This document shows positions 1-44,239 of a stretch of DNA of 44,239 nucleotides, one piece after another. Location: positions 1 to 44,239 of the forward strand of contig NZ_JACJLC010000024.1 in assembly GCF_016901955.1 (NCBI RefSeq), in the 5' to 3' direction. The notes beneath the pieces were generated by a model. That model was not told where the DNA came from. It was given only the letters and a program-made list of their open reading frames with translations, and ran no database searches. How positions within the stretch are numbered: the stretch's first letter is position 1; each line of letters opens with the position of its first letter. This DNA is from Pseudoflavonifractor phocaeensis. GTDB taxonomy: Bacteria > Bacillota > Clostridia > Oscillospirales > Oscillospiraceae. A program made the translations under genes and the position numbers.

Positions 1-587
1 AGAGCAGCAAATTTTGGCTGAATGTGCTGAATGACCTCAAAAGCCGGGGTGTTTTGGACGTCTATCTGTTCTGCACTGACGGTCTTTGCGGCATGATGGA
101 TGCCATCCGGGCGGTCTATCCCAAGAGCCGTCTACAGCGGTGTATCGTCCACCAGATCCGCAGCTCCACCCGGTATGTCAGCTATAAGGACATCAAGAAG
201 GTCATTGCCGACCTGAAGAAGATCTACACCGCCGTTACCCTGGACGAGGCGGAAGAGAACCTGCGCCGGTTCTCCGATGCCTGGCACAAGCAGTACCCCT
301 CCTGCGTCAAGAGCTGGGAGGACAACTGGGAGGTCCTGAGTACCTTCTTTGAATACCCGCCGGAGATTCGGAAAATCATATACACGACCAACATCATCGA
401 GGGCCTGAACCGGCAGTTCCGGCAGATCACGAAAAATAAACCCAGCTTTACCAACGACGATTCTCTGAGGAGGATGCTCTATCTGGCGTCCCAGCGGATC
501 GTAAAGCACTGGCACGCCAGATGTCAGAATTGGGATCTGGTACTCAGCCAGCTGCAGCTTCTTTTCGCCGACCGCGGCGTGGGCTGA
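1..587 (+). CDS. IS256-family (mutator-type) transposase, C-terminal part, cut by the window edge
   Basis: The reading frame is already open at base 3 and has no real start, so the N-terminal half lies outside the window. About 195 residues remain. The segment FCTDGL supplies the second catalytic Asp of the DDE triad. TTNIIEGLNRQFRQITK carries the catalytic Glu and the family's signature helix. The CIVHQIR motif between them is also typical of IS256-type enzymes. The protein would catalyse DNA cleavage and strand transfer for its own element. The frame stops normally at TGA 585-587, so this end looks intact. Directly downstream lies a truncated SLH gene, which suggests this IS removed the 5' part of that gene. 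I could not define the terminal inverted repeat from one end alone. Confidence 0.9.
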   Translation, partial: SSKFWLNVLNDLKSRGVLDVYLFCTDGLCGMMDAIRAVYPKSRLQRCIVHQIRSSTRYVSYKDIKKVIADLKKIYTAVTLDEAEENLRRFSDAWHKQYPSCVKSWEDNWEVLSTFFEYPPEIRKIIYTTNIIEGLNRQFRQITKNKPSFTNDDSLRRMLYLASQRIVKHWHARCQNWDLVLSQLQLLFADRGVG

Positions 588-684
588 TCCCCTTCCCTTA
601 GAATTCCCAGGAGGGCGGGACGGCATTCACGCCGCAAGCGGCGCGCATACCGCCCACCCTCCCGGGAAGCCGGTCAGGAAGGGG

Positions 685-1251
685 AATACCGCCGTTCAGA
701 CCGGATTTACCGATGTGTCTCAGGGCAGCTGGTACTATGAGGCTGTATCCTTTATGGCGGAACAGGGCCTGATGACCGGCACCGGCGTCACCACCTTCTC
801 TCCTGACGAGACCACCACCCGAGGCATGGTAGCCACCATTCTTTACCGTTTGGCCGGTTCCCCGGAGGAGGAGGACCTCTCCTTTGCCGATGTGGCTGCC
901 GGACAGTGGTACAGCGCCGGGGTGAGCTGGGCTGTGGTTCACGGTGTGATGGAGGGCAACGGCCAGACCTTCGGCCCCGAAGAGGTGGTAACCCGGGAGC
1001 AGCTGGTGGTGCTGGCTTACCGCTATGCCCAGCTCCAGGGCTATGATGTGGCCGCCGCGGAAAACGCCCTTGCAGACTATCCCGACGGGGATACTGTGTC
1101 TGACTGGGCCGCCCAGGCCATGGCCTGGGCGGTGGATGCCGGAGTACTCAACGGCAAGGACGGGAATCTGCTGGATCCTCAGGGCCAGCTTACCCGGGCG
1201 GAGGCCGCTCAGATTTTCACCAATCTGATCCAGGCGCTCCAGGAAACCTGA
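685..1251 (+). pseudogene. SLH-domain protein remnant (three SLH repeats, 5' end lost)
   Basis: About 185 codons encode three consecutive S-layer homology repeats. They start at TGFTDVSQGSWYYEAV, at FADVAAGQWYSAGV and at YPDGDTVSDWAAQAM; each has the usual Trp-Tyr/Ala and TRE/TRA turn. SLH triplets bind pyruvylated secondary cell-wall polymer and normally sit at one end of a large exoprotein. No signal peptide or catalytic domain is present. The frame stays open upstream into the IS end at about 586 without a credible start or ribosome site; a GTG at 715 lies inside the first repeat and is not a real start. I read it as the C-terminal stump of an exported protein cut off by the neighbouring IS256 element. 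Confidence 0.75.
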
Positions 1252-1264
1252 TCTAACCGAAGAG

Positions 1265-1307
1265 GGCAGGGGCCCGCTGGGAACAGCGGGCCCCTGCCTT
1301 GTCTTTT
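1265..1307 (+). terminator. Rho-independent terminator after the SLH remnant
   Basis: A 15-bp perfect stem (1265-1279 with 1284-1298) has a 4-nt loop and is followed by TTGTCTTTT. It ends transcription of the SLH remnant before the CAP gene. Confidence 0.85.
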
Positions 1308-1406
1308 GGGGGCCGTTGACAGCGGTAGCGGCTGGGTGCTATCATAAAGTTTAGAACAGCTCCGGTACCCATTGCCGGAGACGCGGAAGAGAAAGGAATG
1401 ACGGAT

Positions 1407-2972
1407 ATGAGATTAAACAGTCGCCTGAGACGGACTTTGGCGTCCCTGTGTGTGCTGGCTGCCCTGGTGACGGCACTGCCGGCCGCGTCGGCATCCGGTC
1501 TGCGGAGCAGCGGCTCCACCGAGATGGCCAAGCTGTCCAAAGGGGAGATTGCCCAGCTGATCCAGGGCACTCCAACCACTATGCCAGACCATGTCTTTGA
1601 TGTGGAGCCCGTGGTCAACGCCCCCTATGCCACCGGCAAGGTGAGCCAGGAGGCGCTGATGACTGCGGTGAACCGGCTCAACGTACTGCGGCGGATCGCT
1701 GGCCTGCCTGCGGTGACCCTGGACCAGGCTCTGTCGGAGAATGCCCAGTACGGCGCGGTACTTACCGCCCACAACGGTGTTCTGAGCCACTATCCCGGCC
1801 AGCCTGAGGACATGAGCGACAGCTTCTATGAGCAGGCCTATGAGGCGGTCTCTTCCAGTAACCTGTATGTCGGCCGGCATCTGGGCAATTCTCCCGACGG
1901 CTTTATGGATGACAGCGACGCCAGCAACGTCAGCCGGCTGGGCCACCGGCGGTGGCAGCTCAATCCCACCTTGGGCAAGGTGGGATTCGGCTATGCTGAG
2001 AATCCAGGCAGCAGATACAACGGCTATGTGGTGGAAAAGGTGTTTGACCGGAGCGGCAGCGGCTGTGATTATGACTTCATCAGTTGGCCTGCCTCGGGGA
2101 ATTTCCCCAGCGATACCCTGGGCTTTACCAAGAATACCGCCTGGAGCGTTACCCTTAATCCCCAGAATTACACGATCCCCAGAATGTCCGACCTGACGGT
2201 GACCATTACCCGCCAGAGCGACGGCAAGACCTGGACCCTAAGCGGTAGCCAGAGCTATAAGATGGCTTCCTCCGGCCTCTATCTCAACGTGGATACCGGC
2301 GGCTACGGTGTTTCCAACTGCATCATTTTCCGCCCCGACGGAGTGGAGAGCTATGAAGGGGTCTATCAGGTCACTATCGATGGGCTGAAGTCCAAGGACG
2401 GTGCTGCGGTAGATTTTACCTATCAGGTGGACTTCTTTGCCGCCAACTCCTATGAGCTCCCCTCCGGCTGGGCCCAGGCCGATGTGTCTGAGGCGGTGGC
2501 TCTGGGGCTGGTGCCCTCTGCCCTTCAGAGCAGCTTCACGCAGGCCACCACCCGGGGCGAGTTCTGCGCCCTGGCGGTCCAGTTCTATGAAACGGTCACC
2601 GGGACCACGGTGGCCGGACGACTCACATTTACCGATACCAACGATGTGAACGTACAGAAAGCCGCCTACTTGGGGGTGGTAAACGGCGTGGGGGATGGCA
2701 GCTTCCATCCCAACGATCCCCTGAACCGGGAGCAGGCCGCCGTCATGCTGGCTCGACTGGCCGAGGCACTGGATCAGCCTCTGCCCCTGACACCGACGGA
2801 CTTTGTGGACAGCGCCTCCATTTCTTCCTGGGCTCTGGAGGCCGTGGGACAGGTCCAGGGGGGTAAGATCATGAACGGCGTGGGCGGAGGCCGGTTTGAT
2901 CCGGCTCAGAGCTACAGCCGGGAGCAGAGCATTACCACCATGCTCAACCTCTATGAATATCTGGAGCTGTAA
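1407..2972 (+). CDS. Secreted CAP/SCP-domain protein with C-terminal SLH repeats
   Basis: The start is the second ATG (1407), because AAAGGA at 1392-1397 lies 9 nt before it but touches the ATG at 1398. The 521-residue product begins with an Arg-rich signal peptide (LASLCVLAALVTALPAASA). A CAP (cysteine-rich secretory/PR-1) domain follows at about residues 75-205. It is recognisable from LNVLRRIAGLPAV, GVLSHYPG and GHRRWQLNP, where the His residues belong to the CAP cleft. A beta-rich linker follows, and SLH repeats start near residue 350 (TRGEFCALAVQFYE, NREQAAVMLARLAE, SREQSITTMLNLYE). The protein should be exported and held non-covalently on the cell wall. The biochemical role of bacterial CAP domains is largely unknown, so I name no substrate. 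Confidence 0.88.
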   Translation: MRLNSRLRRTLASLCVLAALVTALPAASASGLRSSGSTEMAKLSKGEIAQLIQGTPTTMPDHVFDVEPVVNAPYATGKVSQEALMTAVNRLNVLRRIAGLPAVTLDQALSENAQYGAVLTAHNGVLSHYPGQPEDMSDSFYEQAYEAVSSSNLYVGRHLGNSPDGFMDDSDASNVSRLGHRRWQLNPTLGKVGFGYAENPGSRYNGYVVEKVFDRSGSGCDYDFISWPASGNFPSDTLGFTKNTAWSVTLNPQNYTIPRMSDLTVTITRQSDGKTWTLSGSQSYKMASSGLYLNVDTGGYGVSNCIIFRPDGVESYEGVYQVTIDGLKSKDGAAVDFTYQVDFFAANSYELPSGWAQADVSEAVALGLVPSALQSSFTQATTRGEFCALAVQFYETVTGTTVAGRLTFTDTNDVNVQKAAYLGVVNGVGDGSFHPNDPLNREQAAVMLARLAEALDQPLPLTPTDFVDSASISSWALEAVGQVQGGKIMNGVGGGRFDPAQSYSREQSITTMLNLYEYLEL

Positions 2973-3018
2973 GCCTGGACAAAGGCGCAATAGGTCAAAC
3001 TGATTGCTCATGACAACA

Positions 3019-3054
3019 AAAGCGGGACTGTTGCTTTCGCAACAGTCCCGCTTG
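3019..3054 (-). terminator. Terminator shared by the convergent CAP and alcohol dehydrogenase genes
   Basis: Hairpin arms AAGCGGGACTGTTGC and GCAACAGTCCCGCTT enclose a TTTC-type loop. On the minus strand the stem is followed by TTTTGTTGTC, so it best fits the end of the dehydrogenase gene, but it could also stop the CAP transcript. Confidence 0.75.
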
Positions 3055-3090
3055 CGGTTGTATGAGCATTGACGTGGATGCGGAGTATGC

Positions 3091-4248
3091 TTATTCGCCC
3101 TCGTAGGCCCGGCGGTAGATCTCAATGACCTGTTCCTTGGTGGCTTTGCGGGGATTAGTCAGACAGCAGACATCCTTCATGGCGTTTTCAGCCATGACCT
3201 CGAAGTCCTCCGGCTTGACCCCCAGCACCTTCAGGTTGGCGGGGATACCCACCTGCTTGCTGATGGTGCGAATGGCCTGGATGGCCTTGGCGGCGGCGTC
3301 CCCGGTGGACAGGCCGTCTACCTTCTCGCCCATGGCCTCTGCCAGATCACGGAACCGGTTCAGGTTGCCGATGAGGTTGAACTCCTCCACGTAGGGCAGC
3401 AAAATGGCGTTGCACACGCCGTGGGGCAGGTTGTAGTAGCCGCCCAGCTGGTGGGCCATGGCGTGGACATAGCCCAGGGAGGCGTTGTTGAAGGCGATGC
3501 CGGCCAGATACTGGGCATAGGCCATCTTGTCGCGGGCCCACATGTAATCGCCGTTGGCAACCGCCTTGGGCAGGTACTGGTAGATCATCTTCACGGCCAT
3601 GAGGGCGGCGGAGTCGGTGAGCACGTTGGCGGCGGTGGATACATAGGCCTCAATGGCGTGGGTCATGGCATCCATACCGGTAGCGGCAGTGAGGGAGGCG
3701 GGCATACCCTTCATGAGCACGGGGTCGTTGACGGCGATCTTGGGGGTAACCCGCCAATCCACGATGGCCATCTTTACCTTCCGACTGGTATCAGTGATGA
3801 TGCAGAAGCGGGTGATTTCGGAGGCGGTACCGGCGGTAGTGTTGATGGCCATCAGGGGGACCACATCCTTGGTGGCCTTGTCCACGCCCTCGTAGTCGTG
3901 GATGCGTCCGCCGTTGCTGGCCACCAGGCCGATACCCTTGGCGCAGTCATGGGAAGAACCACCGCCCAGAGAGATGATGGAATCGCACTGGTTGGCATGG
4001 AAGAAGTCTACTCCTGCCTCTACGTTCTTGTCGGTGGGGTTGGGCTCTGCTCCGTCAAAGACCACGGAGTGGATGCCAGAGGCGGACAGGATCTCCTGGA
4101 TGTTGGCGGCCATGCCGGACTGGGCCAGGAACTTGTCAGTGACGATCATGGCGCGGCTTACATTCAGACTGCCCAGCAGCGCGCCAGCTTCGTTGACGGC
4201 TCCTTCACCAAAAACGTTGCGGGTGGGCAGGAAGTAGTAAGTAGACAT
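3091..4248 (-). CDS. Iron-containing alcohol dehydrogenase (group III)
   Basis: The 385-residue protein has the usual length for this family, which interconverts alcohols and aldehydes or ketones with NAD(H). The nucleotide-binding GGGSS is at 95-99. The metal ligands are all visible: Asp193 and His197 in GMDAMTHAIEAYVS, His262 in GYVHAMAHQLGG, and His276 in NLPHGVCN. The fold resembles the YiaY/FucO/1,3-propanediol dehydrogenase group, and the exact substrate cannot be read from sequence. AGGAGG lies 9-10 nt before the ATG. It is a single-gene unit with its own near-consensus promoter in an unusually A+T-rich upstream region. This suggests controlled, possibly redox-linked, expression in fermentation (inference). 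Confidence 0.93.
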   Translation of the reverse strand: MSTYYFLPTRNVFGEGAVNEAGALLGSLNVSRAMIVTDKFLAQSGMAANIQEILSASGIHSVVFDGAEPNPTDKNVEAGVDFFHANQCDSIISLGGGSSHDCAKGIGLVASNGGRIHDYEGVDKATKDVVPLMAINTTAGTASEITRFCIITDTSRKVKMAIVDWRVTPKIAVNDPVLMKGMPASLTAATGMDAMTHAIEAYVSTAANVLTDSAALMAVKMIYQYLPKAVANGDYMWARDKMAYAQYLAGIAFNNASLGYVHAMAHQLGGYYNLPHGVCNAILLPYVEEFNLIGNLNRFRDLAEAMGEKVDGLSTGDAAAKAIQAIRTISKQVGIPANLKVLGVKPEDFEVMAENAMKDVCCLTNPRKATKEQVIEIYRRAYEGE

Positions 4249-4297
4249 AATATAGTTCCTCCTTCTGGCGGGCAGGTCGTCCGCTTTGTTTGAGGCA

Positions 4298-4325
4298 AGT
4301 ATAGCATAAAAAGGAAACTTGTCAA
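4298..4325 (-). promoter_or_regulatory. Sigma-A promoter of the alcohol dehydrogenase gene
   Basis: On the minus strand TTGACA (4325-4320), a 16-nt spacer and TATACT (4303-4298) lie about 50 nt before the start codon. The -35 box is perfect and the -10 is 5/6. Confidence 0.82.
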
Positions 4326-4470
4326 TAAGTTTAAAAAAGTTTATTTTTTAACTAATTATAGTGATTTTTGTGACAATATAGTTAAAAATATAACTGTAAC
4401 TTTTTTGGTTAAACTAAATGGTATAAATTATAAAGCGTTTGAGATACATAACTTTATTTAAGCAATAAAA
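4326..4470 (-). promoter_or_regulatory. A+T-rich upstream region with repeated GTTTAAA/GTTAAA motifs
   Basis: This stretch is far richer in A+T than its surroundings and holds no gene. GTTTAAAAAA (from 4328) faces TTTTTTAAC (to about 4352). TTTTAACTA faces TAGTTAAAA around 4350-4387. A further GGTTAAACTA lies near 4408. These inverted and repeated motifs sit just upstream of the -35 box, where an activator or an UP-element would act. No known operator matches exactly; a Rex site was considered and does not fit well. Confidence 0.4.
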
Positions 4471-4508
4471 TTGCCCGCCGGAAAAATCCGGAGGGCAAAA
4501 TATTTTTT
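4471..4508. terminator. Hairpin of terminator type in the intergenic region
   Basis: TTGCCC-G-CCGGA and TCCGG-A-GGGCAA pair around a short A-rich loop. T-rich tails follow in both directions (AATATTTTTT on plus, TTTTATTGC on minus). No gene ends directly at it, so it probably insulates the dehydrogenase promoter from the upstream operon. Confidence 0.5.
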
Positions 4509-4631
4509 GTTAGAAGCGGCAGGGGGTGCGGTAGGAGCTGTGCCGAGCCTTACCCGCCTGTCGTCTTAAGTACACCATAGCGAATGGAGAGACTGCGTTG
4601 GACCTGGGAACAAAGAGCTTTTGGTCATAAA

Positions 4632-4659
4632 AACGCCAGGCCAAAAACAGCCTGGCGTT
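4632..4659 (-). terminator. Terminator of the mltG-U32 operon
   Basis: On the minus strand AACGCCAGGC pairs with GCCTGGCGTT and is followed by TTTATGACC. It starts 4 nt after the U32 stop codon. Confidence 0.8.
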
Positions 4660-4662
4660 CTC

Positions 4663-5877
4663 TTATGAATTTTCCCGGCAAGCACGAAGAATGGACAGGG
4701 GTGGGGCCTGGACAGGGAGATCCATATAAAATTTCATCTGAGGGATACGGGGCTCCTGAAGGGGAAAGCCGTCAGTGTCCGCCATCAGGGGAGCGGTGAG
4801 AGTCACCGGTTTCAGGCCGGGGCCAATGAGCTCCAGCTCATCTCCAACGGCAAACTTGTTACGCAGGGAGCACAGGGCCCGGCGGTCGGGGCCGCAGGAC
4901 TCCACCACAGCAACCACTTGCCAGTCCCGAATATACCGGGCATCGCCGGTGTACTGTCCGGGCTGGCCAAACCAGAAGCCGGTGGAGTAGGGCCGGTGGC
5001 TCACCTTGTCCACCTCCGCCCGCCACACCGGGTCCAGAGCATGGCCTTCCGCCGCCGCATCAATGGCATGGCGGTAGGCAGCGGTAACGGCAGCGGCATA
5101 ATAGGCGCTTTTGGCACGGCCTTCGATCTTCAGAGAGTCTACTCCGGCTTCCATCAGCTCCGGGATGTGGTCGATCATACACATGTCCCGGGAGTTCATG
5201 ATATAGGCGCCCCCCTCGTCCTCCCCAATGGGGAAGTATTCCCCAGGGCGCTTTTCCTCGACCAGGGCGTACTTGTAGCGGCAGGGCTGAGCACAGGCTC
5301 CCCGGTTGGCGTCCCGTCCGGTCATATAGTTGGACAGGAGGCATCGGCCGGAGTAGCTAACACACATGGCGCCGTGGACAAAGGCCTCGATCTCCAGTTC
5401 CCTGGGGGCTTTGGCCCTGATCTCCCGCACCTCTTCCAGGGAGAGCTCCCTGGCCAGGATCACCCGGCTGGCCCCCAGCTCGTACCAGGCCCGGGCAGCC
5501 TGGTAGTTGGAGATGCTGGCCTGGGTGGAGATGTGGGCCTTCACCTTGGGGGCGTAGCGTTTGAGCAGAGAGAGCACCCCCACGTCGGCCACGATAGCGG
5601 CGTCCACCTCCAGGTCCTGGAGGTATTCCAGCCACTCCGGCAGCCTGTCCACCTCCCGGTTGCGGGGCATGGTGTTGCAGGTGACGTGGACGGATACGTC
5701 CCGACTGTGGCAGAGCTCCACCGCCTGGCGCATCTGGTCGGGGGTGAAATTACCGGCGAAGGCTCGCATACCGAAGTCGCTGCCCGCCAGATAGACCGCG
5801 TCCGCGCCGTAGGCCAGCGACATCCGCAGCCGTTCCATGTCCCCGGCGGGGGAAAGCAGTTCAATTTTATCAGCCAT
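4663..5877 (-). CDS. U32 family protein, TrhP-like tRNA hydroxylation factor
   Basis: The start is the ATG at 5877, giving MADKIELLSPAGDMERL, the normal N-terminus of this family; the frame continues 25 codons upstream into mltG but without need. AGGAG sits 9-10 nt before this ATG, and the first 8 nt overlap the mltG stop, so the two genes are translationally coupled. The 404-residue protein carries the U32 signature EAFVHGAMCVSYSGRC (about 164-179) and four cysteines (172, 179, 195, 199) able to hold an Fe-S cluster. U32 proteins of this kind (TrhP/YrrO) support prephenate-dependent 5-hydroxyuridine formation at tRNA position 34 and are not true peptidases. In related Firmicutes mltG is followed by trmR and one or two U32 genes; here trmR is absent. 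Confidence 0.85.
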   Translation of the reverse strand: MADKIELLSPAGDMERLRMSLAYGADAVYLAGSDFGMRAFAGNFTPDQMRQAVELCHSRDVSVHVTCNTMPRNREVDRLPEWLEYLQDLEVDAAIVADVGVLSLLKRYAPKVKAHISTQASISNYQAARAWYELGASRVILARELSLEEVREIRAKAPRELEIEAFVHGAMCVSYSGRCLLSNYMTGRDANRGACAQPCRYKYALVEEKRPGEYFPIGEDEGGAYIMNSRDMCMIDHIPELMEAGVDSLKIEGRAKSAYYAAAVTAAYRHAIDAAAEGHALDPVWRAEVDKVSHRPYSTGFWFGQPGQYTGDARYIRDWQVVAVVESCGPDRRALCSLRNKFAVGDELELIGPGLKPVTLTAPLMADTDGFPLQEPRIPQMKFYMDLPVQAPPLSILRACRENS

Positions 5878-7066
5878 TCTGGTACAGCTCCTGACTGGCC
5901 ACAAAGGCCTGGTGCTGGCTGTAGGAGTTGAAGAAGTGGTGGACTCCGTCATCCCCCAGGGCGTAGAAGTAGTAAGAGGTAGACTCAGGCGACACAGCTG
6001 CCTTCAGGGCGTCCACGCCGGGGCAGCAGATGGCAGTGGGGGGCAGGCCGGTGTGGGTGGAGGTGTTGTAGGGGGTATCGGCGTTCAGATCCACCTCGGT
6101 GCCGCCAGTGGCATACAGGATAGAGGCGTCGATGTTCAGATAGCCAGCCGTCTCGCTGGTGGGGTTGAGCAGGCGGTTATAGATTACCGAGGAGATCTTT
6201 CCCTGATCGGTGCCGTCGGTCTCCTTTTCAATGAGGGAGGCGATGATCACCGCGTCGTTGACTGTCATGCCCTTGTCGGTCATGGCCTGGCGCATCTCAT
6301 CGGTAAAGATCTCGTCAAAGCGGAGGATCATCTTGTTGAGCACGCTTACCGGATTTTCACCCATATAGAACTCATAGGTGTCGGGGAAGAGATAACCCTC
6401 CAGGCGGGTGGCGTCTCCCAGAGGCAGCTCGCCCTGAAGGAAGGAGAACTTGAAGTCATAGTTGGCGGCAGTCTCGGTGAGGTGCTCCACGGTGGACACA
6501 CCGGCATTCTCTAGCATCTGGAAAATTTGCGCCAGGGTGGTACCCTCAGGAATGGTGACCGTGGTGGTCAGACGGCTGGAGGAGCTGGAGCCCATGCTGG
6601 AGACAAGGGCCCGATAGTCCATATCGGTGTTCAACTCATAGGTGCCCGGGGTGATCTTGGCATCTTCCTCTCCGGCGGCGCCGCTGACGTGGGTAAAGGC
6701 GCAGAACAGCTTGAAAACAAAGGGATACTCGATCAGGCCGTTCTCTTTTAGTTTGTCGGCGACCTGATCCACGGTGTCACCCTCCGCCACCTCCACCACG
6801 GCGGAGTGCTCGGCCTTGTTCAGGGCCAGCACATCGTTGGCCCACATCCAGCTCACCCCGGCCAGCAGGGCGGAGACGCCCAGCACGCACACCACATAGA
6901 TGAGCACGCCCCAGGCACCCAGTCGTTTGCGCTTTTTCCGGGGGCGGGAGGCTTTTTCGGTTCGGGAGCCCTCGGATTTGCCGGAGGGTGCCAGCCGTTT
7001 GCCGGGATGACTGGCCCGGGAGGGATTCTCCATCCCGTCCTGGTTACGGTATTCCTCTTGAGACAT
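5870..7066 (-). CDS. mltG: Endolytic murein transglycosylase MltG (YceG-like)
   Basis: The product has 398 residues. A basic, Ser/Lys-rich cytoplasmic tail (1-48) is followed by one membrane segment (about 50-75), a LysM-like subdomain, and the YceG catalytic domain. EGYLFPDTYEF (223-233) and ASLIEKET mark the fold; Glu280 in IEKET is the expected catalytic acid. LPPTAICCPG, a form of the family's PTPICNPG motif, lies near the C-terminus. MltG cuts nascent glycan strands at the outer membrane face and so sets strand length together with class A PBPs; one such PBP lies at the right end of this window. AGGAG precedes the ATG by a normal spacing. It is first in a two-gene operon. Confidence 0.93.
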   Translation of the reverse strand: MSQEEYRNQDGMENPSRASHPGKRLAPSGKSEGSRTEKASRPRKKRKRLGAWGVLIYVVCVLGVSALLAGVSWMWANDVLALNKAEHSAVVEVAEGDTVDQVADKLKENGLIEYPFVFKLFCAFTHVSGAAGEEDAKITPGTYELNTDMDYRALVSSMGSSSSSRLTTTVTIPEGTTLAQIFQMLENAGVSTVEHLTETAANYDFKFSFLQGELPLGDATRLEGYLFPDTYEFYMGENPVSVLNKMILRFDEIFTDEMRQAMTDKGMTVNDAVIIASLIEKETDGTDQGKISSVIYNRLLNPTSETAGYLNIDASILYATGGTEVDLNADTPYNTSTHTGLPPTAICCPGVDALKAAVSPESTSYYFYALGDDGVHHFFNSYSQHQAFVASQELYQNG

Positions 7067-7163
7067 GGAAGTTCAACTCCTAACAAAACCAGCGTACAGC
7101 CGGAACCTGTGCTCACCTCAAGGCATAGTATGGGTCAGTTCAGGCAAGTGAGGTGAGATGACA

Positions 7164-7325
7164 ATGTGTTTTGGCAACAACGGGTTTGGCGGCAACAGCT
7201 GCCTGTGGATCATCCTGATCATCATCCTGCTGTGCTGCTGCTGCGGCGGTGGCAACAGCTGCGGCTGCGGCGGCAATAACTGCGGCTGTGGCAACAACTG
7301 CGGCTGCAACGACGGCTGCTGCTGA
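7164..7325 (+). CDS. Gly/Cys-rich small membrane protein (chorion-like high-cysteine type)
   Basis: A 53-codon gene, shorter than usual gene-calling limits. AGGTGAG (7151-7157) lies 6 nt before the ATG at 7164 and touches an earlier ATG at 7158, so 7164 is chosen. The protein begins MCFGNNGFGGNSC, has one hydrophobic segment LWIILIIILL, then CCCC and a tail of GCG/NNCGC repeats ending GCC. About 16 of 53 residues are cysteine. Clostridial genomes carry similar microproteins annotated as chorion class high-cysteine HCB protein; Bacilli have comparable Gly-rich sporulation microproteins (YjcZ-like). A role in the spore coat or membrane is an inference. A G+C-rich hairpin follows the stop codon. 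Confidence 0.7.
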   Translation: MCFGNNGFGGNSCLWIILIIILLCCCCGGGNSCGCGGNNCGCGNNCGCNDGCC

Positions 7326-7340
7326 GCCGTACCTAGCGTT

Positions 7341-7366
7341 GGAAGGCGGGGCTACGCCCCGCTTTC
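7341..7366. terminator. Hairpin between the convergent microprotein and cyclo-ligase genes
   Basis: GGAAGGCGGGG and CCCCGCTTTCC pair around a short loop. The hairpin overlaps the last codons of the minus-strand cyclo-ligase gene. The T tract is weak on both strands, so its strength as a terminator is uncertain. Confidence 0.5.
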
Positions 7367-7954
7367 CAATGGGACGGAATGGGACGGGCCGTACAGGCCG
7401 GTCTCGGTGACCACCAGATCCACTCCCAGGTCGTGAGGAAGACGGGGCAGGGCGTTGAAGAAAACAGCCTGTCGGCACAGGGCCACAGTCACCCCGGAGA
7501 AACCAGCCAACCAGCGGTCATAATACCCGCCGCCCCGACCCAAGCGGCCTCCCGCCCGGTCAAATGCCAGGCCAGGCACCAGGGCAAGATCGATCTGTGC
7601 GGGCTCCAGCCGGGGACAGTCCTCCCCCGGCTCCAGCATCCCATAGGGATGACGGATCAGAGACTCTGTCCTTTGGACGAGCCGGGCCTCCATTTGGTTC
7701 CCTGGCAGGCACCGGGGCAGACAGAGCGCCTTCCCGGCCTTCCACAGGGAAGAAAAGAGCGTTTTGGTGTCCGGCTCTACCCCCATGCCGTAGTAGAGCA
7801 GCAGGGTGGAGGCCTGCCCTACCTGGGGCAGGGCCAGAAAACGGCGGAAAAGAGCTCGGTCGCTGTCCTGCCGGTCCTGAGAGGACAGACCCTCCAGGGT
7901 AGCCAGGGCGGCGGCGCGCAGGGCGGTCTTCTCAGCCGTGATAGTGGACGGCAT
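7352..7954 (-). CDS. 5-formyltetrahydrofolate cyclo-ligase
   Basis: The 200-residue protein matches the family length. It uses ATP to convert 5-formyl-THF into 5,10-methenyl-THF, which recycles a folate storage form and relieves inhibition of folate enzymes. The signature GRGGGYYDRWL is at 139-149. LVPGLAFDRAGGRLG just before it and the Lys/Arg-rich N-terminal helix (TAEKTALRAAALA) are also typical. Its start lies 23 nt inside the end of the upstream DJ-1 gene, so both are read from one transcript. No strong Shine-Dalgarno precedes this ATG, which fits coupling to the upstream gene. Confidence 0.92.
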   Translation of the reverse strand: MPSTITAEKTALRAAALATLEGLSSQDRQDSDRALFRRFLALPQVGQASTLLLYYGMGVEPDTKTLFSSLWKAGKALCLPRCLPGNQMEARLVQRTESLIRHPYGMLEPGEDCPRLEPAQIDLALVPGLAFDRAGGRLGRGGGYYDRWLAGFSGVTVALCRQAVFFNALPRLPHDLGVDLVVTETGLYGPSHSVPLESGA

Positions 7955-8477
7955 GCTTGACCTGATGGGCAGCTTCCGTACCCTTCAGCACCTCTACCAG
8001 GGTCAGGCCGAAGGCAAACGCGGAACCGGCGGCCTCGCCGGTGACGATATGGCCGTCCACCACCACGGGGGTCCCCTTCTGTACTACGGCGGAGCCCATC
8101 ATATCCTCCATGCCGGGATAGCACACCGCGCGACGGCGGTCCAGAATCCCCAAATTGGCCAAAATGGTGGGGGCGGCGCAGATGGCCGCCAGCCAGCAGC
8201 CGTGATCACTGCACCGCTGGATCAGGGTCAGGGCTGGGGTGGAGCTGTGGATGGCCTCCACGCCGCCCAGCCCGCCAGGGAGCACCAGCATTTTCAGATC
8301 CTCAGGAGAGAGCTGATCCAGAGTGGTATCGGCGGTAACGGTAATACCGTGTCCGCCAGTGACCTGGAGGCTGTTCAGACCCACCAGGCACACCTTGAGC
8401 CCGGCCCGCCGCAGCAGGTCGGCGGGTACCAGAGCCTCACTTTCCTCAAAACCTTCACCCAGTAAAATGGCAACCAT
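7932..8477 (-). CDS. DJ-1/PfpI family protein (YajL/ThiJ-like)
   Basis: The 181-residue, single-domain protein has a flavodoxin-like fold. The nucleophile elbow AAICAAP places the reactive Cys at 100, and EGFEESE near the N-terminus supplies the conserved Glu. VLPGG and GEAAGSAFAF are also family motifs. Members are reported as glyoxalase/deglycase-like or oxidative-stress proteins, and the precise activity is debated. AGGTG lies 8-9 nt before the ATG. The gene heads a two-gene operon with the 5-formyl-THF cyclo-ligase. Confidence 0.9.
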   Translation of the reverse strand: MVAILLGEGFEESEALVPADLLRRAGLKVCLVGLNSLQVTGGHGITVTADTTLDQLSPEDLKMLVLPGGLGGVEAIHSSTPALTLIQRCSDHGCWLAAICAAPTILANLGILDRRRAVCYPGMEDMMGSAVVQKGTPVVVDGHIVTGEAAGSAFAFGLTLVEVLKGTEAAHQVKHAVHYHG

Positions 8478-8550
8478 GTAAATTACACCTCATTTTATCA
8501 TTTGGGCCCTTCCGGCCCAGGACACACAGAACTTCCGCCGGAGAAAGGGG

Positions 8551-9273
8551 TCACTTTCCACGGATGCGGGCTCCGGCGGCGTACCACAGCACCAAGGGCA
8601 GCTTGGCCATACGACCGATGCGCTTGGGCTCTTTCATGAGCCGGTGGAGCCACTCCAGGCCCAGCTTTTGAAAAGCCTTGGGGGCCCGCTCCACTACCCC
8701 GGCAAACACGTCCAGGGAGCCGCCCAGGCCCACCATCAGATGGGCTCCGGTAGCGGGACCGTTTTTCACCATCCAGAATTCTTGCTTGGGGGCGCCCAGA
8801 CAGACAAACACCACGTCGGCGGCGGCGGCGCGGATCTCCTCTACTACCGGGCCGTCCTCCTTGAAGTAGCCATCATGGGTGCCGCAGACGATGAGCCCAG
8901 GGTAGGCGCTTTTCAGCCGGGCGGCGGCCAACTCGGCCACACCGGGCTTGGCACCCAGGAGAAAGAGCCGCTTGCCGTGGCTTGCCATCCAGGCCATCAG
9001 GGCCTGGGCAAACTCGATGCCGGGGACCCGGCCCTTCAGCGGCCGGCCCAGGATCTTGGCAGAGTGAATCACGCCGACTCCGTCGGGGAGCACCAGATGA
9101 GCCTGCTGCAGGACCTGGCGAAACTGGGGGTCCTTCCGGGCGGCCAGGATAAACTCGGGATTGGGGGTGACAGCGTAGTGAAATCCGTCGGCGTCCGCCA
9201 GCGCGGCCCCGGTAGCGGCGGCCTCCGTCAGAGTCAGATTGTCAAAGCCCACGCCCAATACATCAGTCCTCAA
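8551..9273 (-). CDS. WecG/TagA/CpsF family glycosyltransferase (N-acetylmannosaminyltransferase-like)
   Basis: I place the start at the TTG 9273-9271 because GGAGG lies 9 nt before it and it gives MRTDVLGVGFDNLTL, the usual N-terminus; the frame extends upstream to 9324 with other possible starts. The 240-residue protein has the GT26 motifs TPNPEFILAA, LPDGVGV, RVPGIEFAQ, LGAPKQEFWM and VGLGGSLDVFAG. Members transfer ManNAc or related sugars onto undecaprenyl-linked GlcNAc in teichoic acid or secondary wall polymer synthesis. The neighbourhood holds several SLH proteins, which need such a polymer as anchor; that link is inference. Confidence 0.88.
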   Translation of the reverse strand: MRTDVLGVGFDNLTLTEAAATGAALADADGFHYAVTPNPEFILAARKDPQFRQVLQQAHLVLPDGVGVIHSAKILGRPLKGRVPGIEFAQALMAWMASHGKRLFLLGAKPGVAELAAARLKSAYPGLIVCGTHDGYFKEDGPVVEEIRAAAADVVFVCLGAPKQEFWMVKNGPATGAHLMVGLGGSLDVFAGVVERAPKAFQKLGLEWLHRLMKEPKRIGRMAKLPLVLWYAAGARIRGK

Positions 9274-9417
9274 ATGCAATGACCTCCATTGGATCATGTC
9301 CATAAATTCACACCATTCTACCATAGGTATGAAAAAAAGTCTATGCGAAAAGAGCGGGAAAGCGGGGTAGAATCTATAAAGATTCTGTGAAGATAGCCGG
9401 AAAAGGGAGACATAAAA

Positions 9418-9444
9418 CGGGGCTGCCGGATGGCGGCAGCCCCG
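9418..9444 (-). terminator. Terminator of the S41 protease gene
   Basis: CGGGGCTGCC and GGCAGCCCCG pair around a 7-nt loop, and the minus-strand sequence continues TTTTATGTC. It lies 7 nt after the stop codon. Confidence 0.82.
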
Positions 9445-9450
9445 CTGGAC

Positions 9451-11364
9451 TCAGGATAATTCGGGCAGAATACCCACCCATTGCAGCAGTGTGCAGGTGA
9501 GTGCGGCGGCTTCCTCCCGGGTGGTGACAGCGTCGGGATCGATATCCTGGGGGAGATCCCACAGAAGGTTGATGGAGTTGCCCAGCAGGCCGGTCTGTCC
9601 CTCCGCCAGCAGCCAGGCCTCCTCTGCCGCCCAGTCGGACCAGCCGACAAAGGAATCACCCGCCGTGTCCGGCCGGTTCTGCCATGCCAGGTCCATCACC
9701 ATGCTCAGACGTTGAGCCAGCCGGCCCATGATGGTGACAAACTGCTCGTGGCTCACCGGAGCGTCGGGATCAAACCGGCCGCCTCCCACTCCGTTGACCA
9801 GCCCCATAGAGGCCAGGGCGTTGACGGCGGGACCATACCAGGCATTCATATCCACGTCGGTGAATTGGCTCTCGCCCGAGGGCATCTTGCAGTTGAGGGC
9901 TTGGGCCAGCAGGGCGCACAGCTGAGCCCGGGTAAGGGGAGTCTCAGGCTGGAAGGTGCCATCCCCAGTACCCTGGAGAATGCCGTAGGTGGCCAGCAGG
10001 TCGATGGAGGCGCGGTACGGAGAGTCGGCGCTGTCAGTGAAGCCCCGGCGGGTATAGTCGGTGAGGCCGTGGGCTTCCGCCAGGGCGGCGGCAGAGGTTT
10101 GGGTCCAGCCGTCGGCGCCGCCAGTGCCTTGCCATACCTTCACCTGGTCGGGCAGCGCCTCCAGCAGGGCCACAAAGGCCTCTTGATATTCCGGGCTCAG
10201 GGCCTGGTCCAGGTCGATATACCACCGCCACTCCAGGTCGACGCGGAGGTATCCGGTGGTATCTCCGGCGGGCGCGGGGGTGGAGAGAAGCAGGGCGGCC
10301 TCGTCGGCCAGGTCGTCGTCCAACAGCAGGTGAGGGATCACGCCCACGGTGTCATTGGTGGCGCCGCCGGGGCTGTAAAAACGGTAGGAGGTGATCTTGA
10401 TGGCGTCTCCATCGGGAAAATAGTCGGGCAGGGTGGTCTGGTCCAGAACGCTCTGGGCTACCCCCTTGCCGTAGGTGCGCTCCCCCAGCAGAATGCCGGT
10501 CCCGGTGTCCCGGATGCTGGAGGCGAAGAGCTCGGCGGCGCTGGCGGAGTTTTCATTGGTGAGTACCAGGGCGGGGTACATGGTCCTGGACTCCACAGCG
10601 GTCCGGTAGGCGGAATATTTGCCCTGGTTATCCAACAGGTAGGACAGGGCGTCCTCCCCGGCAAAGCAGCCCACCGTGCCCATGGAAGCGTAGTAATCCC
10701 CGCCGGGGTTGTCCCGCAGGTCCACGATCCAGCTGGTGGCCAGGCCGCTGAACGCTGTCATGTCGTCCACAAAGTGGGTGAGGGTGTCCACCCCATAGGT
10801 GTCGCAGTCCAGGTATCCGATGTGCCCATCCACCAGCTGGCTGTATACCGTGGGTACCAGGAAGGCGGTACGGGTGAGCTTGGCGGTGTGTTTCTTTCCC
10901 TCTCGCAGGTAGGTCAGAGTGATAGAGGAGCCCTCCTCCCCCCGGAGGAGCTGGCCCGCTTCATCCAGGGTGAGCCCGGACAGGGGCTTGCCATCGGCGT
11001 GGGTCACGATGTCTCCCACCTGGAGCCCGCCCTTGTCGGCTGCGGAGCCTTCAAAGACCCGCTCGGTAAGCAGTCCCCCCTCTGTCAGGGAGAAGGTGCC
11101 CCCCACTCCCACCAGCACGGTGTCCTCCATGGAGGAGGTGAAGAGCTTATACTCCTCCGGGGTGAAGTACTGGGTGTAGGGATCCCCCAGGGCCTCCAGC
11201 ATCTGCTGGATGGTCTCCTGGTCCAATACGGTTTGGGGGATGTCGTCAATATAGTACTGCTGCAACAGATCTCTGCATTGATCGGGCGTGAGGGCCTGAG
11301 CGGCGGTGGAAAATAGCAAAGTAAAAGCCAGCCCGAGGGCGGGCAGGCGGAAAAATCGTTTCAT
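9451..11364 (-). CDS. Secreted S41 (C-terminal processing) protease with PDZ and SLH domains
   Basis: The 637-residue protein has a signal peptide (ALGLAFTLLFSTAAQA), a short N-terminal helical part, a PDZ domain (about 80-160, GGLQVGDIVTHADG) and an S41 core. The Ser/Lys dyad is visible as Ser275 in NENSASAAELF and Lys300 in GERTYGKG, 25 residues apart as in Prc/CtpA. After residue 430 three SLH repeats follow (TRAQLCALLAQAL, SHEQFVTIMGRLA, TREEAAALTCTLL). The enzyme should act outside the membrane while bound to wall polymer. SLH anchoring replaces the membrane anchor found in most CtpA proteins. A GGAGG lies just before the ATG. It forms a single transcription unit. Confidence 0.92.
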   Translation of the reverse strand: MKRFFRLPALGLAFTLLFSTAAQALTPDQCRDLLQQYYIDDIPQTVLDQETIQQMLEALGDPYTQYFTPEEYKLFTSSMEDTVLVGVGGTFSLTEGGLLTERVFEGSAADKGGLQVGDIVTHADGKPLSGLTLDEAGQLLRGEEGSSITLTYLREGKKHTAKLTRTAFLVPTVYSQLVDGHIGYLDCDTYGVDTLTHFVDDMTAFSGLATSWIVDLRDNPGGDYYASMGTVGCFAGEDALSYLLDNQGKYSAYRTAVESRTMYPALVLTNENSASAAELFASSIRDTGTGILLGERTYGKGVAQSVLDQTTLPDYFPDGDAIKITSYRFYSPGGATNDTVGVIPHLLLDDDLADEAALLLSTPAPAGDTTGYLRVDLEWRWYIDLDQALSPEYQEAFVALLEALPDQVKVWQGTGGADGWTQTSAAALAEAHGLTDYTRRGFTDSADSPYRASIDLLATYGILQGTGDGTFQPETPLTRAQLCALLAQALNCKMPSGESQFTDVDMNAWYGPAVNALASMGLVNGVGGGRFDPDAPVSHEQFVTIMGRLAQRLSMVMDLAWQNRPDTAGDSFVGWSDWAAEEAWLLAEGQTGLLGNSINLLWDLPQDIDPDAVTTREEAAALTCTLLQWVGILPELS

Positions 11365-11382
11365 AGAGAGCCTCCTGGCATT

Positions 11383-11411
11383 ATGTTACCTAATAGCGTC
11401 TCTATTGTAAA
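11383..11411 (-). promoter_or_regulatory. Probable promoter of the S41 protease gene
   Basis: Minus-strand TTTACA (11411-11406), a 17-nt spacer and TAACAT (11388-11383) lie about 20 nt before the start codon. Both boxes deviate from consensus, so this is a moderate call. Confidence 0.45.
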
Positions 11412-11463
11412 GCAAATTTGGGGGTTGGCGCAAGGCCCACCCCCAAATTGTAGCAATTTGTCA

Positions 11464-13051
11464 CTATTCTGAAAGCTGCCGGAAGAGTACCGGCCCCTGC
11501 CGCCGCACCAGGGCGAAGGCCCCGCTGGCGGCCAGCGCCAGCACGGCGGCATAGAGCCCCAGGATCCCCGGGGAGCCCAGGGTGTCCAAGAGAAAGAGCC
11601 AGGCCAGGAAGAAGGGAATGAGCAACACCATGGGCAGGAAGGTGGCCAGCACGGCGGCCATGGACTGCTTGACCACCACCGCGTCGTTGACGGCGTCCAG
11701 CTTGGGGAAGCGCAGGTTGAGCCACAGCCCCAGAGGGGCGCACAGCAGGGCGAAGAGCAGGCCGTCTGCCAGCAGCAACACCCCACTCCGCGGGAGAGAG
11801 CGCGAAGGACAGGGAGAGCAGCAGCCAACCCACCAGCAGGCAGGGCAGGGTGACCAGCAGCTGGAAGGCCATCTTTATGCCCAGGATCGTGGAAGCGGGG
11901 ACGGGGGCGCACTGGAGGAGCCAAATCTGTTTGCCCTCCAGGCTGATGGAGGAGGCGGTGATGGAAATAGTGGACAGGCAGAAGCCCATGCACACCAGGA
12001 TCAGGGGGGCCAGCTCCAGTCCGCCGGCCATGACCTGAAACCGGGCAATGGCGGCCCGGTTGAGTAGGGCGGCTACGCCCGCCCCAGGGATCAGCAGCAG
12101 GCCGATGCCGGTGTTGAACACATAGACGGGGGTGCCGATCCACCGGCGGGCCTCCTTGCGCAGCAGAGCCCCCCGCTGTCCGGCGGCGGTCAGCTTGCCC
12201 AGCTTGTAGTCCGAGCGGGAGCGGTGGGTGGACATACGGGTGATAATGGCCTTGTACTGCCAGGCAAAGAGCCACGTCACCATCAGAAAGGGGATCAGGC
12301 ACAGAGCCCACAGCCCCAGCAGCTGGAGCGGGTCCCCGTCGCTTACCCCGTTGGCTAGCATGAGGAAGGGCCGGCCCCAGCCCTGGAAGAAGGCCAGAAT
12401 GGCGGGGACGGCGTTTCCCACGTTGTTGATGGAACTACCCAGCCAGAAGGAGCCTACCAGAATCAGAGCCAGCAGGAGCAGCTGGAGCAGAGAGGTGGCC
12501 AGGGTTTTCCGGGGGAACCGGCTGGACAGCCAGGCCAGCGCAAATCCGATAATCAGAGTAAGCAGAGTAGGCAGCAGGTTGAGAAAGAGGGCGCTTACCA
12601 GCAGCAGAGGGAGCACCGCCCAGCCTCCCGGTCCGCCGTACCACAGATAGATCACTCCGGCGGGCAGGAGCACAAAGACGGTGGACACCAGGTTCTCCAG
12701 GTAGAGGGCCAGGGTGCGGGAGAGCATGAGGGCGAAGGGGGAAATGGGCAGGGAGAGCATCAGGTCATTGTCCTTAGCGCCGAAGATCACCCCCTGGGCG
12801 GCGAAGAGAGAGAAGAAAAAGCCCAGGACGACTGCCACCAGGGACATGAATACCAGCAGCAGGGGGAGCGCCCCCACCGGGGCAAGCTGTCTGGCCAGCA
12901 GGGAGCTGTACACCCCAGAGATATACACGGACAGCCCGGCCACTAAGGCCAGAGCGCCCAGGCCGGAGTAGGACCGCTTTTTGCGGCCCACCCGCATGGT
13001 GGACAGCAGGGACCTGAAGTTAAGCCACAGCAGAGCCCGGAAATTAGCCAT
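11464..13051 (-). pseudogene. ABC exporter permease, interrupted by a one-base frameshift
   Basis: The gene starts at the ATG 13051 (MANFRALLWLNFRSLL). GGAGG lies 9 nt before it, inside the end of the ATPase gene. About 422 residues run in one frame with many membrane segments and the loop AKDNDLMLSLPISP, typical of ABC-2-type permeases. Near 11781-11784 (CCCC on plus, GGGG in the gene) the good protein moves to another frame. That frame continues as LLLADGLLFALLCAPLGLWLNL to a stop at 11464 (about 105 more residues). Removing one G joins ...SPAEW to VLLLADG smoothly. Without correction the first frame runs on as low-complexity Arg/Pro/Gly sequence to 11402. Either the gene is inactivated or the read has one extra base; the rest shows no decay. 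Confidence 0.8.
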
Positions 13052-13763
13052 GGCCATCCCCCTCCAGCTCCAGGAACAGGTCCTCCAGGGTGGAGTCCCC
13101 CACCAGCTCGGCGGTGCTGCCCATGCGGATGAGCCTGCCCTGCTTGATGATGGCGATGCGGTGGCACAGCTTTTCGGCCACCTCCAGCACGTGGGTGGAG
13201 AAGAACACCGAGCCCCCCTCTTGGCACAGCTCCGCCCAGAACTGCTTGAGCAGATGGGCCGCCGTGGGGTCCAGGCCCACAAAGGGCTCGTCCAGCAGCA
13301 GCAGCCGGGGCCGGCGGATAAGGGCGGAGATCAGGGCCAGCTTCTGCTTCATGCCGTGGGAATAGCTGCCGATGGGGCTGCCCAGGTTGCCGGTGAGCTG
13401 GAAGGCCCCGGCGTATTTCTCGATCAGGTTCCGCCGGGCGTCCCCGGGGATCTGGTAGATGTCCCCGATGAAATTAAGAAACTGGATGCCGGTGAGGAAG
13501 TCGTACAGGTCGGGGTTGTCCGGCAGGAAGGCGGTGGCCTTCTTGGCGGCCAGGGTGTCGGTGCGGATGTCGTGGCCGTCAATGATGATGGTGCCCTGGT
13601 CAAAATCCATCACCCCGGCCACCGCCCGAAGGGTGGTGGTCTTACCCGCCCCGTTGTGGCCGATGAAGCCGAAGATCTCGCCGGGGGCAATGTGGAGGCT
13701 CAGATCATCCACCGCCTTGACACCCTTGGAATAGGTTTTGGAAAAGTGCTCAATCCGCAGCAT
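13044..13763 (-). CDS. ABC transporter ATP-binding protein
   Basis: The 239-residue ATPase has Walker A GHNGAGKT (35-42), a Q-loop region around PDNPDLYDFLTG, the signature SYSHGMKQ (133-140), Walker B LLLLDEP with Glu159, and the H-loop FFSTH. It is of the DrrA/EcsA-like class that pairs with ABC-2 permeases. Its stop codon overlaps the start of the permease gene and its own ATG lies 2 nt after the stop of the YbjQ-like gene, so the three form one operon. The cargo is unknown. If the permease frameshift is real, this ATPase has lost its membrane partner. Confidence 0.93.
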   Translation of the reverse strand: MLRIEHFSKTYSKGVKAVDDLSLHIAPGEIFGFIGHNGAGKTTTLRAVAGVMDFDQGTIIIDGHDIRTDTLAAKKATAFLPDNPDLYDFLTGIQFLNFIGDIYQIPGDARRNLIEKYAGAFQLTGNLGSPIGSYSHGMKQKLALISALIRRPRLLLLDEPFVGLDPTAAHLLKQFWAELCQEGGSVFFSTHVLEVAEKLCHRIAIIKQGRLIRMGSTAELVGDSTLEDLFLELEGDGHG

Positions 13764-13765
13764 GA

Positions 13766-14083
13766 TCAGCCCCCCAGGATCCGGACGGCGGTACCGTAGG
13801 CGGTGACCTCCGCCGCACCCTGCATCACCGCGGAGGTGGTGTACCGCAGGCCGATGACCCCGTCGGCTCCCATGGCCGCCGCCTCGTCCACCATCCGCTT
13901 GGTGGCAATTTCACGGGCCTCGGCCAGCATCTCGGTATAACCCACGATCTCGCCCCCCACCAGGGTTTTCATCCCCGCCATGAAATCCCTGCCGAAATGC
14001 TTGGATTGTACCACACTGCCTGTGACCACCCCAAGGGCCTGGATCTTTTTGTCGGGTACGTAATCAAGATTGAGCAGCAGCAT
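13766..14083 (-). CDS. YbjQ/UPF0145 family protein
   Basis: The protein has 105 residues, the normal length for this family, which forms pentameric rings in solved members and is sometimes labelled heavy-metal-binding. Conserved parts are LGVVTGSVVQSKHFGRDF, GGEIVGYTEML, AREIATKRM and GADGVIGLRY. AAGGAGG precedes the ATG. The function is unknown. It is the first gene of the operon with the ABC ATPase and permease. Confidence 0.88.
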   Translation of the reverse strand: MLLLNLDYVPDKKIQALGVVTGSVVQSKHFGRDFMAGMKTLVGGEIVGYTEMLAEAREIATKRMVDEAAAMGADGVIGLRYTTSAVMQGAAEVTAYGTAVRILGG

Positions 14084-14218
14084 ATGAGTTCCTCCTTCAT
14101 AAAATTGGTTGGACGTATGCCGACAGGTGCCAGTGACGCTGTCTCCCGGGGATTACCTCTGTGGTACAGGGTATACCTTGCGGCGGCGGGAAAGTCAAGA
14201 GGGAACCTGAAAAATGGC

Positions 14219-14247
14219 GCATATTTCTTTCAGGCTGGGACATACTG
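14219..14247 (+). promoter_or_regulatory. Possible sigma-G/F-type promoter of spoVAC
   Basis: GCATA (14219-14223), a 17-nt spacer and CATACTG (14241-14247) resemble forespore sigma-G boxes (GNATA and CATNNTA). The implied leader is very short, so the call rests mainly on the fact that spoVA genes are forespore-expressed. Confidence 0.3.
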
Positions 14248-14267
14248 GAGAAAAAGGAGGGATTCTT

Positions 14268-14711
14268 GTGGACATGACCAATGAGGAATACAGCCGCTAT
14301 GTCTCGGGCATGGCAAAACCTTCCCCCATGGGAAAGGATCTGGTGTGGGCCTTTGTGGTGGGCGGACTGATTTGTACCTTGGGACAAGCCATGGGCGAGT
14401 TATACCAAGGTCTGGGGCTGGACAAGGATACCGCCGGCTCAGCCGTTTCGGTGACCTTGATTTTTCTGGCCGCCCTGCTCACCGGCCTGGGGTGGTTCGA
14501 CTCCATCGCCAAGCATGCGGGGGCCGGTACTCTGGTGCCCATTACCGGCTTCGCCAACGCGGTGGCCTCTCCTGCGGTGGAGTTCCGAAGCGAAGGACTG
14601 GTGCTGGGCGTGGGGGCCCGGATGTTCACCATCGCCGGGCCGGTGCTGGTGTACGGCGTGGGCGCCAGCGTGGTCTACGGACTGGTGCTGGTGGTGCTTC
14701 AGCGGCTGTGA
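14268..14711 (+). CDS. spoVAC: Stage V sporulation protein AC
   Basis: I start at GTG 14268, 7 nt after GGAGG; an in-frame ATG follows at 14274. The 147-residue membrane protein has FVVGGLICTLGQ, LIFLAALLTGLGWFD, AGAGTLVPITGFANAV, EGLVLGVGARMFTIAGPV and a final hydrophobic helix, which are the SpoVAC motifs. SpoVAC is a forespore inner-membrane channel subunit for dipicolinic acid uptake and release, reported to be mechanosensitive. In most spore formers it is followed by spoVAD and spoVAE. Here it stands alone and is followed by an unrelated non-coding RNA region, so the partners must be elsewhere or this is an extra copy. Confidence 0.88.
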   Translation: MDMTNEEYSRYVSGMAKPSPMGKDLVWAFVVGGLICTLGQAMGELYQGLGLDKDTAGSAVSVTLIFLAALLTGLGWFDSIAKHAGAGTLVPITGFANAVASPAVEFRSEGLVLGVGARMFTIAGPVLVYGVGASVVYGLVLVVLQRL

Positions 14712-14715
14712 ATGG

Positions 14716-14752
14716 GCCTGTCCGGGGAGGGGAGACTACTCCCCGGACAGGC
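14716..14752 (+). terminator. Long inverted repeat after spoVAC
   Basis: GCCTGTCCGGGGAG pairs perfectly over 14 bp with CTCCCCGGACAGGC around a 9-nt loop, starting 5 nt after the stop codon. There is no T tract, so it may protect the mRNA 3' end rather than terminate by itself. Confidence 0.6.
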
Positions 14753-14783
14753 AAGAAAATTATGAAAAATACATAAAAACTGC

Positions 14784-14812
14784 TTGACAAACTGACGAGT
14801 ATTTAGTATACT
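14784..14812 (+). promoter_or_regulatory. Strong sigma-A promoter of the non-coding RNA
   Basis: TTGACA (14784-14789), a 17-nt spacer and TATACT (14807-14812) form a near-perfect housekeeping promoter. No gene follows for 600 nt. Confidence 0.88.
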
Positions 14813-14818
14813 TAAGCC

Positions 14819-15144
14819 AGAAAAGAAAGAGGTGAACCCCATGGGCTAGCAAGGCTCATCCTATCAAGTGCCTAGGCGCTGCGGAAGTGTTGAATATATA
14901 AAGTTTCAGCAAAGCACATGTTCCCAACAAACTCAGTGAAGCGAGAAGACCCAGGAAACCTCTGATGCGAAGTTCGCTGAAGACGGAAATCAAGGGCAAG
15001 CATGTTGCAGGAGACAAGTGATTCCTGAAATCTGATTGTACAATCTCTTCCGGAGCGTGGCAAATCTGTAGAAAGTCGAGGTTAATCTATGATCGAACCC
15101 CAGGTCGAAAAGTAGCCCCCCGGTCACGTTGGATGGCCGGGGGG
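14819..15144 (+). ncRNA. Unidentified structured RNA of about 325 nt
   Basis: The expected start is 6-7 nt after the TATACT box, and the RNA ends in a terminator-like hairpin. No reading frame with a ribosome site exists; ATG GGC TAG at 14841 stops at once. The segment is less G+C-rich than its surroundings and full of purine-rich loops. Visible helices: GGGCTA (14843-14848) with TAGCCC (15113-15118) closes nearly the whole RNA; also GCGAAGTTCGC, CAGGA...TCCTG and GATTGTACAATC. The closing TAGCCC shares bases with the 5' arm of the terminal hairpin, so the two structures exclude each other. It lacks the hallmarks of RNase P RNA, tmRNA, SRP RNA and group I/II introns. The raiA RNA family and a second 6S RNA are worth testing; I cannot assign either. 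Confidence 0.6.
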
Positions 15145-15150
15145 TTGTGC
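15116..15150 (+). terminator. Terminal hairpin of the non-coding RNA
   Basis: CCCCCCGG (15116-15123) pairs with CCGGGGGG (15137-15144) and is followed by TTGTGCTGT, a weak U tract. Confidence 0.65.
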
Positions 15151-15170
15151 TGTCCTGATCAGAAGTTACT

Positions 15171-15209
15171 CCGCTGCTGTCCGATGTGGACAGGGCGGTT
15201 CTTTTTTTT
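15171..15209 (+). terminator. Second terminator behind the non-coding RNA
   Basis: CCGC-TG-CTGTCC pairs with GGACAG-GG-CGG around GATGT. TTC and eight T follow, a textbook Rho-independent terminator. Confidence 0.85.
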
Positions 15210-15210
15210 C

Positions 15211-15266
15211 AGAGGGGCTTGCCCAAGCTTTGTTTGGCTGGGGCGGGTCCCTCTTTTTGCGTTTTT
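15211..15266 (+). terminator. Third terminator behind the non-coding RNA
   Basis: An 18-bp stem (15211-15228 with 15237-15254, with G-U pairs and one mismatch) and an 8-nt loop are followed by TTTTTGCGTTTTTT. It starts one base after the T tract of the previous terminator. Confidence 0.78.
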
Positions 15267-15415
15267 TAAAAAATATTTTCACTGGGTGTACGCAAACGTG
15301 CAACTTTTGGGGCATGGCAGCCTATAGGTGAAGGCTGTCTGTGGCTCCGGGGAAAGGAGGTGTGAAAAGGAGCGGCAGGGGGCCTGATCCGGCAGCCGAG
15401 AGGGGAGGGATCGGT

Positions 15416-15670
15416 GTGAGCAAATTGGCGGAGCTGTCAGAAGCATACCGTGAGGCGGCCGTCAGGCTGCGGTTGGCCATGGAGGACCGTCAGGTCCGGG
15501 CGGAGGCGGGGGACGCGGTGGCCCGGCGGGAGCTGGCCCTGCTGCGGCAGATGCTGGGGGAAATGCGAGACCTGCGGCAGCTGACCGAGGGATATTACAC
15601 CCGGCCCCGAGACGGGCACTACACTACCTCCACCCTCCATGCCCCCCGGGTGGACGCCACCAAACGATGA
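15416..15670 (+). CDS. Small helical protein, first gene of the phage-derived cassette
   Basis: GTG at 15416 is chosen because a GGGGAGGG site lies 6-7 nt before it. The 84-residue product is charged and predicted helical (LSEAYREAAVRLRLAMEDRQ, ARRELALLRQMLGEMRDLRQ), ending in a polar tail. I do not recognise a family. Its stop overlaps the next start in ATGA, so the two are translationally coupled. It may be an accessory subunit of the regulator that follows (inference). Confidence 0.7.
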   Translation: MSKLAELSEAYREAAVRLRLAMEDRQVRAEAGDAVARRELALLRQMLGEMRDLRQLTEGYYTRPRDGHYTTSTLHAPRVDATKR

Positions 15671-16743
15671 CCGGGGCGGCGGAGGTCCGGGTCCGGATCA
15701 AAGCGCTGCGGGAGGAGAAGGCCGCCCTCCAGGCCAGGCTGGCGGAGGGGGACCGGAGCGTGCGTCTGGAGCTGGCTCAGGTGGAGGAGGATCTGGTGGA
15801 CTGCGCCCGGCGGCTGCGGGAGCTGATGCCCGGCCACAAGATCAGCCGGGGGACCACCTGGGCGGGGGTGGACGGCTGGCGGTGGGACCAGCTCCAGTAC
15901 CAGACCTGGGCGGAGCTGGAGGGGGCCGAGGACCCGGAGGGCCCCACGGAGCACGACAAGATGCGCCTGGCTCTGGCGGGGGCCAGGAGCGGCCTCACCG
16001 CCGCCCAGGCGGCCTATCTGGACCAGACCGGCCAAAAGCGCCCGGCCCAGGTGGCCCGGGAGAACGGCAAGAATCGGTCCACCGTGTGCCGGACCCTGAA
16101 GCGGGGGCGGTCCCGGCTGGCCGCCGACGCCCAGGCCCTGTACCAGCTGCTGGGCTGCCGGGAGGGCGGGCCCCTGGTGGTGGACCTGGGGGAGCCGGAG
16201 GTGCTGAAAGCGGTGCTGGAGCGGCTCACCACCCGGCAGCAGACCTATCTCTACCTCTACTACGGGGAGTGGCTCAGTCTGCGGGAGATCGGGACCCTGC
16301 TGGGGGTGGACCACGCCTCGGTGCTGCGGTCCATCCGGTGCGGCCTGCGCCGCCTGGAGGGCCTGGCCCTGGGGGAACAGATCGAGGTGCGGGGGCTGGA
16401 CAGCCTGGAGGAGCGGCTGATGGCCCACTTCAACGACCTGCCTCCGGCGGAGGAGCCCCGGGAGAAAAGGACCTATCAGAAGCGCAATGCCCCCGCCCGG
16501 ATCACGCGGCCTGTGTCCCTGGTCCCCCGGCTGCTGCGGTTTTTCCGAGGGGACGCGGAGCGCTGCGTGGCCCTGGGGGAGGGGGTCTCCGCCCCTCAGG
16601 AGCCCCGGTGGGGCAGCGGAAAGCTGCTGGCCTGGCTGGAACAACAGGGGGCGGGCCGGCGGGAGAAGCATTCCCTGTTCCGGCGGCTGCTGTATCATCT
16701 ATTTTCATGTATCAGGAGGGAGCTGTATGTTGACCATCATTGA
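15667..16743 (+). CDS. Regulator with two sigma-region-4-like helix-turn-helix domains
   Basis: The 358-residue protein begins with a charged coiled-coil-like helix (1-55). Two similar DNA-binding segments follow: LTAAQAAYLDQTGQ...ARENGKNRSTVCRTLKRGRSRL (about 109-151) and LTTRQQTYLYLYYGEWLSLREIGTLLGVDHASVLRSIRCGLRRL (about 187-230). Both look like sigma-70 region 4, which reads -35 boxes. The regions 1-2 that bind core polymerase and the -10 box are not seen, so it is not an ordinary sigma factor. It could act like a phage late-gene activator for the cassette. Its start overlaps the previous stop (ATGA) and its end overlaps the next gene by 17 nt. Confidence 0.7.
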   Translation: MTGAAEVRVRIKALREEKAALQARLAEGDRSVRLELAQVEEDLVDCARRLRELMPGHKISRGTTWAGVDGWRWDQLQYQTWAELEGAEDPEGPTEHDKMRLALAGARSGLTAAQAAYLDQTGQKRPAQVARENGKNRSTVCRTLKRGRSRLAADAQALYQLLGCREGGPLVVDLGEPEVLKAVLERLTTRQQTYLYLYYGEWLSLREIGTLLGVDHASVLRSIRCGLRRLEGLALGEQIEVRGLDSLEERLMAHFNDLPPAEEPREKRTYQKRNAPARITRPVSLVPRLLRFFRGDAERCVALGEGVSAPQEPRWGSGKLLAWLEQQGAGRREKHSLFRRLLYHLFSCIRRELYVDHH

Positions 16744-16993
16744 GATCGAGGCCAGAGCGGACGGCGGCCACGGCCTGCAGAGCCAGAGCCACCGCACCGA
16801 GTGCTGGCTGGAGGGCTGGATCGCCGTGCCGGCGGAGCTGGAGCAGGCGGCCTGGGACTGCCGGGGGTACTGTACCCTGGACATCCAGGACGGGGTGCTG
16901 GTGGGGCTGACCCCCGGTGAGGTGCCGGAGCCCCCCGCCCCGGAGCCCACGGATACCGACGTGCTGAATACTTTGCTGGGGGTGAGCGTATGA
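16727..16993 (+). CDS. Small phage-type protein of unknown function
   Basis: AGGAGG lies 7-8 nt before the ATG at 16727, which sits inside the end of the previous gene. The 88-residue acidic protein (MLTIIEIEARADGGHGLQSQ...) has a compact N-terminal part and a Pro/Glu-rich linker (EVPEPPAPEPTDTD) before a short hydrophobic end. Small proteins of this look occur beside tail-fibre genes in clostridial prophages, but I cannot name a family. The stop overlaps the next ATG (ATGA). Confidence 0.65.
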   Translation: MLTIIEIEARADGGHGLQSQSHRTECWLEGWIAVPAELEQAAWDCRGYCTLDIQDGVLVGLTPGEVPEPPAPEPTDTDVLNTLLGVSV

Positions 16994-17414
16994 CCAGAAT
17001 GCAGGCGGCGGAGCAGCTGCGGCGGGCCTTGCAGCTGTTTGCCAATACGTTGAGCGAGGAGCAGGCCCTGGAGGTAGCGGCGGTCTACCCGGCCTGGGAG
17101 GCGGGCAAAAGCTACGCCGTGGGGGATATCCTTTCCTACGGCACCAACCAGGTGGGGGACCCCCAGCTGTACAAGGTGGTGCAGGCCCACACCAGCCAGG
17201 CCGACTGGCTGCCCGGCCAGGGCACCGACAGCCTGTACGACGCCTTCGGGCTGAACCAGGCGGGCTATCCGGTGTGGAGCCAGCCCACCGGGGCCCATGA
17301 CGCTTACAACAAGGGAGACATTGTGGACTACAACGGCACGCTGTACCGCTCCCTCATTGACGGGAATACCTGGGCCCCTGACGCCTACCCGGCTGGGTGG
17401 GAGGTGTACACTGC

Positions 17415-17418
<4 letters not shown>
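16990..17418 (+). CDS. Carbohydrate-binding-module-like tail protein
   Basis: The 142-residue protein has an N-terminal helix ([20 protein letters not shown]) then two similar aromatic-rich modules: [19 protein letters not shown]...[16 protein letters not shown] and [18 protein letters not shown]...[13 protein letters not shown]. The pattern of a Trp, KGD, an aromatic YRS/YKV strand and a final WxP is that of chitin-binding CBM5/12 folds. Such domains occur on phage tail proteins that touch host glycans. No signal peptide is seen. The stop codon overlaps the TTG start of the collagen-like gene (TTGA). Confidence 0.72.
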
Positions 17419-19397
<1,979 letters not shown>

Positions 19398-19412
19398 CAG
19401 GAGGGAAAGGCA

Positions 19413-20099
19413 ATGTCCAACAGTACTTTGATTTCCTACACCAAGCTGTCTCCCAACAAGAACAGCCCCAGGAACCACAAGATCGACACCATCACCATCC
19501 ACCACATGGCGGCGGTGAACGCCACCATCGAGGCCTGCGGGGCCGGGTTCGCCCAAAGCTCCCGGCAGGCCTCCGCCAACTACGGCATCGGCAGCGACGG
19601 GCGGATCGCCCTGTACGTGGACGAGGCCGACCGGTCCTGGGCCAGCTCCAACGGCGCCAACGACCACCGGGCGGTGACCATCGAGGTGGCCAACAGCGAC
19701 GGCGAGCCCAACTGGCCTGTGTCTGAGAAAGCCTACACCGCCCTCATCGACCTGTGTACTGACATCTGCCGCCGCAACGGCATCTCCAAGCTGGTGTGGG
19801 CAACCTCCAAGAGCGACCGGGTGGACCACAGGAACGGGGCCAACATGACGGTGCACCAGGACTTTGCCGCCACCGCCTGCCCGGGGCCCTACCTGCTGGG
19901 CAAAATGGCCGACATCGCCGCCCAGGTCAACGCCAGGCTGTCCGTCAATGTGGAGCCCGCCTCGGAGTGGGCACAGGAAGCCTGGCAGAAGGCGGCCAAC
20001 CTGGGGATCTTCGACGGAACCGACCCGCAAGGCCCCATGACCCGGGAGCAGGCCGCCCTGGTGCTGGACCGGCTGGGACTGCTGGAAGGGGGGAGCTGA
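19413..20099 (+). CDS. N-acetylmuramoyl-L-alanine amidase (endolysin-like, Amidase_2)
   Basis: The 228-residue enzyme cuts the bond between MurNAc and the stem peptide. Zinc ligands are visible: His30/His31 in DTITIHHMA, His148 in MTVHQDF and Cys156 in ATACPGPYL. NYGIGSDGRIALYVDE and NDHRAVTIEVANS are standard amidase-2 motifs. A short C-terminal SLH-like repeat (SEWAQEAWQKAANLGIF...TREQAALVLDRL) would bind cell-wall polymer. There is no signal peptide, so release to the wall would depend on the holin encoded one base downstream. AGGAGGG lies before the ATG. Confidence 0.93.
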   Translation: MSNSTLISYTKLSPNKNSPRNHKIDTITIHHMAAVNATIEACGAGFAQSSRQASANYGIGSDGRIALYVDEADRSWASSNGANDHRAVTIEVANSDGEPNWPVSEKAYTALIDLCTDICRRNGISKLVWATSKSDRVDHRNGANMTVHQDFAATACPGPYLLGKMADIAAQVNARLSVNVEPASEWAQEAWQKAANLGIFDGTDPQGPMTREQAALVLDRLGLLEGGS

Positions 20100-20100
20100 T

Positions 20101-20556
20101 ATGGAGAACGTCAACGCCTTCAAGGCCGCTGTGGCCGCCCTTGGTGCCGCCCTCACCGCCCTGTGGGGGTGGTTTGGCTGGGTGGTGCTGGCCTGGATCG
20201 GGCTGATGGTCATCGACTACATCACCGGCTCCGCCGCCGCCCTCCGGGCGGGGAAATGGTCCAGCAAGACCGCCCGGGACGGCATCTGGCACAAGCTGGG
20301 CAGCGTGGTGGCCGTCATCGTCTCGGCCATCCTGGACGTGGTCATCGGCCACCTGCTGGCCAACATGCCGGCGGTGGAGCTGCCCTTCGCCTACTCGGTG
20401 CTCCTCTGCCCCCTGGTGGTCATGTGGTACATCCTCACCGAGGCCGGCTCCATCATCGAAAACGCAGGAGAGCTGGGGGCGCCTGTTCCGGACTGGCTGG
20501 CCAAAACGGTGGAGAGCCTGAGCCAGAAGGCGAATCAGGCGGGTCAGGGGAAATAG
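20101..20556 (+). CDS. Phage-type holin
   Basis: The 151-residue protein has several hydrophobic segments (about 6-40, 62-85 and 92-122). It carries family features LMVIDYITGSAAALRAGKWSS and SVLLCPLVVMWYILTEAGSIIENAGELG, which match the TcdE/Cph1-like phage holin family. It would form pores in the membrane and let the amidase, and perhaps the fibre protein, leave the cell. The polar C-terminal tail is cytoplasmic in this family. GGGGGGAG lies before the ATG, which follows the amidase stop by one base. It ends the seven-gene cassette. Confidence 0.92.
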   Translation: MENVNAFKAAVAALGAALTALWGWFGWVVLAWIGLMVIDYITGSAAALRAGKWSSKTARDGIWHKLGSVVAVIVSAILDVVIGHLLANMPAVELPFAYSVLLCPLVVMWYILTEAGSIIENAGELGAPVPDWLAKTVESLSQKANQAGQGK

Positions 20557-20646
20557 CAGAAGGAGACGACTCCATTTTCCTGCAATTAAGAGCTGATCCC
20601 GGAATGAAAAAACAAGGGATGGACAGGATAAAAAGAAGCCATCCAC

Positions 20647-20675
20647 TGGACGGAACAGAAAAAATCTGATACACT
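20647..20675 (+). promoter_or_regulatory. Possible promoter of the lipoprotein gene
   Basis: TGGACG (20647-20652), a 17-nt spacer and TACACT (20670-20675). Both boxes match only in part. The remaining 100 nt to the gene hold a GGCGG/CCGCC hairpin and no reading frame I trust. Confidence 0.35.
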
Positions 20676-20794
20676 GAAGCCACACTGAAGGGATGGAAGA
20701 ATGTGTATGCGGATCGGGGGATGGCGGGGCTGTCCGGACCGGCCGGGATCATCCCTTGATAATCAGGCGGCATGACCGCCGGAAGGAGCGAAAC

Positions 20795-21271
20795 ATGAAA
20801 CGAAAGATGCGGGGTCTGCTGCTGGCCATGAGCGTATTGTTGCTGTTGGGCATCACCGCCTGCGGCGGAGTCAAGACGGCCGAGGTGGATGTGGCTCAGG
20901 TGATGGAGGAGATGCGCGAGGCTCATCCCATCCAGGGGAGCCTCCAGCTCACCGATACAGATATGCTGAATTTCTATGGCATTGATACCGATACTTTGGA
21001 GTCCTATTCCGCAGAGATGGCCGCCGACGGTATCACCGCCAATGAGGTGGTGCTGGTCAAAGCCAAGGATGAGGAGAGCGCCAAGACGGTAGAGACCAAG
21101 CTGCAAAACCGGCTGGATGCCCGGCGCAATGAGTTTAAGAACTATCTGCCCGATCAGTATGCCGTGGTGGAGAAGAGCGAGGTAAAGCGGGATGGGGTAT
21201 ATGTCCGTCTCATCATGTCTCCCTACCAGGATGAGCTGGCGGAGTTGTACGACAGCCGCCTGAAGGGATGA
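20795..21271 (+). CDS. DUF4358-type lipoprotein
   Basis: The ATG at 20795 follows GGAAGGAG by 6-7 nt and gives a clean lipoprotein signal (MKRKMRGLLLAMSVLLLLGITACGG) with the lipidated Cys at 23; the frame extends upstream without purpose. The mature part (about 135 residues) has VAQVMEEMREA, DMLNFYGIDTDTLESYS, NEVVLVKAKDEESAKTVETKL and YLPDQYAVVEKSEV, the DUF4358 pattern common in gut Clostridia. The function is unknown. It is expected on the outer face of the membrane. A strong terminator follows 15 nt after the stop. Confidence 0.85.
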   Translation: MKRKMRGLLLAMSVLLLLGITACGGVKTAEVDVAQVMEEMREAHPIQGSLQLTDTDMLNFYGIDTDTLESYSAEMAADGITANEVVLVKAKDEESAKTVETKLQNRLDARRNEFKNYLPDQYAVVEKSEVKRDGVYVRLIMSPYQDELAELYDSRLKG

Positions 21272-21282
21272 ATATCGTAAAA

Positions 21283-21312
21283 AAATGGGGCTGCGCCGCA
21301 GCCCCGTTTTTT
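21283..21312. terminator. Bidirectional terminator between lipoprotein and antiporter genes
   Basis: GGGGCTGC and GCAGCCCC (21287-21305) are flanked by AAAAAT on the left and GTTTTTT on the right, so it works for both converging genes. Confidence 0.9.
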
Positions 21313-22613
21313 CATATTCCATTCTGCCTGTGCTGTTTCTGATGGGCGTTGCGCAGACGCTCGTGGTCCTCCAGCAGGGCCTGGGCGGCCAGATCGAAGG
21401 CCTCCGCGTCCTCGTACCGGTTGACCAGCTCGCTTTCCTGAAGGTCGCTGTAGTCCTTTTCCTTGCCACGATAGACGAGCTTCAGCAAAATAGGAGTAAG
21501 GATGGTGGTAGCAATGACCATCAGTACCACCGGACCGAAGAAGACCTCCGGCATCAGGCCTGCGGCAATGCCGTTGTTGGCTACAATCAGGGCTACCTCG
21601 CCACGGGAGATCATGCCCACACCGATCCGTAGGGAATCCTGACCGTTATAGCCGCACAACTTCGAACCCAGGCCACAGCCGATGACTTTGGACACCACGG
21701 CCCACAGCACCAACAGGACAGAAAAGAGGATAATGGCGCCGCTCATCTCCGGCAGCACCACTTTCAGTCCGATGTTGGCAAAGAAGATAGGGGAGAGCAG
21801 GGTATAAGACAGAGTTTCAAACCGGTCCTGGAGGTAGGCGACCCGGGGGGTATTGGCAAAAATCAGACCGGCGATGTACGCACCGGTGATGTCGGCCACT
21901 CCGAAAAGCTCCTCGGCCAGGTAGGCATACATCAGGCAAAAGGCGAAAGAGAGTACCACGAACCGGCGTTTGTCCCGGTTGTATCGGGCAAACCACCACT
22001 CCACCGCCCGGTGGAGGACGATCCACATCACCACGCTGGTGGCAAAGAATACCACAATTTTCAGCAGAACCACCCAGAGATTGGTGCCGGTGCCAGATAG
22101 ACTGGTGATGATGGTGAGGGCCACGATGCCCAGCACGTCGTCGATGATAGCGGCGCCCAGGATGGCGTTGCCCGAGCGGGTGGACAGCTTACCGATTTCC
22201 TTTAAAGTTTCCACGGTGATGCTCACCGAGGTGGCGGTAAGGATGACGCCAATGAACCAGTTCTGAAGCATGGTGTCAGGCCCCTGATTAAAGGCGGTGG
22301 CCAGGAAAAATCCGCCCACCAGGGGGATCAATACCCCGATCACAGCAATGATGAACGCGGATCGTCCCGCTTTTTTTAGTTCTCCCAGGTCGGTTTCCAG
22401 TCCGGCGTTGAACATCAGAACGATAACGCCCAGCTCAGCCAGCTGATCCATCAGGGTGGTCTCCTGAAGAATGCCCAGCATGGCGGGGCCCATGACCAAC
22501 CCGGCCAGCAGAGCGCCTACTACTTGGGGCAGGGCAAACCGTTTTGTCAGTATACCCAGCACCTTGGTGCTCAGGAGGATCAGGGCGATCTCAAAGAGAA
22601 AATGGTGGGTCAT
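21312..22613 (-). CDS. CPA2-type cation:proton antiporter (NapA/GerN-like)
   Basis: The 433-residue protein has about 12 membrane segments. The antiporter core carries LPQVVGALLAGLVMGP, LGVIVLMFNAGLETDL, LTATSVSITVETLKE and GNAILGAAIIDDVLGIV, where the two Asp residues are the ion-binding pair of electrogenic CPA2 antiporters. It ends with a short charged cytoplasmic tail and lacks a TrkA-N domain. It should exchange Na+ or K+ for H+. AAGGAG lies before the ATG. Minus-strand TTGACT (22683-22678), a 17-nt spacer and TACCAT (22660-22655) form a possible promoter. It is a single-gene unit. Confidence 0.92.
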   Translation of the reverse strand: MTHHFLFEIALILLSTKVLGILTKRFALPQVVGALLAGLVMGPAMLGILQETTLMDQLAELGVIVLMFNAGLETDLGELKKAGRSAFIIAVIGVLIPLVGGFFLATAFNQGPDTMLQNWFIGVILTATSVSITVETLKEIGKLSTRSGNAILGAAIIDDVLGIVALTIITSLSGTGTNLWVVLLKIVVFFATSVVMWIVLHRAVEWWFARYNRDKRRFVVLSFAFCLMYAYLAEELFGVADITGAYIAGLIFANTPRVAYLQDRFETLSYTLLSPIFFANIGLKVVLPEMSGAIILFSVLLVLWAVVSKVIGCGLGSKLCGYNGQDSLRIGVGMISRGEVALIVANNGIAAGLMPEVFFGPVVLMVIATTILTPILLKLVYRGKEKDYSDLQESELVNRYEDAEAFDLAAQALLEDHERLRNAHQKQHRQNGI

Positions 22614-22772
22614 AGGAACACTCCTTCCTGTACTATGGTTAAAATATACTATAAATGGTATTTCTGTTTGGTAAAAAAGTCAACAGTCAACTTGGCCAGA
22701 AATAAAATGTCCCAAGCCAACTTTTCTGACAAACAGATACGAAATAATGACAGCGTATCCCAAAAATGGAAA

Positions 22773-22811
22773 CTCCCTGACTGCCGTCAATGCAGACGGG
22801 CTGTCAGGGAG
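22773..22811 (-). terminator. Terminator of the TetR-type gene
   Basis: A stem of about 16 bp (CTCCCTGAC... with ...GTCAGGGAG) overlaps the stop codon. The minus-strand tail reads TTTCCATTTTTG. Confidence 0.78.
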
Positions 22812-23379
22812 CTGTTTGTGCGCCCAGGGGCGGATGGCTGGAGAATCGCCGCACCACTCGGGGCAGTTCGTCCTCCAGTAAAAAGGAAATGCGGGCGGCC
22901 AGCTGGTCCGGCGGTTCCTTCATATCGTCAGCCAGCCAACCCAGCATCAGGCCAGATACGGCATACATATAGAAGTCGATGAGAAATTCCATGTCCTTGT
23001 CAGTCAGCACCTGTTCTGAAGAGGCCTCCTTCAGAAGGGAGACGCAGAGGGCACGGGCCAGGGTAAAAAAGTGGCAGTCCAGGTGGTCACGGCCGTTGGA
23101 ACGGAAAATATGGAAAATAATAATATGATTGTCCTTAATGTAGTGAAAGGCGGCAATCAAGGCGTCCTGCCACTGATCTGTGCCCTGGAGTGCCTGCTGG
23201 GTCTCATGCTCCAAAAACCAGTGGAGCAGATCGTAGATGTCCTGAAAGTGATAATAGAAAGTCTGACGGTTTACCTCGCAGTCCTCCACCAGCTCCTTCA
23301 CCGTGATATCGTCCAGGAATTTTTTCTGCAGCAGCCGCTTCAGCGAAGTAGCCAGAGCCAGCTTGGTACTGGACGTCAA
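22804..23379 (-). CDS. TetR/AcrR-family regulator, DhaS-like
   Basis: I start at TTG 23379, since GGGAGG lies 8 nt before it and the resulting MTSSTKLALATSLKRLL matches the family N-terminus; the frame extends to 23403 without a ribosome site. The protein has 191 residues. The HTH is ITVKELVEDCEVNRQTFYYHFQDIYDLL, the pattern of the DhaS subgroup. The C-terminal ligand or dimer domain ends near FLLEDELPRVVRRF. It is transcribed divergently from a TSCPD gene, and the two promoters share one -35 box. It may control itself and this neighbour (inference); the effector is unknown. Confidence 0.86.
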   Translation of the reverse strand: MTSSTKLALATSLKRLLQKKFLDDITVKELVEDCEVNRQTFYYHFQDIYDLLHWFLEHETQQALQGTDQWQDALIAAFHYIKDNHIIIFHIFRSNGRDHLDCHFFTLARALCVSLLKEASSEQVLTDKDMEFLIDFYMYAVSGLMLGWLADDMKEPPDQLAARISFLLEDELPRVVRRFSSHPPLGAQTAP

Positions 23380-23426
23380 TGGGTACGCCTCCCTTCTGCT
23401 CAAGGAAATGGGGGTTATTCCCGATT

Positions 23427-23479
23427 ATTATACCACAAGGCCGTCATGAATTGCAATCCTGGCAAAAATGTGGTATGCT
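23427..23479. promoter_or_regulatory. Back-to-back promoters sharing one palindromic -35 box
   Basis: TTGCAA at 23451-23456 reads the same on both strands. To the right it is followed by a 17-nt spacer and TATGCT (23474-23479) for the TSCPD gene. To the left it is followed by 18 nt and TATAAT (minus strand, 23432-23427) for the TetR gene. Both -10 boxes are extended (TGG before TAT). ATACCACA (23430-23437) and TGTGGTAT (23469-23476) form an inverted repeat centred on the same point and could be a regulator site. Confidence 0.72.
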
Positions 23480-23481
23480 TT

Positions 23482-23501
23482 GACCCGTTACGACCCGTTA
23501 C
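23482..23501 (+). repeat. Tandem 10-bp duplication at the transcription start region
   Basis: GACCCGTTAC occurs twice without a gap, beginning about 3 nt after the -10 box of the TSCPD promoter. It may be an operator half-site pair or a slippage duplication. Confidence 0.6.
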
Positions 23502-23526
23502 CAGGAAGAAAAAGGAGAGAGCAAAG

Positions 23527-23775
23527 ATGACCATAAATTACCGGCCCAGAGGGGTGTGTTCTGCCCACATGCGAGTGGAGGTGGAGGACGGAGTGATTCA
23601 GTCTCTCCAGGTCCAGGGGGGGTGCAGTGGTAACCTCCAGGGGATTTCCCGCCTGGTGGAGGGAATGGAGGTGTCTGAGGCCATTCGGCGGCTGGAGGGC
23701 ATCCGCTGCGGCTTCAAGTCCACCTCCTGCCCGGATCAGTTGGCCCAGGCGCTGAAGCAGTACAAACAGGACTGA
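23527..23775 (+). CDS. TSCPD domain-containing small protein (TIGR03905 type)
   Basis: The 82-residue protein is all one TSCPD domain: YRPRGVCSAHMRVEVEDG, VQGGCSGNLQGISRLVEGM and GIRCGFKSTSCPDQLAQAL. Three regularly spaced cysteine motifs (VCS, GCSGN, TSCPD) suggest a metal or redox site. The same domain ends class II ribonucleotide reductases, and the stand-alone form has no firmly known function. GGAGAG lies about 9 nt before the ATG. It is transcribed divergently from the TetR gene. Confidence 0.88.
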   Translation: MTINYRPRGVCSAHMRVEVEDGVIQSLQVQGGCSGNLQGISRLVEGMEVSEAIRRLEGIRCGFKSTSCPDQLAQALKQYKQD

Positions 23776-23780
23776 CAAAC

Positions 23781-23826
23781 AAATAAATACCGGGGCGCGC
23801 CGTGTGGCGCGCCCCGGTATTTATTT
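23781..23826. terminator. Bidirectional terminator with a 21-bp perfect stem
   Basis: AAATAAATACCGGGGCGCGCC-type arm (23781-23801) pairs without mismatch with 23806-23826 around GTGT. A/T ends give a U tract in both directions for the converging TSCPD and 5'-nucleotidase genes. Confidence 0.92.
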
Positions 23827-23839
23827 GCCTGTCAGGGGA

Positions 23840-26056
23840 TCACTGAATCAAGCTGCTGAGGTTGAGAAGGATTTGGGCAAATTCCGCCCGAGTGAGCACG
23901 TTATTGGGCATCTGCTGCCCCAGGTCGTTACCTACCATGATCCCGGCGTAGTAGCAGTAGGTCACACCCGCCAGATACTCGGCGGGTATGTCGGCGTAGT
24001 CAGGGGCATCTGCCAGACCGGTGCCGGTCTCTGGGGCAGGGAAGCCCAGGTAGGTGGCGGCGGTAGCAATGATGTGGGCGGTCTGGGCCCGGGTAACGGC
24101 CCTGTCCTCTCCGAACGTATCGCCCTCATACAGGCCCACAGAGGCGGCCCAGTTCACGCATTCGTCGTACCACTGCCCGGCGGTATCGGTCACGGTGTCA
24201 GTCCCCACCTCTGGCGTATCTGCCAGGTTGTACAGCACCTGATACAGGGTAGCCAGGCTGATCTCCTGGCTGGGGCTGAAATCAGAGCCGTTGGTGGTGC
24301 TCATGATGCCGCTGCGGATGGCGAAGCGGGCGGCGTCGCCATACCAAGAGGAAAAGTCAGCGTCGGCGTACAGGATGGTGATACGGCCCTGGCCGCAGGG
24401 GTCAGCGTAGGCTTCCCCAATGACGCCGCCCAACTCGTCCTTGATGTAGTTGATGAGGACCTCGTTGTCCACCATGACCTCATCCTGGAGGATGGTGATG
24501 TTCTTGGCGCCGAACATGGCGTAGCCATCGCCGCCGTCTTTGAGCATGTAATTGTGAGAGGCCAGGGAATAGGTGGCCTCGGGATCGATGGGGGCGTATG
24601 CTCCGGTCTCGCTGTCCAGCACCTGAACGTCGCTTACCCGGCGGTCGCCGGCCACCTGGACAAAGTTGCCAGCGTCATCCAGCTCCACAGAGGAGGGAAT
24701 GGAGGTGTCAATGGTGTACTTCAGGCCGGACACCTGCAGGAAGCCGCCGTTCTCAGCGGTGCCCACGTACATGGAGCCCAGCTCCAGAGCGTCCAGGATC
24801 TGTTGGCCGGTGACCTCCACCAGGCAGGCCATGTTACCGAAGGGGTGGACGGCGATGATGTCGCCGTAGGTTACGTCTCCAGCGGCAATGTCAGCCCGGA
24901 CGCCGCCGCCGTTGACCCAGCCGATATCAGCGCCCAGCATGATCCGGTAGGCATCGGCGCACAGGTCGCCCAGATTGGTCTCGGCGGAGCGGACCGCACG
25001 CTGGCCGGTGACGGGGTCGTTGACAGTGAGATCCACCTGGGAGGTAGCCACCACTTCCTCGGTTTTGGACTTGTACTGCTCCTGGATACTCTTGATAAAG
25101 GTATCGGCATCGGCGTAAGCCTGAGAGGTGGTGTCCACATCAGCCAGGGGCACCAGCTCGGTGGTCATGGTGCCGTCCTTCCCAATGACCAGCTTGCCAA
25201 TGGATTCGGCTTTGGTGCCGGTCTGGCTTAGCAGGACCTGCTCCCCGTCGGCATTCTCCACCAGTTTGGAGGGCTCCACGGTATGGGAGTGACCGTCCAG
25301 CACCACGTCGATACCGGTGGTGTTGGCAATGACCTCGGTGGACATCCAGGGAGAGCTCTGGGCGTCCTCGCCCAGGTGGGCCATAGCTACCACATAGTCG
25401 GCCCCAGCTTCCCGGGCGGAGTCTACCGTGGCCTGTACCTGGTCGTACAGGTCCTGGCCCTCGTTACCCTGACAGAAGCTGTAGATGTACTCCCCGTCCT
25501 CGTTCTGGAAGTAAGCGGGGGCGGCCTTGGTCATGGTCTCCGGGGTGGAGATGCCCACATAGGCCACGTCCACGTCCCCGTAGGTGATCATTGTCCAGGC
25601 GTCCAGCACGGGCTGGCCCTCAGCGTCCAGGAAGTTGCAGCTCAGGTAAGAATAGTCTGCCTGATTGGCCACGATATCCAGGAAGGTATCCATGCCAAAG
25701 TCAAATTCGTGGTTGCCGGGGATGGCAAGATCATAGCCCACCTGATTCATAATGTCCACGATCCAGCCGCCCTCGGACAGGGCGCCCAGGGCGGCACCCT
25801 GAATAGCGTCGCCGTTATCTACCAGGGTTACATTGCTGACGCCGTAGCTCGCCTCCATCTCAGCCTTGTATGAGGCAATGGCGGCGTAGGCCGTGCCGTC
25901 ATCGCTGGTGCAATGGACGTCGTTGGTGTACAGCACGACAATACCGTCATCTGCCGGCGTGGGCTCTTCTTCGACGGCCATGGCAGGGAGGCACAGGGTG
26001 CTGGCCATGGTCAGGGATAGGAACAGGGACAAGATTTTGCGCGTTTTTTTCTTCAT
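23840..26056 (-). CDS. Secreted 5'-nucleotidase/UshA-like phosphatase with SLH domains
   Basis: The ATG at 26056 gives a proper signal peptide (MKKKTRKILSLFLSLTMAS...AMA); the frame extends 30 codons further without a ribosome site. The protein has 738 residues. The metallophosphatase domain shows DVH (46-48), NGD (81-83), GNHE (114-117) and LDGHSHT. The 5'-nucleotidase C-terminal domain shows NLGDLCADAYR, NGGGVRADI and SHNYMLKDGGDGY, the substrate-binding loop. The last 170 residues are SLH repeats (TRAQTAHIIATAATYLG, TRAEFAQILLNLSSLIQ). It should free phosphate and nucleosides from nucleotides at the cell surface. Confidence 0.93.
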   Translation of the reverse strand: MKKKTRKILSLFLSLTMASTLCLPAMAVEEEPTPADDGIVVLYTNDVHCTSDDGTAYAAIASYKAEMEASYGVSNVTLVDNGDAIQGAALGALSEGGWIVDIMNQVGYDLAIPGNHEFDFGMDTFLDIVANQADYSYLSCNFLDAEGQPVLDAWTMITYGDVDVAYVGISTPETMTKAAPAYFQNEDGEYIYSFCQGNEGQDLYDQVQATVDSAREAGADYVVAMAHLGEDAQSSPWMSTEVIANTTGIDVVLDGHSHTVEPSKLVENADGEQVLLSQTGTKAESIGKLVIGKDGTMTTELVPLADVDTTSQAYADADTFIKSIQEQYKSKTEEVVATSQVDLTVNDPVTGQRAVRSAETNLGDLCADAYRIMLGADIGWVNGGGVRADIAAGDVTYGDIIAVHPFGNMACLVEVTGQQILDALELGSMYVGTAENGGFLQVSGLKYTIDTSIPSSVELDDAGNFVQVAGDRRVSDVQVLDSETGAYAPIDPEATYSLASHNYMLKDGGDGYAMFGAKNITILQDEVMVDNEVLINYIKDELGGVIGEAYADPCGQGRITILYADADFSSWYGDAARFAIRSGIMSTTNGSDFSPSQEISLATLYQVLYNLADTPEVGTDTVTDTAGQWYDECVNWAASVGLYEGDTFGEDRAVTRAQTAHIIATAATYLGFPAPETGTGLADAPDYADIPAEYLAGVTYCYYAGIMVGNDLGQQMPNNVLTRAEFAQILLNLSSLIQ

Positions 26057-26227
26057 GGCTCTTTCCACCTTTCCTATAATATGCCCCGGGTAAAGGGAAC
26101 GGCATGGGGCATCTCTAATAGTACCAAACAGGCGGTTGGTGCGCAAGATGCTCCTGTGTAAAAGATGGATATAGCCTGGGAAAAGGGAAATATTAGGGAA
26201 AATCAGGTGAAGCTCTGGCGGTACTTA

Positions 26228-26743
26228 TCAACAGGGCAGGGTGATCCAGGTAGGTGAGCCGGACAGATCGGTAAAAAGAGCTCCGGGCGGCGGGAAAAAG
26301 GTGAACAGCAAGGTGGCAAGTCCCAGAGCCAGCACCAGAAGGACCAGCAGTTCCTGAAAGGTCTGCCAGCAGGGCTGGCGCAGCAGATGAGGCAGCAGGA
26401 AAAAGAGTGCCGTCATGGCAAGATATAGGCAGATATCAAAGACCAGAGAATCTCCTGAAAGGAGGATGTGGTAGACATAGGCGATGGCCAGCATACCAGC
26501 GGCGGCGACCAGCAGGGCAAAGGCCCGCTGCCCCAGCAGATGGGGCTGTCGGCGGTGGAGAAAAAGCCCGGAAATGAGGCAGGGCCAATACAGCAGCTTG
26601 ACATGTTCCCAAAGGCTTTCGTTCACCGGGGCGATCAGCGCGGTGAACACGCAGGGAAACAGCTGGTAGAGAAAGTGGAGGCCGGTGCCCACGGCGGCAG
26701 CCAGCACAAAAACCAACAGTTCTGTCCTGTTTTGGCGTGACAT
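26228..26743 (-). CDS. DUF6512-like membrane protein
   Basis: The ATG at 26743 follows GGAGTG by 7-8 nt and gives MSRQNRTELLVFVLAAAVG; the longer frame to 26908 is not needed. The 171-residue protein has about six membrane segments and the motif APVNESLWEHVKLLYWP after the second one, which marks a conserved but uncharacterised clostridial membrane family. No enzymatic residues are evident beyond that motif. It is a single gene between the nucleotidase and spoIVB, transcribed away from spoIVB. Confidence 0.75.
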   Translation of the reverse strand: MSRQNRTELLVFVLAAAVGTGLHFLYQLFPCVFTALIAPVNESLWEHVKLLYWPCLISGLFLHRRQPHLLGQRAFALLVAAAGMLAIAYVYHILLSGDSLVFDICLYLAMTALFFLLPHLLRQPCWQTFQELLVLLVLALGLATLLFTFFPPPGALFTDLSGSPTWITLPC

Positions 26744-27008
26744 TGCCCACACTCCTTTGTTTTTGGTGGTAACAGGATATGCGAAGGACGAAAATTCAGA
26801 CCTGGGAAATCCGACCTGCGCAGAAAAAGGGGGCAGGATGGGGTAAAAATGGGGGAATAGAATAGGAAAGCTACTGTTATTGGGCAGTGGGTGCGATGAC
26901 CAATCCAATGGAGCGTTTGATTGCCAGGGTGAGGCCGGATCAGGTGGGCCATATTAAGGCCAGGCGCAAAAAATGCGTCTTGCTTTAGAAAGGAGCGTGA
27001 ACACGGCC

Positions 27009-28052
27009 ATGGCAAACGAGGAACCCAAGCTCAGGCCCTGGGTGGCGCTGCTGGCAGCGGCGGTACTGGTATGGTGGATGGCCAGCCTTCCGTCCGCCGG
27101 AGCGGCGGAGCAGGTGACAGAGGTGGTGCCCATCGGGCGGACGGTGGGCATCAAGCTGTTTTCCGACGGTGTGCTGGTTGTGGGTCTGGGCCAGGTCAGC
27201 GACGGCCAGGGCAGTTCCTCTCCGGCCAAGGACTGCGGTCTGAGAGAGGGGGACATCATCACTCACATCAATCAGGAAGAGGTGGACAGCATCGAGGAGG
27301 TCCAGGCGGTCCTCCAGCAGGCGGGAGACTCCGCCATGAGTATCCGAGCGGTGCGGGAGGATCAGCAGATCCAGTTCACCGCCAACGCGGTCAAGTGTGC
27401 CGACGACGGCCAGTATAAGCTGGGGGCCTGGATCCGGGACTCCATGGCGGGGATCGGGACTGTTACCTTCTGGGAGCCGGAGAGCGGCATGTTTGGGGCG
27501 CTGGGCCACGGCATCAACGATGTGGATACTGCCAGGCTCATGCCTCTCCAGGCTGGTTCCATCCTGTATGCCCAGGTGGCTGACGTGCAGAAGGGCGAGG
27601 CGGGAACGCCCGGACAGCTCCAGGGGACCTTCCAGGTGGAGCGGGATCTGGGTACCCTATGGGCCAACACCGGTGGTGGTGTGTTTGGCCAGATGGAGGA
27701 TGACGCCCTTACCGCCGGACTGGAGCCAATGCCGGTGGCCAGCCGGAGCGAGGTAAAAACTGGGGCAGCCGTGGTGCGCACCAATGTGACGGGAGATCAG
27801 GTAGAGGACTATGAAATTGAGATCACCCGTATCTTTCCCGAAAAAGAGGGAGATACCCGCAATCTCATGCTGAAAGTTACCGATCCCAGGCTGCTGGAGA
27901 CCACCGGCGGCATCGTTCAGGGTATGAGCGGCAGCCCCATCCTTCAGGACGGCAAAGTGGTGGGGGCGGTCACCCACGTTTTGGTCAACGATCCCACCCA
28001 GGGATATGGTATCCTGATGGAAACCATGCTGGACGTGGCGGGAAGTGTTTGA
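27009..28052 (+). CDS. spoIVB: SpoIVB peptidase (stage IV sporulation)
   Basis: I use ATG 27009; AAAGGAG ends 13 nt before it, and an in-frame GTG at 26997 is too close to that site. The 347-residue protein has one N-terminal membrane anchor (WVALLAAAVLVWWMASL), a PDZ domain (about 75-120, CGLREGDIITHINQEEV) and an S55 domain. The triad is visible as His167 (FGALGHG), Asp292 (TDPRLLETTGG) and Ser307 (VQGMSGSP), with the same 15-residue Asp-Ser distance as in Bacillus. SpoIVB is secreted from the forespore and triggers SpoIVFB to activate pro-sigma-K. In most spore formers spo0A follows immediately; here a terminator follows. Confidence 0.93.
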   Translation: MANEEPKLRPWVALLAAAVLVWWMASLPSAGAAEQVTEVVPIGRTVGIKLFSDGVLVVGLGQVSDGQGSSSPAKDCGLREGDIITHINQEEVDSIEEVQAVLQQAGDSAMSIRAVREDQQIQFTANAVKCADDGQYKLGAWIRDSMAGIGTVTFWEPESGMFGALGHGINDVDTARLMPLQAGSILYAQVADVQKGEAGTPGQLQGTFQVERDLGTLWANTGGGVFGQMEDDALTAGLEPMPVASRSEVKTGAAVVRTNVTGDQVEDYEIEITRIFPEKEGDTRNLMLKVTDPRLLETTGGIVQGMSGSPILQDGKVVGAVTHVLVNDPTQGYGILMETMLDVAGSV

Positions 28053-28073
28053 GTCTGAGCCTAAGCAGCCCAT

Positions 28074-28127
28074 AGGTCCAGCGGGCCGGAGCATTTGCTC
28101 CGGCCCGCTGGACCTCCTTTCTTTGTG
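28074..28127 (+). terminator. Terminator of spoIVB
   Basis: A 19-bp perfect stem (28074-28092 with 28097-28115) has an ATTT loop and is followed by CCTTTCTTTG. Confidence 0.85.
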
Positions 28128-28130
28128 AAA

Positions 28131-28308
28131 AAATAAATTAGACGATATGTTAAAAAACTAACGGCATTTTCCAAAATAAAATTGTGCATATTTTACAATC
28201 AAACAAAAATAAAACATAAAATCATTATTTAAACTGCATAGTTTACTTTTTAGCCTTTTGACACTAAACTCGTAGTCAGAAAACAAAAACATGAAGGAGG
28301 TCACCCTT
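28131..28308 (+). promoter_or_regulatory. A+T-rich promoter region of the SDR operon
   Basis: This stretch holds no gene and is much richer in A+T than its flanks, like the region before the alcohol dehydrogenase gene. TTGACA at 28258-28263 is a perfect -35 hexamer, but no good -10 lies 16-18 nt further. TTGTGCATATTTTACAA (near 28176) is an imperfect palindrome and could be an operator. Confidence 0.4.
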
Positions 28309-29079
28309 ATGAGCATCTATGTGGTCACCGGCGGCTCCAGCGGCATCGGCGCCAAGACGGTGGAATTGCTGAAGGAATGCGGACACGAAACGGTAAACAT
28401 CGACCTGAACGGTGGCGATATCAACGCCAACCTGGCCACCAAGGAGGGCCGTCAGGCCGCCATTGACGAGCTGCACCGACGCTATCCCGATGGGATTGAC
28501 GCCATGATCTGCAACGCCGGAGTCAATCGAAACATTCCCCTCATCATTTCTCTGAACTATTTTGGAGCCACCCAGATGGCCATGGGTGTATTTGACCTGC
28601 TGAAAAAACGGGGTGGCAGCTGTGTGGTGGTGTCCTCCAATACCATTGCTCAGGGCGCCGCCCGAATGGATGTGGTGGGCATGCTGAACAACCAGGCGGA
28701 TGAGGAGCGCATTCTGGCCCTGGTGAAGGATTACGACCGCAGGACTGCTCATACCTTTTATGCCGCTACCAAGTATGCCTTGGCCCGGTGGGCCAGACGG
28801 ATGAGCGCCAGCTGGGGCGCTCAGGGCGTGCGGATCAACGCGGTAGCCCCCGGCAACGTCCGAACTGCCATGACCGACCAACTGGGTCCACAGGAGCGGG
28901 TAGCGGTGGACGCCCTGCCGGTACCCATCAACTACGGCAGCGGGGCGCTGATGGATCCCAACGATCTGGCTAACGCCATCGTATTCCTGGCAAGTCCCCA
29001 GGCACACGGTGTCAATGGTGTGGTACTTTTTGTGGACGGGGGAACTGACGCGCTGCTCAATTCGGAAAAGGTTTACTGA
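28309..29079 (+). CDS. Short-chain dehydrogenase, 3-alpha-hydroxysteroid dehydrogenase-like
   Basis: The ATG at 28309 follows AAGGAGG by 8 nt. The 256-residue enzyme has the nucleotide loop TGGSSGIG (7-14), ICNAG, catalytic Ser110 in [10 protein letters not shown], and Tyr151/Lys155 in YAATKYAL. The Ser-Tyr distance of 41 is much longer than the usual 13 or so in SDRs and equals that of Comamonas 3-alpha-HSD (HsdA). NYFGATQM and the final DGGTDALL also resemble that enzyme. It would oxidise or reduce a hydroxyl, perhaps of a bile acid or other steroid, with NAD(P)(H). The substrate is an inference. It forms an operon with an NTF2-like gene 16 nt downstream. Confidence 0.82.
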
Positions 29080-29095
29080 GAAGGAGGGACAGATT

Positions 29096-29425
29096 ATGAT
29101 CCAAAAACTGGTGCAAGCCCTTCAGGAGAAGGACTACAAAGCTATGGCCAGCTGCTTTGCGGAGGAGTGCCGCCTGTTTGACTACTGCCCTCTGCGTATC
29201 AAGAACGAGAACTATTACATCTATGGCCGCTGGGCTGTGGAGATGTTTTACCACAACAAATTTATTCTGGGCGGCCTGTCCTTCCTGGATCCCCGCATTC
29301 AGGATGAGCGCACCATCAATCTGTATATCAGCTACGGTGGGCAGGTCAACCATGCCCTGGCTACCATTGAGAGCTGGGAGCCTGAGAGCGGCCTGATCCG
29401 GGAACTGGTCATCCGACCGGCCTGA
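29096..29425 (+). CDS. NTF2/SnoaL-fold protein
   Basis: The ATG at 29096 follows GGAGG by 9 nt. The 109-residue protein starts with two helices (MIQKLVQALQEKDYKAMASCFAEECRLFDY) followed by a curved sheet (YYIYGRWAVEMFYHNK..., RTINLYISYGGQVNHALATIESW). This is the layout of the NTF2-like superfamily that includes ketosteroid isomerase and the bile-acid 7-alpha-dehydratase BaiE. Pairing with a hydroxysteroid dehydrogenase-like SDR suggests that both act on one cyclic substrate. No catalytic residues can be assigned with confidence. Confidence 0.68.
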   Translation: MIQKLVQALQEKDYKAMASCFAEECRLFDYCPLRIKNENYYIYGRWAVEMFYHNKFILGGLSFLDPRIQDERTINLYISYGGQVNHALATIESWEPESGLIRELVIRPA

Positions 29426-29450
29426 TCTGCCACCGATCTGTTTAGTAAAA

Positions 29451-29490
29451 AAACCGCCGCGGAATAGCATTTCCGCGGCGGTTTCCTTAT
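29451..29490 (+). terminator. Terminator of the SDR-NTF2 operon
   Basis: AAACCGCCGCGGAA (29451-29464) pairs perfectly with TTCCGCGGCGGTTT (29471-29484), followed by CCTTAT. Confidence 0.85.
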
Positions 29491-29491
29491 A

Positions 29492-29524
29492 CAAAAAGTG
29501 CCCGGGATAAACATCCCGGGCACT
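29492..29524 (-). terminator. Original rplL terminator, now stranded behind the duplicated rplL end
   Basis: On the minus strand AGTGCCCGGGAT pairs with ATCCCGGGCACT and runs into TTTTTGT. It lies 23 nt beyond the end of the left rplL 3' copy, which suggests it terminated rplL before the insertion. Confidence 0.8.
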
Positions 29525-29546
29525 CTTGTCGTGTTGATAAAAGAAG

Positions 29547-29639
29547 CTTACTTCAGCTCCACCTTGGCGCCGACTTCCTCCAGCTTCTTCTTGAGCTCCT
29601 CGGCCTCGTCCTTGGACACGCCCTCCTTGATGGCCTTGG
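29547..29639 (-). repeat. Left 93-bp direct repeat: detached copy of the rplL 3' end (attL-like)
   Basis: Bases 29547-29639 are identical to 31464-31556, the last 30 codons and stop of rplL. Identity breaks off sharply at GGCCTTGG on one side and CTTAC on the other. No start or promoter belongs to this copy. It is the left end of the integrated element. Confidence 0.93.
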
Positions 29640-29719
29640 CCCCATGCGGCATATGCTTCGCATAGGGCCACAGAGACGGCCATCACCAATCGGTGGCTGG
29701 GAGGCGAGGTGTTACCTGG

Positions 29720-29747
29720 TTGACTAGAACAAACGTTCTGGTATAAC
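29720..29747 (+). promoter_or_regulatory. Promoter of the element with an embedded LexA (SOS) box
   Basis: TTGACT (29720-29725), a 16-nt spacer and TATAAC (29742-29747). The spacer contains AGAACAAACGTTCT (29726-29739), a perfect palindrome at its arms that fits the Gram-positive LexA consensus GAACRNRYGTTC. LexA bound here would block the promoter and DNA damage would release it. The hairpin TATGCTTCGCATA lies about 60 nt upstream near the element's left end. Confidence 0.75.
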
Positions 29748-29768
29748 ATACGGCTGGAGGTGAACCAA

Positions 29769-30161
29769 GTGGAAAACACAGTGGAAAACCTGGGGAAAGC
29801 CCGGGGAATGGTGGAAAACATCAGGGAATACGCCCAAATGCCGGAAATCCGCAGTTACGAGCGGGAGGCCATGGCCCAGGCCCTGGAGGCGGCCAGGAGC
29901 CTGCCGGAGCCGGAGCGGGCCAGGATCATGGAGGCCCTGGAGAAAGTGGCCCAGGCGGGCGCCAGGGCGGCCAGGCGGCGCCATACAAACGCAGACTACG
30001 AGGGCAGGCGCCGCAGGCTGGTGGGGGCGCAGATGCCCATCGGCATGGCGGACAGGGTGCGGCGGTGCGCCCAGGCCCAGGGCCTCAGCGTCTATGCCTT
30101 CGTCATGGAAGCCGTGGAGGCGGCCTGCAATGAAACGGATGTTCTACTCAATTTCCGGTAG
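29769..30161 (+). CDS. Ribbon-helix-helix-like DNA-binding protein of the element
   Basis: GTG 29769 is chosen because GGAGG (29756-29760) lies 8 nt before it; an earlier GTG overlaps that site. The 130-residue protein has an N-terminal helical, charged part (ENLGKARGMVENIREYAQ, EREAMAQALEAARSLPEPER) and a basic centre (GARAARRRHTNADYEGRRRR). It ends with VGAQMPIGMADRVRRCAQAQGLSVYAFVMEAVEAA, split as a strand, a helix, GLS and a second helix, as in Arc/MetJ-type folds. I cannot name a family. It is the first gene after the LexA-box promoter and may bind the iterons that follow (inference). Confidence 0.65.
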   Translation: MENTVENLGKARGMVENIREYAQMPEIRSYEREAMAQALEAARSLPEPERARIMEALEKVAQAGARAARRRHTNADYEGRRRRLVGAQMPIGMADRVRRCAQAQGLSVYAFVMEAVEAACNETDVLLNFR

Positions 30162-30210
30162 CAGCTGAAGGAGGTGGTTGTGTCAGTTGGTTTCCTCAGT
30201 TGGTTAGTGG

Positions 30211-30278
30211 GCGGAAAAGCGCCCGGGTGGGGGGTCGAAAAGCGCCCGGGTGGAGGGCGGAAAAGTGCCCGGGTACCG
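30211..30278 (+). repeat. Three iterons with a 23-bp period
   Basis: The core GAAAAGYGCCCGGGT occurs at 30214, 30237 and 30260, exactly 23 bp apart, with near-identical flanks. Each unit can also fold as GGGCG/CGCCC around an A-rich loop (weaker in the second). Such arrays are typical binding sites for replication initiators, transposases or partition proteins. Two CAGTTGGTT copies 13 bp apart lie just upstream. Confidence 0.8.
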
Positions 30279-30444
30279 ATCCGGCGGGCGTACTGGCTGG
30301 CCCGCCGGATAGGGTGCCCTGGAGCGGGTCGAAGAGCCCCGGCCACCGGGCGTACCATTGCCCGGCGGCGGGAGAGGGGGAGGTGGGCGCCAGCGCCGTA
30401 ATCGAAGCGTGGGTGCAAGCGGCCGCTCGACCCTCTCATTGTGT

Positions 30445-30508
30445 ACCAGGCCCGTCAAGGGCAAGGCAAGCGGCCTTGCGGGGGACGGCCGCCCTTGACA
30501 GCCCTGGT
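30445..30508 (+). other. Long hairpin before the HNH gene
   Basis: ACCAGG (30445-30450) pairs with CCTGGT (30503-30508), GTCAAGGGC (30454-30462) with GCCCTTGAC (30491-30499), and an inner GCGGCC with GGCCGC. The stem lies 45 nt before the HNH start. There is no T tract, so it is not a plain terminator. Confidence 0.6.
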
Positions 30509-30552
30509 GCGCCGCCAGGTGGCCCGAGCGGCCGGAAAGGAGGGCGCCACAC

Positions 30553-30873
30553 ATGATCAGCGCCAACATCAGCAACGAGACCAGGAAGGCGGTTTACCGC
30601 CGGGACGGATACCGGTGCGCCCTGTGCGACAGCACAAAGTACCTCCAGATCCATCACTGCATCAAGCGCAGCAAGGGGGGCACCAGCAGCCCGGAGAACC
30701 TGATCACCCTCTGCGCAGACTGCCACGCCCTGGCCCACGGCACCAACCTAAACGGCTGGGACGCCACTCAGAAGGACGTGGAGCAGGCGGTGGTGGAGTA
30801 CCTGGCGGACTACTACGCCCCGGACTGGAACCCCTGGAGGAAGGGAGAGGAGCCATGGAGGGGGGAGCCGTAA
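30553..30873 (+). CDS. HNH endonuclease
   Basis: The 106-residue protein is a stand-alone HNH nuclease. CALCDSTKYLQIHHCIKRSKGGTSSPENLITLCADCHALAHG contains the two CxxC zinc pairs (CALC and CADC), the catalytic IHH, and the Asn and final His of the motif. A short helical tail rich in Trp and Glu follows. GGAGGG precedes the ATG by 8 nt. Such enzymes serve as homing endonucleases, in phage packaging, or in defence. Here the gene sits inside the element bounded by the rplL duplication, which makes a homing or mobility role plausible but unproved. Confidence 0.9.
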   Translation: MISANISNETRKAVYRRDGYRCALCDSTKYLQIHHCIKRSKGGTSSPENLITLCADCHALAHGTNLNGWDATQKDVEQAVVEYLADYYAPDWNPWRKGEEPWRGEP

Positions 30874-31396
30874 GGACCCCCCTTCCCATATCCGGGGAGG
30901 GGGGAGGCCGCCGGGAACGATACGGGGGTTTAGTGGTGCCCGCCCCTCGTCGGGGGGTGGTTGTGTTCCGTGGTCTGCCCGTGGCCGCCCGGGGCGCCCC
31001 GGCCCGCCCGTCGGCCCGCCGCCGGTCCGGGTCTCGCCTTGCGGGGGTCGGCGGCCCCGGCTGCGGCGCCGCCCCGCCGTGCGTCCGGGCTGCGGGGGCC
31101 GGTGGGGCTGGCCCCCTTGGCCTATCGGCGGCCCCTCGGCCCCCCCTTTTCGTTCCCGGCTGCCAGGTGGTGTCGTGGCCTGGCGCCATATGCTGTGGCG
31201 GGGCGGTGATCGTTGCGCAATGGGTGGTGCCCGGTCGGGTGGGCGCCCCGGCGCCGGGGGGCCACGCTTCGCAGGCTCGCTATCCGCACCCCCCGGCCCG
31301 AGGCATCCCCCCGCCCCTCGGTGGGTTGGTGGTTCCGCCCGGGTAGGCGTGGTACTTTTTGCCAGAGCGGTGCCGCCGGGCGGGAGACGGAGGAAC
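30874..31396 (+). other. Very G+C-rich region without a credible gene
   Basis: About 520 bp of strongly G+C-rich sequence follow the HNH stop. Many reading frames stay open on both strands, but all give Arg/Pro/Gly/Ala-rich low-complexity products without ribosome sites, as expected from composition alone. The region is full of self-complementary patches, for example CCGGGGCGCCCCGG near 30989 and GGCGCCCCGGCGCC near 31243. It may be a structured RNA or recombination site of the element. Confidence 0.5.
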
Positions 31397-31440
31397 ACAA
31401 GATAAGGCCCCCCGGCTTGCGCCGGAGGGCCTTATCTTGT
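31397..31440. terminator. Terminator now serving rplL, inside the element
   Basis: ACAAGATAAGGCCC-C-CCGGC pairs with GCCGG-A-GGGCCTTATCTTGT over about 20 bp around TTGC. It lies 24 nt after the rplL stop and could end transcription from either side. Confidence 0.78.
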
Positions 31441-31463
31441 GGTTTCGGTAGTTGGCAGGAGAA

Positions 31464-31556
31464 CTTACTTCAGCTCCACCTTGGCGCCGACTTCCTCCAG
31501 CTTCTTCTTGAGCTCCTCGGCCTCGTCCTTGGACACGCCCTCCTTGATGGCCTTGG
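31464..31556 (-). repeat. Right 93-bp direct repeat: 3' end of intact rplL (attR-like)
   Basis: Identical to 29547-29639. This copy is joined to the rest of rplL and supplies its last 30 codons and stop. Confidence 0.93.
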
Positions 31557-31839
31557 GGGCAGCCTCGACGGCAGCCTTAGCCTCAGCCAGGCCCAGGCCG
31601 GTGATCTCACGGACAGCCTTGATGACCTTGATCTTCTCGGCGCCGATCTCAGCCAGAACGACGTCGAACTCGGTCTTCTCCTCAGCGGCAGGAGCGGCAG
31701 CGCCACCAGCGGCGGGAGCGGCCATAGCGGCGGCGGAAACACCAAACTCCTCCTCCAGAGCGTGGACGAGCTCGGAGAGCTCCAGAACAGTCAGACCCTT
31801 AACCTCTTCAATGAGGGCAGTGATTTTCTCAGAAGCCAT
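31465..31839 (-). CDS. rplL: Ribosomal protein L7/L12
   Basis: The 124-residue protein has the N-terminal dimer domain ([21 protein letters not shown]), an Ala-rich hinge ([19 protein letters not shown]) and the C-terminal domain that recruits translation factors ([40 protein letters not shown]). It forms the ribosome stalk with L10, encoded just upstream. AGGAGG precedes the ATG. Its last 93 bp are duplicated at 29547-29639 because an element inserted at its 3' end. The coding sequence itself is intact. Confidence 0.98.
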
Positions 31840-31890
31840 GATAGGTAACCTCCTAAATAAATTATGATTGATATAGAGTGATGCGGGGAA

Positions 31891-32424
31891 TTACTCGGCG
31901 GCAGCTTCGGTGCTCTCCACAGAGCCGCCCTTCTGCTCGCAGATGGCCTTGATGACGATGGCCAGGCTGGTGATGGGAGCCAGCATGGTGCCCAGGACCT
32001 GAGCCTGCAGGACCTCCTTGGAGGGCAGCTCGGCCAGAGCCATGATCTCGTCCATGGACAGCACCTTGCCGTCCATGAAGCCGGCCTTGATGGTAAACTT
32101 GGCGCCGTTGAACTGCTTGGCGAACTTGTTGATCACCCGCATGGGAGCAATGGGGTCGCCGTGGGACAGGGCCAGAGAAGTGGTGCCGTTGAGCACGTCA
32201 TCCATCTCATTCAGACCAACGTTGTTGATGGCAAAACGCACCAGGGTGTTCTTCACCACGGCGTAGTCCAGCTCGTTCTTGCGGCACTCGGCACGCAGAG
32301 CGGTGTCCTCGGCCACGGTGATGCCCTTGTAGTCCACAAGCACGCCGCTGGCGGCGGTCTGCAGCTTCTCGGTCAGCTCAGCCACGATGGCCTGCTTCTC
32401 GCTGAGAACCTTTGCGTTAGGCAT
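31891..32424 (-). CDS. rplJ: Ribosomal protein L10
   Basis: The 177-residue stalk base protein shows MPNAKVLSEKQAIVAELTEKL, VDYKGITVAEDTALR and YAVVKNTLVRFA. It holds several L7/L12 dimers on 23S rRNA and, bound to its own leader, represses translation of rplJ-rplL. GGAGG precedes the ATG. A strong promoter and an L10 leader with an attenuator lie upstream, so rplJL is transcribed separately from rplKA. Confidence 0.97.
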   Translation of the reverse strand: MPNAKVLSEKQAIVAELTEKLQTAASGVLVDYKGITVAEDTALRAECRKNELDYAVVKNTLVRFAINNVGLNEMDDVLNGTTSLALSHGDPIAPMRVINKFAKQFNGAKFTIKAGFMDGKVLSMDEIMALAELPSKEVLQAQVLGTMLAPITSLAIVIKAICEQKGGSVESTEAAAE

Positions 32425-32592
32425 TTGGATTCACCTCCGTTGAATTTGAGTTCAACTTTTCCGATGCAGTCACGCAACAAAAAAGCTGTTTCCGCATTCA
32501 AAGCAGCGAAAACAGCACAAACAATCACATTCCGTTGTGGCTGCATTCTCGGCAGGATTTACGGCTTGCGCCCCCTGCTGTCTTTGAACACG
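32425..32592 (-). ncRNA. Ribosomal protein L10 leader
   Basis: The leader from the promoter near 32599 to the rplJ start contains the L10-binding element: on the minus strand GACAGCAGG, GCAAGCCGTAAATCCTGCC. This matches the conserved kink-turn region of L10 leaders. L10(L12) binding there favours termination at the hairpin below and so reduces rplJL expression (known for the family). Confidence 0.82.
32477..32516 (-). terminator. Attenuator hairpin in the L10 leader
   Basis: On the minus strand GCTGTTTTCGC pairs with GCGGAAACAGC and is followed by TTTTTTGTTG. It sits between the L10-binding element and rplJ. Confidence 0.8.
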
Positions 32593-32598
32593 ACAGAT

Positions 32599-32627
32599 AG
32601 TATACCGTACAAGGTGAAAGTTGTCAA
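32599..32627 (-). promoter_or_regulatory. Promoter of rplJ-rplL
   Basis: Minus-strand TTGACA (32627-32622), a 17-nt spacer and TATACT (32604-32599): a near-perfect sigma-A promoter. Confidence 0.88.
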
Positions 32628-32675
32628 GTGTATTTCAAAGAAAATTGCTATTTTGAAAGAAATACCGTAAAATCA

Positions 32676-32716
32676 GGAAGAAAAAACATGCGGAGCAGGA
32701 TATCCTGCTCCGCATG
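32676..32716 (-). terminator. Terminator after rplA
   Basis: CATGCGGAGCAGGA and TCCTGCTCCGCATG form a stem of about 14 bp. The minus-strand tail is TTTTTTCTTCC. Confidence 0.85.
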
Positions 32717-32721
32717 AACAG

Positions 32722-33414
32722 TTACATGAGCTTAGCGCCGTTGATCTTCACGCCGGGGCCCATGGTGGAAGCACAAACGCAGGAGCGAATGTACTGGCCC
32801 TTGGCGGCAGCGGGCTTGGCCTTGATGATGGCGCCGATCAGAGCGTTGAAGTTCTCGGTCAGCTTCTCAGCGCCGAAGGAGACCTTGCCGATGGGGCAGT
32901 GGATGATGTTGGTCTTGTCCAGACGATACTCCACCTTACCGGCTTTGATCTCGGTGACGGCCTTGGCCACGTCGGGGGTGACGGTGCCGGCCTTGGGGGA
33001 GGGCATCAGGCCCTTGGGGCCCAGAACCTTACCCAGACGGCCCACAACGCCCATCATGTCGGGAGAAGCGACCACCACGTCGTAGTCGAACCAGTTCTCC
33101 TTCTGGATCTTCTCCACCAGGTCCATCTCGCCCACGAAGTCGGCGCCGGCGGCGCGGGCGGCCTCGGCCTTGTCGCCCTTGGCGAAGACCAGCACCCGCT
33201 GGGTGCGGCCGGTGCCGTGGGGCAGGACGATGGCGCCGCGGACCTGCTGGTCAGCGTGACGGGAGTCGACGCCCAGCTTCACGTGGAGCTCCACGGTCTC
33301 GTCGAACTTGGCGGGAGCGGTCTTGACCACCAGCTCCATGGCCTCAGCGGTATCGTACAGAGCGGCCTTGTCGACCAGCTTGGCGCTCTCCTGATATTTC
33401 TTGCCTCTAAACAT
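32722..33414 (-). CDS. rplA: Ribosomal protein L1
   Basis: The 230-residue protein shows the L1 features: [58 protein letters not shown] and [23 protein letters not shown]1 binds 23S rRNA at the mobile L1 stalk and its own mRNA to regulate rplKA. AAGGAGG precedes the ATG. It is last in the rpmG-secE-nusG-rplK-rplA unit and ends at a strong terminator. Confidence 0.98.
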
Positions 33415-33433
33415 GCTCTATTCCCTCCTTCGC

Positions 33434-33859
33434 TCAGTCGCCCACCACGACGCCCATGGAGCGGGCGGTGCCGGCGATCATGCTCATGGCCGCCTCGACG
33501 CTGGCCGCGTTCAGGTCAGGCATCTTGGTCTCGGCGATCTTGCGCACATCTTCCTTGCTGATGGTGGCCACCTTGGTCTTGTTGGGCACACCGGAGCCGG
33601 ACTCGATGTTGCAGGCCTTCTTGATGAGGACGGCGGCGGGGGGAGTTTTGGTGATGAAGGAGAAGGAACGGTCGGCGTAGACGGTGATCACCACGGGGAT
33701 GATCAGGCCCACGTCGTTCTTGGTGCGCTCATTGAACTCCTTGGTGAAGGCGGCGATGTTGATGCCGTGCTGACCAAGGGCGGGACCCACAGGGGGGGCG
33801 GGAGTCGCCTTGCCCGCGGGGATCTGAAGTTTCACATAACCAGTAATTTTCTGTGCCAT
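33434..33859 (-). CDS. rplK: Ribosomal protein L11
   Basis: The start at 33859 gives [32 protein letters not shown], the universal L11 N-terminus, with AGGAGGTG upstream; four extra codons upstream are spurious. The 141-residue protein forms the GTPase-associated centre with 23S rRNA. The C-terminal RNA-binding domain contains [17 protein letters not shown] and the final AARSMGVVV-type motif ([11 protein letters not shown]). It lies 19 nt before rplA. Confidence 0.98.
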
Positions 33860-33953
33860 TTGAAACAGCACCTCCTACGATAAATGTGGTTGGAAGCGGA
33901 ACTGCTTTGCAGTCCCTCCCACGTGCGGGGGAAAGGGGGCCGGGACCCGGAGC

Positions 33954-34475
33954 TTATTCCACTGGCTCGATCTCGTCCAGCTCCAGCTCCACGGGAGTCT
34001 CGCGGCCAAACATGGAGACCACCACACGGACCTTGCTGCGGTCCAGGTCGATCTCCTCCACGGTGCCCAGGAAGGACTCCAGAGCGCCGTTGATGATCTT
34101 GACGTTGTCGCCCACCTGGTAGTTGACCACCACCTCGCGCTTTTCCACGCCCAGGGCGGAGATCTCCTCGTCGGTGAGGGGGATGGGCTTGTTGCCCGAG
34201 CCTACGAACCCGGTGACGCCGCGCACGTTGCGCACCAGATGCCAGGTCTCATCGGTCAAAACCATCTTGACCAGAACGTAGCCGGGGAAAACCTTGCGCT
34301 CCACAGTCTTGGGGCCGTTGTCGGTGATCTCGGTGACGGTCTCCAGGGGAATGCTGACCTCGTGGATCAGCTCCCGCAGGCCGCGGTTTTCCACTGCCTT
34401 CTCGATGCTGGCGGCCACGGTGTTTTCATAGCCGGAATAGGTATGCACCACATACCATTTCGCGTTTTCAGCCAT
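33954..34475 (-). CDS. nusG: Transcription termination/antitermination factor NusG
   Basis: The 173-residue factor has the NGN domain (AKWYVVHTYSGYENTVAASIEKAV, VERKVFPGYVLVKM, TWHLVRNVRGVTGFVG) and a KOW domain (YQVGDNVKIINGALESFLGTVEEID). It binds RNA polymerase and modulates pausing and Rho- or ribosome-coupled elongation. It lies 10 nt after the secE stop in the usual order secE-nusG-rplK-rplA. Confidence 0.98.
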   Translation of the reverse strand: MAENAKWYVVHTYSGYENTVAASIEKAVENRGLRELIHEVSIPLETVTEITDNGPKTVERKVFPGYVLVKMVLTDETWHLVRNVRGVTGFVGSGNKPIPLTDEEISALGVEKREVVVNYQVGDNVKIINGALESFLGTVEEIDLDRSKVRVVVSMFGRETPVELELDEIEPVE

Positions 34476-34485
34476 TTGCTACACC

Positions 34486-34773
34486 TTAACCCTTGCCAAA
34501 CAGGTCCAACAGGGCGCGGATCACGGAGCCGGCGAGGGCGTCGAACACACAGATGCAGATCCCAACGACGATGCAGCAGAGGATGACGATCACGGTGTTG
34601 TTGATGGTCTGTTTCTTGGTGGGCCACTGGACCTTCTTCAGCTCGCTCTTGAGTTCCTTGAACCACTTGCCGATGCGGGCGAAGAAGCCGGGCTTCTTGT
34701 CGGCCTTGGCGGCGTCCTTCTTCTTGTCCGCTTTGGCGGGCTTGGTCTGCTCGAGCTTCTCGTTTTCAGACAT
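34486..34773 (-). CDS. secE: Preprotein translocase subunit SecE
   Basis: I use ATG 34773 (MSENEKLEQ); a TTG three codons earlier is less likely. The 95-residue protein has a Lys-rich cytoplasmic tail, the amphipathic helix WFKELKSELKKVQWPTKKQTINNT that is the SecE signature, and one membrane segment (VIVILCCIVVGICICVFDALA). It clamps SecY in the translocon. It lies between rpmG and nusG. Confidence 0.96.
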   Translation of the reverse strand: MSENEKLEQTKPAKADKKKDAAKADKKPGFFARIGKWFKELKSELKKVQWPTKKQTINNTVIVILCCIVVGICICVFDALAGSVIRALLDLFGKG

Positions 34774-34815
34774 TCCGTTCAACCCTTCTTTCTTCTGAGC
34801 CTAATGCAGCACTCA

Positions 34816-34980
34816 TTACTTGGTCTCGTTGTGGACCGTGTGCTTTCTGCAGAAGGGGCAGTACTTCTTCAATTCCAGACGGTCGGGAGTATTCTTCTTG
34901 TTCTTGTTGGTGTTATAGTTCCGCTGCTTACACTCGGAGCAGCGCAGGGTGATCTTCACCCGGTTGCCGGCCTTCGCCAT
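34816..34980 (-). CDS. rpmG: Ribosomal protein L33
   Basis: A 54-residue gene with ATG at 34980 and GGAGGTGCC upstream. [22 protein letters not shown] and [17 protein letters not shown] show the CxxC pairs of the zinc-binding (C+) form of L33. The same frame is open far upstream to 35637, but only this last part is protein-like. It is the first gene of the rpmG-secE-nusG-rplK-rplA unit and has a long leader with an attenuator-like hairpin. Confidence 0.97.
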
Positions 34981-35016
34981 GTTCGGCACCTCCTTCAATG
35001 TTTGACCGTGAACAGC

Positions 35017-35051
35017 AAAAATGCTGGACACGGCCGCAGGCCGAATCCAGC
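35017..35051 (-). terminator. Attenuator-like hairpin in the rpmG leader
   Basis: On the minus strand GCTGGATTCGGCC pairs with GGCCGTGTCCAGC (12 of 13 pairs, one G-U) and runs into ATTTTTGC. It lies about 35 nt before rpmG within a leader of about 215 nt. Further CGCGC repeats upstream could form a competing structure. Confidence 0.62.
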
Positions 35052-35202
35052 AACGTACCGGCGCGTAAGCGCGCGTTTCATCGTCACGGTGGGGGATTCG
35101 GCACATTTGCCTCCCTATGTCTCGCGCGGAGGAAAGGGTTTCGCGCGTCATCACACCGTAAAAATGCGCACAAAAAAAGAGCCCTTTTTCATAGGTAATT
35201 GA

Positions 35203-35231
35203 ACTATACCACAGGTGGCCGCCCAAGTCAA
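35203..35231 (-). promoter_or_regulatory. Promoter of the rpmG-secE-nusG-rplKA operon
   Basis: Minus-strand TTGACT (35231-35226), 17-nt spacer, TATAGT (35208-35203). Confidence 0.82.
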
Positions 35232-35242
35232 GAACTTTTCTC

Positions 35243-35271
35243 TTGTTTTTTGGGGGAAACTTCTGTATAGT
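35243..35271 (+). promoter_or_regulatory. Probable promoter of ruvX
   Basis: TTGTTT (35243-35248), 17-nt spacer, TATAGT (35266-35271). It lies back-to-back with the rpmG promoter. Confidence 0.6.
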
Positions 35272-35292
35272 GGACCGGAAGGAGGGATCTGC

Positions 35293-35712
35293 TTGCGTAT
35301 CATGGCCATTGACTATGGCGACGCCCGGACAGGGGTGGCCATTTCCGACCCCACCGGCCTGCTGGCCGGATTCACCACTGTGATCCACAGCCGCAAGCCG
35401 GAGCAGGTGGCGGCCGAGCTGGCCCGGCTGGTGGAGGAGCACCAGGTGGAGGAGCTGGTGATGGGCTTTCCCCGGAACATGGACGGCACCGAGGGTCCCC
35501 GGGCCGAGCTGTACAAAGCCTTTGCCGCCCGGGTGGAGGAGGCCTGCGGCCTGCGTCCGGTGCTGTGGGACGAGCGGCGCACCACCGTGGAGGCACACAA
35601 TATCCTCCACGCTTCGGGGAAGAAAATGAAAAACCATAAAAAAACTGTGGACGCGGTAGCCGCCACCCTGATCCTGGAGGGCTATCTGACCTTTAAAAGG
35701 GCCAGAAGCTGA
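35293..35712 (+). CDS. ruvX: RuvX/YqgF family Holliday-junction resolvase-like nuclease
   Basis: TTG 35293 follows AAGGAGG by 7 nt and gives [22 protein letters not shown], the typical N-terminus; the 139-residue length is normal. The RNase H-fold acidic residues are in [21 protein letters not shown] and [12 protein letters not shown]. Members resolve four-way junctions in vitro and take part in pre-16S rRNA 5' end maturation in E. coli. [15 protein letters not shown] is also conserved. In related genomes it sits near DUF1292 genes; here that gene is 5.7 kb away. Confidence 0.93.
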
Positions 35713-35717
35713 GGCCG

Positions 35718-35755
35718 GAGCCGGAGGGGAATTTCCTTCGGCTCTTGCTTTTTAT
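35718..35755 (+). terminator. Terminator of ruvX
   Basis: GAGCCGGAGG pairs with CCTTCGGCTC, followed by TTGCTTTTT. The tail overlaps the -35 box of the GntR promoter. Confidence 0.6.
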
Positions 35756-35784
35756 GAAATTTGTATTATAATATATAATACAAA
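35745..35784 (+). promoter_or_regulatory. Promoter and perfect 25-bp operator of the GntR-DUF5808 operon
   Basis: TTGCTT (35745-35750), 16-nt spacer, TATAAT (35767-35772). Over the -10 box lies TTTGTATTATA (35760-35770) facing TATAATACAAA (35774-35784), a perfect palindrome with a 3-nt centre. GTA...TAC half-sites are typical of GntR-family operators, so autorepression is likely. Confidence 0.75.
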
Positions 35785-35804
35785 CAATACAAGGAGGCGG
35801 GACC

Positions 35805-36176
35805 ATGCTTCTGCGCTTGGACTTTGGCAGCGATATCCCCATTTACCAGCAGATCCGGGACCAGATCGTGGTGGGTATCGCCGACGGGCGGCTGTCTCCC
35901 GGAGCGCGGCTGGCCACCGTCCGGGCTCTGGCGGAGGAGAGCGGGGTCAACACCATGACGGTGAGCAAGGCCTATCAGCTGCTGAAACAGGAGGGGTATA
36001 TCCAGACTGACCGGCGGAGCGGCACAGTGGTTTGCCCAGGCCAGACGACCGGTCCATCAGGAGCCACCCTGCGGGCGCTGCGGGTGAGCCTGTCCGAGCT
36101 GCGGCTGGCGGGGCTGGACAAGGAGAAGGCCCTGGCGCTTTGCGCCAGGCTGTACGACGAGGAGGGGAGCGTATGA
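35805..36176 (+). CDS. GntR-family regulator, YtrA type
   Basis: The 123-residue protein has the GntR winged helix at the N-terminus (IPIYQQIRDQIVVGIADGRLSPGARL, VRALAEESGVNTMTVSKAYQLLKQEGYI) and only a short helical C-terminal part for dimerisation. This is the YtrA subfamily layout. AAGGAGG precedes the ATG. A perfect palindrome covers its promoter, so it probably represses itself and the DUF5808 gene, with which it overlaps by 4 nt (ATGA). YtrA-type regulators often respond to cell-envelope stress or antibiotics; that role is inference here. Confidence 0.92.
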   Translation: MLLRLDFGSDIPIYQQIRDQIVVGIADGRLSPGARLATVRALAEESGVNTMTVSKAYQLLKQEGYIQTDRRSGTVVCPGQTTGPSGATLRALRVSLSELRLAGLDKEKALALCARLYDEEGSV

Positions 36177-37561
36177 TCGGCAAGCTGATTTTATGGTTGA
36201 GCGTCATCTGGCTGGTTCCGCTGATGTATTTCTTCCTGAAAAACGAGGCCAAGTTCAAGAAAAACATCGCCGTGGGGGTAACCTTCCCCTATGAGGGCCG
36301 TACCCACCCGGATATTCTGGCCCTGCTTGTCCGGTTCAAAAAGGAGCTGGGCCGGGTCTGCCTGGCCTTGCTGATTCTGGCGGTGGCGCTGATGCTCCTA
36401 CCGGTGTCCTTCGGTCTGATGCTGACCATTTGGCTCGTCTGGGTGGACTTGTGTGTGGTACTGCCGGTGGTGCCCTACGTCAGGTGCAACCGGGCCTTGA
36501 AGGCCCTGAAACGGGAGCGGGGATGGAGCGATCCCCGGCGGCAGCAGACGGTGGCCGACCTGACCGTGGCGGCCCAGCCGGAGAAACGGGCCTCTCCAGT
36601 TATCTTTGTGCTGGCCCTGGTGGTGAGCGCCCTACCTGTCTGGTGGGCCCTGGGCTGGGGAGATACCCTGGAGGGGTTAATCCTTCTTACTGGTCCCGCC
36701 TGTGTGCTCCTGTTCTGGGCCTGCTACCGCTGGGCCTTCCGCCGGAAGGCGGAGGTGGTGGACGAAAACGAGGACCTGACCGCCGCCCTCACCCGTCTGC
36801 GCCGCCGGGCCTGGCGGCGGTGCTGGGTATGGGGGGCCTGGTTCATGGCGCTGTTCAACCTGGCCCTGGCCCTCAGCTTTGTGCATCCTCTGGCGGGACT
36901 GCTGCTGCTGCTCCTGCTGGCGGTGCTGCTGACGGGGTTTCTGGTGGGCCTGGAGTTCCGGCTGCGAAAGCTTCAGGAAAGACTCACGGCTCAAAGTGGC
37001 CGGGACTTCTATGTGGATGAGGACGACAAGTGGCTCTGGGGCATGTTCTACTATGACCCCAATGACAGCCACCTGATGGTCAACGCCCGGGTGGGACTGA
37101 ACGCCACCGTCAATATGGCCAGACCGGCGGGCAAAGTCATTATGGCACTTACCGCAGCCCTGCTGCTGTTCATGCCTCTGGTGGGGGTGTGGCTCATGGG
37201 GGAGGAGCGAGCCCCGGTGACCCTTGCCTTGACGGACACCGCCCTGGTGGCTTCCCACTCGGGCACCCGGTATGAGATCCCTCTGGAAGAGATGGACAGC
37301 GTGGAGCTGCTGGAGGAGCTGCCCCACATCCGCCGGGTGGCGGGCACCGCTATGGAGACGGTGAACAAAGGCCGCTGGCGCTGTGACGAGTACGGTGCCC
37401 TCACCGCCTGCCTGGACCCCCGCACCGGGCCCTGGCTGCTGGTACGGGCCGGGGAGACCACCTGGTTGGTGGGGAGCAGCGACGGAGGCGCCGGGAAGGT
37501 CTATGCGGCCCTCAGGGCTCTTTTGGCCGGGCAAATAGCTCCCGCAGGCCAATCAGGATGA
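36173..37561 (+). CDS. DUF5808-type multi-pass membrane protein
   Basis: The ATG at 36173 overlaps the GntR stop. The 462-residue protein has about eight membrane segments in pairs. Between them lies the cytoplasmic motif DKWLWGMFYYDPNDSHLMVNARVGLNATVNMARP, the DUF5808 signature often found with GntR-YtrA regulators. A C-terminal soluble part of about 110 residues (YEIPLEEMDSVELLEELP...) resembles a bacterial PH-like sheet. The function is unknown; an envelope-stress role is suggested by the regulator. Its last 50 nt overlap the end of the convergent transporter gene. Confidence 0.82.
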   Translation: MIGKLILWLSVIWLVPLMYFFLKNEAKFKKNIAVGVTFPYEGRTHPDILALLVRFKKELGRVCLALLILAVALMLLPVSFGLMLTIWLVWVDLCVVLPVVPYVRCNRALKALKRERGWSDPRRQQTVADLTVAAQPEKRASPVIFVLALVVSALPVWWALGWGDTLEGLILLTGPACVLLFWACYRWAFRRKAEVVDENEDLTAALTRLRRRAWRRCWVWGAWFMALFNLALALSFVHPLAGLLLLLLLAVLLTGFLVGLEFRLRKLQERLTAQSGRDFYVDEDDKWLWGMFYYDPNDSHLMVNARVGLNATVNMARPAGKVIMALTAALLLFMPLVGVWLMGEERAPVTLALTDTALVASHSGTRYEIPLEEMDSVELLEELPHIRRVAGTAMETVNKGRWRCDEYGALTACLDPRTGPWLLVRAGETTWLVGSSDGGAGKVYAALRALLAGQIAPAGQSG

Positions 37562-37880
37562 GAAACCCGCCAAAAAATCGTCGCAGCAGGCCGGTGTCCA
37601 GGCCGGTGGCCCCCCAGGCGGCCAGGGACGCTGCGGCCAGCCCCGCCAGGATGGCGGGCAGGAGGATAGACTTTTCCACATAGCCGTTTTTCATGTGAGC
37701 GGGGAGGGAAGCTCCGGCGGCGGGGAGAAAGTAGAGCAGGTTGATGCCCTGGGCTTCCTGCTGGGGCAGGCCGGCAAAGGCAGTGAGGTAGATGAGCAGC
37801 AGAGTGCCGCCGCCCACCCCGAAGCCGGACAGGATGCCAGTGGCGGCCCCGGCCAGCAGGGGAAACAGCCAGCCGCTCAT
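37512..37880 (-). CDS. TSUP (TauE/SafE) family half-transporter, second gene
   Basis: The 122-residue product starts MSGWLFPLLAGAATGILSGFGVGGGTLLL, the typical TSUP repeat start, and has about four membrane segments (LIGLRELF at the end). It overlaps the first half-gene as ATGA. Two adjacent half-length TSUP genes are common in Clostridia and probably form a heterodimer equal to one full-length anion exporter (sulfite or organosulfonate type by family; substrate unknown). Its 3' end overlaps the convergent DUF5808 gene by 50 nt. Confidence 0.85.
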   Translation of the reverse strand: MSGWLFPLLAGAATGILSGFGVGGGTLLLIYLTAFAGLPQQEAQGINLLYFLPAAGASLPAHMKNGYVEKSILLPAILAGLAAASLAAWGATGLDTGLLRRFFGGFLILIGLRELFARPKEP

Positions 37881-38245
37881 CCCAGCAGGGCCCTCACGCC
37901 GCCGTAGAGGATGAGCAGGGCGAATCCCCGGCGGAGCCAGGTCATGTTCAGCCCCTTGAACAGCCGGCCTCCCAGCAGCCCTCCCAGCAGTCCCCCGGCC
38001 AGGTAGGGTAGGGCGGCAGTAAAATCCACCCCGCCCCGGAACAGGTAGATGGCGGCGGAGAGGACGCACAGGGGCAGGATGATGGCCACCGAGGTGGCAA
38101 AGGCCTTCCGTTGTCCCAGACCGCACCAGCCCGCCAGCAGGGGCACCAGCACCATGCCGCCGCCGCCCCCGAAAAAGCCGTTGACCACCCCCGCTGCCGC
38201 CCCTGCCAGGGCGGGGCGGAGCCAGCTGCGTTCTGCTTGCTTCAA
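37877..38245 (-). CDS. TSUP (TauE/SafE) family half-transporter, first gene
   Basis: The 122-residue product (MKQAERSWLRPALAGAAAGVVNGFFGGGGGMVLVPLLAGW...) has about four membrane segments and the Gly-rich start of a TSUP repeat. The start is a TTG at 38245 with a G-rich site upstream, so the exact start is uncertain. It pairs with the overlapping second half-gene; the two repeats correspond to the N and C halves of full-length TSUP carriers. Confidence 0.84.
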   Translation of the reverse strand: MKQAERSWLRPALAGAAAGVVNGFFGGGGGMVLVPLLAGWCGLGQRKAFATSVAIILPLCVLSAAIYLFRGGVDFTAALPYLAGGLLGGLLGGRLFKGLNMTWLRRGFALLILYGGVRALLG

Positions 38246-38249
38246 ACAA

Positions 38250-38290
38250 CATACCCCCCGTCGGCCTTAGTGTGCCGGCGGGGGGTATGT
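38250..38290 (-). terminator. Terminator-like hairpin between tcdA and the TSUP genes
   Basis: ACATACCCCCCGTCGGC and GCCGGCGGGGGTATGT pair over about 15 bp with one bulge. The minus-strand tail TGTTTGAAG is only moderately T-rich. Confidence 0.6.
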
Positions 38291-38298
38291 TTTATGCG

Positions 38299-39015
38299 CT
38301 ATCTCTGGGTATTGATCAGGGAACAGATCACGTCCCCTGCCATCATCAGCCCGGCCACCGGGGGCACCCAGGCCACGCTGCCAGGCACCGAGCGGCGGCC
38401 GGGTGGCGGGGCCTCGTGCTGGATGGCCGACTTGGGCTCCTCCGGGGACCAGAGTACCCGATGGCGGTGGATGCCCCTGGCCCGCAGCTCCTTACGCACC
38501 ACCCGGGCCAGGGGACAGCCCTCGGTCTTGGAGATGTCCCCGATGCGGAACTGGCTGGGATCCAGCTTATTGCCGGTGCCCAGGGCGGAGAGGATGGGGA
38601 TGCCCCGGGTAAGGGCGGTCTCGATCAGGTCCAGCTTACAGGATACCAGGTCGATGCAGTCCACAATATAGTCGTACCGAGTGGAGAAAAAGGCCTCCCT
38701 CCGCGCTGCCTCATACTTTTCCGCCCGAACGGTGAGCTTGCAGTCCGGATTGATGTCGGCGATCCGCTCCGCCATGGCCAGGGCCTTGGGCTTGCCCAGG
38801 GTGGACAGGGTGGCCTCCACCTGGCGGTTCAGGTTGGTGAGGCCCACTTCGTCATGGTCGATAAGGGTAAGGGCCCCCACCCCGGACCGGGCCAGGGCCT
38901 CAGCGCACCAGCTGCCCACGCCCCCCAGGCCGAACACCGCCACATGGCTGGCGGCCAGCTGTTCCATGGCCTGGGGGCCAAGCAGCATCTCTGTCCGCAG
39001 GAATTTTTCGTCCAT
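38299..39015 (-). CDS. tcdA: tRNA threonylcarbamoyladenosine dehydratase (ThiF/E1-like)
   Basis: The 238-residue enzyme cyclises N6-threonylcarbamoyl-A37 of tRNA in an ATP-dependent step. The nucleotide site is VAVFGLGGVGSWCAEALARSG. ALTLIDHDEVGLTNLNRQ and DYIVDCIDLVSCKLDLI follow in the order of the TcdA/CsdL group of E1-like proteins. ISKTEGCPLARVVRKELRARGI is also specific to this group. AGGAGG precedes the ATG. It is a single gene with terminators on both sides. Confidence 0.92.
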   Translation of the reverse strand: MDEKFLRTEMLLGPQAMEQLAASHVAVFGLGGVGSWCAEALARSGVGALTLIDHDEVGLTNLNRQVEATLSTLGKPKALAMAERIADINPDCKLTVRAEKYEAARREAFFSTRYDYIVDCIDLVSCKLDLIETALTRGIPILSALGTGNKLDPSQFRIGDISKTEGCPLARVVRKELRARGIHRHRVLWSPEEPKSAIQHEAPPPGRRSVPGSVAWVPPVAGLMMAGDVICSLINTQR

Positions 39016-39028
39016 AGCGCCTCCTGTA

Positions 39029-39060
39029 AAAACGCGGACGGAGTCCAGCCCCGTCCGCGT
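39029..39060 (-). terminator. Terminator of the PrsA-like gene
   Basis: ACGCGGACGG (39032-39041) pairs with CCGTCCGCGT (39051-39060). The minus-strand tail is TTTTTACAGG. Confidence 0.82.
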
Positions 39061-39075
39061 ATGTCTGTTGGATTT

Positions 39076-40677
39076 TTAGGAATTGACGTACTTGATGCCG
39101 TCACCCTGGGTGACCTCCAGGCCTTCGGTAAGGCCGTCCACCCAGCTGGTGGTCTCCTCCTCCCGCAGGGCGTCGTCGGCGGTGAGCTTCCACTCAGGCT
39201 CGTTGTCCCCCTGGTAGTAGATCACATGCCAGCCGTACTGGTTGGTGTTGGTGTTCTCCACCAGGCCGGTGTCGCCCGCCTTGCGGCCCTCGGCAAAGAC
39301 CCAGTCGTTGAAGCTTTCCACCATTTCGCCGGGCTTCACGGCCTCGTACAGGCCGCCGTTGGTGCTGGAGCCGGTATCATCGGAATACTCCTCCGCCAGA
39401 GCGCCGAAGGACTCGGCGGTCTTATCGCCAGCCTCCCACTGGGCCAGCAGGTCCTCGGCCTCCGCCTTGGCGGCGTCCATGGCGGCGTCGGAGGGGATGG
39501 TGGACTCGTCTACATCGGAGGTGGAGAAGTCGTCCTCCTGGTCCAGCTCAGCCTTAATGAGGATGTGCCGGACATCGGCGGTGGGGGTCTGGTCCAGGTA
39601 GCGGTCCAGGAAAAGGACCACATAGTAGCCGCTGGAGTACTCCACCACGCCCACGTCGCCGGCGGTCCGGCTCGCGTCCAGCATCCACTCGCCGTAGGTG
39701 CGGCTGCTGATGCTGGAACCGGACAGACCGGTGTTCAGAGAGTAGTCGGGATCGTTCTCATAGCTCTCCTTGCTGGTTTCGGACACGTAGTCTGGAGCCA
39801 ACTCGGCAAAAGTGGCCTCCTTATCCTCAGCCTCCTCAATGGCGGCGGCGAACTGATCGGCCTTGGCCTTGGCGGCCTGCATGGCGGCAGCGGACTCGGC
39901 CTCGGTGGGCTCTACAGTGTTGCCCTCCTCGTCAGTGCTGCTGGGAGCGGAGCCGTCAATGAGGATGGAACGGAAGGTAAAGCTGTCAAGTTCGTCCTTG
40001 TGCTCGTCGTAGTAGGACTGGATCTGCTCGTCAGTGATATCCAAGCTGTCGGAGTGATCCTGCTCATATGCGTTGACCAGGGTATCCCGCTGGACGCAGG
40101 CCGTAAAGGCGCCCTCGGTCATATACTTGCCATAGTTGGCTCTCAGATAGGTGGAAAAGCCATTGTAGTTCTGGTCGGCGTAACTCTTCAGGTCGGCCAG
40201 ATCCTGATCCAGGGTAGCCTCGTCCTCCTCGGAGAGGGTGTAGCCGGCCTCGTTGGCGGCCCGCTCCAGGGCGGTGACCCGGGTCAGCTCCTGGATGGCC
40301 TGCTCCATGAAGTAGTCGTGATAGCTCTGGGTCTGCTCCTCGTCCACATACTGTTCCCGCAGGTCCTGGGTGGTGTCAAAGGCGGTGCCGTAGCTTTCGG
40401 AGTAGGCCGTGTTCAGGGCGGTGTGGTAGTAGAAGCTCACATCGTTGACGCTGTACTGCTGGCCGTCTACGGTGAGGGCGGTGGCGCCCCGCTGGAAGAT
40501 GCCGGAATCCCACACCAGCAGGATGACCACCAGAATGGCCACCACCACGCCGATGGCGGTGTACAGCACTGCCTTCTGCTTGGTGGCCTGCTGCTCCTTG
40601 CGCTGGGCCCGCTGCTTCTGGGTCAGGCCCTGTTCGGGGTCTCCCCGGCGCTGCTTTTTTTCTCTGGATGCGCTCAT
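39076..40677 (-). CDS. Membrane-anchored parvulin-type foldase (PrsA/PpiD-like)
   Basis: The ATG at 40677 is preceded by AGAGGA at a longish spacing; an extended frame to 40782 is less likely. The 533-residue protein has a basic, Gln-rich cytoplasmic head (REKKQRRGDPEQ...), one membrane segment (VLYTAIGVVVAILVVILLVW), a SurA-like helical N-domain, and a PPIase domain after about residue 355 (TADVRHILIKAE, FGALAEEYSDDTGSSTNGGLY, YGWHVIYYQG). The last three motifs are parvulin hallmarks. It is expected outside the membrane, helping exported proteins fold. It is acidic and Asp/Glu/Ser-rich outside the head. Confidence 0.88.
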   Translation of the reverse strand: MSASREKKQRRGDPEQGLTQKQRAQRKEQQATKQKAVLYTAIGVVVAILVVILLVWDSGIFQRGATALTVDGQQYSVNDVSFYYHTALNTAYSESYGTAFDTTQDLREQYVDEEQTQSYHDYFMEQAIQELTRVTALERAANEAGYTLSEEDEATLDQDLADLKSYADQNYNGFSTYLRANYGKYMTEGAFTACVQRDTLVNAYEQDHSDSLDITDEQIQSYYDEHKDELDSFTFRSILIDGSAPSSTDEEGNTVEPTEAESAAAMQAAKAKADQFAAAIEEAEDKEATFAELAPDYVSETSKESYENDPDYSLNTGLSGSSISSRTYGEWMLDASRTAGDVGVVEYSSGYYVVLFLDRYLDQTPTADVRHILIKAELDQEDDFSTSDVDESTIPSDAAMDAAKAEAEDLLAQWEAGDKTAESFGALAEEYSDDTGSSTNGGLYEAVKPGEMVESFNDWVFAEGRKAGDTGLVENTNTNQYGWHVIYYQGDNEPEWKLTADDALREEETTSWVDGLTEGLEVTQGDGIKYVNS

Positions 40678-40816
40678 GTGTCGTTTCAGTCCTCTCGTCA
40701 ATATTCCTGCCGTGGCAGGGATGGAGAAGTTTCCATCATATAGACAAATTCGTATTATACAGGAAAGCTGGGGTATTTTCAAGCATAAAACCCGTGTTCA
40801 TATTTTGTTTGGATTT

Positions 40817-41046
40817 GAAAAAAGAAACCCCACGAAACCGGAGTTTCGTGGGGGTCCCGCTCTGGCCGTGCGGATCCATTTAAAACCTGCACGTAATGGC
40901 AGGGTGGGTCACCTCCATGACGCTTCGTTGCTTCCAACTTCCAGCCGTCCCTCAAGGGGCGCCGGGAGGCCTGCAGTCCACGCCATGAGGGGGCGTCCCG
41001 TTTTAGAGATGTGGGTTTAAATAAGACCCATCACGCACCGAGCAGG
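40817..41046 (-). ncRNA. ssrS: Probable 6S RNA
   Basis: The 380-nt gap between the PrsA-like and DUF1292 genes holds a structured minus-strand RNA. Its ends pair as a terminal stem: CCTGCTC with GAGCGGG, GTGCG with CGCAC and GAT with ATC. A long, interrupted middle helix follows (GGCCTCC with GGAGGTGACC, and CTAAAACGGGACGCCCC). This long hairpin with a central open region, at about 190 nt, is the 6S RNA layout; 6S RNA binds sigma-A polymerase. A perfect terminator (CCCCACGAAAC/GTTTCGTGGGG, 40828-40853, tail TTTCTTTTTTC) ends it. Only an extended -10 (TGGTATGGA) precedes it, so co-transcription with DUF1292 is possible. Bases 40678-40816 hold nothing else I recognise. Confidence 0.65.
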
Positions 41047-41060
41047 AATCCATACCATAT

Positions 41061-41378
41061 TTAGTTGCCGTCCTCTTCGTCGGCAAACAGGGCTTCCATG
41101 AACTGCTGGTAGACCAACTCCAGCTCCTCATCGCTGTCCAGGGTGGACAACTGCTCCTCGCCGTCGGCTTCTACGACCTTGAGGATGATGAGACCGCTTT
41201 CCTCGTCGTCCAGGTCCAGCTCCTCCACGTCGTCCCCCTTTTCCTCCCCCTGAACGGCGGGGAAGAAAGCCATATAGGTCTGGCCGTTGAATTCCAGGGT
41301 GTCGATGTGCTCCAACTCAAATTCGTTGCCGTCCTCATCGGTGACGGTGATAAAATCGGGGCCAAATTCTTCGCTCAT
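41061..41378 (-). CDS. DUF1292 family protein (YrzB-like)
   Basis: The 105-residue acidic protein starts at ATG 41378 (MSEEFGPDFITVTDEDGNEFELEHIDTLEFNGQTYMAFFP), which is the DUF1292 pattern, with GGAAGG upstream; an ATG four codons earlier is possible. A polyacidic insert (EEKGDDVEELDLDDEESG) precedes the conserved LIILKVVEADGEEQLSTLDSDEELELVYQQFME. The function is unknown. It often neighbours ruvX in Firmicutes. Confidence 0.9.
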   Translation of the reverse strand: MSEEFGPDFITVTDEDGNEFELEHIDTLEFNGQTYMAFFPAVQGEEKGDDVEELDLDDEESGLIILKVVEADGEEQLSTLDSDEELELVYQQFMEALFADEEDGN

Positions 41379-41502
41379 ATCGGGCACCATACCTTCCGTT
41401 TCTTCGTCTATATTGTAGCCTGAGCGCGGCCAAAATGCAAGAGCCACAGGGTCAAAATTTTGCAACCCGGCGTTCCCGCGGAAAAGACAGGGGAAAACGG
41501 GG

Positions 41503-41530
41503 TAGACAAGGGGGCAGAACGTGATATAAT
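41503..41530 (+). promoter_or_regulatory. Promoter of the class A PBP gene
   Basis: TAGACA (41503-41508), 16-nt spacer, TATAAT (41525-41530). It lies in the 225-bp gap after the divergent DUF1292 start. Confidence 0.72.
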
Positions 41531-41604
41531 ATGATCGGTTCTTTGTATACTGCATTGCGGGCCATACCCGTATCTATGCGCGTATCATCACGGAGGTGTC
41601 TTTT

Positions 41605-44239
41605 TTGGCGGAGAGATCCAATCAGAATCCCAGGCCCGAGGGGGAGCGGCGGCGCAACCCGGTGCTCCACGTCCTGGCCATCACCGGCAAGGTGCTTGGG
41701 ACGCTCCTGCTGGTCATGCTCATCACCGGGATCATCCTGGCGTGCTTTGCCATGGCCTACATCAAGACGGTCATCCTGCCCCAGTCCCATCTGGAGGCCA
41801 ATTTTGACATGAACCTGACCAGCACCATCTACTATATGGACCCGGACACGGGAGAATACGTGGAACATCTTTCCCTCCACGGGGTGGAGAACCGGGAGCT
41901 GGTGACCTATGACCAGATCCCCGAGAACCTGGTCAATGCCACCATCGCCATCGAGGACGAGCGGTTCCTCACCCACCACGGGGTGGACTGGAAGCGCACC
42001 CTCAACGGTGTGCTGCTCATGTTCACCGGCCAGGACATCCAGGGCGGCTCCACCATTACCCAGCAGCTCATCAAGAATGCCACCCAGTATGACGACGTCA
42101 CCGTCAAGCGGAAGATCCTGGAGATCTTTACCGCCCTGGACTTTGACGCCACCTATTCCAAAAACCAGATTATGGAATGGTATCTCAACCTGATCTATCT
42201 GGGGGATAACTGCTACGGCGTGGCCACCGCTGCCGAGAACTATTTCGGCAAAAGCGTGTCCGAGCTGAGCCTGGCCGAGTGCGCCAGCCTCATCAGCATC
42301 ACCAACAACCCCACCCTGTACGGCCCCAACTCCACCGTGCGGGTCACCAACACCGAGACCGGCGAGGTGACCACTGGCCGGGAGCGGAACAAGGCCCGGC
42401 AGGAGCTGGTGCTATGGAAAATGCTGGATCTGGGGATGATCAGCCAGGCGGAGTATGACGCCGCTGTGGCCGAGGAGCTCCATTTTGTCCGGGAGCAGGA
42501 TGAGGAGAAGCCTTCCACCATCTATAATTGGTATGATGAGCAGGTCATTACCGACGTGATCAACGACCTGGTGGAGGAATACGGCTATTCCAAGCAGCTG
42601 GCGGAGAACATGGTGTATTCCGGCGGCCTGAAGATCTACGCCTGCGTGGACACTCGCATTCAGGAGATCGTGGAGTCGGTGTATTACGACAGCAGCAGTC
42701 TCCAGCTCACCTCCAGCAAGGGGCAGGACATCCAGTCCTCCATCGTCATCATCGATCCACAGGGCAACGTGGTGGGCCTGGCGGGGGCTTTGGGGGAGAA
42801 GACCGCCAACCGGGTGCTCAACATGGCCAGCGGCACCGTGCGGCAGCCCGGCTCCTCCATCAAGCCCCTGGCGGTGTACTCTGTGGCCCTGGAGCTGGGG
42901 ATGATCACCCCTGCCTCGGTGTACGCCGACGAGCCGGTGCGGGTGCTCAACGGCTACAACTGGCCCCTGAACAATCCCCAGACCTACCGGGGCGATATCA
43001 CCGTGGCTGAGGCCCTGAAGGTCTCCTCCAACCCGGTGGCGGTACGCATCCTGGAGGAGATGGGAGCGGAGACCTCCTTCAGCTTCATGGAGGAGAAGTA
43101 CCACATCGATCTGGAGGACGGCTACCTGTCCAACGGGGAGATCAAGAACGACTACGGCTCCAGTCAGCTGGCCCTGGGCGGTCTGACCCACGGCGTCAGC
43201 GTCATGGATATGGCGGCGGCCTACTCCGTGTTTCCCCGGGACGGGGTGTATATCGAGCCCCGCACCTATACCAAGGTCACCCAGGAGGTGGATGGAGTGG
43301 ATAATGTGCTCCTTGATAACACCGATTCCGAGGAGGAAGTGATCCTCTCCACCAAGACCACATGGTATATCAACGACATGCTCAAGGACGTGGTGTCCAG
43401 CGGTACCGGTACCGCCGCCCGGATCTCCGGCATGACGGTGGCCGGCAAGACCGGCTCCACCAGCGCCAACAACGACCGGTGGTTTGTGGGCTATACTCCC
43501 TACTATACTGCCGCTGTGTGGGTGGGCTATCCCACGCCTGAGCGGATCTATGCCAACGACAACCCCGCCGCCGTCATGTGGCAGAAGGTAATGAGCCAGG
43601 TCCACGAGGGACTGGCGAACAAGGACTTTACCCAGGCTAGCGGTCTGGTGTCGGTGAATATCTGCATGGACAGCGGCCAGAAGGCGACCTCTGCCTGTTC
43701 CAGCGATCCCAGAGGCAACCGGGTGATTCAGATGTACCTCTTCCAGGAGGACGCGCCGGTGGAGAGCTGTGGCAGCCACGTAATGGTGGATGTGTGCACC
43801 GAGTGCCCTGTGCTGGACTCCAATGGGGAGCCTGTGGAGGGCCTGTATCACCTGGCTGGGGAGTATTGCCCCACAGAAGCCAATGAGGAGCTGGGCATCG
43901 AGAAGGGGACTGTTATCTCCATCGGTGTGGTTACCGGTTCCACCAGTGACACAGTGTATTCCAAGCAGTACCTGGAGGCTTTGGGCAAGTGTACCGTCCA
44001 CACCTCCGCCCCCGAGCCGGTGGAGCCGGAGGTCTATGACCCGGCCATCTTTGACCCGGATAATCCGGAGACCTGGCCCACCGAGGAGCAGTGGCCCGGG
44101 TTCAACAAGGACGATCCGGCCACCTGGCCCACGGTGCCCCCGGAGGTAACCACCACGCCGCCGCCCTCTCCCAGCAATAGCGGCGGCGGGGAGGAGCCCA
44201 CCCCCACGCCCAGTCCCACCACATCGCCCGAGCCTGAGC
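41605..44239 (+). CDS. Class A penicillin-binding protein (PBP1A-like), 3' end beyond the window
   Basis: The frame is open from TTG 41605, 8 nt after CGGAGGTG, to the right edge: 878 codons, no stop. After a short basic tail comes one membrane segment (VLGTLLLVMLITGIILACFAMAY). The GT51 domain has IAIEDERFLTHHGVDW with catalytic Glu117, GGSTITQQLIKN and RKILEIFTALDFDATYSKNQIMEWYLN. The transpeptidase has Ser417 in SSIK (417-420), SSN in KVSSNPVAV, and KTGS (615-618). The end is Pro/Thr/Glu-rich and disordered. The enzyme polymerises and cross-links peptidoglycan and is a beta-lactam target. Long antisense frames over this gene are composition artefacts. Confidence 0.95.
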   Translation, partial: MAERSNQNPRPEGERRRNPVLHVLAITGKVLGTLLLVMLITGIILACFAMAYIKTVILPQSHLEANFDMNLTSTIYYMDPDTGEYVEHLSLHGVENRELVTYDQIPENLVNATIAIEDERFLTHHGVDWKRTLNGVLLMFTGQDIQGGSTITQQLIKNATQYDDVTVKRKILEIFTALDFDATYSKNQIMEWYLNLIYLGDNCYGVATAAENYFGKSVSELSLAECASLISITNNPTLYGPNSTVRVTNTETGEVTTGRERNKARQELVLWKMLDLGMISQAEYDAAVAEELHFVREQDEEKPSTIYNWYDEQVITDVINDLVEEYGYSKQLAENMVYSGGLKIYACVDTRIQEIVESVYYDSSSLQLTSSKGQDIQSSIVIIDPQGNVVGLAGALGEKTANRVLNMASGTVRQPGSSIKPLAVYSVALELGMITPASVYADEPVRVLNGYNWPLNNPQTYRGDITVAEALKVSSNPVAVRILEEMGAETSFSFMEEKYHIDLEDGYLSNGEIKNDYGSSQLALGGLTHGVSVMDMAAAYSVFPRDGVYIEPRTYTKVTQEVDGVDNVLLDNTDSEEEVILSTKTTWYINDMLKDVVSSGTGTAARISGMTVAGKTGSTSANNDRWFVGYTPYYTAAVWVGYPTPERIYANDNPAAVMWQKVMSQVHEGLANKDFTQASGLVSVNICMDSGQKATSACSSDPRGNRVIQMYLFQEDAPVESCGSHVMVDVCTECPVLDSNGEPVEGLYHLAGEYCPTEANEELGIEKGTVISIGVVTGSTSDTVYSKQYLEALGKCTVHTSAPEPVEPEVYDPAIFDPDNPETWPTEEQWPGFNKDDPATWPTVPPEVTTTPPPSPSNSGGGEEPTPTPSPTTSPEPE

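Follow-up and report, generated by a model that had tools for sequence, protein, structure and literature searches.

A nuclease-bearing 1.8-kb DNA element at the end of rplL that leaves the gene whole

How does foreign-looking DNA come to lie in the end of a ribosomal protein gene with the gene left whole? In the window (the entire 44,239-nt stretch of Pseudoflavonifractor phocaeensis DNA that was analysed, contig NZ_JACJLC010000024.1), rplL is intact (31465–31839, minus strand, 124 aa; NCBIfam L7/L12, E 2.1e-46), and its final 93 bp are present twice, 100% identical and with sharp ends. The right copy (31464–31556, minus strand) is the functional 3' end of rplL, while the left copy (29547–29639, minus strand) is an orphan, a truncated gene end. 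The copies start 1917 bp apart and enclose 1,824 bp of unique DNA (29640–31463, plus strand) with a G+C content of 68.7%, compared to 61.0% for the window. Downstream of the rplL remnant lies a hairpin (inverted repeat I10, 29494–29527, minus strand) with a run of T after it on the minus strand, most likely the resident rplL terminator; in a relative (L044), a similar GTGCCCGGG hairpin immediately follows rplL. The intact gene now has as its terminator a perfect-stem hairpin inside the insert (inverted repeat I3, 31396–31441), a sequence with a counterpart in the related insert of genome G257. The exact duplication, the stranded terminator and the G+C-rich DNA had all been described in an earlier, sequence-only reading, and all have stood. 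A 1.8-kb piece of nuclease-bearing DNA has jumped into the end of rplL, and the gene stays whole.

Comparison of relatives for empty sites, which the earlier reading had proposed, gave a clear result: at 15 of 17 rplL loci from the same genus, the element is absent within 130 nt after the stop codon. G257 (contig CALWOL010000010.1), on the other hand, shows this arrangement too, at an identical point of rplL and with a related but diverged insert. The insert is a mobile element, because most relatives have an empty rplL site and a related element is found in G257. (No empty site was found next to G257's own flank, the downstream gene of which lies elsewhere in relatives.) A second empty site was found at the locus of another family element, in a gene that we take, from its motifs, to be acetate kinase. 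Occupied sites, empty sites and several copies at different sites, as expected of a mobile genetic element, are thus all present. Since G257 was assembled separately, a simple assembly error, once seen as a possible objection, is unlikely. The short size of the elements, and the fact that 14 of 49 contigs break next to the nuclease, could suggest an artefact or a decayed island, the latter one of three origins considered at the outset. However, the same compact plan recurs in 33 loci with intact nuclease reading frames, in isolates as well as in metagenome assemblies, and both readings are hardly credible.

The rplL gene itself is a mosaic. The window resembles its near relatives immediately upstream of the junction, and downstream, both copies resemble G257. 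A match to the rplL end was found in 348 of 400 genomes from the host's bacterial family, and only six had two matches (the window's genome and G001, G034, G319, G398 and G402). Among the matches listed, which leave out those five, a partial rplL end beside an intact gene occurs in the window's genome only.

What does the insert carry? Twelve nucleotides inside the junction with the left repeat, at the end here called LE, is a small hairpin, TATGC-TTC-GCATA (29652–29664), found at the same position in G257/L096. It is followed by a LexA/DinR-type box, GAACAAACGTTC (29727–29738), and by a gene for a 133-aa RHH-like protein with a GTG start (29760–30161, plus strand), which is weakly Arc-like (Pfam E 0.055) and has homologues in other elements. 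A 30-nt motif and three iteron-like repeats come next (30183–30274, plus strand); the motif also occurs at the 3' end of a RepA_N gene in the same genome. The iteron-like repeats noted earlier are real (three at 23-bp spacing, 30202–30274), but no other copy shares them or the preceding motif, and iterons were rejected as a family-wide origin. A long structured stem (GTCAAGGG..CCCTTGAC core with outer stems, 30422–30532, plus strand) directly precedes the ribosome-binding site of the family's hallmark, a 106-aa HNH nuclease (30553–30873, plus strand; Pfam HNH, E 3.6e-10). Its AlphaFold2 model has a mean pLDDT of 89.2, its fold matches McrA and the HNH domain of IscB, and its profile matches IscB (1e-9) and group II intron maturase (1.7e-6). 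As first noted, no integrase is seen; nor is a transposase or resolvase, since of the four insert ORFs scanned against Pfam, only the HNH ORF scored above cut-off. A role in defence was rejected, the PADLOC matches being generic HNH domains.

The nuclease marks a family of elements in Oscillospiraceae and their relatives. At E<=1e-20 it is present in 20 of the 400 genomes and 14 of 106 genera. One scan of the genome collection yielded 49 loci: long direct repeats flank 29 of them, a contig end interrupts 14, and six lack an accepted repeat. (L139, with a 137-bp repeat at 81% identity, is counted among the six; L115, also at 81%, is counted with the 29.) No description of this family was found in the open-access literature searched. 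In the 33 loci analysed, the nuclease, at 98–140 aa, is the constant protein, and the unit from repeat to repeat measures about 1.0–2.3 kb. Both the LexA box and the HNH gene of the earlier reading are real, and the box recurs across the family: 16 of the 33 elements have a perfect box (mean 0.38 in shuffles; none in 66 flanking 1-kb stretches) and, with one mismatch allowed, 26 have one (11.6 in shuffles), leaving seven without. An RHH-like ORF is found in 24 elements, with no matches among 1,090 flank ORFs, in a search whose profile was trained on eight of the 24 positive elements; the other nine lack it. A phage or plasmid origin was rejected: viral contigs gave two weak matches, and phage and plasmid records held only distant HNH proteins, with less than 60% identity.

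The direct repeats range from 37 to 236 bp (median 55), and the two copies are mostly 93–100% identical to each other. The host sequences involved mostly differ from element to element and comprise gene 3' ends (including YchF, an acryloyl-CoA reductase/EtfA-type gene and a YfcE-type gene), gene starts (including Der and RsmI), and the ends of tRNA-Leu, tRNA-Thr and 6S RNA. A special link to rplL, as once supposed, is not supported, given the many sites used. Two copies in Yanshouia hominis BX1 (L110 and L111) have shared segments that are 94.6–97% identical, at different sites and with different repeats, which suggests movement inside one genome. Capture of host sequence followed by divergence was rejected as the sole source of repeats, because these copies inside one genome have new ones. 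Oscillibacter sp. MSJ-31 and L111 have units in tandem, with the repeat present a third time; in MSJ-31, the three copies are identical 65-bp sequences.

Could an ICE, IME or prophage supply in trans a tyrosine or other integrase that moves such elements, with the repeats as att sites that include the gene end? The 3' ends of rplL and of tRNA genes are classical attachment sites, the window and G257 share a single point in rplL, and repeats that end at the stop codon, together with carried terminators, resemble a carried attP arm. ICEs of the Tn5252 family sit in the rplL 3' end of Streptococcus suis, sometimes in tandem, with the gene restored and direct repeats at the ends (PMC7168690). These elements differ by encoding an integrase and transfer genes; the HNH elements have varied targets and, among the ORFs read, neither a site-specific recombinase nor recognisable sites for one. 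The singular partial rplL end in the window's genome also counts against an integrase, at least among the matches listed (400 genomes, with the same five left out), as do repeats of 37–236 bp that are specific in sequence to their site. Most tellingly, close relatives occupy unrelated targets without a common core. For the 89%-identical nuclease pairs L102/L108 and L116/L121, target identity is 4/16 and 6/16, against a mean of 4.5 for other pairs. Because such similar nucleases sit in unrelated targets, a borrowed site-specific integrase is argued against, and the satellite mobilised in trans suggested at first, disfavoured also by a second rplL-end match in so few genomes, is unlikely. ICEs and IMEs are, moreover, much larger than the HNH elements. 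The proposal that the HNH protein sets the target was rejected, the link between nuclease and target similarity being only faint (r 0.087; 23 of 500 permutations as high).

Homing came nearest among the three origins first considered, and an HNH domain of the kind found in homing endonucleases is indeed present. The nuclease would cut empty alleles, and repair would copy in the element along with its own gene end, as in the fungal mitochondrial elements known as mORFs (Allomyces atp6; Glomus atp6, atp9, cox2 and nad3). These combine an endonuclease gene with a carried gene 3' end, which keeps the gene complete and leaves the native end further downstream (PMC3630166). The window has the anatomy of these hybrids, in the same layout: gene body, carried end, endonuclease ORF and displaced native end. 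Both of its repeat copies are of the G257 type, as conversion by a donor would give, and the same rplL site is occupied in two species. However, an insertion of the intron or intein type destroys its recognition site, whereas here the target is intact at the right-hand repeat and its native flank. Because the occupied site keeps this target, a normal homing nuclease would be unshielded. Moreover, one lineage is found in unrelated targets and appears to spread inside one genome, and the near identity of the HNH-element repeats differs from the clearly diverged carried ends of mORFs (64–81% nucleotide identity to the relative; PMC3630166). The mORFs also have an endonuclease of LAGLIDADG type (as named for atp6) and belong to mitochondria; the HNH elements are bacterial and add gene starts, tRNA and 6S RNA ends, a LexA box, hairpin ends and tandem arrays. 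Homing with gene rescue is therefore doubtful as an account of the family.

The elements combine one precise end (LE) with one loose end (RE). The last repeat base at LE is G in 26 of 33 elements, and a hairpin beside this precise end recurs across the family. The stems differ in sequence but keep their pairing, with a mean score of 12.95 compared to at most 8.36 in 50 shuffles (for the window, the automatic pick in this scoring was another hairpin further in, not TATGC-TTC-GCATA). In the L116/L121 pair, homology comes near the junction at LE and ends 10 and 19 nt short of it at RE.

What kind of movement would leave such ends? A moderately probable answer is an SOS-linked element of a new kind, with HNH cutting at hairpin-marked ends and duplication of some 40–90 bp of target. 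DNA damage would release LexA, allowing expression of the RHH-like protein, and the HNH nuclease would nick or cut the target after a G, the exact point at which the hairpin end (LE) would be joined. The second strand would be opened about 40–90 bp away and RE joined loosely, with gap filling producing the long direct repeats. Genes struck near their start or stop would survive because the repeat spans the gene end. The repeat in rplL now ends at the stop codon, presumably because recombination through this conserved gene brought the element in from a relative or exchanged it with one. More generally, of 16 HNH insertions, six have the outer repeat end within 3 nt of the stop codon, as do nine of 13 insertions of short structured repeats found in the same genomes; this excess over the expectation from free staggered cutting may reflect strain recombination or concerted evolution. 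The family and its mobility are well supported; the HNH activity is predicted, and we infer the chemistry of movement. We know of no recombinase type that makes fresh target duplications of 40–90 bp.

The structured leader raises a further question: could RNA take part? In an RNA-mediated or retro-type insertion, the structured RNA and HNH protein would act as an RNP, a reverse transcriptase supplied in trans would copy the RNA into nicked DNA, and long repeats would arise from distant nicks. One precise and one loose end would fit such a process, as would the nuclease's resemblance to the HNH domains of group II intron maturase and IscB and the target-complementary stretches of the short structured repeats. 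The leader precedes the nuclease across the family; duplex folding of chosen arms gave a long stem in 17 of 18 (not in L103). The covariance model R1 matches the window leader at 30427–30519 (24.6 bits, E 0.0033), and leader matches at E<=0.01 were found in 20 loci outside the training set, the window included. However, the leader may simply be translational control, and the elements have no reverse transcriptase. Nor do the HNH elements have a target-complementary stretch at the LE junction (z -1.2 to 1.2, n=26–28), where the guide test gave a mean of 7.50 for the own target and 7.78 for swapped targets (n=32); at RE, z reached 2.0, taken as noise among many tests. This route is very unlikely. 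A group I or II intron was rejected, as Rfam detected no intron in the insert of the window (up to E 5) or in the short structured repeat (up to E 1). In ten element loci scanned, Rfam gave no match at gathering score apart from host RNAs.

Other mobile DNA shares single features with the family. IscB/HEARO and the HNH elements of the IS200/IS605 type likewise have a structured RNA upstream of the HNH ORF, but the 106-aa protein is HNH only, without RuvC or the size of IscB, and neither an omega RNA nor a guide in the LE flank was found. To our knowledge, IS200/IS605 insertion leaves no long repeat. MITEs, REP, BOX and RUP are similarly small, structured, intergenic and in places tandem, but lack a nuclease. 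Their target duplications are short or absent; the HNH elements have repeats of 37–236 bp, and neither the terminal inverted repeats nor the transposase of a DDE IS or MITE was seen. An HNH endonuclease with a proposed role in integration is encoded by some casposon families (PMC4046053), but casposons have Cas1, PolB and terminal inverted repeats, all lacking in the HNH elements, and measure 6–16 kb (family 2).

Why does this matter? Elements in which no known jumping enzyme was found put the mode of movement itself in question. If the explanation is true, few self-contained jumping units would be smaller than an element of 1 kb whose nuclease has 100 aa. Such an element would also be a natural example of gene-sparing insertion and would explain why duplicated gene ends and broken contigs are frequent in gut Oscillospiraceae. 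More tentatively, there could be a whole class of bacterial mobile DNA with a tiny HNH nuclease as its sole constant enzyme: hairpin-ended and SOS-controlled, joined exactly at one end and loosely at the other, with 40–90-bp duplications, possibly moving as an RNA–protein particle and copying whole the genes it strikes near either end. The short structured repeats, part of whose sequence is complementary to the target of the repeat itself, would then be relatives guided by RNA, or would ride on the same machinery.

The rplL element of the window (29640..31463) is flanked by an exact 93-bp direct repeat, whose right copy ends an intact rplL while the left copy is a remnant, much as the sequence-only reading had described. 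The interval they enclose carries a LexA-type box, an ORF of 133 aa, three repeats, a long stem, an HNH ORF of 106 aa and G+C-rich DNA. The box and nuclease noticed earlier are both present, and the reported lack of an integrase held up, with no recombinase seen among the four ORFs scanned. A 30-nt motif followed by repeats (window 30183-30274) recurs at the 3' end of a RepA_N-type replication gene elsewhere in this genome (L034, G000:C31, 3474-3956; Pfam RepA_N, E 5.2e-11), which adjoins an IstB/DnaC-like ATPase gene. Might this be a captured origin fragment? Elsewhere in the window (17397-20556), translations suggest a possible prophage remnant, in which a long collagen-like (Gly-X-Y) ORF precedes ORFs resembling an amidase and a holin.

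Within the genus, rplL was found in 17 of 20 genomes, and 130 nt past its stop were read at all 17 loci. The window genome and the related genome G257 are occupied, and the remaining 15 run directly into sequence unlike the element, so that empty sites do exist. The G257 element shares the window's CCAAGG junction and has a repeat of 143 bp at 98.6% identity and an extra small ORF; its nuclease is 82% and its RHH-like ORF 43% identical to those of the window. Immediately upstream of the junction the window rplL is like that of near relatives, and downstream both copies have G257-type variants (GAGCTCAAG, GGAGGAAG), which speaks for an element that would have arrived by, or been exchanged later through, recombination in the conserved gene. 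HNH-driven homing, suggested previously, remains a fair rival at rplL in the form of homing between strains. The layout nearest to that of the HNH elements is that of fungal mORF elements (PMC3630166), an analogy that would favor homing. In its plain form, however, homing is argued against, since the right repeat keeps the target whole and the occupied allele is therefore unprotected.

Searching with an alignment of nine nucleases gave matches (E<=1e-20) in 20 of 400 family genomes and 14 of 106 genera. A single genome-collection scan yielded 49 nuclease loci, by title mostly Oscillospiraceae, Flavonifractor, Oscillibacter and other Clostridiales/Eubacteriales, plus a single Lachnospiraceae locus and an outlier that is very weak. 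Direct repeats of at least 37 bp flank 29 of these, including L115, whose repeat is 81% identical and was counted because it holds a tRNA end. In 14 the contig stops about 0.85 kb or less from the nuclease, and six have no accepted repeat, among them L139 (137 bp, 81%, 2.8 kb apart). For detailed analysis, 28 of the 29 (leaving out the tandem L111) were combined with the window and four loci from the 400-genome search. In these 33, repeats span 37-236 bp (median 55) and units 1,028-2,268 bp (median 1,482 when the tandem L137 is excluded), and element G+C exceeds that of the flanks in 30. Yanshouia hominis BX1 carries several copies, two of which (L110 and L111) occupy different places with shared segments 94.6-97% identical; the D5 copies L105 and L107 are 97% identical, and in Oscillibacter sp. 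MSJ-31 and at L111 units stand in tandem, with a third copy of the repeat. That the elements form a new family and are mobile is near certain.

What do they carry? The LexA-type box (GAACN4GTTC) is perfect in 16 of 33 elements (base-shuffled mean 0.38; 0/66 flanking 1-kb stretches) and present with one mismatch in 26 (shuffled 11.6; flanks 12/66). The RHH-like protein of the sequence-only reading fared less evenly: a related ORF recurs in 24 of 33 elements by a profile that eight of the 24 trained, with no match among 1,090 flank ORFs, but Pfam backing for RHH itself is weak (one match at E 0.00095, the rest weaker). A long stem precedes the nuclease in 17 of 18 elements by duplex folding of its arms, and a covariance model from six elements matches 20 loci outside the training set (E<=0.01), the window included; it also calls some matches on the opposite strand, as expected of a near-palindromic stem. 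The nuclease model (AlphaFold2, mean pLDDT 89.2) is closest in fold to the EcoKMcrA HNH (E 2.3e-4) and IscB (4.0e-4), and profiles match IscB (1e-9), McrA (2.7e-7) and group II intron maturase (1.7e-6), which together point to a predicted nicking or cutting HNH protein without a diagnostic partner.

The two ends differ in precision. At the hairpin-bearing left end (LE), a short perfect hairpin adjoins the junction in many elements, exactly 12 nt away in 10 of 33 automatic picks, and its stems vary yet pair (TACGCC/GGCGTA, TGCGCC/GGCGCA, TGCCCC/GGGGCA, TTCCCC/GGGGAA). Hairpin scores average 12.95, against at most 8.36 across 50 base shuffles, for a score that is open to every hairpin within the first 50 nt; its pick in the window was not TATGC-TTC-GCATA. 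The other end (RE) bears a G+C-rich hairpin and its junction is loose: L116 and L121 diverge over the last 10 and 19 nt, and L110 lacks the final part of the hairpin found in L105, L107 and L111. (By translation, L110 and L111 lie inside or beside apparent IS200-type and IS256-type insertion sequences.) At the LE junction the repeat ends in G in 26 of the 33 elements. Insertions hit the rplL end (twice), the 3' ends of YchF, acryloyl-CoA reductase/EtfA-type and YfcE-type phosphodiesterase genes, the 5' ends of Der and RsmI, the 3' ends of tRNA-Leu and tRNA-Thr, and that of 6S RNA (L084:5450-5649), where a 49-bp repeat (5600-5648) covers the RNA end. L097 and L141 share a target gene, with insertion points 8 nt apart. 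Another HNH element occupies the 3' end of what we take, from its motifs, to be acetate kinase, a site empty in five relatives (L173-L176, L179).

That 3' end is a common landing site (L169, L170, L172 and L088/L178): one genome has the HNH element there, others have short structured repeats, and the inner junctions differ. These multicopy repeats (131-185 bp, L180-L208; for example L180:1501-1672, L187:1453-1637 and L193:1482-1643) have the core CAAGGTTTTGC..GCAAAACGCTTG, with 13 exact matches in the window's genome and none in the window, and the family has no Rfam match. Direct repeats of 41-131 bp usually flank them, at the start or end of a gene, and tandem copies are frequent. Their RE tail has 9-14 nt complementary to its own target across the LE junction, a complementarity that beat all swapped targets in 10 of 15 cases and in a second comparison reached z 12 with n=14; from these pairings, the tail looks like a built-in guide.

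How, then, do the HNH elements move? A satellite mobilized in trans by a borrowed site-specific integrase, as once proposed, is argued against, since such an integrase requires a common core, and nucleases 89% identical (L102/L108, L116/L121) sit in targets matching at only 4/16 and 6/16 positions, where the rest average 4.5. Overall, nuclease and target similarity correlate at 0.087, a value reached in 23 of 500 permutations. To our knowledge, DDE and serine enzymes leave no 40-90-bp repeats. HNH-driven insertion with a long target duplication is the leading reading, to which we give about an even chance. One pattern does not fit it: the outer repeat end, away from the element, lies within 3 nt of a stop codon in 6 of 16 HNH insertions crossing a gene end, a set that probably includes some spurious ORFs, and in 9 of 13 insertions of the short repeats. 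Exchange between strains whose noncoding flanks differ would produce this coincidence, and a mechanism tied to gene ends might do so too.
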